A stretch of 36,839 bases of DNA from Akkermansia muciniphila (GTDB lineage: Bacteria; Verrucomicrobiota; Verrucomicrobiia; Verrucomicrobiales; Akkermansiaceae): the NCBI GenBank assembly GCA_945901795.1, contig CAMDLP010000030.1, positions 1-36,839 on the forward strand, in the 5' to 3' direction. Below, piece by piece: positions 1 through 36,839 of the stretch (position 1 is the stretch's first letter; every line of letters begins with the position of its first letter). The notes under the pieces were generated by a model. It had not been told where the DNA came from. It saw only the letters and a program-made list of their open reading frames with translations, and did not search any database. Both the position numbers and the translations under genes were made by a program.

Positions 1-586
1 AGGTAAGCACCGCGATCGACATCCTGTCTCTCGGTCACCCTCCGTCGTGGCGACGGGCGGAACCTATTCCGACCCGCCGACGCGGGTCAATCCATTTTGT
101 CGGGTTTTTTGAAAGTTTTTACGAAAACGGCGCAACTCGCTGATTATGAATAAGTAATTTACCCAATAGTCCGCGTATTTAGAGATTGAGACATTTGTTC
201 CCGATGCTCTTTTCGCTTTTTTCCCGCTACGCCCATATGGGCGCTGATCCGGAAGTCGCACGTTATATCGTCCTGCCCCACTGCCAGTTCCCGGGGCGGG
301 AAGCCGACCTAACGATCTATCCGAACGATCGACTGCCTGCTGTGTCCAGTCCTCGCCAGGCGGGGTTTCGCCACGGTGGGTCTTAAGCGCTTGCGAAGTA
401 GCCTTGGCGTGATCGGCGATGCGTTTCCCATGGGTTTTATTCCATCGGAAACTTTCGTGCGTTGCGTCTTGCTGTCCGCAGCCTGGCTTTTTGCGGCTGA
501 AAAATGCGCCAATCATTTTGCGCGGTTGAACCTTGGTTATTTGATGCTGCCATTTCCCAGCCGTTTTGCCAGATTCCCGCCGCCCC
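1..586. other. No confident gene; AT-richer leader region before the CLC gene
   Basis: I see no recognisable coding region here. The minus strand stays open from 516 down to 64 (150 codons from an ATG at 516), but the product is Arg/Gly/Ser-rich, matches nothing I know and has no convincing ribosome binding site. A 7-bp hairpin (GACCCGC, four-base loop, GCGGGTC) lies at 71-88, with a T-rich stretch some 20 bases further on. It could be a weak terminator for a gene left of the window. A GCCCATATGGGC palindrome lies at 231-242. Positions about 100-240 are AT-richer than their surroundings, which suggests an old insertion edge or a promoter region. Confidence 0.4.
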
Positions 587-1831
587 ATGACCCGGCTACC
601 CTCCCAGCTCCTCGCCACCCTTCGGTGGATCGCCATTCTCGTCCCGCTGGCTGTCGCCGTCGGCTCCGCGTCCGCGTTTTTCCTGTGGGCGCTTGATGCC
701 GTCACCCGGATCCGCTTCGCCAATCCCGGCTTGCTCTTTCTCCTCCCCGTCAGCGGCCTGTTCGTGGGCGCGATTTACCAAATCTATGGCAAGTCCGCCA
801 GCGGCGGCAACAACCTGCTCATCGACGAAATTCACCAGCCCGGCGCGGGAGTTCCAAAGCGGATGACCCCGTTGATCCTGTTAGGCACGCTCGTCACCCA
901 CCTGTTCGGCGGCTCAGCCGGGCGCGAAGGCACCGCGCTGCAAATGGGCGGCAGCATCGCCGCCACCTTCGCCCGCATTCTCAAGCTCGACGCCACCCAT
1001 GTCCGCATCCTGCTGATGGCCGGAGTCGCCGCCGGGTTCGGCTCCATTTTTGGCACGCCCGTCGCCGGAGCCGTCTTTGCGTTAGAAGTTCTCGTTGTCG
1101 GCCGGGTCCAGTACGACGCCCTCATCCCCTGCTTTTTCGCAGCCGTCCTCGCCGACTGGACCTGCCGCGCCTGGGGCATCGGCCACACCCATTATCACGT
1201 CGACGTCTCGGCCGCCGCTTCCGGCATCGACTTCCTGCTGATGGGAAAAGTCGTCCTCGCCGCCGTCGCCTTCGGCCTCGGCAGCAGGCTTTTTTCCACC
1301 CTCTCCCACCGCCTCGGCGATGCGTTCAAAACCTACATCCCTCGCCCCGAACTCCGCCCCGTCGTCGGCGGGCTGCTCGTCATCGGCCTGTTTTTCCTCG
1401 CCGGCACGGGCGACTACCTCGGCCTCGGCGTGCTGGGAAATCGGCCCGACGCCATCACCCTGCCCGCCATGTTCAGCTCCACGGAAATCCCCGCCAGCGC
1501 CTGGGCATGGAAACTCTTGTTCACCGTCATCACCCTCAGCGCCGGCTTCAAAGGCGGCGAAGTCACCCCGCTCTTCTTCATCGGCGCCGCCCTCGGCAAC
1601 TCGCTAGCCCTCGCCCTCGGCGCGCCGGTCGATCTCTTCGCCGCGCTCGGCTTCGTCGCCATTTTCGCCGGAGCCACCAACACCCCGCTCGCCTCCACCT
1701 TCCTCGGCATGGAGCTCTTCGGCGCGGGCAACGGCCTTTACATCGCCGCCGCCTGCCTCGTCGCCTACCGTTGCAGCGGCCGCCAAGGCATCTACACCGC
1801 CCAGCGCCTGCCGCAGGAAATTCACAAGTAA
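587..1831 (+). CDS. CLC-family anion transporter, probably CLC-F type fluoride/proton antiporter
   Basis: This 414-residue polytopic membrane protein belongs to the CLC superfamily. The gating-glutamate motif is GREGT, within a Gly-rich stretch GGSAGREGTALQMGG. The GFGSIFGTPVAGAVFALEV helix and the terminal SGRQGIY segment also fit the family. The canonical chloride motif GSGIP is absent; the equivalent position reads GGNNLLIDEIH. In my memory of the family, Asn or Met at that position together with GREGT marks the fluoride-exporting CLC-F subclass, which detoxifies cytoplasmic fluoride by proton antiport. No C-terminal CBS domains are present. The ATG at 587 was chosen over an in-frame TTG at 566. 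No fluoride riboswitch could be recognised upstream. An ordinary chloride CLC is the main alternative. Confidence 0.85.
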   Translation: MTRLPSQLLATLRWIAILVPLAVAVGSASAFFLWALDAVTRIRFANPGLLFLLPVSGLFVGAIYQIYGKSASGGNNLLIDEIHQPGAGVPKRMTPLILLGTLVTHLFGGSAGREGTALQMGGSIAATFARILKLDATHVRILLMAGVAAGFGSIFGTPVAGAVFALEVLVVGRVQYDALIPCFFAAVLADWTCRAWGIGHTHYHVDVSAAASGIDFLLMGKVVLAAVAFGLGSRLFSTLSHRLGDAFKTYIPRPELRPVVGGLLVIGLFFLAGTGDYLGLGVLGNRPDAITLPAMFSSTEIPASAWAWKLLFTVITLSAGFKGGEVTPLFFIGAALGNSLALALGAPVDLFAALGFVAIFAGATNTPLASTFLGMELFGAGNGLYIAAACLVAYRCSGRQGIYTAQRLPQEIHK

Positions 1832-1884
1832 CTTGCCTGCCACCCGCCACCCGGTTATTTCCTCCCCGCCCTCCGGCACTCCAA

Positions 1885-1956
1885 GCCCCCGTAGTTCAAT
1901 GGATAGAACAAGGGTTTCCTAAACTCTAGATTCAAGTTCGATTCTTGACGGGGGCA
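1885..1956 (+). tRNA. tRNA-Arg (anticodon CCU)
   Basis: The sequence folds into a full cloverleaf of 72 bases. The acceptor stem is GCCCCCG with CGGGGGC, the D stem is GTTC/GAAC, and the T stem is TCAAG/CTTGA around the loop TTCGATT. The anticodon stem AGGGT/ACTCT has one G-T wobble and closes the loop TTCCTAA, giving anticodon CCT at its centre, which reads AGG. The discriminator is A and CCA is not encoded, so CCA must be added after transcription. It lies 53 bases downstream of the CLC gene on the same strand. Confidence 0.93.
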
Positions 1957-1976
1957 CTTGTGGGACAGGGAACTTT

Positions 1977-2245
1977 TCAGTCGATGCGGGCACCGCGAGA
2001 TTCAAGCCATCTCTGTAAAGAACCCGGACTCTCCCGCGAAGGGCGTCCGGCAACGATCCCCTCGATACTGATGTCCTCGTCAAGATCGGGCCAATGAATC
2101 CCCTCTCCGCCCGCGATCAGCCTGAAATTTCCTCTCTCCGCAACAGTGCCGTGGGAGAGGCGCGCTCGATATGGACGTGCGGTGGTTCGTGTCGGTCACC
2201 CGCATAGAAGAAGCGGTAAGGGCCTGAACGCAACACTGTCGGCAT
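1977..2245 (-). pseudogene. Deletion-fused remnant of a DUF4160 / DUF2442 gene pair
   Basis: On the minus strand an ATG at 2245 opens MPTVLRSGPYRFFYAG followed by DRHEPPHVHIER, the signature N-terminus of DUF4160 proteins. After about 29 codons the family match stops near 2160-2167. In another frame the DNA continues as RLSHGTVAERGNFRLI, then GGEGIHWPDLDEDISIEG and AGRPSRESPGSLQRWLESR, ending in a stop at 1977. That second part is the C-terminal half of DUF2442. The two families commonly occur as adjacent genes, DUF4160 first, and have been suspected of acting as a toxin-antitoxin-like pair. One deletion that removed the end of the first gene and the start of the second, with a change of frame, explains the arrangement. 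The original frame stops soon after the junction. Confidence 0.75.
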
Positions 2246-2267
2246 AGCCGGACGCCCGCCCCCCGGC

Positions 2268-2558
2268 TCACCTCCGCCAGAAAACGCCGATGATCATACC
2301 GGCGAGGACCGCGACGCCGAGCAGCCACCAATACCATTTCACGCCGAGCGCGCGGTGTGGCGACTTGCCGAACTCGCGGGCGCAGAAGGCGTCGTAATCG
2401 AAGTCTTCGTCGGGCAGGTCGAGGCCGTCGGCAGATTTGTCCTGCTCCCAGGATTTTTTACCGGGCTTGGGGGATTTTTTCTCACAGCCGGGACACGGAG
2501 CGCCCACGCGGACTTCGCGGGCGCAGAAGGGGCAAATGTAGCTGAGAGTTTCGGGCAT
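2268..2558 (-). CDS. Small zinc-ribbon protein with C-terminal membrane anchor
   Basis: This is a 96-residue protein. The N-terminus CPFCAREVRVGAPCPGC holds two CxxC pairs that would form a zinc ribbon. An acidic, Lys-rich linker follows (about residues 25-70). Near the end a hydrophobic segment, WYWWLLGVAVLAGMIIGVFW, is a single transmembrane helix, leaving the zinc ribbon probably in the cytoplasm. It is transcribed divergently from the ATP-grasp-like gene at 2654, with 95 bases between the starts. Many bacterial genomes carry short zinc-ribbon/TM proteins like this with no assigned role. I cannot name a function. Confidence 0.75.
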   Translation of the reverse strand: MPETLSYICPFCAREVRVGAPCPGCEKKSPKPGKKSWEQDKSADGLDLPDEDFDYDAFCAREFGKSPHRALGVKWYWWLLGVAVLAGMIIGVFWRR

Positions 2559-2653
2559 GACGAGCTGTCTGGAATGAGGACGAGCTTCGGATCGCTTGCA
2601 AGCCGGAAGAATCGCTTGGCAATCCGGCGGCTGGCGTGGAAGTTCGGCGCGGC

Positions 2654-3934
2654 ATGGGATTGAGTCTTTCAGAATTGCGCGATGGGTTGCCGGAGGGCGG
2701 GTTGTTCGGCGGCGGCGCGTGGCGTTGGTCTCCGGAACCGCTGAAATTGAGCCCGGCCGAGGCGCGCCAGATCATGGCGCTCGGTCATCCGCTGGCGCGG
2801 TTCCAACAGGCGTGCGACGCGCTCTACCGGCGCAGCGCGGCGGGGAAGCTGCCGGAGTGGCTGGCGGAGCTGCTAGACGAGGGAAAGCCGGACTGGCTAG
2901 TCAAAATTCAGCGCGAGCCTTCCACCGCGGAGCGATTTCCACGGGTGATCCGGCCGGATTTAATTCTGACGGATTCGGGTTTCGCGATGACCGAGCTGGA
3001 CAGCGTGCCGGGCGGGATCGGGGTGACGGCGTGGCTGTCGCAGGTTTACGCCAAGGCCGGCTTCGACGTATTGGGCGGGCCGGACGGGATGATCGACGGC
3101 TTCCGATCGCTGATGCCGAAGGGCGGCACGGTGCTGGTTTCGGAGGAATCGCGGGATTACCGGCCGGAAATGGAGTGGCTGACCCGCGAGCTGGGCACCG
3201 CGTGGAAGGTGGCATCCGCCGAAGAATACGAACCGAACGGACAGTCGCTCTATCGGTTTTTCGAACTCTTCGACTGGGAGTCGATTCCCGCCGTGAAGCG
3301 GCTCGCCGAGCAGGCGGCTGCCGGGGAAATCGAGATCACGCCGCCCTTCAAGCCGCATCTGGAGGACAAGCTGTGGCTAGCTTTACTGTGGTCGCCGGCG
3401 TTGAAAAAAATCTGGGAGCAGACCCTGCGCGGCAGTCATTTAAAGCGCCTGCGCGAGCTGGTCCCTTTCGGCTGGGTGCTCGATCCCACACCGCTGCCGC
3501 CGCACGCCGCGCTGCCGCGGATCAACGCGCATTCCTGGGAGGAGGTGGCGAATTTCAGCCAGAAGGAGCGCCAGTTGGTGCTCAAGATCAGCGGATTTCA
3601 CGAGACGGCCTGGGGCTCGCGCGGGGTGTTCATCGGCCACGACATGCCGGGGCCGGAATGGTCGCAGCGGCTCCACACGGCGCTGAACGAGTCGGCGGAG
3701 CAGCCGTGGATTTTGCAGGAGTTCCGCGAGGGCCGGCGGATCGAGCACCCGGTTTTCCGGGACGACGGCTCGGTCGAGATGATCCAGGGGCGGGTGCGGC
3801 TTTGCCCTTATTTTTTCACCGACGAGGCGGGCGAAACGAATTTCGGCGGCTGCCTAGCGACGATCGTGCCGGCGGACAAGAAGAAGATCCACGGCATGAG
3901 CGACGGGGCGCTGGTGCCGTGCGTGATGGGCTAA
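2654..3934 (+). CDS. Conserved hypothetical protein, ATP-grasp-like
   Basis: This soluble protein of 426 residues has no signal peptide or membrane segment. The ATG at 2654 (MGLSLSELRDG) is preferred because a GGAAG sequence lies about 10 bases upstream; an in-frame GTG-type start at 2636 gives six more residues. In the C-terminal third, VLKISGFHETAWGSRGVFIG resembles the ATP-binding loop of ATP-grasp ligases. PWILQEFREG, IQGRVRLCPYFF and NFGGCLATIVPAD look like the later strands that hold metal and nucleotide. Further upstream, ELDSVPGGIGVT could be a substrate-binding strand. The fold assignment is my inference from these motifs. The substrate is unknown, and the divergent zinc-ribbon gene gives no clue. 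Confidence 0.8.
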   Translation: MGLSLSELRDGLPEGGLFGGGAWRWSPEPLKLSPAEARQIMALGHPLARFQQACDALYRRSAAGKLPEWLAELLDEGKPDWLVKIQREPSTAERFPRVIRPDLILTDSGFAMTELDSVPGGIGVTAWLSQVYAKAGFDVLGGPDGMIDGFRSLMPKGGTVLVSEESRDYRPEMEWLTRELGTAWKVASAEEYEPNGQSLYRFFELFDWESIPAVKRLAEQAAAGEIEITPPFKPHLEDKLWLALLWSPALKKIWEQTLRGSHLKRLRELVPFGWVLDPTPLPPHAALPRINAHSWEEVANFSQKERQLVLKISGFHETAWGSRGVFIGHDMPGPEWSQRLHTALNESAEQPWILQEFREGRRIEHPVFRDDGSVEMIQGRVRLCPYFFTDEAGETNFGGCLATIVPADKKKIHGMSDGALVPCVMG

Positions 3935-3943
3935 AATCGCGCA

Positions 3944-3977
3944 CAAAAAAAAGCCCGGTGTTGCCACCGGGCTTTTT
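3944..3977. terminator. Bidirectional intrinsic terminator
   Basis: A perfect 8-bp stem, GCCCGGTG (3953-3960) and CACCGGGC (3965-3972), closes a four-base loop. It is flanked by eight A residues on the left and five T residues on the right, so it works as a rho-independent terminator in both directions. It ends the plus-strand gene at 3934 and the convergent minus-strand rpmB, whose stop is at 3996. Confidence 0.93.
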
Positions 3978-3995
3978 GAAAATTTCAACGGGCGA

Positions 3996-4259
3996 TCAGA
4001 TGATGCCGGCCTTCTTGAGCGTCACGAAAGCGCCATTCTTATTGATGGTCTTCAGCGCGCGGCAGCTCAGCTTGATGCGGACAAACTTGCCAAGCTCGGG
4101 AACCCAGATGCGCTTGTTCTGAAGGTTCGGGGAAATGGTGCGCTTCACCACTTTGGTGACGTGACGGCCGATACCGCCCTTTTTCTTGGCCAAACCTGAA
4201 CGGTGGATTTTGCCGCCGGAGCGGACGCGGGTTCCTCGAATACTGCAGATACGTGCCAT
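3996..4259 (-). CDS. rpmB: 50S ribosomal protein L28 (bL28)
   Basis: This 87-residue basic protein is a component of the large ribosomal subunit. MARICSIRGTRVRSG at the start and KRTISPNLQNKRIWV in the middle are typical of bL28, as is the C-terminal SCRALKTINKNG. The N-terminus has Cys at position 5 but lacks the second Cys of zinc-binding L28 forms, so it is a Zn-independent type. rpmG is often next to rpmB in other bacteria and is not adjacent here. A promoter-like element lies 31-58 bases upstream, and the shared terminator is 19 bases downstream, so it may be transcribed alone. Confidence 0.95.
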   Translation of the reverse strand: MARICSIRGTRVRSGGKIHRSGLAKKKGGIGRHVTKVVKRTISPNLQNKRIWVPELGKFVRIKLSCRALKTINKNGAFVTLKKAGII

Positions 4260-4289
4260 AAAAAAATTGGTTGGAGTTGCGGGACGCGG

Positions 4290-4317
4290 AGAATGGCCAC
4301 GAGACCCGACCCGTCAA
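4290..4317 (-). promoter_or_regulatory. Candidate rpmB promoter
   Basis: On the minus strand TTGACG (4312-4317) is followed after 16 bases by CATTCT (4290-4295). The -35 box fits well and the -10 box is weak. The block TTGACGGGTCGGGT closely matches TTGTCAGGTCGGGT in the candidate promoter of the large ribosomal operon at 29400-29427, also with 16-base spacing. That match is the main reason for the call. Confidence 0.45.
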
Positions 4318-4339
4318 GACGAATTCTGCCAATTTCCGC

Positions 4340-5335
4340 TTAAAGTTGCTTCAGCCGGTTTTTCCGCAGCAAATTCAGCCAGCGCTCGATGTCCTTGAAA
4401 ATGACCTCCTTTTTCTCGTCATACATCAGCAAGTGGTAGGCCTGCGGGTAGTTGTGATAGGTTTTCGAGACCCCCGACGGAATCCGGGCGACGAAGCCGC
4501 GGACGTCGGAATCGTTGTTGAAATAGTCCTTTCCGCCGTGCAGGACGAGGCTCGGCGAGCGGAAAGTGGACGCGCAGGCGTTCATGTTTTCAATCAGCCC
4601 GGCAAGCGCGCCGATCATCCGCAAGGTGTATTGCTCGATGGCGTAGGGATTCTTTTTGCTCTGCTCCGCGTGATGGGATGTCTGGGTCATTTGCACGTCC
4701 TGACCACCGGCGAGGGTTTCCAGGGAAATCCGGGCGAGCGGGAGCGTGGTCGCCGCGATTTGCACCAAGCCCGGCGTCCACGCGGGAATGTCGTCGCGGA
4801 ATCGAACGATCGGCGAGGACAGGATCAGGCCGTCGCAAGGCGGATCGCCGACAGGTGACTCGCGCCAGGCATGCGCGGCGATGAGCGCGCCCATGCTTTC
4901 GCCAAACCACACGATTTTCGCATCCGGATGCTGCTCCTGCACCAGTTGGGTGAAGGCGAACAAATCGTGATACCAGTCCTTCGGATCGCCGATGTCGCCG
5001 CGTCGTTCGCGGATCGGATCGCTGCCTTGGCCGCGGACCTCGTAAGCGTAAAGCCCGGTGGCAGGCTGGTATTGGAGAAGATGGTTGCCGAGGTTGGCGT
5101 AGTCGCTGGAAGCACCGCTGAAACCGTGAATCCCGATGAGCACCACGTCAGGCTCGGTGGTTTCTGAAATCCACTTGCGATAACCGAAACGATCGACTTT
5201 CGCCTCGAGCGCGGACTTGGCTCCCGGCGGTTTCTGGTGGTTCACCAGCGTGTATTGAGGAGCGCACGCGACCCCAAAAAGCGCCACCACGCAGGCGGCG
5301 AACCTGCTGATTTTGGAAACCGTAAATCGTGACAC
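4340..5335 (-). CDS. Exported or membrane-tethered alpha/beta hydrolase (monoacylglycerol lipase-like)
   Basis: The protein has the Hydrolase_4 / serine aminopeptidase S33 fold. The oxyanion-hole region is GIHGFSGASSDYANLG, the nucleophile elbow GESMG, the acid probably the Asp in GGKDYFNNDSD, and the catalytic His the one in YPQAYHLLMYDE. YEVRGQGSD matches the D-x-R-G-x-G-x-S region of monoglyceride lipases. The substrate is probably a lipid ester or lysophospholipid. I chose the GTG at 5335 because it puts a signal-like segment (SRFAACVVALFGVACAPQ) at the N-terminus. The Cys there could be lipidated, though the lipobox is imperfect. ATGs at 5377 and 5425 give longer forms, but the longest would cover the promoter-like DNA of the divergent gene. 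The next gene downstream is rpmB, 80 bases away. Confidence 0.87.
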   Translation of the reverse strand: MSRFTVSKISRFAACVVALFGVACAPQYTLVNHQKPPGAKSALEAKVDRFGYRKWISETTEPDVVLIGIHGFSGASSDYANLGNHLLQYQPATGLYAYEVRGQGSDPIRERRGDIGDPKDWYHDLFAFTQLVQEQHPDAKIVWFGESMGALIAAHAWRESPVGDPPCDGLILSSPIVRFRDDIPAWTPGLVQIAATTLPLARISLETLAGGQDVQMTQTSHHAEQSKKNPYAIEQYTLRMIGALAGLIENMNACASTFRSPSLVLHGGKDYFNNDSDVRGFVARIPSGVSKTYHNYPQAYHLLMYDEKKEVIFKDIERWLNLLRKNRLKQL

Positions 5336-5413
5336 GCCGGAAATTTCGCAGAAATCAACGAAAGCGCAATGCCGCATGCCCGCCCTGAAAATGCGTGCCG
5401 CCCTTTCAATAAA

Positions 5414-5444
5414 TTGAATTCCCATCAGCCGGATTTCGTATATG
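5414..5444 (+). promoter_or_regulatory. Possible promoter of the alpha-2-macroglobulin operon
   Basis: TTGAAT (5414-5419) and TATATG (5439-5444) lie in an AT-rich patch before the macroglobulin gene. The 19-base spacing is longer than ideal, though reading the -10 as GTATAT makes it 18. The predicted transcription start would be about 22 bases before the ATG at 5473. It is the only AT-rich stretch between the two divergent genes. Confidence 0.3.
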
Positions 5445-5472
5445 CATGCGATCGGTCCAAACTCCTGTTTTT

Positions 5473-8400
5473 ATGAAAAGCCACCTCCCCGTCATCGCCG
5501 CGATCCTGTCCATCCCGCTGGCCGCGTCCGCCGCTCCCCGACTGGTCGTTTCCACTCCGTCGCTGGTCCCGGAATCGCAAATCGACCTCGTCATCGACTC
5601 GCCCGCCATCGCCATTTCCGAACTCGGAAAAACCACCGACAACACCTGGCTCGACATCCTGCCCGCGTTGCCCGGCAAGCTGCGGTGGAAGGCGCAGAAC
5701 ATCGCGCAATTTATTCCCGCGCAAGCTCCGGCGATCGGCGCGACTTACACGTTTTCGATCCCGAAAAACCACACCCATCTCGACCAGTCCGCCGTCCCCG
5801 CCGGGAAATTCGCCACGCTCACCAGCGATCCGTTCCGCGTCATCACCGCCAACGCCCCTAACCGCTGGTCATCGGACTACTCGCCCTCAACTGGCGCGTG
5901 GCTGATCGTTTTCAACGACGCCGTCGATCCCGCGGCCGCCGCGGCGTTTGTCTCGTTCAGCTCGAATTCCGGCCAGCGCGTCGCCGCCCGCCTCGAGCCC
6001 GCCACCGTCGAGCGCGCCGGTTATTATGCCAACCAATACAAGCCGTGGGCGGCGAGATTTCCTAACCACGTCACTCCCGAAACCACGCCCGAGAGCCCGG
6101 CACCTAACATTATCGTCGCCACGCCCGTCTCACCACTTCCCGTCGGCAACGGCTGGGAGGTCTCCGTGCTCAAGAACCTGCCCAATCTATCCACCACCGC
6201 CCGCCTCGCCGAAGACAGCGGCTATGAAATCGGCAAAATCGAGCCCTTCAAAATCGCCGACATCAAACCGCGAGTCGCCGCCGATAAGCCCCGCCGGGTG
6301 ATCATCCACCTCAACCAATCCGCCCCGGAAAAACTGCCGGCAGACTTTCTGGAAACCTGCATCGAGATCTCCCCGCGCCCGGAAAATCTCCGGGCCGAGG
6401 CCGACGGACGGGAGATCGAACTTTCCGGAAATTTCTCCGACGACGACACCTACACGGTCACTCTCAAGCCCCCCTTCACCTCCAGGGGCGGCCTCCAACT
6501 CGCCGGCGCATTGGCCAAGAAAATCACCTTCGAGCACCTCAAGCCGCACATCGCGTTTCCATCCGAGGACGTCGGCCAACTTGCTAACGGAAACCGCAAA
6601 TACCGGATGCTCACCCTCAATCTGGAGAGCGCCCGCGTCCGCATCAAGAAACTCGCCGGCGCCGATCTCATCCGCGCCTTCCAAGGCTACCGCCATTTCA
6701 CCGGCAACGGGCCTAACGGCGAATCGATCCGACCCACCGCCCTCGTTCCCTATCCGTTGATCGTCGGCACCCCCGTCGCGGATCTGGAAATCCCCCTCGG
6801 CAACCCGATCGACACCACCAAAATCATCACCTTGAATTGGGATGAAGTCCTTCCCAAAGACACGCGCTACGGCGTGCTTTTCGTCGATGCCTCGGGAAAA
6901 TGCCACGCGACTTGCGACACCGAGAACCGCCCGACAACTCAGGCGATCCTCCAACTAACCGACATCGGCCTCGCCTGGAAGCTGACCTCGCAGGAGGCCA
7001 TGATCTACGCGTTTTCCTGCGACACCGGCGCGCCTCTTCCCGGCGTGAAACTCCAACTTTACGGCGAGGACGCCGCCGCGCTCGAGTCCGCCAGCACCGA
7101 CGCCTCCGGGCTCGCCACAATTCCCCGCTCCGAGGCCGTCCGCCACCTCCACGCGTCGCTCGGCGCAGACAGCTACCTAACCGCGTTCGACTCCTCGCTC
7201 GAAACCGTCGGCCTCTGGCATTTCCCGGTCCGCTACACTTGGAACAACCCCGCCGAAGCCCCGCGCAAAGCGTTCCTCTTCACCGACCGCTCGCTTTACC
7301 GCCCCGGCGAAACCGTCCGCGTCAAAGGCATCGTCCGCACCCAGCGCGGCAACGCCATCGAGCCCGCGAAACCCGGCCCGGCGCGCGTCGTCATCATTGA
7401 TCCCACCGAGAAGGAAATCCACACCCGTCCCGTCACGATCTCAGAAAATGGCTCCTTCGATTTCACCTACCCGCTGCCGTCCGGAAAAACCGGCACCCAC
7501 CTGATCCGCCTCGAATACCCCGAGGAACTCGCCGAAGCCGCAGCGCTCGAGGACCAGTGGCAAAAACAAGAAGCCCTCCTCGCCAGCGCCCGCTTCGAGA
7601 TTCCGCTGCGCGTCGAGGAGTTCCGCCGCAACGCCTTCGAGGTCGTGCAAACCATCCCCACGCCCGCGCCCGGCGCCGCTAACATTTCCGTGGATCTCAC
7701 CGCTAAATATTACCAAGGCCAGCCCGTCGCCGCCGGCCAGGTAAAATATTTCAGCCGCGTCACCGCGCAAAACCCCTACCCCGAGCGCTTCCGGGATTTC
7801 CTCTTCGGAAACCACCGCACCAATGACTGGGCCTACTGGTATCACTACTTCGGCTACCGCGACGAGGAAGGCTCCGAAGCCCAAATCTCTCAGAACCAAG
7901 GCGAGACCCTGCTTTCCGCCGACGGCAAGGCCTCTCTATCCGTCGCCATCCCGCAGGCGGAATTCCCGACCTCCCGCGAAGTCGTCATTTCCTCCGAGGT
8001 CACCGATGCGAACCACCAAACACTAACCTCCGCCGCCACCACCACGGTGCATCCCGCGAGTGTTTACGTCGGCGTTTCCAGAATCGACAGCCTCGTCCGC
8101 GCGGGCGACGCAGTGCCGCTGAAAATCGTCGCCATCGACCCTAACGGCGAGCCCTTTCCCGGTGCCGTGAAAGTCACCGCCACGCTCACCCGCGAGGTGA
8201 ATTCCGCGGTGAAATCCCGCATGGATTCCGGCGCGACGACCACGCGAAACAACGTCGAGGAGGAAACCATCTCCACCACCGAACTCAGCCTCGACCCCGC
8301 CGCTTCCGCCGGACAAGGCGCCGCCCTAACCGTCACACCCAAGTCCAACGGCCGCCACTTCCTCACCCTCCGCGGCACCGACCCGGACGGCCGCGCCTTC

Positions 8401-11199
8401 GCCACCGTCACCCATTTCCATGTCTATGGAACCCACGAATTCCCGTGGCTCTATGAAGACGGCTTGCGTGTGAAAATGGTCGCCGAGAAGAAATCCTACA
8501 AGCCCGGCGAGACCGCGCGCCTGCTCGTCCTCACGCCCATCGAAGGCACCGCCCTCGTCACCGTGGAGCGCGAAAAAGTCCTCCGCACCTTCTCCGTCCA
8601 GCTCAAGGCCGACAAGCCCGTCATCGAAGTTACGCTCACCGCCGACGACGCGCCTAACGCATTCGTCTCCGTCCTCATCGTCAAGGGTGCCAAGGAATCC
8701 GCCCGCGAGCTCAAGGAGCCGCAGCTCCGCCTCGGCTACTGCGAACTCATCGTGGAAAACCTCCGCGACACGCTCGCCGTGAAGCTCGAAACACCCGCGC
8801 CGTCCTACCGCCCCGGCGACGAAGTCACGCTGACGGGCAGCATCAGCCTCGCCGACGGCAAGCCCGCCGCCGGCGCCGAGGTCACCTTTTACGCCGAAGA
8901 CGAAGGCACGCTCGCCGTCATGGGCTACGAGACGCCGAAGCCCATGGACTACTTTTACACGCCCCGCAACCTCGACGTGGAGTCCGGCACCTCCTTCCAG
9001 ACCTTCATCTCCGAAGACCCGGAAAAGCAATATTTCTCCAACAAGGGATTCTTCATCGGCGGCGGTGGCGACCTCGCCAAACTCGCCGATCTCCTGCGGA
9101 AGAATTTCGATCCCTGCGCCACCTGGGCGCCCGCGCTCGTCACCGATGCCGCCGGAAAATTCAGCCACACCTTCAAGCTTCCCGACACGCTCACCCGCTA
9201 CCGCCTCATCGCCGTCGCCCATCAGAACGCCGCCAGATTCGGTCACGCCGAGTCGTCCATCGTCGTGAAAAAAGACCTGATGCTGGAGCCTAAAACCCCG
9301 CGCTTCGCCAACCAGTCGGACACCTTCAACACGCAGGTCCTCGTCCAGAACGCCTCCACCTTCACCGGCACCTGGGAGATCAAATTCAGCACCGCCAGCG
9401 GCTCTGAAACTCCCTGCGCCGTTCCCACCAGCTCCACCACCGAGACGGTCACGCTTGCCCCCGGCGCGGCGACCACCGTCATCTTCCCCACCCGCGCCGA
9501 AAGCACCGGGGAAGCCGTTCTCACTTTCCAAGCCACTCCGGTTTCCCTCAGCGGCGGCGAGCTAACACCCGTCCTCAAACGCAATCTGTCCGACGCCGTC
9601 GAAGCCCGCTTCCCCGTTCAATACCCGATGCCGCTACTCCGCCAGATGAAGCTCGTCAATCTCGACAAGCCGGGCGTGAAGCAGGACCTCCGCAGCCACC
9701 TCGACGCGAAATTGCTAGACGGCAGCGGAGAGATCGACCTCGAATTCTCACGCTCCCCGCTCGTCGAGGCCGGCGGATCCGTCGATTTTCTCCTCCACTA
9801 TCCGTACGGCTGCATCGAGCAATCCACCTCCTCGCTGATCCCGTGGCTCACCGTGGAGGAACTCAGACCGGTCATCCCGAGCTTCGCGAAAATTCCGGAG
9901 AAAAAAGTCAAAACCGCCATCCAGGCCGGAGCCGACCGCTTACTCTCGATGCAACTGCCCGACGGCTCGTTCTGCTACTGGCCCGGCGGCACCACACCCG
10001 CACCATGGGCCACCGCCTACGCCGGCATGGGCCTGATGTTAGCCGCGGAAAAAGGCGCCAATGTCCCGGATTCCGCCATCGAGTCGCTCAAGAAGAACCT
10101 CATCGAAAGCCTGCGCGGCATCGCCGCCGAGAAATCCGCCCAAGCACTCGAAACCCACGCCCGCGCCCTGCTCGTCCTCGCGCTCGGCGGAACGCCGCAG
10201 CCTGCCTATCGAAACTCGCTCGTCGACCGCATCGCCGAGCTAACACCCGCTGCCCGCTGCCTGCTCGCCACCGCCATCGCCGCCGAGGAGAAAGGCAACC
10301 CAGCCAATCTCACCATCGCGAAATCCGTCCTCACCTCCAAAGTCGCCTTCAAGCTCAAGAACGACGATTGGATGCCCTGGTCCGCCGATGACGCCTACAA
10401 CCTCATCGCCTGGCTGGCCGTCGATCCCCAAGGACCGGAACCCACCAAGGCCCTCGACCGCATGCTCCACGAGCGCAATCCCTACGGCCACTGGCGCACG
10501 ACCTGGGCGAACGGCTGGAGCCTCCTCGCCATGGCCGGATACGCCGAAAACCAGCAACTCAGCGACCAGCCCGTCAATCTAACGATCGAAACCGCGACCG
10601 GCACGGAAACGATTTCCCTCACCCGGGATCAGCCCGCCGCCGCGCGTTCCTTCAAGCTCACGCCCGATCTCAAGCTCGCACTCACCGCCGACCAAAGCGC
10701 CTTCGTCCGGCTGAAAATCGCCGCCAAACCGCAGATCGCGCCGATCCAGCCCGTCGCAACTAACGGCCTTTCCATCGACCGCATCTACGAGCGGGTCAAC
10801 GCCGACGGCTCCGCGCAAATCCTGACAGAACCGCAGGTCGGCGACCTCATCCGCGTCTCGCTCCGCGTCACCCTGCCCAAGGACAACACGCGCTACCTCG
10901 TCATCGAGGACCCGCTGCCATCGCTTTTTGAAACCGTCAACACCGACTTCAAATCCCAGCGCGCCGCCGTCGGCATCCGCACCAGTGAGAACGATTGGAA
11001 CGTCAGCCACTCGGAACTCCGCAGCGACCGCGCCGCGTTTTTCCTCGATGAGGTCTGGCAGAAAGGCACCTACACCCTCACCTACCTCGCCCGCTGCACC
11101 GTCGCCGGCCAAGCCACCGCCCCGCCCGCCAAGGTCGAGTCGATGTATGACCCGGAAAATTTCGCCCTCTCCGCCTCACGGGTATTCACCACGAAGTAG
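5473..11199 (+). CDS. Bacterial alpha-2-macroglobulin family protein with thioester
   Basis: This 1908-residue exported protein belongs to the alpha-2-macroglobulin family (E. coli YfhM/ECAM group), which traps proteases in the periplasm. The ATG at 5473 opens a type I signal peptide (MKSHLPVIAAILSIPLAASA, cleavage after about residue 20). No lipobox is present, so unlike E. coli YfhM it is not obviously lipid-anchored. An MG2-type domain begins near residue 600 (FLFTDRSLYRPGETV). The A2M domain lies near 1190-1260 (ATWAPALVTDAAGKF, FKLPDTLTRYRLIAVAH). The thioester motif YGCIEQS has Cys at about 1447 and is followed by the alpha-helical thioester domain (LPDGSFCYWPGG, WATAYAGMGL) to about 1710. 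The C-terminal receptor-like MG domain contains GDLIRVSLRVTLP. The intact CxEQ implies a working covalent trap. PbpC, its usual partner, is not next door; a foldase gene follows after 22 bases. Confidence 0.95.
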   Translation: MKSHLPVIAAILSIPLAASAAPRLVVSTPSLVPESQIDLVIDSPAIAISELGKTTDNTWLDILPALPGKLRWKAQNIAQFIPAQAPAIGATYTFSIPKNHTHLDQSAVPAGKFATLTSDPFRVITANAPNRWSSDYSPSTGAWLIVFNDAVDPAAAAAFVSFSSNSGQRVAARLEPATVERAGYYANQYKPWAARFPNHVTPETTPESPAPNIIVATPVSPLPVGNGWEVSVLKNLPNLSTTARLAEDSGYEIGKIEPFKIADIKPRVAADKPRRVIIHLNQSAPEKLPADFLETCIEISPRPENLRAEADGREIELSGNFSDDDTYTVTLKPPFTSRGGLQLAGALAKKITFEHLKPHIAFPSEDVGQLANGNRKYRMLTLNLESARVRIKKLAGADLIRAFQGYRHFTGNGPNGESIRPTALVPYPLIVGTPVADLEIPLGNPIDTTKIITLNWDEVLPKDTRYGVLFVDASGKCHATCDTENRPTTQAILQLTDIGLAWKLTSQEAMIYAFSCDTGAPLPGVKLQLYGEDAAALESASTDASGLATIPRSEAVRHLHASLGADSYLTAFDSSLETVGLWHFPVRYTWNNPAEAPRKAFLFTDRSLYRPGETVRVKGIVRTQRGNAIEPAKPGPARVVIIDPTEKEIHTRPVTISENGSFDFTYPLPSGKTGTHLIRLEYPEELAEAAALEDQWQKQEALLASARFEIPLRVEEFRRNAFEVVQTIPTPAPGAANISVDLTAKYYQGQPVAAGQVKYFSRVTAQNPYPERFRDFLFGNHRTNDWAYWYHYFGYRDEEGSEAQISQNQGETLLSADGKASLSVAIPQAEFPTSREVVISSEVTDANHQTLTSAATTTVHPASVYVGVSRIDSLVRAGDAVPLKIVAIDPNGEPFPGAVKVTATLTREVNSAVKSRMDSGATTTRNNVEEETISTTELSLDPAASAGQGAALTVTPKSNGRHFLTLRGTDPDGRAFATVTHFHVYGTHEFPWLYEDGLRVKMVAEKKSYKPGETARLLVLTPIEGTALVTVEREKVLRTFSVQLKADKPVIEVTLTADDAPNAFVSVLIVKGAKESARELKEPQLRLGYCELIVENLRDTLAVKLETPAPSYRPGDEVTLTGSISLADGKPAAGAEVTFYAEDEGTLAVMGYETPKPMDYFYTPRNLDVESGTSFQTFISEDPEKQYFSNKGFFIGGGGDLAKLADLLRKNFDPCATWAPALVTDAAGKFSHTFKLPDTLTRYRLIAVAHQNAARFGHAESSIVVKKDLMLEPKTPRFANQSDTFNTQVLVQNASTFTGTWEIKFSTASGSETPCAVPTSSTTETVTLAPGAATTVIFPTRAESTGEAVLTFQATPVSLSGGELTPVLKRNLSDAVEARFPVQYPMPLLRQMKLVNLDKPGVKQDLRSHLDAKLLDGSGEIDLEFSRSPLVEAGGSVDFLLHYPYGCIEQSTSSLIPWLTVEELRPVIPSFAKIPEKKVKTAIQAGADRLLSMQLPDGSFCYWPGGTTPAPWATAYAGMGLMLAAEKGANVPDSAIESLKKNLIESLRGIAAEKSAQALETHARALLVLALGGTPQPAYRNSLVDRIAELTPAARCLLATAIAAEEKGNPANLTIAKSVLTSKVAFKLKNDDWMPWSADDAYNLIAWLAVDPQGPEPTKALDRMLHERNPYGHWRTTWANGWSLLAMAGYAENQQLSDQPVNLTIETATGTETISLTRDQPAAARSFKLTPDLKLALTADQSAFVRLKIAAKPQIAPIQPVATNGLSIDRIYERVNADGSAQILTEPQVGDLIRVSLRVTLPKDNTRYLVIEDPLPSLFETVNTDFKSQRAAVGIRTSENDWNVSHSELRSDRAAFFLDEVWQKGTYTLTYLARCTVAGQATAPPAKVESMYDPENFALSASRVFTTK

Positions 11200-11221
11200 C
11201 CCGAATCCCGTCTCACCTTCC

Positions 11222-12361
11222 ATGTTCCCACTCGGCAGATCCACACTCAAGCTCGCCATCTATGGCGCGGTCCTCGCCTATCTGGTTGCGGACCTTTTCA
11301 TTTTCACCGGACCGCTCCGCCAATCCATCGCTGCTATCAGGCAGCCGAAACCGGACATCGTCGCCCGCGTCGCCGGCCACCCGATCACCCGCAGCCAGCT
11401 CGATCGCGCGGTAAGCGAGAAACTCTGGCTCCAAGGAAATCCGGCCGCAGATCCCGCGACCATCCGCGGTGCCGCGCTGGAAGAACTCATCGACCACGAG
11501 TTGCTGCGCCTCCAAGTCAAGGAACTCGACCCGCCGCTCACCGTGAGCGACGAGGAGATCAACGAGCGCCTGCGCCGACTCGTCGGCCGGTTCGAGAGCA
11601 AGGGCGCGCTCGAAACCGCGATGAAATCCCAAGGCATTCCCAACGAGCGGGATCTCTGCGACCGCCTCGCTGCTAGAATCCGGCGGGAAAAGCTCGTCGC
11701 CCTGCGCGTCGGCGAGTCCATCAAGGTCACTGACGAGGACGCCCGCAAATGGTTCGAAGCAAACCAGCAATCCATCGCCCTACCCGAGCGCGTCGAGGCA
11801 CGCCACATTTTCATCCCAACGCTCGATCACCCGCCGGAAGAGGCGAAGCAGAAACTCGATGCCACGCTCGTCGAACTCACCGAAAAGAAGAATGACTTCC
11901 ACACTCTCGCAAAAGAAATCAGCAAAGATCCCGCCACCAAGGACAGCGGCGGCGCGCTCGCCTGGATGACCCGCGAGCGCCTGCCCGCCGATTTCGCCGC
12001 GCCTGTTTTTTCATTGAAAACTAACCGACCCGCGCTCGTCCGCACCAAGCTCGGCTGGCACCTCGTCGAAGTGACCGCCCGCAAGCCCGCCGAGCCGCGC
12101 GGTTTCGCGCAGGCGAAACCCGAAATCATCGCCGCCCTCGAAGCCATCAAGCGCCGCCAGGCCACCGAAGATTTCCGCAAGTCGCTGCGCCAAACACACG
12201 CTGCCGAAATCTTGATTTCACCGGGGAATCCAACCCCAGCTTCCAAGATCGCCCCGAAAAACGAGTCGGTCGATTGGCGCACCTTGCTAATCGCGGCCGC
12301 CTTGATCCTCAGCCCGCTGTTCGCCGGTTGGGCGCTGGCGAGACGACAATCCAAAAGCTGA
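11222..12361 (+). CDS. Membrane-anchored parvulin-type peptidylprolyl isomerase (SurA/PrsA-like)
   Basis: This 379-residue protein has a transmembrane helix near the N-terminus (about 10-28, KLAIYGAVLAYLVADLFIF). An SurA-like helical region follows (about 40-185; RVAGHPITRSQLDRAV, ALEELIDHELLRLQVKEL). The rotamase domain is at about 190-290, containing EARHIFIP, AKEISKDPATKDSGGALAWM and LGWHLVEV. A second hydrophobic helix lies at about 352-373 before a basic tail, so both ends are probably membrane-fixed with the isomerase domain in the periplasm. It should assist folding of exported proteins. The gene starts 22 bases after the macroglobulin stop on the same strand, which suggests co-transcription and perhaps a client relationship. 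No strong ribosome binding site is visible. Confidence 0.9.
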   Translation: MFPLGRSTLKLAIYGAVLAYLVADLFIFTGPLRQSIAAIRQPKPDIVARVAGHPITRSQLDRAVSEKLWLQGNPAADPATIRGAALEELIDHELLRLQVKELDPPLTVSDEEINERLRRLVGRFESKGALETAMKSQGIPNERDLCDRLAARIRREKLVALRVGESIKVTDEDARKWFEANQQSIALPERVEARHIFIPTLDHPPEEAKQKLDATLVELTEKKNDFHTLAKEISKDPATKDSGGALAWMTRERLPADFAAPVFSLKTNRPALVRTKLGWHLVEVTARKPAEPRGFAQAKPEIIAALEAIKRRQATEDFRKSLRQTHAAEILISPGNPTPASKIAPKNESVDWRTLLIAAALILSPLFAGWALARRQSKS

Positions 12362-12371
12362 CCCTGCGCGT

Positions 12372-12399
12372 TTGACATCGCCGCCCGGTTTTGGACACT
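12372..12399 (+). promoter_or_regulatory. Candidate promoter for the DUF3127 gene, possibly leaderless
   Basis: A perfect TTGACA (12372-12377) is followed after 16 bases by GACACT (12394-12399), a poor -10 match sharing A, A and T with the consensus. Transcription from it would begin close to the ATG at 12406, which would make the mRNA nearly leaderless. No Shine-Dalgarno sequence lies before that ATG, which fits. Confidence 0.35.
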
Positions 12400-12405
12400 C
12401 CAGCC

Positions 12406-12798
12406 ATGTACGAAACCGCAGGCAAATTGAAATGGATCGGCACCACCCAGAGTTTCGCGAGTGGCTTTACCAAACGCGAGTTCGTGGTCACCACGGCGGC
12501 CGACAAATACCCGCAGGATCTCAAGTTCGAGGTCGTGAAGGACAAGTGCCCGCTGCTCGATCCCTTCGAACTCGGCCAAGACGTACAAGTCAACTTCGAC
12601 ATCCGCGGCAACGAATATAACGGAAAATATTTCGTCAACCTAGCCTGTTGGAAAATCCAAGCGGCCGGAGAATCGGCCGCTCCATCCTCGGCATCAAGGC
12701 AACCCGCCGCCCGCGAGAGCGCGGCCCCGGTCAGCAATGAACCGTCCGCCGCCGATCTCCGCGGTGACGACGACTTCGATGAAGAGCCCCCCTTCTGA
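12406..12798 (+). CDS. DUF3127 protein, OB-fold-like, with SSB-type acidic tip
   Basis: This is a 130-residue protein. Residues 1 to about 85 match DUF3127: YETAGKLKWIG, FTKREFVVTT, YPQDLKFEVVKDKC, VQVNFDIRGNEYNGKYFVNLACWKIQ. The pattern is that of an oligonucleotide/oligosaccharide-binding beta barrel. A low-complexity Ala/Ser/Pro linker follows, and the protein ends in DDDFDEEPPF. Single-stranded DNA-binding proteins end in a similar acidic, Pro-Phe-tipped tail that recruits repair and replication enzymes. Family members are common in Bacteroidota and lack a settled function; ssDNA binding is an inference from fold and tail. The start at 12406 is an ATG; a TTG at 12391 would add five residues. 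It converges with map, 26 bases away. Confidence 0.88.
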   Translation: MYETAGKLKWIGTTQSFASGFTKREFVVTTAADKYPQDLKFEVVKDKCPLLDPFELGQDVQVNFDIRGNEYNGKYFVNLACWKIQAAGESAAPSSASRQPAARESAAPVSNEPSAADLRGDDDFDEEPPF

Positions 12799-12824
12799 CA
12801 GCCGGGCGAAATCCGCCCCGCCAG

Positions 12825-13673
12825 TCACCAAGGCGGCAGGCCCAGCATTTCCGGCAGGGCTTCTCTTGGCCGCCAGGTTAGAATCTCAGGGTCTCCGGAG
12901 GTGATCAGAACCGTGTGCTCGAAGTGGGCAGAAGCCTTGCGGTCATCGGTGATGACCGTCCAGCCGTCGTCCAGAATGCGGACGGAAGGCACGCCGGCGT
13001 TGACCATCGGCTCGATGGCCAGGGTCATGCCGGGCATCAGTGTAGGCGACTTGCCTTGCGGGCGGTAGTTAGGAACCTGCGGTTCCTCGTGGAGACGGCG
13101 GCCCACCCCGTGGCCCACGAACTCGCGGACGATGCTGAATCCATGGGGTTTTGCGAACGCTTCCACCGACCCACAAAGATCGGCGAGCTTTCTGCCGGCG
13201 CGGGCGTATTTGATAGCTTCGAACAAGGACTGCTCGGTCACTGCGAGAAGCCGCTTCGTTTCTAGCGGAATATCTCCCGCCGCCACGGTGGTCGCGTTGT
13301 CGCCGATGAAGCCGCTTTTGACGATGCCGACATCGATCTTCACGATGTCGCCGGGCAGGATCTTGCGGGCTCCGCCGATGCCGTGGACGACTTCCTCGTT
13401 GACGGAAATACAGGTGTAGCCGGGGAAGCCGCGGTAGCCAAGAAACGCGCTTTTGCAATCGAACTCGCGCATCATCTCCGCGGCTAACTGGTCGATCTCG
13501 CCGGTGGTGCGGCCCGGCGCGACCTCCTTGGCGAGCGCCTGTAGAATGGTGGAAGCGATGGCACCAGCCTTGCGCATGAACTCGATTTCACGCGGTGATT
13601 TGATCGGGATGCGGGTTCTGCGGGACACGATGTTATAACAGAAATTGAGGATTGAGTTTTTCAAGCGGGACAA
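12825..13673 (-). CDS. map: Methionine aminopeptidase, type I
   Basis: The enzyme removes the N-terminal Met from nascent proteins. The five metal ligands are visible in KIDVG (Asp), FIGDNATTV (Asp), VGHGVGRRLHEEP (His), LAIEPMV (Glu) and AHFEHTVL (Glu). The substrate-side motif FPGYTCISVNEEVVHGI is also typical. It lacks the N-terminal zinc-finger extension of some type I enzymes. At 282 residues from the ATG at 13673 it is a little long; a GTG at 13628 would give 267. The ATG overlaps the end of adk by 13 bases, consistent with coupling. It is the last gene of the ribosomal operon; infA, rpmJ, rpsM, rpsK, rpoA and rplQ do not follow. Confidence 0.95.
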   Translation of the reverse strand: MSRLKNSILNFCYNIVSRRTRIPIKSPREIEFMRKAGAIASTILQALAKEVAPGRTTGEIDQLAAEMMREFDCKSAFLGYRGFPGYTCISVNEEVVHGIGGARKILPGDIVKIDVGIVKSGFIGDNATTVAAGDIPLETKRLLAVTEQSLFEAIKYARAGRKLADLCGSVEAFAKPHGFSIVREFVGHGVGRRLHEEPQVPNYRPQGKSPTLMPGMTLAIEPMVNAGVPSVRILDDGWTVITDDRKASAHFEHTVLITSGDPEILTWRPREALPEMLGLPPW

Positions 13674-14326
13674 GCCGGGAAAAGTTGAAGCAGCCGGGCC
13701 GCTACTTCACCCTCGGGGGTCGTCGCATCGCAAGAAGAAAGAAGATCCGCTTGCCGATAGTAACCGATCACCGGTTGAGTAAGATTCACAAACTCGGCAT
13801 GGCGACTGCGGAAATTCTCCTCGCTGTCGTCGGCGCGCGAGCCGGCGGAACTGCCGCAAACCGGGCACTCGCCGCCACTTGTTAGGTGGCCGCGCTGGCC
13901 GGACCAGCGACACTCCGGGCACTCCACGCGGTTTTGAATGCGGGCGAGAAGCTGGTCGAACGGAACTTCCAAGGAGACCGCCGCGTCGAGTTTCAATCCG
14001 TGCCGCGCCAGCCAGTCGTCGAGGAAAACCGCCTGTGGCAGGCTGCGGGGAAAGCCATCGAGCACCCAGCCGCTGGACTGGCGGGAGAGCCAGTCGGCGA
14101 GGATCGGACACATCAAGTCGTCCGGCAGATATTCCCCCCGGGCGAGGATGGGCTCGGCTTGTTTCCCCAAGTCGGATCCCATCTCCATCTGCTCCCGGAG
14201 CAGCGCGCCGGTGCTGAGGTAGCCGAGACCGAGACTCGCCGCAAGCCGTCGTCCCTGGGTGCCTTTACCGGAAGCCGGAGGCCCTAGCAGGACAACGCGG
14301 AGCGGTTTGGCGGCGGGAGCGATCAA
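13661..14326 (-). CDS. adk: Adenylate kinase with zinc-binding LID
   Basis: This 221-residue enzyme interconverts ATP plus AMP and two ADP. The P-loop is GPPASGKGTQG, the AMP-binding segment YLSTGALLREQ, and DGFPRSLPQA is the standard NMP-domain motif. The LID holds four cysteines in two CPxC pairs (VECPECRW and ECPVCGSS), so it should bind structural zinc. SRADDSEENFRSR is the LID arginine/aspartate motif. The start is a TTG at 14326 that shares two bases with the TGA stop of secY, so the two are probably translationally coupled. The secY-adk-map order is the classic spc-operon end. Confidence 0.95.
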   Translation of the reverse strand: MIAPAAKPLRVVLLGPPASGKGTQGRRLAASLGLGYLSTGALLREQMEMGSDLGKQAEPILARGEYLPDDLMCPILADWLSRQSSGWVLDGFPRSLPQAVFLDDWLARHGLKLDAAVSLEVPFDQLLARIQNRVECPECRWSGQRGHLTSGGECPVCGSSAGSRADDSEENFRSRHAEFVNLTQPVIGYYRQADLLSSCDATTPEGEVAARLLQLFPACPA

Positions 14327-15831
14327 TGGGCGCTGTTGTAAATGTAGGCCGCGCTGCCGATCACGATCAAGATGCCGATCACAATCCAGAGATACAAAAT
14401 TGCTGTGCGGGGAGCAGCACCACTGGTCTGACTGAGTCGGTCATAGCGACCCTTGAGTTTTCCTTTGCGGAGGAAACCATCATAGTGCTTCTGAAGGAGC
14501 TGGGTTTCGACTTGGCGCATCACATCGAGCACCACGCCAACCATGATCAACAGCGAGGTGCCGCCGAAGAATTGAAGAACGAGCGAACCCGGAGGCAGGC
14601 CGACGGCTTTGCCCGTTAGCACTGGGAGGACGAACAACGCGACCATGAAGAAGGCACCGGCGAAGGTGAGGCGCGTCATAGTGAAATCCAGGAAATCCGC
14701 CGTTGGCTTGCCAGGACGGATGCCGGGAATATAGCCGCCGTTGCGCTTGAGATCCTCGGCGATCTGCGAGGGCTGGAACATCATGGCCACCCAGAAATAC
14801 GAGAAGAGGAAAATGCCGATTCCGCCGAAAATGTAGAACCACATGCCGCCTTGTGAGAATTGGCCGTAAAGTTTCACCGCCCATGGCTGGCCGGAGACCC
14901 CGGGAATCCATTGCAGCATCAGAGGAGGCAGCGACAGCACTGCGGAGGCGAAAATGATCGGCATGACGCCGGCGTAGTTGACCTTGAGCGGGAGATACTG
15001 GGTCTGGCCGCCGAACTGTTTGCGACCGACGACGCGCTTGGCGTATTGCACGGCGATCCGCCGCTGGGCCTGGGTGATCGCGATGGTCGCGGCGATGACG
15101 ACGAGCAACAACCCGATCATGACCACCATCCACATGGCTTTGAATGGCTCCACGGTTCCTTGCGAGGGAACAAAGTAATTCCATGCCTGGATCAGGGCGC
15201 CCGGCAGTGCGGAGATGATGTTGACCGTGATGATGATGGAAGTGCCGTTGCCGATGCCTTTTTCAGTGATCTGGTCACCGATCCACATCAGGAGAACTGT
15301 GCCTGCCACGATGGTGACAACGGTGAGAGCCATCCAGGTATAGGAGGGGTCCGGAACCAGGGTGCCGAATTTTTCAATCCCCTGCATGTAGGGAATATTC
15401 TCGGGATTGGTGAGGGATTTCGCGACGAAGAACCCTTGGACGACTGCGATACCGATGGTGATGTAACGGGTGTATTGCGTGATTTTCTGGCGGCCGCCGT
15501 CCTCACGGGCGAGGCGCGAAAGCTTCGGCACGACCGCAGTCATCAACTGCACCATGATCGAAGCGGAAATGTAAGGCATGATTCCCAGCGCGAAGATACC
15601 CGCCTGCTGGAGACCACCACCGGAGAAAACAGTTAGGAGCGCGGTAATCCCGCCGCCGGTGGTCGGGTCTTGGTTCTTCATGCTGTCCAACCACGCCTTG
15701 ATGACTGTGGCATCGACACCCGGAAGCGTGATGTGGACGCCCAAGCGGATGATGACGATCAAGGCGAGGGTGAAAAGAATGCGGTCCCGCAATTCGGGGA
15801 TTTTCCAAGTGTTGGTGAACGCTGAAATCAT
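14323..15831 (-). CDS. secY: Protein translocase subunit SecY
   Basis: This 502-residue multi-pass protein is the channel of the Sec translocon. Clear landmarks are LGVHITLPGVD in the first periplasmic loop, FALGIMPYISASIMVQL (TM2 region), LTRLAREDGG-like RLAREDGGRQKITQYTRY, GIGNGTSIIITVNI, QAQRRIAVQYAKRVVGRKQFGG and GGYIPGIRPGKPTADFL. It is about 60 residues longer than E. coli SecY (443). The extra length is in the early periplasmic loop (WLDSMKNQDPTTGG), a loop near TVEPFKAMW and the C-terminal tail. A strong hairpin separates it from rplO upstream. It overlaps adk downstream. Confidence 0.96.
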   Translation of the reverse strand: MISAFTNTWKIPELRDRILFTLALIVIIRLGVHITLPGVDATVIKAWLDSMKNQDPTTGGGITALLTVFSGGGLQQAGIFALGIMPYISASIMVQLMTAVVPKLSRLAREDGGRQKITQYTRYITIGIAVVQGFFVAKSLTNPENIPYMQGIEKFGTLVPDPSYTWMALTVVTIVAGTVLLMWIGDQITEKGIGNGTSIIITVNIISALPGALIQAWNYFVPSQGTVEPFKAMWMVVMIGLLLVVIAATIAITQAQRRIAVQYAKRVVGRKQFGGQTQYLPLKVNYAGVMPIIFASAVLSLPPLMLQWIPGVSGQPWAVKLYGQFSQGGMWFYIFGGIGIFLFSYFWVAMMFQPSQIAEDLKRNGGYIPGIRPGKPTADFLDFTMTRLTFAGAFFMVALFVLPVLTGKAVGLPPGSLVLQFFGGTSLLIMVGVVLDVMRQVETQLLQKHYDGFLRKGKLKGRYDRLSQTSGAAPRTAILYLWIVIGILIVIGSAAYIYNSAH

Positions 15832-15870
15832 GGCAGAGTGGTGGGAAGAGTGAAGCTTGGGCTATAAACA

Positions 15871-15902
15871 CGATGAGGAAGCGCGAGTGCGCTTCCTCAT
15901 CG
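15871..15902 (-). promoter_or_regulatory. Perfect 14-bp hairpin between rplO and secY
   Basis: CGATGAGGAAGCGC (15871-15884) and GCGCTTCCTCATCG (15889-15902) form a perfect 14-bp stem with a four-base loop. On the transcribed minus strand it is followed by TGTTTATAG, a poor U-tract. It could be a partial terminator, an RNA processing or stability site, or an attenuator that sets the ratio of ribosomal protein to SecY messages. It sits 24 bases after the rplO stop and 39 bases before secY. Confidence 0.6.
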
Positions 15903-15926
15903 GAAATCAGAGATCTAATGAAGTGA

Positions 15927-16379
15927 TCAAGCGGTAGGTTCGGTGACGGTGCCACCTGCTTTTTCGATCTTTTCACGAGCGGAAGCACTGGCATTATTCA
16001 CCACGAGGTGAAACGCCTTGGTGACTTCGCCAATGCCAAGAACCTTGATCTTGTCGTAAGTGCCGTTGACGAGGCCTTGGCCCTTAAGGGCGGCTTCGTC
16101 GATGGTGGCACCGGCGTCAAACAGATCGTCGAGCTCGCCGACGTTGAAAACGCAGAACTTGTCGCGGAAGTCGTAATTGTTGAAACCACGCTTGGGAAGA
16201 CGGCGATGAAGAGGCATCTGGCCGCCTTCGAAACCGACACGGGTGCCGGAACCGGAGCGGGCTTTTTGACCCTTGTTGCCCTTACCGGCGGTTTTACCGC
16301 GGCCGGAGCTTTCGCCGCAACCGAGACGCTTGTTGCGGTGCTTGGATCCCGGATTCGGGCTGAATGAATGAAGTTCCAT
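15927..16379 (-). CDS. rplO: 50S ribosomal protein L15 (uL15)
   Basis: This 150-residue large-subunit protein shows the family's Gly/Arg-rich N-terminus (GSKHRNKRLGCGESSGRGKTAGKGNKGQKAR), here quoted only as a landmark near residues 11-41, followed by GFEGGQMPLHRRLPKRGF. The C-terminal domain includes KVLGIGEVTKAFHL and ASAREKIEKAGG. It lies directly after rpsE with 41 bases between them; in most bacteria rpmD (uL30) sits in that gap. SecY follows after the hairpin. Confidence 0.96.
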   Translation of the reverse strand: MELHSFSPNPGSKHRNKRLGCGESSGRGKTAGKGNKGQKARSGSGTRVGFEGGQMPLHRRLPKRGFNNYDFRDKFCVFNVGELDDLFDAGATIDEAALKGQGLVNGTYDKIKVLGIGEVTKAFHLVVNNASASAREKIEKAGGTVTEPTA

Positions 16380-16420
16380 AATCTAAATGTTTCGTTGGTG
16401 ATGAAGTGGGAAACGGCCGA

Positions 16421-17134
16421 TCAGATCGCCTTTTCGCGCTTTTTCTTGCCGCGTCCACCGAGAACCTGGTCACGGGTGCGGAGTTGGGAGAGCGCCTTGA
16501 GAGTGGCTTTCACCACGTTGGCGTGGTTGGAGGAACCCATCGATTTCGCGAGGATGTCGCGGATGCCGACGGCTTCGCAAACGGCGCGCACACCACCACC
16601 GGCGATGATGCCCGTTCCCGGAGAAGCTGGCTTGAGGAGAACCTTGCCACCACCGAATTCGGCGTAGATTTCGTGAGGGATGGTGCCATCGACAATGCTC
16701 ATGGAGACGAGCACCTTGCGGGCACCTTCACTGGCTTTCTTGATGGCGTCCGCCACTTCGTTGGCCTTGCCGTAGCCGAGTCCGACCTTGCCGACCTTGT
16801 TGCCAGTGACGACGAGAGCGGAGAAGCTGAAACGACGACCGCCTTTGACGACCTTGGCGCATCGGTTGATGAAGACGACCTTTTCGGAAAGCTCGTTGCC
16901 TTCGGCATCGGTCGGAGCGGCGCGCTCTTCACGACGTGGACCGCCGCGACCGCCGCGACCGCCACCTTGGCCACCGCCTTGGTAGCCACCACCGCCGCCG
17001 CCACCACCTTGGTAGCCGCCGCCTTGGCCGCGGTTACCTTGATAGCCGGAGCCGGCGACAGGACCGAGAGGCAATGCTGCTGGTGTTGCTGCTGCCGGAG
17101 TTGCCGGCGTTTCGTTTTCAGGAATTGTTACCAT
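16421..17134 (-). CDS. rpsE: 30S ribosomal protein S5 (uS5) with Gly-rich N-terminal extension
   Basis: The conserved uS5 fold begins near residue 82 ([19 protein letters not shown]) and runs to the end, with [33 protein letters not shown] and [16 protein letters not shown]. Before it are about 80 extra residues: an Ala/Pro/Thr segment (about 1-28), then a tract made of Gly, Gln, Tyr and Arg with three GYQG units and [12 protein letters not shown]. At 237 residues it is about 70 longer than E. coli S5 (167). The start is the ATG at 17134; no later Met or good alternative lies before the core. uS5 sits at the mRNA entry channel with uS3 and uS4, so the extension probably projects to the solvent near incoming mRNA. 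Confidence 0.95.
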
Positions 17135-17155
17135 GATATGTGTCTGGTCAGGGCG

Positions 17156-17512
17156 TTAGAATTGGAGGCCGGCTTCACGCGCCGCGTCAGCGAGTGCTTT
17201 GACTTTACCGTGGTAGAGGTGACCGCCGCGATCGAAGACGACGGCGCTGATGTTGAGACCCTTGGCACGCTCGGCGAGGAGCTGGCCGACTTTCTGCGAA
17301 CTCTCTACATTCGAGGAAGCGTTTTCGAAAGACTTGTCGAGCGTGGAGGCGGAGACCAAGGTCTTGCCGGCCGCGTCGTCGATGACTTGGGCGTAGATGT
17401 GTTGGTTCGAGTAGTGAACGGCCAGACGTGGACGTTCGGCAGTGCCGGAAACTTTCCGGCGGATGCGGTTGTGGATCTTGCGACGGATCGACTTGCGATT
17501 GATAGTGCTCAT
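17156..17512 (-). CDS. rplR: 50S ribosomal protein L18 (uL18)
   Basis: This 118-residue protein binds 5S rRNA with uL5 in the central protuberance. Landmarks are [23 protein letters not shown] at the start of the conserved domain (only partly quoted as [20 protein letters not shown]), [37 protein letters not shown] and the terminal LQF. Length is normal for the family. It lies 21 bases before rpsE and 41 bases after rplF. Confidence 0.96.
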
Positions 17513-17553
17513 GGTGCCGTAATTTATTTGAAGTAGTGGGCGACGGTAATGGA

Positions 17554-18093
17554 TTATTTGCCGACGCTCTTGCCTTCTTTGCGGCGAACTTTCTCACCGA
17601 CGTAGCGAACGCCTTTGCCCTTGTAAGGCTCGGGTGGATAGAAGCCGCGAACTTCGGCAGCGAACTGACCGACGAGCTGCTTGTCGATTCCTTCGACCTT
17701 GATCTTGGTGTTCTCAACGACAGTGACGCTGAGACCGGAAGGAATGGGGTGGAGCAGAGGATGCGAACGACCCAGCGAGAGGTCGAGGTCCGCGCCCTTG
17801 ACTGCGGCGCGGAGACCGACGCCGATGATTTCAAGATCCTTCACGAAGCCTTCCGAAACGCCGACGATCATGTTCTGAACGAGGCTGCGGGCGGTGCCGT
17901 GGAGGGCTTTGTGTTGGCGAAGCTCGGTGGCGCGGGATACGACGACCGTGCCGTCTTCGCTGGTGAGCGTGATGCCTTCGGGAAGCGGGAAGTCGAGTTT
18001 GCCCTTCGGGCCTTCGACGATCACCGTGCGGCCGTCAAGTTTGACGGCGACCTTCGCGGGGACAGAGATTGGTTTGAGTCCGACTCGTGACAT
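17554..18093 (-). CDS. rplF: 50S ribosomal protein L6 (uL6)
   Basis: This 179-residue large-subunit protein has the two repeated uL6 domains. [15 protein letters not shown] opens the first, and [23 protein letters not shown] links to the second. The second carries [16 protein letters not shown] and ends with the rRNA-contact segment [25 protein letters not shown], positions about 152-176. An AAGGA sequence sits about 10 bases before the ATG, one of the better ribosome binding sites in the operon. Confidence 0.96.
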
Positions 18094-18121
18094 GGTGTTA
18101 GTTTCCTTTACGAGTTAGGGT

Positions 18122-18517
18122 TTACCAGACGTTGGCGAGAAGTTCGCCGCCGAGGTTTTGCTTCTTGGCGGAACCGCCGGACATGACGCCTTTCGAAGTG
18201 GAAAGGATCGAGATGCCGAGGCCGGACATGACGCGTGGCACTTCACCCGCGCCGATGTAGTGGCGGCGACCGGGAGTGGAGACGCGCTTGAGGTCGGTCA
18301 AGATGGAACGGCCGTCGATGAATTTCGGCTTGGCCTTGATGGTCGTGCGGTCGCCAGTGACGACTTCATACTTCCAGAGGTAGCCTTCTTCCTGAAGAAT
18401 GCGGGCGATGTCCGCCTTGATCTTGGAGTAAGGAGCGGAGAATTCCTCATTGCCAGCGCGGGCGGCGTTTTTGAAACGCGTGAGGAAGTCGGAGATTGGA
18501 TCGGTGAGAACTGCCAT
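18122..18517 (-). CDS. rpsH: 30S ribosomal protein S8 (uS8)
   Basis: This 131-residue small-subunit protein binds the central domain of 16S rRNA and, in E. coli, represses its own operon. MAVLTDPISDFLTRFKNA is the standard N-terminus and the C-terminus carries SGLGISILSTSKGVMSG, the rRNA-binding STxxG motif. Upstream is AAGGAATCC, a fair ribosome binding site. The gene follows rplE directly with 33 bases between; rpsN, normally there, is missing. Confidence 0.96.
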   Translation of the reverse strand: MAVLTDPISDFLTRFKNAARAGNEEFSAPYSKIKADIARILQEEGYLWKYEVVTGDRTTIKAKPKFIDGRSILTDLKRVSTPGRRHYIGAGEVPRVMSGLGISILSTSKGVMSGGSAKKQNLGGELLANVW

Positions 18518-18550
18518 AATAGGATTCCTTTTTTGAGTGTGTCCGGTGTT

Positions 18551-19135
18551 TTAGTTGGCAGCGACGGCCTCGAGTTCGTTGGCCTTTTTCATATCGCGGA
18601 AAGGCATGCCCAGCTCCATCAGGAGCGCGCGGCCTTCGGCGTCGGTCGGTGCGGAGGTGACAAAGATCAGGTCGAAGCCGATAGTGCGCTTGATCTGGTC
18701 GATTTCGATTTCCGGGAAGATGGATTGGTCACTGATGCCGCAGGCGTAGTTGCCGCGACCGTCGAACGACTTCGAGGAGATCCCGCGGAAGTCGCGGATG
18801 TTAGGAGCGGTGACGTTGATGAATCGATGAAGGAATTCCCACATGCGCGGGCCACGTAGGGTGACGCGGGCGCCGAGGGCTTCACCTTCGCGAAGCTTGA
18901 AGTTAGCGACAGCCTTCTTGGAGAAGGTGATCGACGGGCGTTGACCCGTGATCTTTTGGATCTCGTTGACCGCGTCATCGACGGCGACCTTGCGGTCCGG
19001 TGCCTTGCCCATGCAAGAAGTGACCACGATCTTTTCAAGACGTGGAACCTGATGGAGGTTGGTGTATCCCAGGCTCTTCTTGAGAGCGGGGACGACCTTG
19101 TCCTTGTAGTGTTGTTGTAGTGCTGGAGTGCTCAT
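18551..19135 (-). CDS. rplE: 50S ribosomal protein L5 (uL5)
   Basis: This 194-residue protein binds 5S rRNA and contacts the P-site tRNA. Landmarks are LQQHYKDKVVPALKKSLGY, KIVVTSCMGKAPDRK, ITGQRPSITFSKKAVANFKL, GARVTLRGPRMWEFLHR and GRGNYACGISDQSIFPEI. The length is slightly above the usual 178-180, owing to a short C-terminal tail (MKKANELEAVAAN). It is preceded by a 79-base gap with two small hairpins after rplX. Confidence 0.96.
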   Translation of the reverse strand: MSTPALQQHYKDKVVPALKKSLGYTNLHQVPRLEKIVVTSCMGKAPDRKVAVDDAVNEIQKITGQRPSITFSKKAVANFKLREGEALGARVTLRGPRMWEFLHRFINVTAPNIRDFRGISSKSFDGRGNYACGISDQSIFPEIEIDQIKRTIGFDLIFVTSAPTDAEGRALLMELGMPFRDMKKANELEAVAAN

Positions 19136-19164
19136 TTTTTTGCGGGTCAGCGCCGATTTCTCGG

Positions 19165-19208
19165 GCGCTTAAGCGCGGGCGGAGGTGCGATCGCTTCTTT
19201 CGAAGCGA
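19165..19208 (-). promoter_or_regulatory. Two small hairpins in the rplX-rplE gap
   Basis: GCGCTTAAGCGC (19165-19176) is a 12-base perfect palindrome. TCGCTTC (19191-19197) and GAAGCGA (19202-19208) form a 7-bp stem with a four-base loop. Both lie in the 79-base gap between rplX and rplE. This is longer than most gaps in the operon, so they may affect mRNA processing or be decayed repeats. Confidence 0.35.
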
Positions 19209-19214
19209 GATGCC

Positions 19215-19448
19215 TCAGCCCACTTTTTTGACGTTGGAGATATGGATGGGGCCGTCGATGGTCTTGAGACCGCCGTTCGGCTCGGCTTCGGTTGGCTTGG
19301 TCGCCTTGATGATCGGGCGGCCACCTTCGACGGTGACTTTACCCTTGGTGGCGTTCACCAGCAGCACGATGCCGCGCTTGCCTTTGTGATTGCCTGCGAT
19401 GATTTCGACTTGATCGCCCTTTTTGACGTGGGTCTTGATGCGGCTCAT
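19215..19448 (-). CDS. rplX: 50S ribosomal protein L24 (uL24), short form
   Basis: This 77-residue protein carries the KOW motif of uL24 ([20 protein letters not shown]), which starts large-subunit assembly by binding 23S r[13 protein letters not shown] at the end matches the IHVSNV strand of the family. It stops about 25 residues earlier than E. coli L24 (104), omitting the C-terminal extension that in some species carries extra Lys or Cys pairs. The stop is followed by normal intergenic DNA, so it is a short form rather than a truncation. Confidence 0.95.
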
Positions 19449-19475
19449 GGGAATGAAATGGTGGATGTTAGTTCT

Positions 19476-19841
19476 TCAGAGAACTTCGGGTGCGAGGGAA
19501 ACGATTTTCATGAACGAACGCTCACGAAGTTCACGGGCGACGGGGCCGAAGATCCGGGTGCCGCGAGGATTGTTATCCTTGTCGATGATGACGACCGCGT
19601 TGGAGTCAAAGCGGAGGATCGAACCGTCGGCGCGGCGGATCGGATAGGCGGTGCGGACGACCACGGCCTTCACGACGCTGCCCTTCTTGACAGCGGCGGT
19701 AGGGATAGAGTCGCGGACGTGGCAGGTGATCACGTCACCAATGGACGCGGTGCGACTGCGCTTGCCGAGCACGCCGATCATTTTTGCGCTGCGCGCGCCG
19801 GTGTTATCGGCGACGACAAGCATGGTTTCCATCTGGATCAT
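19476..19841 (-). CDS. rplN: 50S ribosomal protein L14 (uL14)
   Basis: This 121-residue protein lies at the subunit interface, where it also binds the RsfS silencing factor. [19 protein letters not shown] is the classic N-terminus, and [37 protein letters not shown] and [20 protein letters not shown] cover the rest. The length equals the usual 120-123. A 105-base repeat-rich gap separates it from rpsQ upstream. Confidence 0.97.
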
Positions 19842-19848
19842 AGTGAGT

Positions 19849-19937
19849 AAAAGCTGAGATTTTGAAAAGCTGAGATTCTGAAATGAAGAGGAAGTGAGTG
19901 AAGCTCTTTCAGCTTTTCAGATTCTCAGCATTTCAGC
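19849..19937. repeat. Tandem and inverted GCTGAGATTCTGAAAA repeats in the rpsQ-rplN gap
   Basis: Two 16-base units, AAAAGCTGAGATTTTG (19849-19864) and AAAAGCTGAGATTCTG (19865-19880), stand in tandem with one difference. An inverted copy at 19907-19929 pairs with 19853-19875 over 20 of 23 positions, giving a long imperfect hairpin with a loop of about 30 bases. The element fills the gap between two ribosomal protein genes of one operon. It looks like a dispersed intergenic repeat, not an ordinary spacer. Confidence 0.75.
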
Positions 19938-19946
19938 GTTTATTTT

Positions 19947-20216
19947 TTAGTGCGAAATGACCTCGGCGAGCGTCCAGCACTTCAGTTTCGAAAGCGGACG
20001 GGTCTCGACGATGCGGACACGGTCGCCGATCTGGCCTTGGTTGCTCTCGTCATGCACGTAGTATTTCTTGGAGCGCTTGACGATCTTGTTGAATTTCGGG
20101 TGGGGAACACGGGCGACGTGTTCGACGACGAGGGTCTTGTCCATTTTGTTGGAAATGACCACGCCAACGCGGGTTTTACGGAGGTGGACTTGAGTGTCCG
20201 AAGGAGTCTCGCTCAT
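19947..20216 (-). CDS. rpsQ: 30S ribosomal protein S17 (uS17)
   Basis: This 89-residue small-subunit primary-binding protein has the OB-fold landmarks [36 protein letters not shown] and [20 protein letters not shown]. The length is normal. It follows rpmC by 24 bases and is separated from rplN by the repeat-rich gap. Confidence 0.96.
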
Positions 20217-20240
20217 GGTACGGATAGGTAGGATCTTGGA

Positions 20241-20435
20241 TTAGGCAAGCGACTTGGCGGTGACCGCCGTGAGCACTTGCGCGGTTTCGCGACGCACCTG
20301 GCGGATGCGGGCAGGATTTTCCAATGTGCCGGTAGCGCGTTGGAGACGAAGGTTGAGAGCTTCCTGTTTGAGTTCCCGAAGACGGACTTCGAGCTCGGCG
20401 GAGGAAAGTTCGCTGGTAGTTTTGGCTTTGGCCAT
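20241..20435 (-). CDS. rpmC: 50S ribosomal protein L29 (uL29)
   Basis: This 64-residue helical hairpin protein sits near the nascent-chain exit tunnel, where uL23 and SRP also bind. LSSAELEVRLRELKQEALNL and LRLQRATGTLENPARIRQV are the family's two helices, and the RxxxARxxT region appears as RIRQVRRETAQVLT. The gene lies 36 bases after rplP. Confidence 0.95.
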   Translation of the reverse strand: MAKAKTTSELSSAELEVRLRELKQEALNLRLQRATGTLENPARIRQVRRETAQVLTAVTAKSLA

Positions 20436-20471
20436 GGTTCAGACGGTATTAGATTGAATTGATCTAGCGGA

Positions 20472-20882
20472 TCAAGCGTGCGGATTGCGGGCGACGAGGC
20501 GGGTGCGGATACCGAGCTTGTAGGAAGCGAGACGCATGGCCTCCTTCGCAGCAGACTCAGGAACACCGCCGATTTCGAAAAGCATGTTGCCCGGACGGAT
20601 GACTGCCACCCAACCTTCGACAGCGCCTTTACCCTTACCCATCCGGGTTTCCGGAGGACGCGAGGTGATGGATTTGTGTGGGAAAATCCGGATCCAGACT
20701 TTTCCCTTCCGTTTGAGCGAGCGGTTGATCGCGATCCGGCAAGCTTCGATCTGGCGGTTGGTCATCCATCCGCGGTCGAGGGTTTGCAGGCCGAAGTCAC
20801 CGAAGGCGACGGTGGTTCCGCGCTGGGCATTACCAGCTCGGCTTCCGCGGTGGCTTTTGCGGAACTTGGTTCGTTTGGGCAT
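20472..20882 (-). CDS. rplP: 50S ribosomal protein L16 (uL16)
   Basis: This 136-residue protein helps form the A-site tRNA-binding region. I place the start at the ATG at 20882 ([13 protein letters not shown]), the normal family N-terminus; an ATG at 20891 adds three residues. Landmarks are [57 protein letters not shown] and a C-terminal [11 protein letters not shown]. The RMGKGKG loop contains the Arg that is hydroxylated in E. coli L16 by RoxA. Confidence 0.96.
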
Positions 20883-20942
20883 CAAAGGCATAACTCGGTC
20901 CTTCTATGAAAATGGTTATTTGGGAATTGGGAGATTGAAATA

Positions 20943-21704
20943 TCAGTTGCGTGGATTCGGACGACGATCGCCTCCGCGATCACCGCCGCCGCCGCCACCG
21001 CCGCCGCCACGGCGATCACCGCCACGGTCACCACGATCGTTGCGTTCGCCGCGACCTTGGGGTTGCTTGCCGGTGCCGTCGTCTTCCTTCTTGTTGACCC
21101 AGCACTTGATGCCGATGATGCCATACAAGGTGCGGGCTTCGGCAAAGCCGTAGTCGAGAGGGACGCGGAGAGTTTGGAGAGGCACTTTGCCTTCGCGGTA
21201 GCCTTCAGCACGGGCGATGTCTGCACCACCGAGGCGGCCGGCGCAACGGAGACGAATGCCTTCGGCACCGAATTCCATGGCGGTTTGAAGCGCGCGCTTC
21301 ATGGCGCGGCGGAAGGAAATCCGGCGCTCGAGTTGCACGGCGATTTGCTCGGCGACAAGTTGGGCATCGAGCTCGGGCTTGCGGATTTCGATGATGTCGA
21401 TCTTGACCTGGGCACCTTTACAGATGTCGCCGATCTCCTTGGTCATCACTTCGATTTCCTTGCCTTGGCGACCGATGATCAGACCAGGGCGGGAAGTGTG
21501 AAGTGTGACGCGGACACTGTTCCAAGCGCGCTCGATGACCACGCGGGCCAGTCCGGCATTGATCAGCTTGTTCTTCAGGTAACCACGGATTGCGAGATCT
21601 TCGTGGAGCTTGTCGGTATAATCTTTGCCTTTGGCATACCACTTGGAGCGCCAGTCTTTATTGACGGCAAGGCGGAATGCGATCGGATTTACTTTTTGGC
21701 CCAT
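20943..21704 (-). CDS. rpsC: 30S ribosomal protein S3 (uS3) with Gly/Arg/Asp-rich C-terminal tail
   Basis: The N-terminal KH domain (about residues 20-110) includes SRPGLIIGRQGKEIEVMTKEI, here with GLIIGRQGKEIE as the GxxG motif, and the C-terminal uS3 domain runs to about 205 (YGIIGIKCWVNK). The last 45 residues are low complexity: RGERNDRGDRGGDRR, nine consecutive Gly, then DRGGDRRPNPRN. Bacterial S3 tails vary, but this one is built from RGD/RGG units and closely resembles the extension on uS5. At 253 residues it is about 20 longer than E. coli S3 (233), but the composition is the striking part. uS3 binds mRNA at the entry channel and contributes to the ribosome's helicase activity. Confidence 0.96.
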   Translation of the reverse strand: MGQKVNPIAFRLAVNKDWRSKWYAKGKDYTDKLHEDLAIRGYLKNKLINAGLARVVIERAWNSVRVTLHTSRPGLIIGRQGKEIEVMTKEIGDICKGAQVKIDIIEIRKPELDAQLVAEQIAVQLERRISFRRAMKRALQTAMEFGAEGIRLRCAGRLGGADIARAEGYREGKVPLQTLRVPLDYGFAEARTLYGIIGIKCWVNKKEDDGTGKQPQGRGERNDRGDRGGDRRGGGGGGGGGDRGGDRRPNPRN

Positions 21705-21734
21705 ATTCTGTGAGGGATGAAATTAAGAGGTGTA

Positions 21735-22160
21735 TCAGGCTTGTTCTTCAACCGCTGCGGCAGCGGCTGGAGCTTCTTCGGTTTTTTTGGCAGCGGCCTT
21801 GCGGGCGACCTTCCTTTTCTTCTCGGGGGCTGAGCCGACGAGAGTGATCGAGATATGGCTGGTGCGCTTGAGGATCGGGCCGGCAGAGCCTTTGGCACGT
21901 GGCTTGAAGCGGCGAAGCGTCGGACCGGCGCCGATGACAGCTTCCTTGATCACGAGCGTGCCTGCATCGAGCGAGAAATTGTTTTCCGCATCCGCGATGG
22001 CGGTCTTGAGCGTCTTACCAATCAGCTGTGCAGCTTTCTTGGGAGTGAAGGTCAAAATATCAAGGGCGCTCGACACTGCGAGGCCTTGAATTTCGCGGGC
22101 GACGTCACGCGCCTTTTTAGGCGAGAGGCGAACGAATTTTGTGGTGCTTTTGACTTCCAT
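21735..22160 (-). CDS. rplV: 50S ribosomal protein L22 (uL22)
   Basis: This protein lines the nascent-chain exit tunnel. Family landmarks are VRLSPKKARDVAREIQGL, NNFSLDAGTLVIKEAVIGAG and RFKPRAKGSAGPILKRTSHISI, which spans the tunnel-loop hairpin. At 141 residues it exceeds the usual 110; the excess is a C-terminal tail rich in Lys, Ala and Glu (about 112-141). Upstream, only 20 bases away, is the stop of the exported coiled-coil protein instead of rpsS. Confidence 0.95.
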   Translation of the reverse strand: MEVKSTTKFVRLSPKKARDVAREIQGLAVSSALDILTFTPKKAAQLIGKTLKTAIADAENNFSLDAGTLVIKEAVIGAGPTLRRFKPRAKGSAGPILKRTSHISITLVGSAPEKKRKVARKAAAKKTEEAPAAAAAVEEQA

Positions 22161-22180
22161 GGAACGTCGGACGTGAGTGG

Positions 22181-22906
22181 TTACTGAGCGGATGCTTGTG
22201 TTTCGAGAACGGCGAGATCGCCGGGGCGTGGGGATTCGGCGACGTTGTCGAGTTTTTCGACAAAGGCACCACTGACGCCCTTGCGGACGTCAGCGAGAAT
22301 GGCTTTACCGTAGGGCTGTTGCCCGCGGGTGAGACGAAAGGTCATGCCGATTTTAGCGCCTTGGCTTTCGCCAAGATTCAAAACCATCATGCCACTTTCT
22401 TGATCGAGACTGACAATCCGGGCCTGCTGCAATGAGCCGGTCCGAATATCGGGGCGGGGCTTCTGGCGCAGTCCGAGGACAGCGTCAAGCTCTCTTAGTG
22501 AAGTTTCTACACGAAGTCTTGCATCCGGGTCGGATACCACCGCCAAGCGGAGGTAATCGGTGACCGCGGCGGAAAGGCGCGTGACGGAATTTTCAAGGTT
22601 GGTGGTGCGTTCGCTTGCGAGTTGCAAGTCCGCAGCGGCCTGGATGAGACGGTCGTCTCCCCCGTCGAGCAGGTTCTTGCCGAGTGCTTCGAGACGCTCG
22701 CGGACCTGAGCCAATTGCTCGGATGCTTGCTTCTCGCCGCGGTTAGCCTCGGCGAGGCTGCGCTGGAGGGTCCGATTCTGCTCTTGGAGATCGACGATGA
22801 TTTCCTGAAGTTCCCCGGCGTTTGGCGCTTGGCCCGCACACATCCCCGCAAACGCCAGCGACCCGAGGGCGGCGGCAAGTGCTTGAAGATGGAATGTGGA
22901 ACGCAT
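22181..22906 (-). CDS. Exported coiled-coil protein of unknown function inserted in the S10 operon
   Basis: This 241-residue protein has a signal peptide (about 1-25, with LAAALGSLAFAGMCAG as the hydrophobic core and a signal peptidase I site near residue 25). A long coiled coil follows (about 33-80 and again 85-115; LQEIIVDLQEQNRTLQRSL, ASEQLAQVRERLEALGK). The C-terminal domain (about 150-235) is beta-rich and contains ARIVSLDQESGMMVLNLGES, AKIGMTFRLTRGQQPYGKA and SPRPGDLAVLE. It resembles short periplasmic beta-barrel modules found after coiled coils in envelope proteins of the MreC type, but I would not assign it there. It lies between rpsS (25-base gap) and rplV (20-base gap) on the same strand, so it must be in the ribosomal transcript. 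Base and codon use look like its neighbours. Confidence 0.88.
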   Translation of the reverse strand: MRSTFHLQALAAALGSLAFAGMCAGQAPNAGELQEIIVDLQEQNRTLQRSLAEANRGEKQASEQLAQVRERLEALGKNLLDGGDDRLIQAAADLQLASERTTNLENSVTRLSAAVTDYLRLAVVSDPDARLRVETSLRELDAVLGLRQKPRPDIRTGSLQQARIVSLDQESGMMVLNLGESQGAKIGMTFRLTRGQQPYGKAILADVRKGVSGAFVEKLDNVAESPRPGDLAVLETQASAQ

Positions 22907-22931
22907 GGACGTGGGGAATGATCAGGATAAA

Positions 22932-23204
22932 TTACTTCTTGCCGATACCGCCGTGAGTCTTGAACAGACGGGTCGGTGAGAATTCGCCGAGTTTGTGGCC
23001 AACCATGTTTTCGGTCACGTAAACGGGAACGAAGGTCTTGCCGTTGTGGACGGCGAAGTTATGGCTGACGAAATCCGGAGTGATCATCGACTTGCGGCTC
23101 CATGTTTTGATGGGCTTGCGGTCAGATCCGGCTTCGGCGACGGCGTCGATCTTCGCAAGAAGCTTTTGATCGACGTATGGGCCTTTTTTAAGTGAGCGTG
23201 GCAT
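22932..23204 (-). CDS. rpsS: 30S ribosomal protein S19 (uS19)
   Basis: This 90-residue small-subunit head protein opens with [19 protein letters not shown] and carries [27 protein letters not shown], positions about 37-63, and [17 protein letters not shown], all characteristic. Length is normal. rplB lies 29 bases upstream. In the usual order rplV would follow directly; here the exported coiled-coil gene intervenes. Confidence 0.97.
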
Positions 23205-23233
23205 GAGAGGAGTGAGGTAAAGATTACGTTAGA

Positions 23234-24079
23234 TTACTTCTTCTTCGCTTTGTGGCGGGACTCAACAATGAAGACACTGGTGGTCTTGCGCTTGTTGCGG
23301 GTCTTCTGGCCCTTCGCGTGGCCCCAAGGGCTGGTGAGGTGCTGGCGACCACCACCGGACTTCGACTTGCCTTCGCCACCACCGTTCGGGTGGTCAACGG
23401 GGTTCATCGTCATACCGCGGACGGTCGGGCGAACGCCCTGCCAGCGGGTGCGGCCGGCTTTGCCAGAGGTTTCATTCATGTGATCGCGATTTCCGACTTG
23501 GCCGATCGTGCAGAAGCAGCGGTCGTTGAAGCGGCGGATTTCACCGGAAGGCATTTTCACAAGCGCCCAGCCGCCATCGCGGTTAGATAGGACGGCGAGT
23601 TGGCCGGCGGCGCGGGCGACTTTGCCACCGTTGCCTGGGATGAGCTCGATGTTGTGGATCGAGGTGCCGAGCGGCACAGCGCTGAGCGGCATGGCGTTGC
23701 CCGTCTTAGGAGCGACGTTGGCCCCGGCGACGATGGTGGTTCCGACTTCCAGGCCGAGTGGTGCGAGGATGTAGGACTTCTGTCCGTCTTCATACTGGAT
23801 GAGGGCGATGCGGCAAGTGCGGTTCGGATCGTATTCGATACCGACGACGGTTGCTGGTGCATCGTGCTTGCCGCGTTTGAAGTCGATCAGACGATAGTGG
23901 CGCTTGTGGCCACCACCGATGTGACGGGTGGTGATGCGACCGGTGTTATTACGGCCACCGCTGCGCTTGAGGGGTGTGAGAAGACTCTTCTCAGGCTTGC
24001 TCTTGGTAATCTCGTCGAAGGACGGTAGATTCTTATAGCGAGCGGAAGGTGTGATTGGCTTGAAAGTTTTCAGGGGCAT
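23234..24079 (-). CDS. rplB: 50S ribosomal protein L2 (uL2)
   Basis: This 281-residue protein supports the peptidyl transferase centre. [39 protein letters not shown] (about residues 43-63) and [22 protein letters not shown] mark the N-terminal OB domain. The C-terminal SH3-like domain includes [22 protein letters not shown], with the His required for full activity in the NPVDHP motif, and [13 protein letters not shown]. Length is normal. Confidence 0.97.
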
Positions 24080-24126
24080 GACAATCGGAACGTTAGAGTG
24101 TTACGTTTGGGGCTGCGGTATATCGA

Positions 24127-24411
24127 TTAGACGAGATCAAGCGATTCGCCTTCCTTGAGGCGTACGATGGCTTTTTTCCAATGGTTAGTGCGACCGGCGT
24201 CGGCACGACGCTGGCGCTTGAGTTTGCCGTCGTAGTTGGCAGTGCGGACTGCCAGGACGGTTTTTCCGAAGAGTTGTTCCACGGCCTGCTTGATTTCAAG
24301 CTTGTTGGCCTTGCGGTCCACTTCGAGGGTGACCTCGTTGTTGTTCTCCTGAAGCATGGTGGCTTTCTCGGAGAGGCGGACGTTTTTAATGACCTGGTAA
24401 ATGTCTTTCAT
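24127..24411 (-). CDS. rplW: 50S ribosomal protein L23 (uL23)
   Basis: This 94-residue protein lies at the exit tunnel mouth, where trigger factor and SRP dock. Landmarks are IKNVRLSEKATMLQENN, VTLEVDRKANKLEIKQAVEQLFG, VLAVRTANYDGKLKRQRR and the KKAIVRLKEG C-terminus. The size is normal. It starts 23 bases after the rplD stop. Confidence 0.95.
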   Translation of the reverse strand: MKDIYQVIKNVRLSEKATMLQENNNEVTLEVDRKANKLEIKQAVEQLFGKTVLAVRTANYDGKLKRQRRADAGRTNHWKKAIVRLKEGESLDLV

Positions 24412-24434
24412 GATCTCGGTGTGTGGTCCGGGGT

Positions 24435-25043
24435 TCAGGCGGTGCGAGCCGCGAGGGTTTGCACGGCATCACCCACGAGGATGATGGTGTTGGCGAGGAG
24501 GAGTTGCTCGACGTTGACATCCGAACCCGTGACGAGTTGGGCGTAAGCGACGTTGCGACCGGCAAGGTAGGTGGAGTCGTCGAAGGAATTTCCAACCACG
24601 AGGATCTTACCGATCGGAGCGATGGCATCCAGAGCAGCCACGAAGGACTTGGTTTTACCATCGGCGACGGAGAATGACGGAACGGTCAGAACCTTGCCGG
24701 CACTCACCAAGTCACCCAATGTGCGGCGGAGAGCGAGCTTACGAACAGTCTTTGGCACCTTCTTGGAATAGTCGCGAGGGCGAGGGCCGAAGACGACACC
24801 ACCACCGACGAAGATGGGAGCGCGTTTGTCACCGTGACGTGCGCCGCCGGTGCCTTTCTGTTTGTAGATCTTGCGGTTGCTACCGGAAACCTCGCCCCGG
24901 GTCTTGGTGCAAGCGGAGCCGGTGCGGCGGTTGGCGCGATAGGCGACCACGAGATCGTGGACGGCTTGGCGACCTTTCTCGGCACCTACTAACACGAGGT
25001 TAGCGGCTTGAGCGTCTTCTGCGGTGAAAGTCTTAGCGGACAT
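24435..25043 (-). CDS. rplD: 50S ribosomal protein L4 (uL4)
   Basis: This 202-residue protein reaches into the exit tunnel and in E. coli represses the S10 operon. The tunnel loop is TRGEVSGSNRKIYKQKGTGGARHGDKRAP, around residues 46-74, and the following GGVVFGPRPRDYSKKVPKT is also typical. The C-terminal domain has LVVGNSFDDSTYLAGRNV. Whether the E. coli-type leader regulation exists here cannot be seen; rpsJ is preceded by only 60 bases after fusA. Confidence 0.96.
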   Translation of the reverse strand: MSAKTFTAEDAQAANLVLVGAEKGRQAVHDLVVAYRANRRTGSACTKTRGEVSGSNRKIYKQKGTGGARHGDKRAPIFVGGGVVFGPRPRDYSKKVPKTVRKLALRRTLGDLVSAGKVLTVPSFSVADGKTKSFVAALDAIAPIGKILVVGNSFDDSTYLAGRNVAYAQLVTGSDVNVEQLLLANTIILVGDAVQTLAARTA

Positions 25044-25081
25044 GACTGGGAATCGTGAGAGGTTTCAAAAATGCCACCGGA

Positions 25082-25717
25082 TCAGGCGGACTTTTTTTTG
25101 GCGGGACGGACGGTGACGTAGTTTCCGTTAGCACCGGGAACTGCACCAGAGACGAGGATGACGCCGTCTTCTGGACGGACGGCAACAATCTTGAGATTTT
25201 GCACAGTGGTGCGGGTGGTGCCCATGTGACCGGGCATCTTTTGGTTTTTCCAAACACGGCCTGGAGTGGAGCGGCAACCGATGGCTCCCGTTCTGCGGTG
25301 CATCATGGAACCGTGAGTCTGCTTGAGACCACCGAAGTTGTAGCGTTTGTAAACCCCTTGGAAACCGCGGCCCTTGGAATCGCCGAAGACGTCAACCCAC
25401 TGGCCGACGGTGAAGGTTTCAAGACCGGGATGAACTGCTGGAAGCTCAACGCCGTTTTCGACGCGAAATTCCTGAATGAAACGCTTGGGAGCGCAACCGG
25501 CCTTCTTGGCGATGCCGAGAGCGGGCTTGGTGGCACGTTGTTCCTTTTGATCGCCATAGCCAACTTGGACCGCGGTGTAACCATCGGTTTCAGGAGTCTT
25601 CGATTGGAGAATCGTGTTACCGGAAACATCGATAACAGTAACAGGGATCATGATGCCGGCCTGTTGGTCGAACAGGCGGGTCATACCGATTTTTTTGCCG
25701 AGGAGGCCGAGTGACAT
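25082..25717 (-). CDS. rplC: 50S ribosomal protein L3 (uL3)
   Basis: This 211-residue protein is one of two that start large-subunit assembly. Landmarks are GLLGKKIGMTRLFDQQ, IPVTVIDVSGN, GFQGVYKRYNFGGLKQTHGSM and GSIGCRSTPGRVWK-like GAIGCRSTPGRVWKNQKMPGH. The VYKRYNFGG loop contains the position equivalent to the methylated Gln of E. coli L3, where the sequence here reads WKNQKMPGHMG. A short ATTTGAG-type repeat separates it from rpsJ. Confidence 0.96.
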   Translation of the reverse strand: MSLGLLGKKIGMTRLFDQQAGIMIPVTVIDVSGNTILQSKTPETDGYTAVQVGYGDQKEQRATKPALGIAKKAGCAPKRFIQEFRVENGVELPAVHPGLETFTVGQWVDVFGDSKGRGFQGVYKRYNFGGLKQTHGSMMHRRTGAIGCRSTPGRVWKNQKMPGHMGTTRTTVQNLKIVAVRPEDGVILVSGAVPGANGNYVTVRPAKKKSA

Positions 25718-25725
25718 GGCGATAG

Positions 25726-25757
25726 AAATTTAAGATTTGAAATTTGAGATTTGAGAG
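25726..25757. repeat. Short ATTTGA(G/A) tandem repeat in the rpsJ-rplC gap
   Basis: The 56-base gap contains AAATTTAAGATTTGAA followed by ATTTGAGATTTGAGAG, i.e. about four 7- to 8-base units of ATTTGAG/ATTTAAG. The composition differs sharply from the GC-rich genes around it. It is the second repeat-filled gap inside the ribosomal operon. Confidence 0.6.
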
Positions 25758-25773
25758 TCAGAGGAAGTGAAAC

Positions 25774-26082
25774 TCAGATGCGGATGGTGATATCGACACC
25801 GGCTGGGAGGTTGAGCTTCTTGAGCTCATCCACGGTGCGGGCGGTAGGATCGACGATGTCGAGAAGGCGCTTGTGGGTCCGGATTTCGAACTGCTCCATC
25901 GACTTCTTGTTCACGTGAACCGAACGGTTGACCGTGAACTTTTCAATGCGGGTCGGAAGCGGGATCGGGCCGGCGACACGGGCGCCGGTGCGCTTCGCGG
26001 TCTCCACGATTTCTTGGGCGGAGCGGTCGATCGCGCGGTGATCGAAGGCGCGCAGGCGGATGCGTATTTTCTGATTTTCCAT
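25774..26082 (-). CDS. rpsJ: 30S ribosomal protein S10 (uS10)
   Basis: This 102-residue protein is also the NusE transcription antitermination factor, which binds NusB and Nus[30 protein letters not shown] (residues about 6-34), [20 protein letters not shown] and [18 protein letters not shown] are fully characteristic. Length is normal. It begins 60 bases after the fusA stop; tuf, usually between them in the str-S10 arrangement, is missing. Confidence 0.97.
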
Positions 26083-26142
26083 GGTGGAGAAGTTGTTTTA
26101 CGGTTTACGTGGTTGGGCTACAGGGCGAGTAATCAGATTCAG

Positions 26143-28284
26143 TTAGCCGATGCGGTCACTGACGATTTCTTCGACGATATTGGTTGGGACTTGCTCGAAG
26201 TGCGATGGAGTCATCGCATACGAGGCGCGTCCCGAGGAGAGGGTGCGGACGGCGGTGGAATAGCCGAACATTTCTTTGAGAGGCACATTGGCATGCACGA
26301 TGGAGAGCTTGCCTTTGGACTCGGTGTTTTGGATCTGCCCGCGGCGGCGGCTGAGATCGCCCATGACGTCACCTTGGTAATCGTCAGGAGTGGAGACTTC
26401 GACCGCCATGATGGGCTCGAGTAAAATGGACTTTGCTTTCTTGAAGCCGTCCTTCATGGCGAAGATGGCTGCCATGGTGAAAGCATTTTCGTTAGAATCA
26501 ACGTCGTGGTAGGAACCATCGAGGATTTCAACATGCACATCGATCACGGGATAACCGGCGATGATGCCGTTGGTCATCGACTCGTTGATGCCTTTATATA
26601 CCGCGTTGATGTATTCTTTAGGAATGGTCCCACCGATGACTTTGTTTTCGATGGTGAGCCCCTTACCCTTTTCGTTAGGCTTGATGGCGATAATCACGTG
26701 TCCGTATTGGCCGCGGCCGCCGGATTGTTTGATCAACTTGCCCTCGCCACCGGCTGCTTGGGTGATAGTTTCGCGATAAGCAATTTGCGGAGCGCCGGTG
26801 TTCGCCTCGACTTTAAACTCGCGGCGGATGCGATCGATGATGATCTCCAAGTGAAGTTCACCCATTCCGGAAATGATCGTTTGGCCGGTTTCCTCGTCGG
26901 TTTTGACCATGAAGGTCGGATCCTCTTCGGAGAGACGGCCGAGTGCCATGCCCAGTTTTTCTTGGTCGGCTTTGGTGCGAGGCTCAACAGCCATCGAGAT
27001 GACTGGCTCCGGGAAAGTCGGGGGCTCGAGAACCACGTCGTGGTTGTCGGCGGCGAGGGTGTCGCCGGTGGTGACATTCTTGATGCCGACCATGGCGGCG
27101 ATGTCACCGGAGTAACAGGCGTCGATGTCCTTGTGCTCGTTCGCTTGGATTTGAATCAAGCGGCCAACGCGCTCGGAGCGGCGGGTGCGGGGATTATAGA
27201 CTGTGTCGCCCTTGCGGATGACACCGGAATACACGCGGAAGAAAACGAGTTTGCCAACGAACTTGTCGGCCCAGAGTTTGAAGGCGAGAGAAACGAACTT
27301 TTCGTTATCCGATGTGACGACTTCGATATGCTTCTCGTGATCGTCGGGGTCCATGCCAATCGCTGCCGGAATGTCGAGCGGGCTTGGGAGGTAGTCGATA
27401 ACAGCATCAAGCAGATACTGGACACCTTTGTTTTTGAAAGCGGAACCACCGGCGACGGGCACCAGCAGGTTATTGATCGTCGCGCGGCGGATGCCTTGCT
27501 TGAGCTCTTCGAGAGTGATCGGCTGCTCGTTGAGGAATTTTTCGCCCACGGCGTCATCCACGTCGGCAACGGCGTTCACCAGTTCGTCGTGGGCCTGTTT
27601 GCAGAGTTCGATGAGATTTCCTTCAAGTTCCTTCACCGTGTAGGTGGAGCCGAACTTGTCGTCGTCGGAGTAATAAATGGCCTTTTGGTTCACCACGTCG
27701 ATCTGACCGATCAACTGGTCTTCCGCACCGATCGGGATCAGGATGCGGACAGCGTTCGCGCCTAACTTATCTTTAACTTCCTCGAAGACGCTCTGGAAGT
27801 TCGCGCCGGTGCGGTCCATCTTGTTGACGAACACGATCCGCGGAACGTTGTATTTCGAAGCTTGCCGCCAAACAGTTTCAGTTTGCGGTTGGACGCCGGC
27901 GACCCCGCAGAAAACCACGATGCAACCATCAAGCACGCGAAGGGACCGCTCAACTTCAGCAGTGAAGTCAACGTGTCCCGGAGTATCGATGATGTTGATG
28001 CGATTCTTTTCGCCTGGGAAAAGCTTGGTCATCCCCTCTTCCTCATGCTGCCACCACTCGGTGGTGACGGCGGCGGAAGTGATGGTGATGCCGCGCTCGC
28101 GCTCTTGCTCCATCCAATCGGTCGTCGCACCACCATCGTGGACTTCGCCGATTTTGTGAATCATGCCTGTGTAGAACAGGATCCGCTCGGTGAGCGTCGT
28201 CTTACCCGCATCAATATGCGCAGCGATCCCGATATTTCGGGTGCGCTCGAGCACGTATTGGCGGTTTGGACTGTTCGGATTCAC
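26143..28284 (-). CDS. fusA: Elongation factor G
   Basis: This 713-residue translational GTPase drives tRNA-mRNA translocation and, with RRF, ribosome recycling. The G1 loop is AHIDAGKTT (residues 22-30), switch I contains RERGITITSA, G3 is DTPGHVDF and G4 NKMDR. The domain II-V landmarks include FRVYSGVIRKGD, MGELHLEIIIDRI, SGGRGQYGHV and the domain V segment RRRGQIQNTESKG. Length is typical of canonical EF-G (about 700), so it is the housekeeping form. It starts 32 bases after the rpsG stop. Confidence 0.97.
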   Translation of the reverse strand: MNPNSPNRQYVLERTRNIGIAAHIDAGKTTLTERILFYTGMIHKIGEVHDGGATTDWMEQERERGITITSAAVTTEWWQHEEEGMTKLFPGEKNRINIIDTPGHVDFTAEVERSLRVLDGCIVVFCGVAGVQPQTETVWRQASKYNVPRIVFVNKMDRTGANFQSVFEEVKDKLGANAVRILIPIGAEDQLIGQIDVVNQKAIYYSDDDKFGSTYTVKELEGNLIELCKQAHDELVNAVADVDDAVGEKFLNEQPITLEELKQGIRRATINNLLVPVAGGSAFKNKGVQYLLDAVIDYLPSPLDIPAAIGMDPDDHEKHIEVVTSDNEKFVSLAFKLWADKFVGKLVFFRVYSGVIRKGDTVYNPRTRRSERVGRLIQIQANEHKDIDACYSGDIAAMVGIKNVTTGDTLAADNHDVVLEPPTFPEPVISMAVEPRTKADQEKLGMALGRLSEEDPTFMVKTDEETGQTIISGMGELHLEIIIDRIRREFKVEANTGAPQIAYRETITQAAGGEGKLIKQSGGRGQYGHVIIAIKPNEKGKGLTIENKVIGGTIPKEYINAVYKGINESMTNGIIAGYPVIDVHVEILDGSYHDVDSNENAFTMAAIFAMKDGFKKAKSILLEPIMAVEVSTPDDYQGDVMGDLSRRRGQIQNTESKGKLSIVHANVPLKEMFGYSTAVRTLSSGRASYAMTPSHFEQVPTNIVEEIVSDRIG

Positions 28285-28316
28285 GGACGGAAATGGCTAG
28301 AGCGCTATCTATATAA

Positions 28317-28790
28317 TTAGAAACGGAAGTGAGCGAAGGCGCGGTTGGCTTGCGCCATCTTGTGCACATCGTCGCGTTTGCGAACGGCACTGCCTTGGTT
28401 GTTTGCAGCGTCTTTGATCTCGTTGGCGAGAGCGACATGCATCGGAGTGCCTTTGCGGTTGCGGGCGTAGTTGACAAGCCAGCGCATGGAGAGCGACTCG
28501 GAACGGTCCGGAGCCACTTCGAGCGGCACTTGATAAGTGGCACCACCAACGCGGCGGGATTTCACTTCCACGCGTGGCTTGGTGTTCTCAACGGCGCGGG
28601 TGATGACTTCGAGGGGATCGATGGTATCGATTCCTTCGTTAGCACGGTCAATCGCGGCGTAGACGATACGCTGGGCGAGTGAACGCTTTCCGGATTCCAT
28701 CACCTTGGTAATAAGGTGACCAACGAGAGCGCTGTCGTAGCGAGGATCGCGACGGTCTGGCTTGGTGAAGATGCGCTTGCGGCGTGGCAT
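28317..28790 (-). CDS. rpsG: 30S ribosomal protein S7 (uS7)
   Basis: This 157-residue small-subunit head protein binds 16S rRNA and touches the E-site tRNA. Landmarks are MPRRKRIFTKPDRRDPRYDS, ENTKPRVEVKSRRVGGATYQVP, ALRWLV-like SLSMRWLVNYARNRKG and the C-terminal KRDDVHKMAQANRAFAHFRF. Length is normal. It is 34 bases after rpsL. Confidence 0.97.
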   Translation of the reverse strand: MPRRKRIFTKPDRRDPRYDSALVGHLITKVMESGKRSLAQRIVYAAIDRANEGIDTIDPLEVITRAVENTKPRVEVKSRRVGGATYQVPLEVAPDRSESLSMRWLVNYARNRKGTPMHVALANEIKDAANNQGSAVRKRDDVHKMAQANRAFAHFRF

Positions 28791-28824
28791 GGCGTTGGGA
28801 TGGTGTGTTAGTTAGATTGAAAAA

Positions 28825-29238
28825 TTACTTCTTCCCGCCTTTTTTGGCAGGAGCGGCGACGGCACCGGGTTTCGGACGCTTCGCACCATATTTGGAGCGG
28901 CTCTGACGGCGCTTATCGACACCGAGGGTATCGAGCGAACCGCGGACGATGTGGTAGCGCACACCCGGAAGGTCCTTCACCCGTCCACCGCGAACGAGGA
29001 CGATGGAGTGTTCCTGAAGGTTGTGGCCTTCACCGCCGATGTAGGCGATGACTTCGAATCCGTTGGTGAGGCGCACCTTGGCGACTTTACGGAGAGCCGA
29101 GTTAGGCTTCTTGGGCGTGCGAGTCATGACTTGAAGACATACTCCGCGGCGCTGTGGGCAGTTGACAAGAGCGGGTGACTTCGACTTTTCGGCCGGAGTG
29201 AGGCGTCCCTTGCGAACGAGCTGATTGATGGTCGGCAT
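28825..29238 (-). CDS. rpsL: 30S ribosomal protein S12 (uS12)
   Basis: This 137-residue protein is at the decoding centre. The ATG at 29238 ([15 protein letters not shown]) is preceded by AAGGAAATC, a good ribosome binding site; the frame stays open further upstream but that part is the leader. Lys43 in [13 protein letters not shown] and Lys88 in [16 protein letters not shown] are the residues changed in streptomycin resistance, so the sequence is of the sensitive type. Asp89 is the residue that RimO methylthiolates. A 14-residue Ala/Pro/Lys tail extends beyond the usual 123. It is the first gene of the long operon. Confidence 0.97.
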
Positions 29239-29399
29239 GATTTCCTTGCGGTGGTTCTGATTTTCCCATGGGGACAAACCGGAGCGACGACAAGGCGACC
29301 TTGTAGTAGCTTTTTTCCGGAGCTGGACCCGATAAATTTTCCCTGTAATTTGAGCCGCTTCGAATCCAATCGTCAGCGGCCCTCGCTGTGGGGGGGGCG

Positions 29400-29427
29400 A
29401 CTCTAGGAGCCGAACCCGACCTGACAA
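29400..29427 (-). promoter_or_regulatory. Candidate promoter of the str/S10/spc ribosomal operon
   Basis: On the minus strand TTGTCA (29422-29427) is followed after 16 bases by TAGAGT (29400-29405). Both boxes match sigma-70 consensus fairly well (5/6 and 4/6). Transcription would begin near 29393, in or by a run of C (a G-run on the plus strand at 29391-29397), leaving a leader of about 155 bases before rpsL. The block TTGTCAGGTCGGGT resembles that of the rpmB promoter at 4290-4317. Upstream on this strand is an AT-rich patch (29430-29470) that could serve as an UP element. Confidence 0.55.
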
Positions 29428-29489
29428 GCCCTATTTTGAAATTTTCTTCTAATTTTAGATCAGAAGCGGCGATTGTTTGAAAAACCTGG

Positions 29490-29561
29490 TGGCAGCGGGC
29501 GGATTCGAACCGCCGACCAAGGGCTTATGAGTCCCCTACTCTACCGCTGAGCTACGCTGCC
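29490..29561 (-). tRNA. tRNA with anticodon CAU (elongator Met or lysidine Ile2)
   Basis: The minus strand folds as a 72-base cloverleaf: acceptor GGCAGCG/CGCTGCC, D stem GCTC/GAGT, T stem GGCGG/CCGCC with loop TTCGAAT, and anticodon loop CTCATAA giving CAU. The first pair is G-C, so it is not the initiator. The anticodon stem GGGGA/GCCCT has an A-G mismatch at its loop-proximal pair. The GACTCATAA context followed by CTTGGTCG also fits tRNA-Ile with lysidine-modified CAU, so Met and Ile2 cannot be separated here. CCA is not encoded. It lies about 60 bases upstream of the ribosomal operon promoter on the same strand. Confidence 0.92.
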
Positions 29562-29655
29562 CAGGTTCTCCAGAGGCGGATGCCCCGTCAGGAGGCGAGG
29601 TCGGTAACGGTCATGGCGAGAATTGTCCACCGGAAATTTGAAAAATCATCCGCAG

Positions 29656-32388
29656 TCAATGGCGCGCGGCCAGAGCCCGACCGGTGGGCGACTTTTCATT
29701 CTTCCGAATCACCGATGGCGGGCCTTCCGCGACAAGGGTTCCACCGTGGATTCCCCCGCCCGGCCCGAGCTCGATCACCCAGTCGGAAGCGGCGATCACG
29801 TCCAGATGGTGCTCCACCACCAGCACGCTGTGGCCCGCGTCGCGCAGTTTGAGAAACGCGGTCAATAATTTTTCGACGTCGCCGAAATGCAGCCCGGTTG
29901 TCGGCTCGTCGAAGAGATACAACGTGTGCGGCGCCTGCGGTTTCGCCAGTTCCACCGCCAGCTTCAGGCGTTGCGCCTCGCCGCCGGAAAGCGTGTTCGC
30001 TGGCTGGCCAAGCTGCAAATAACCGAGCCCAAGATCCTCCAGCGTTTCCAAAATCCGGTGAATTTTCGGAATCGGCCGGAAAAAAGCCCGCGCCTCGCTC
30101 ACGGAAAGCGCAAGCACCTCGGCGATGGATTTCCCTTTATAAGTCACCTCCAGCGTCTCGCGATTGAACCGCCGCCCGTTGCAAGCCGGACACGGCACCC
30201 ACGCGTCCGGCAGGAAATGCATCTCGATTTTCAACCGCCCGTTCCCTTGGCACCGCTCGCAGCGCCCGCCCGCCGCGTTGAAACTGAAGCGCCCCGGCCC
30301 ATAGCCGCGTTGTTTCGACAAATTCAGCTTGGTGAAAAGATCCCGCACCAGATCGAACACCCCGGTGAACGTCGCCGGATTCGACCGCGGACTTCTCCCG
30401 ATCGGCGACTGGTCCGCCACCACGCATTTCTCGATCAACTCCAGCCCATCAATGGCGTCATGCCTCCCCGGAGCCTCACCCGAGCCATTGAAATACCGCC
30501 CCAGCGCCCGCCGCAAAATGTCATCCGCCAGCGTGGATTTCCCGCTGCCGCTCGGCCCGCTCAAGCACACCAACCGCCCCAGCGGAATCACAACATCCAG
30601 GTTCCGCAAATTATGCTCCCGCGCCCCTCGGATGACCAACTGCCCGCATTCTTCTCTCTTCTCTGTCCACTGCTCACTGATCACTCGGCACTTATTCCTC
30701 AACCACTCCCCCGTCGGCGAATCAATCTCCCCCGGCACCCCCGCCGCCAGCAACTCCCCACCCGCCGCACCCGCACCCGGCCCGATATCAATCAGCCAAT
30801 CCGCCGCACGGATGATCTCCTCGTCGTGCTCCACCACCACCACCGTATTTCCCAAATCCCGCAACCGCGTCAGCGCCCCGATCAACCGCGCCGTGTCCGC
30901 CGCGTGCAGCCCGATGCTCGGCTCGTCCAGCACGTAAATCACCCCGGAAAGCCCCGCGCCCAGCTGCGTCGCCAGCCGGATCCGCTGCGCCTCGCCGCCG
31001 GAAAGCGTCCCGCTCGTCCGTTGCAGCGTCAGGTAATCCAGCCCCACCTCCACCAGGAACGCCAACCGCGCCCGCACATCGCTTGCCAGCCGCTTGCAAA
31101 CCTCCGCCTTGCCCGCCTCAAACTCAATCCCGTCCATCCACCGCATCGCATCCGCCACCCCCAGCTCGCAAAAATCCTGAATCCCCAACCACCCTCCTGC
31201 ATCTTCCCTCTCTTCCCTCTCTTCCCTCTCTTCCCTTCGACGTTCGATGTTGAGCGTTCGATGTTCGATGTTCCCTCCCTGAATTTTCACCGCCAGCCAC
31301 TCCGGCTTCAACCTCTTCCCTCCACAAACCCCACACGGCCGGTGCGCCATGAACCTCGCCAGCTTCCGCCGCGTGATCTCCGACTTCGCCTCGCGATACC
31401 GCCTCAAAGTCTTCTCCGCATCCTCCCCCTCGCCTAGCAGCGCCGGGTCGCAAAACATTTCCGTCCCCAGCCCTTCGCACGCCTCACACGCCCCGAGGTG
31501 CGAGTTGAACGAAAAATGCTTCGGCGAAAGCTCTACCACCACAAACCCCGTCCGTGGATTCCGATAACTCGTCTGAAACGCCAGATCCCGCCACGCATCC
31601 CCGCCCGGTTCCTGCACCGCCGCCCGCGCCTCCGCCCCGCAAAGCCGCAACGCCGTTTCCACCGAATCCGCCAGCCGCGATTCCACCCCCGGCCGGATCA
31701 CAAACCGGTCCACCACGATCTCCACCGCCGCCGGAAACTCCGGCCATTTCGCCGCCGCTTCCTCGATTTCCAACACCTCCCCGTCCACCCGCACCCGGAT
31801 GTATCCCTGCCGCCGCAAGTCACCTAACAACCTCGCTGGCTCGCCCAGCTCCTCCTTCGGCAGCGGTGCTAACAAAACCACCTTCGTCCCCTCCGCCATC
31901 GCCGCCAGCACGTTCACGATGTCCGCCGCGCTCATCCGCTCCAACCGCTCGCCCGTCTCCGGATCGTGCGGAATCCCCGCCGCCGCCCACAGCACCCGCA
32001 GGTAATCGTAAATCTCCGTCGCCGTCGCCACCGTCGAGCGCGGGTTCAGCCCGCCGCCCCGCTGCTCGATCGCGATCGCCGGGCTCAGCCCCTCGATCGA
32101 ATCCACATCCGGCTTCTCCAATTGATCCAAAAACTGCCGCGCATAGACCGACAGCGATTCCACATACCGCCGCTGCCCCTCCGCATACAGCGTGTGAAAT
32201 GCCAGCGACGATTTCCCCGAGCCACTGGGCCCCGTGATCACCACAAGCTTCCCCCGCGGGATGTCCACATCGATATTCTTCAAATTATGCTGCCGTGCCC
32301 CACGGATTCGGATCGCGTCCACCCCATCAGGAAGAAGTGTGGAGCGCGGAATGGCGAGCGCGGAATAAAGATAAGATCCTAAGTCCAC
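29656..32388 (-). CDS. uvrA: Excinuclease ABC subunit A (UvrA)
   Basis: This 910-residue damage-recognition ATPase of nucleotide excision repair has two ABC modules. Walker A motifs are [12 protein letters not shown] and [12 protein letters not shown]; signature motifs are [12 protein letters not shown] and [12 protein letters not shown]; Walker B segments are [13 protein letters not shown] and [12 protein letters not shown]. The C-terminal zinc module is intact (CERCQGNG and [15 protein letters not shown]). In the N-terminal module only the second pair is present ([10 protein letters not shown]); where other UvrAs have a CPxCG pair this one reads YRNPRTGF, so that zinc is probably missing. 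Two segments look like invaded repeat DNA: 31203-31281 and perhaps 30647-30697. The start is a GTG at 32388, preceded by GGGGG. Typical UvrA is about 940 residues. Confidence 0.95.
31203..31281 (-). repeat. Dispersed-repeat DNA inside uvrA, read in frame
   Basis: On the coding strand a stretch of AACATCGA/GAACGCTC-type 8- to 9-base units is followed by four copies of a 9-base purine unit (AGAGGGAAG; CTTCCCTCT on the plus strand at 31203-31237). It encodes [14 protein letters not shown] followed by [10 protein letters not shown], which other UvrAs lack at this place, between the CGGKRL zinc region and the second half of the signature domain. The 9-base unit keeps the frame at any copy number. 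I recall the NIEHRT peptide as a common translation of intergenic repeats in Verrucomicrobiota and Planctomycetota. Confidence 0.8.
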
Positions 32389-32537
32389 ACCCCCTTCAGC
32401 ACTTCAGTTTTCCGCATTGCTGCTCTACCCAAACGCTGGGCGGGGAAATGGGCGGGTGCGGTGGAAAAGGACGGTCCGGCCACTGGCTCTCTCAGCGGCC
32501 TTCACTCCACAAGCAATTTATCCTAAACGGGAAACTG

Positions 32538-32682
32538 TAACCGCGAATGGACGCTAATGGACGCTAATTTTCAATGAGTTGCAACTATCAACAGCTTCAC
32601 CGTGTTGATGTATGACAGAAGTTTCACAACCGTCTCACTCTTAGAGTCTTATTCGTGTTCGTCCGCGTTCATTCGCGGTTTC
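32538..32682. repeat. Inverted CCGCGAATGGACGC repeat element
   Basis: AACCGCGAATGGACGCTAAT starts at 32539, and its inverted relative ends at 32681 (on the minus strand AACCGCGAATGAACGCGGAC). Within the left arm GGACGCTAAT occurs twice in tandem. About 75 bases of unique AT-rich DNA lie between the arms. The whole fills most of the 310 bases between the uvrA start and the transposase remnant. The rest of that gap, 32389-32537, shows no gene. The arrangement is that of a small palindromic repeat or MITE-like element. Elements with this CCGCGAATG core are, from memory, widespread intergenic repeats in several phyla. Confidence 0.65.
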
Positions 32683-32698
32683 TAGTGTCGCGTAAAAT

Positions 32699-33148
32699 TC
32701 AAATTGTTGGATAGAGTGATTTGAGTTTGATGCGGGCTTTTTCGTTGATGAACTGCCAGTTGATCGAATTGGATTCCTCATTCTTCCGGGCGAGATAGGC
32801 TTTCACTTCGTTGGTGAATTCCCCGACCGAGCCGATCCTTCGATCCAGACAGGCGGCGAAATCCAACGCAGTGCGGCGTCCGTCGCCACCCACGAAGACA
32901 TCACGTCTTCCCAAATGCGGCATGGCGATCATGAATCCACTCACGCTGCCCTCGCGGACGTATTCGTAGTCCTCCCGGGCGAGGTGCCCAGGGATCGCTG
33001 CAACAGGGGCGCGTGTTTCAGACAGGAGTTGTGTGGCGAATTCATCCAGACAAACTAACGGACGATCCTGTCGCGGCGCTCTGGAATAGACCTCCAGCAC
33101 GTCTTCCATCGCCGCTACGAAGGAGGCGTTTTGCTTGGGTGGGATGCA
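32699..33148 (-). pseudogene. IS630-family transposase remnant with its catalytic core deleted
   Basis: The reading frame matches IS630 transposases from CIPPKQNASFVAAMEDVLEVYS (33148 inward, partly before the ATG at 33109) through VCLDEFATQLLSETRAPV, which holds the first catalytic Asp, to RRTALDFAAC. It then jumps directly to LDRRIGSVGEFTNEV and runs to the normal end, INWQFINEKARIKLKSLYPTI, shown only as a landmark. In intact relatives about 90 residues lie at this junction, containing the second Asp (VMDNLNTH) and the Glu (WLNMAEIE). The N-terminal helix-turn-helix half is also missing. It is a doubly deleted remnant that cannot catalyse transposition. Upstream it abuts ATCAGTAATCAGTG repeat DNA. 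Confidence 0.85.
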
Positions 33149-33161
33149 CTGATTACTGATT

Positions 33162-33195
33162 ACCGGTGACCGGTCATGTGTGACCGGTCACCGGT
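33162..33195. repeat. Perfect 15-bp palindromic hairpin after the large Gly-rich gene
   Basis: ACCGGTGACCGGTCA (33162-33176) and TGACCGGTCACCGGT (33181-33195) are perfect inverted copies with a TGTG loop. Each arm itself contains the unit ACCGGT/GACCGGTC. It starts 12 bases after the stop of the large exported protein on the minus strand. It could act as a terminator, but no U-tract follows; instead ATCAGTAATCAG repeats lead into the transposase remnant. A dispersed palindromic repeat is an equally good explanation. Confidence 0.7.
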
Positions 33196-33207
33196 TTCAG
33201 AATCGGC

Positions 33208-36200
33208 TCAGGGAGCCTGCACCACTTTCACGCGGGCGAAGGTGGGTTTCTGCGAACCGCTTGGAGTCAGGATGAAATCCACGAAGGGCACGCTCATGGC
33301 GTTGATCGTGCCGTCCGTGGCGACCTGCACGGGTGGATTGGTTCCGTCGTTGTTATCCACCCAGGCATCCAGGCCCGCGCTGAACTGCACCGTGTAGGTC
33401 AGACCGGCAGCCACGTAGTCGGCGCGCCGACCGAACACCATGGAATAAGTGCCAGCCGCCGCGACGATCTTGGGAGCGCCCGGTGTGGTGAGTGTTCCGC
33501 CCGAATAGACGATTTCACCGGTTGACACCGTCGGCTGGGTGCCGAAGGCGTATTCCTGGAGGTTGTTCAAGCTGTCGCCGTCGTTGTTGCCAGCCGGGTT
33601 GCTGACATCTGTGGGAAGGTAGCCATTGGCCCAGGTGGAGTAGGGTGAGCCCGAGTCGGCGTAGGGATACCTGACGATCACGATGCCCGAGCCGCCGTTG
33701 CCGCCTGATCTGCTCGCCCCACCGCCACCGCCGCCACCGCCTGTATTGGCGACACCGTTCGTCCCGACGTCCGCTCCCGAACCGCCGCCCCCGCCACCCA
33801 ACCCAGCGCTTCCCACTGTAGCGCTGCCATAACGAGATAGCCTACCGCCGCTACCCCCGCCCCCAAACCAGCCCGCCGGCGACCCGGCCACAGGGGCAAA
33901 CACCGTATATTCCGCACCCGCGCCGCCGGCCCCGGTCACCGAAGAGCTTGCCGCACCGCCCGCGCCTCCCTTGCCGCCGCCGCCGCCGCCGCAATAATTA
34001 GGATCGATTTGGTAACCGGAAGCCCCGTTGGATCCCTGCCCAGCCGTTCCGTTTCCAGGTCCCTTGTCACTGCTGCCGCCGCCACCGGAACCACCCGTCG
34101 CGCCAACCGGACCGTAGTCACGCGCCGCTCCACCGCCGCCTCCGAGAACCGACACCGAACCAAAGCTCGAGTTGCCGCCACTGCTGGGCGTAAATGAGCT
34201 GTTGTAGACCTTGGCCAGTCCGCCAGTCCCCACCGTGACTGTCGTGCTCCCGGCCGCCACGGCATACGACGGCGTATAGACGATCCCGCCTGCACCGCCG
34301 CCGCCCCCGGAGTGTGCACCGCCCGCACCGCCACCACCCACCACCAGCACGTCGGCGCTGGCGGGAACCGGGATATTAAGCGTGCCGCTGTTGGTGAACG
34401 TGTGGACCACATAGCCGCCGATATAGGGTGTCAAGGCAACGGGATTCAACCCGTTGGAGTCCGTATACGTGATCGTTCCGCCGGAACCGGAATTGCCGGG
34501 CGGGACCACTACCGTAATGGTCGTGTCATCCAGTATGGCCGGAGTCGTGGCCAGGGCATTGCCCATGGTGTCATTCAGCACGGCGCCGACATTGACCATG
34601 AGCTGGAGTGTTCCGTCGCCGGTCGCCGTGACCGGCACGGTGAAGACCCCCGAAGTGGGCGTGGTCTCGGTGACCGTGCCGATGGTGACGGCCGCAGTGC
34701 CCGCGTTGCCGAAGACAGTGGCGTCAACCGTGCTCGCGTCCATGTCCTCGCTGAAGGTCACCGTGTAGGTCACCAGGGCGGGTGTCATGACCGTGCCGCC
34801 GCTCTTATCATCGACGATGCTCGTGAGCGTCGGCGGGGTGGCATCGACCGTGATCGTCGTGTCGTCAAGAATGGCCGAGGTGGTGTCCAAGGGATTGGTC
34901 GCGAGATCCGTCAGGCCCGCACTCTGATTGACCTGGAGCTGGAGGAGTCCGCCGCTCAGCGTGGCCTCCACGGTGAAGACCGCGGGAGAGATCTGGCTGA
35001 CCGTGCCGATGGTGACGGCCGCGCCGCCCGCGTTGCCGAAGTCACCGGCGTCAACCGTGCTCGCGTCCATGTCCTCGCTGAAGGTCACCGTGTAGGTCAC
35101 CAGGGTGTTCGCGGCAATGATGGGCCCGCCACTCTTGTTATCGACGATGCTGACCAGCGTCGGCGGGATGGTGTCGTTGACCGTGATCGTCGTATCATCC
35201 GGGATGGCCGAGGTGGTGTCCAGGGCGTTGCCCGCGACGTCCTTCAGGACGGCATTTTGATTGACCCGGAGAATGAGGGTGCCGATGGTGGTCGGGGTGA
35301 CCGGCACGGTGAAGACCCCGGGGGAGGGCTCGGTGACCGTGCCGATGGTGACGGCCGCAGTGCCCGCATTGCCGAAGGAGGCGGCGGAAACCGTGCTCGC
35401 GTCCATGTCCTCGCTGAAGGTCACCGTGTAGGTCACCAAGGTGTTCCGTTCGACCGGACCGCCGCTCTTGTCATCAACGATGCCGCTGCCGGCCAGCGTC
35501 GGTGCGGTGCCATCGACCGTGATCGTCGTGTTGTCAGGAAGGGCCGAGGCGGTGTCCAGCGGGGTGCTGTCGGCGTCGTTCAGGACGGCATTTTGATTGA
35601 CCTGGAGAATGAGGGATCCGTCGGTGGTCGGGGTGACCGGCACGGTGAAGACCCCGGGGAGGGTCTCGGTGACCGTGCCGAAGCTGATCGTCGCACTGCC
35701 CGCATTGCCGAAGTCGCTGGCGGAAACCGTGCTCGCGTCCATGTCCTTGTTGAAGGTCACCGTATAGGTCACCAGGGTGTTCGGGACAATGGGCCCGCCA
35801 CTCTTGTTATCGACGATACTGACCAGCGTCGGCGGGGCACCGAGGAGGGCGTAGGGATACTTGACGATCACGATGCCCGAGCCGCCGGAGCCGCCTGATT
35901 TGCTGATCCCACCGCCGCCGCCGCCGCCGCCTGTATTGGCGACACCGTTCGTCCCGACGTCCGCTCCCGAACCGCCGCCCCCGCCACCCAACCCAGCGCT
36001 TCCCACTGTAGCGCTGCCATAACCAGATAGCCAACCGCCGCTACCCCCGCCCCCAAACCAGCCCGCCGGCGACCCGGCCACAGGGGCAAACACCGTATAT
36101 TCCGCACCCGCGCCGCCGGCCCCGGTCACCGAAGAGCTTGCCGCACCGCCCGCGCCTCCCTTGCCGCCGCCGCCGCCGCCGAGATAAGGACCACCGCTGT

Positions 36201-36756
36201 AGCCGGTATTTCCATCATTTCCCTGCCCGCTTGTTCCGATTGCTGCCGGCCTGTCACTGGAGCCACCGCCACCGGAACCACCCGTCGAAGCGGAACCAGA
36301 GTCACGTTTTGCTCCACTGCCGCCTCCGGTCGCCGTCAACAAACCAAAGCTCGAGTCGCCGCCTCTCACGAGATTATCGGCCATACTGCCTACGGCGCCA
36401 GTCCCCACGCTCACGCTGTAAGGCGAACCAGCCACAACGGGAAATGCATTACTGTAGATCACGCCGCCTGCGCCGCCGCCCCCCCCGGAGTGTGCACCGC
36501 CCGCGCCGCCGCCTGCCACCACCAGCACGTCGGCGTTGACCGCGGAGGAGTTGGAATAGATGCCGTCGTTGGTGAACGTGTGGACCACATAGCCGCCGAT
36601 ATAAGGCGGATTGGCAACGGGATTCAACCCGTTGGAGTCCGTGTACATGATCGTTCCGCCGGAACCGGTATTATCAGCGGCCATGGACGGCCCGGCCGTG
36701 AAGAAAGCCAGCGCCGCGCAGGCGATGCCCAGGATGTTGATGCGGTTCGTCTGCAT
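33208..36756 (-). CDS. Large exported Gly-rich protein with four Ig-like repeats
   Basis: This is a 1182-residue protein. A signal peptide is at 1-26 (MQTNRINILGIACAALAF... ending PSMA). Gly-rich module 1 spans about 30-303: ADVLVVAGGGAGGAHSGGGG through GSGIVIVKYPY. Four Ig-like repeats lie at about 304-750, each with LVTYTVTFSEDMDASTV, FGNAG, TIGTVTE and DDTTITV. Gly-rich module 2 is at about 755-1032. The C-terminal domain (about 1035-1182) carries WANGYLPTDVSNPAGNNDGD and NNLQEYAFGTQP, as in many verrucomicrobial exported proteins. No PEP-CTERM or other sorting tail is seen. The ATG at 36756 is preceded by AGGAGG with no spacing; a TTG at 36774 is the alternative. The likely role is adhesion or cell-surface/extracellular matrix, by inference only. 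Confidence 0.9.
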   Translation of the reverse strand: MQTNRINILGIACAALAFFTAGPSMAADNTGSGGTIMYTDSNGLNPVANPPYIGGYVVHTFTNDGIYSNSSAVNADVLVVAGGGAGGAHSGGGGGAGGVIYSNAFPVVAGSPYSVSVGTGAVGSMADNLVRGGDSSFGLLTATGGGSGAKRDSGSASTGGSGGGGSSDRPAAIGTSGQGNDGNTGYSGGPYLGGGGGGKGGAGGAASSSVTGAGGAGAEYTVFAPVAGSPAGWFGGGGSGGWLSGYGSATVGSAGLGGGGGGSGADVGTNGVANTGGGGGGGGISKSGGSGGSGIVIVKYPYALLGAPPTLVSIVDNKSGGPIVPNTLVTYTVTFNKDMDASTVSASDFGNAGSATISFGTVTETLPGVFTVPVTPTTDGSLILQVNQNAVLNDADSTPLDTASALPDNTTITVDGTAPTLAGSGIVDDKSGGPVERNTLVTYTVTFSEDMDASTVSAASFGNAGTAAVTIGTVTEPSPGVFTVPVTPTTIGTLILRVNQNAVLKDVAGNALDTTSAIPDDTTITVNDTIPPTLVSIVDNKSGGPIIAANTLVTYTVTFSEDMDASTVDAGDFGNAGGAAVTIGTVSQISPAVFTVEATLSGGLLQLQVNQSAGLTDLATNPLDTTSAILDDTTITVDATPPTLTSIVDDKSGGTVMTPALVTYTVTFSEDMDASTVDATVFGNAGTAAVTIGTVTETTPTSGVFTVPVTATGDGTLQLMVNVGAVLNDTMGNALATTPAILDDTTITVVVPPGNSGSGGTITYTDSNGLNPVALTPYIGGYVVHTFTNSGTLNIPVPASADVLVVGGGGAGGAHSGGGGGAGGIVYTPSYAVAAGSTTVTVGTGGLAKVYNSSFTPSSGGNSSFGSVSVLGGGGGAARDYGPVGATGGSGGGGSSDKGPGNGTAGQGSNGASGYQIDPNYCGGGGGGKGGAGGAASSSVTGAGGAGAEYTVFAPVAGSPAGWFGGGGSGGRLSRYGSATVGSAGLGGGGGGSGADVGTNGVANTGGGGGGGGASRSGGNGGSGIVIVRYPYADSGSPYSTWANGYLPTDVSNPAGNNDGDSLNNLQEYAFGTQPTVSTGEIVYSGGTLTTPGAPKIVAAAGTYSMVFGRRADYVAAGLTYTVQFSAGLDAWVDNNDGTNPPVQVATDGTINAMSVPFVDFILTPSGSQKPTFARVKVVQAP
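33659..33991. repeat. Internal direct repeat, copy in Gly-rich module 2
   Basis: This segment repeats at 35849-36181, offset by 2190 bases. Over 33740-33991 I see only two differences from 35930-36181 in 252 bases; the first 80 bases (33659-33739) differ more. Such near-identity in third codon positions suggests recent duplication or gene conversion. Confidence 0.85.
35849..36181. repeat. Internal direct repeat, copy in Gly-rich module 1
   Basis: This is the partner of 33659-33991. Downstream (toward the N-terminus) the two modules diverge, with different loops between the GGGG runs, so homogenisation is confined to this part. A shared start segment (GGYVVHTFTN) is similar in both modules but less conserved at DNA level. 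Confidence 0.85.
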
Positions 36757-36839
36757 CCTCCTGTTTGCCGCCAAGGCGATGGCGGGGATTTTCCCTTGGG
36801 GAGGGTGAACGAGTGAACTCCACCGGGCGAACCGGCGGG

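Follow-up and report, generated by a model that had tools for sequence, protein, structure and literature searches.

The gene at 33208..36756, on the minus strand, raises the question of how two glycine-rich modules of a single exported protein came to share a stretch of nearly identical DNA inside sequence that has otherwise diverged. The window (the whole stretch of DNA that was analysed) is an entire contig of 36,839 bases from a 3.28-Mb genome in 120 contigs, with a completeness of 95.39. Our preferred answer, to which we give a probability of approximately 0.7, is that the gene product is a secreted bivalent adhesin, probably bound to the surface, and that an old duplication of its module was followed by intragenic conversion of a tract of about 255 bp. 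The case for conversion is built on the assembled contig of one genome of the species.

Gene layout and genomic context

The window gene is predicted to encode an exported protein of approximately 1,182 amino acids, based on its open reading frame and its translation from an ATG at 36756; the original prediction had called this protein giant, which is wrong at such a length. An AGGAGG motif abuts this ATG on its 5' side, at a spacing closer than usual. Translation might alternatively begin at a TTG at 36774, and the reading frame runs open as far as the contig end.

In order, the protein consists of a signal-peptide-like start (36679..36756, recognized by eye from the translation), a first Gly_rich_2 module (35848..36657, ORF residues 61-330), four Ig-like units (34510..35835), a second Gly_rich_2 module (33658..34479, ORF residues 787-1060) and a C-terminal tail (33211..33657), all read from the minus strand. 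Both modules were identified with Pfam PF21722 and with our own profile; the Pfam match scores 122.7 bits against a gathering cut-off of 24.3 and falls in two stretches, as it does within module 1. The Ig-like units, delimited by splitting and pairwise comparison, lie at 35506-35835, 35167-35505, 34837-35166 and 34510-34836. Big_5 (PF13205) passes its gathering cut-off (31.8 bits versus 23.6) in three stretches for these four units. A search of the protein against NCBIfam gave no match. The tail of 149 amino acids has matches (E 1e-4) in 58 of the 73 genomes of the genus, up to 46 in a single genome and often in ORFs of more than 1,000 amino acids. It has no Pfam name at the threshold used, and a structure search with it returned chance-level matches only (E 0.8); it is possibly a sorting or anchoring domain.

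Ten other ORFs of the window were scanned. Three are without a Pfam match, and those with a Pfam name (UvrA, EF-G-like, SecY, L2, M24 peptidase, alpha-2-macroglobulin and hydrolase) are cellular, which places the window gene outside a group of phage genes. The ORF at 5446-11199 (1,917 amino acids) has the domains of a bacterial alpha-2-macroglobulin. The ORF at 32699-33109, just downstream of the window gene, has a look that we took to be that of a transposase fragment; this candidate was rejected, as the ORF has no Pfam match at 1e-4 and occurs at one place in the genome. The uvrA gene (29656-32388, minus strand) carries an in-frame, repeat-like insert at 31201-31274 that starts with GGAACATCGAACATCGAAC. 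With up to 2 mismatches, 33 genomic sites match this 19-mer (17 forward and 16 reverse, some of them overlapping), compared to 0 for a backward control, and at least five plus/minus pairs are spaced at 70-88 bases, a pattern resembling that of dispersed hairpin elements of the REP type.

A near-identical tract within the two modules

The near-identity that drew attention to this locus is confirmed, with exactly 2 mismatches in 252 bases between 33740-33991 and 35930-36181; these blocks lie, as described, within the two Gly_rich_2 modules of one minus-strand ORF with the four Ig-like units between them. The full tract extends over 255 bases (33737..33991 in module 2 and 35927..36181 in module 1, both minus strand), with the same 2 differences (33834 and 33843) and with exact matches of 97 and 148 bases. 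Its border at 33991 is sharp, identity falling off immediately past that base, and the opposite border tapers, with 9 differences in the 79 bases of 33658-33736. The modules as a whole, where they can be aligned, differ at 146 of 822 sites. A second island of identity is found at the start of module 1 (36561..36672, minus strand), where 112 bases are 90% identical to 34383-34494. Inside the 252-base block, the two residue changes are W/R and G/R, both situated between glycine runs.

A distance of 2190 bases, divisible by 3, separates the two copies of the tract; recombination joining them would therefore keep the reading frame. Among the ORFs examined, no deletion variant joining the copies was seen. 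A one-module ORF of 456 amino acids does exist (L062), with a tail that is not clearly related to that of the window protein (blastp E 1.2). The block was also considered as a mobile or multi-copy sequence, and this was rejected because the genome holds only two copies.

Short-read assemblers have trouble with exact repeats in the length range seen here (97 and 148 bases), and the main rival to conversion is that such an assembler took wrong paths at the repeat, so that the block of one module was placed in the other as well. We consider this doubtful. The frame is open across both copies, each copy has flanks of its own on either side, and two bases inside the tract are not the same; an artefact would thus require two wrong joins and, in addition, separate differences. 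What keeps the artefact under consideration, besides the length of the exact runs, is the fragmentation of the genome into 120 contigs, the location of the gene at the end of its contig, and L037, a contig from another genome that stops shortly after such a module begins. This last contig makes plausible the earlier remark that these repeats can collapse assemblies. In L037 (3711-4169), the last 424 aligned bases match Ig-like unit 4 and the start of module 2 at 86% identity, and the N-terminal part of the L037 protein looks different from that of the window protein. The contig end was also considered as a possible repeat, but its last 140 bases do not match strongly anywhere else in the genome.

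Silent-site divergence and the order of events

The strongest evidence for copying comes from silent sites. In the 84 codons of the block there are 0 synonymous differences in 73.7 synonymous sites, and 2 nonsynonymous differences. In the 163 codons that precede the block in the same module pair, pS is 0.347 and pN is 0.255; in the 27 codons after it, pS is 0.117. The first 20 codons of the two modules have a pS of 0.065, in agreement with the 112-base island described above. At a pS of 0.347, the chance of zero silent change in the block is about 2e-14, and the 95% upper bound of pS in the block is 0.04, some eight-fold below the value of the preceding part. A silent-site run test with shuffled codons gave p 5e-5, the floor of 20000 shuffles. 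The maximum-segment test at the nucleotide level likewise reached its floor (p 0.0002 with 5000 shuffles), but it is significant (p 0.005 or less) in 8 of 8 module comparisons and does not discriminate; the silent-site test is therefore preferred. The block is a patch of excess identity, silent sites included, inside otherwise diverged homologues. A recent duplication of the whole module is ruled out by the silent divergence outside the block. The rest of the module pair has diverged as originally described; the Ig-like units, which had been described in the same terms, are only moderately diverged (pairwise pS 0.21-0.35).

The kinship of the modules gives the order of events. In a 49-row protein tree of whole modules, the two window modules are sisters with support of 100/99, and they still pair, with moderate support, when the block is removed (preceding part only, with a smaller panel; SH-aLRT 88.7, bootstrap 92). 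FastTree on the part before the block also recovers the pairing (0.94). In that part the two modules are 61% identical at the protein level, compared to a maximum of 54% (module 1) or 58% (module 2) with any other of 42 modules. In the block their protein identity is 98%, and the maximum to any other module of the panel is 57-59%. For these trees and counts, profile matches covering less than 70% of the profile were left out, as were repeated loci of the window's own contig, and L061 (the same gene as L087) was excluded before the run comparison described below and the 49-row tree.

Since the modules are sisters without the block and the block is identical at silent sites, the sequences point to an old duplication and a later copying of the tract of about 255 bp, which is probably intragenic gene conversion. 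The second module would have arisen by the old duplication; much later, the tract, which lies in the distal half of the module, would have been copied between modules by homologous recombination without crossover, plausibly RecA-type conversion, leaving it identical at silent sites and the rest of the pair diverged. Neither a close outgroup of the block nor an allele of it that had escaped conversion, either of which could tell donor from recipient, was found. The original prediction had offered recent duplication or ongoing gene conversion of a sub-region, and it stands in its conversion form, as an old pair with one recently homogenised tract; the word ongoing goes further than the evidence from this gene.

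A third, unsampled copy, elsewhere in the genome or in another cell, might instead have given the tract to both modules. Approximately 5% of the genome may be missing, which leaves room for such a donor; a search of the assembly with an 801-base query gave the two copies plus a match of 35 bases and nothing else, and no long near-identical copy of the block is present among 73 genus genomes. Some match to the module occurs in 32 of these 73 (the window's own genome included), and the longest elsewhere in the genus is about 216 bases at 75%, located in the part before the block. We regard a third copy as improbable, and conversion between the two window modules remains the preferred reading.

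Other genes with two modules

Seven ORFs with two full modules were compared: the window gene, L082-L086 (all from one bin, G076) and L087 (from G002). The longest run free of silent differences is 76.3 sites in the window modules (p 0.0005, the floor of this test), followed by 44.3 sites in L084 (p 0.0005, floor), 15.3 in L086 (p 0.22), 14.8 in L085 (p 0.0005, floor), 13.3 in L082 (p 0.031), 11.0 in L083 (p 0.29) and 3.0 in L087 (p 0.95). The run is at the shuffle floor in 3 of the 7 ORFs, one of these runs (L085) being short. The partner module is the best match in 4 of the 7 (L082, L083, L084 and the window gene) and is not in L085, L086 and L087. Homogenisation is therefore frequent without being universal, and no other ORF of the seven shows it as strongly as the window gene. 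Patches in L084 and L086, which belong to another assembly, also speak against a mis-join as the source of the window tract.

A gene near L086 on the same contig has a module that shares a 34.5-site run with the second L086 module (p 0.0005) and a 20.5-site run with the first (p 0.020). These shared runs suggest that copying may also act between genes, and the longer of them lends something to the idea of a third copy discussed above.

As a control, 150 of 430 eligible inter-ORF module pairs were compared, using modules of more than 100 bits only and 200 shuffles each. The longest run free of silent differences was 12.0 sites and median pS was 0.66. In 8 of the 150 pairs p was 0.01 or less, which is more than 1% and indicates that mild clustering arises without conversion. 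This clustering and the constrained composition of a Gly-rich region speak for a reading in which selection on protein or RNA keeps the block constant at the DNA level with no copying involved. The run of 76.3 sites in the window against 12 in the control, the median pS of the inter-ORF pairs, and the maximum of 57-59% protein identity between the block and any other panel module all argue against such selection, and silent constraint is, on these sequence comparisons, very unlikely to be the cause of the identity.

Under concerted evolution, the modules of one gene should be closer to each other than to the modules in the same position of a gene with the same layout. L083 and L084 share their layout and allow this comparison, whereas for the window gene the search gave no complete relative of the same layout. 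In L083 and L084, Ig-like units 1 and 2 match best by position and unit 3 does not. The informative sites of the module body group 71 times by gene, 12 times by position and 3 times otherwise; 9 of the 12 position-wise sites are within the first 32 informative sites, six of them consecutive, and a four-residue indel common by position adjoins them. The clustering of these sites has p 0.009 in a cusum test and again p 0.009 in a Fisher test whose split was set post hoc. Little weight is placed on the three remaining quartets of the four, at p 0.026-0.044, one of which has a single position-wise site. L083 and L084 thus appear to form a mosaic of the kind that repeated conversion predicts, with modest statistics.

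Gly_rich_2 is present in 19 of 61 genus genomes (E 0.001) and in 20 of 260 family genomes (E 1e-6). The same-genus bin G076 (L082-L086 and L119-L126) is 12.6 Mb in size and has 22 Gly_rich_2 matches, the next highest of the other 60 genomes having 5; its size suggests that it is a composite bin. Between the modules, the spacer is Big_5 in the window gene, what we take by eye to be another Ig-like repeat in L083 and L084, and, in L082, L085 and L086, repeats that by eye resemble Listeria-Bacteroides repeats. L039 was considered as a second case and left out of the count: its repeat (1824-1956 and 5119-5251, 133 bases at 99% identity) lies upstream, 5' of two adjoining ORFs with Gly-rich modules.

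As a tentative and wider possibility, the genus may have secreted two-tip proteins built around a swappable spacer (three kinds, by eye), in which recurrent intragenic conversion would keep the tips of one protein matched and those of different proteins would diverge. Such a protein would be a bivalent adhesin with ends that evolve in concert.

Predicted fold and likely role

The module was modelled with AlphaFold2 (five sequences) as a beta-sandwich of fair confidence with a poorly modelled Gly-rich part (mean pLDDT 54.5, pTM 0.62; residues 120-236 below 50). In VIA-align, the best match of this low-confidence model is the Pam3 fibre 7ypx (Z 15.0, rmsd 3.2 Å over 188 residues, 30% identity), followed by the mycobacteriophage Bxb1 tail tip (Z 12.3). 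The glycine-rich domains of ALK/LTK reach Z of up to 7.5, in a range where a match may mean little. The top match in Foldseek is also the Pam3 fibre (E 3.8e-5), and 239 viral models match the module fold at E 0.001 or better. At the sequence level, both modules are matched by PHROG 2295, which has no assigned function, and the Pam3 fibre is matched only at E 0.77. A search of module 2 against phage sequences gave no match, and 600 pattern hits in viral contigs yielded none that was confirmed. Two partial plasmid matches at 69% were found in Azospirillum.

By analogy with such fibres, and given the two-module layout, the window gene probably encodes an adhesin that carries two tips; its surface location and adhesion are inferred. 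The W/R and G/R changes may sit where the loop of a fibre tip would be, judging from these two changes. At this locus the silent-site signature is clean, in an uncultured bacterium and in modules that resemble phage-fibre tips, which provides a simple test of how adhesins of this type conserve or alter the ends that bind. Caution is also called for, as short-read assemblies of genes of this type may break or mis-join.

Comparison with known systems

Intragenic gene conversion is a well-known kind of process; its setting in this protein is little studied. Gly_rich_2 is not named in the open-access literature searched, in which we found nothing on these proteins and no paper joining intragenic gene conversion, bacteria, repeat and surface protein.

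Segmental conversion in antigenic variation (PMC4534519), including MgPa of Mycoplasma genitalium (PMC2169797), resembles the present case in that short tracts are copied between related sequences. As described in these sources, such systems draw on donors outside the expressed gene and create variants, whereas here two expressed modules become alike. The original prediction had suggested that the repeat can generate antigenic or adhesive variants, and this is not supported: the modules become more alike, and the assembly has no further near copy (801-base query). Antigenic or phase variation by cassette exchange, for which the use of segmental gene conversion by pathogens is a precedent (PMC4534519; PMC2169797), is extremely improbable here, as both copies are in one translated frame, the event makes them alike and not varied, and the same query found no silent donor copy in this 95% complete genome.

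The tail fibre gp24 of cyanophage Pam3 (7ypx, 7yfw; PMC9608196) has a TNF-like part combined with a glycine-rich tip, an architecture to which the low-confidence model of the window module may correspond. In the account of gp24 there is one tip per phage fibre subunit; the window protein, exported and encoded on the chromosome, has two modules.

The spider aciniform silk gene AcSp1 is similar in that repeats within one gene are alike at the DNA level, a homogeneity that its authors ascribe to intragenic concerted evolution together with constraint (PMC3933166). The AcSp1 repeats are reported to be more than 98% identical over the whole array; here, in a bacterial host, the identity is that of a 255-base patch in two separated modules. 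The ice-binding adhesin MpAFP, one of the large bacterial adhesins with near-identical Ig-like repeats, is likewise an exported protein with repeated Ig-like units and repeat identity (PMC4083281). As described there, MpAFP has about 120 tandem identical repeats, whereas in the window protein it is the two separated Gly-rich modules that have parts alike, and the Ig-like units between them have diverged.
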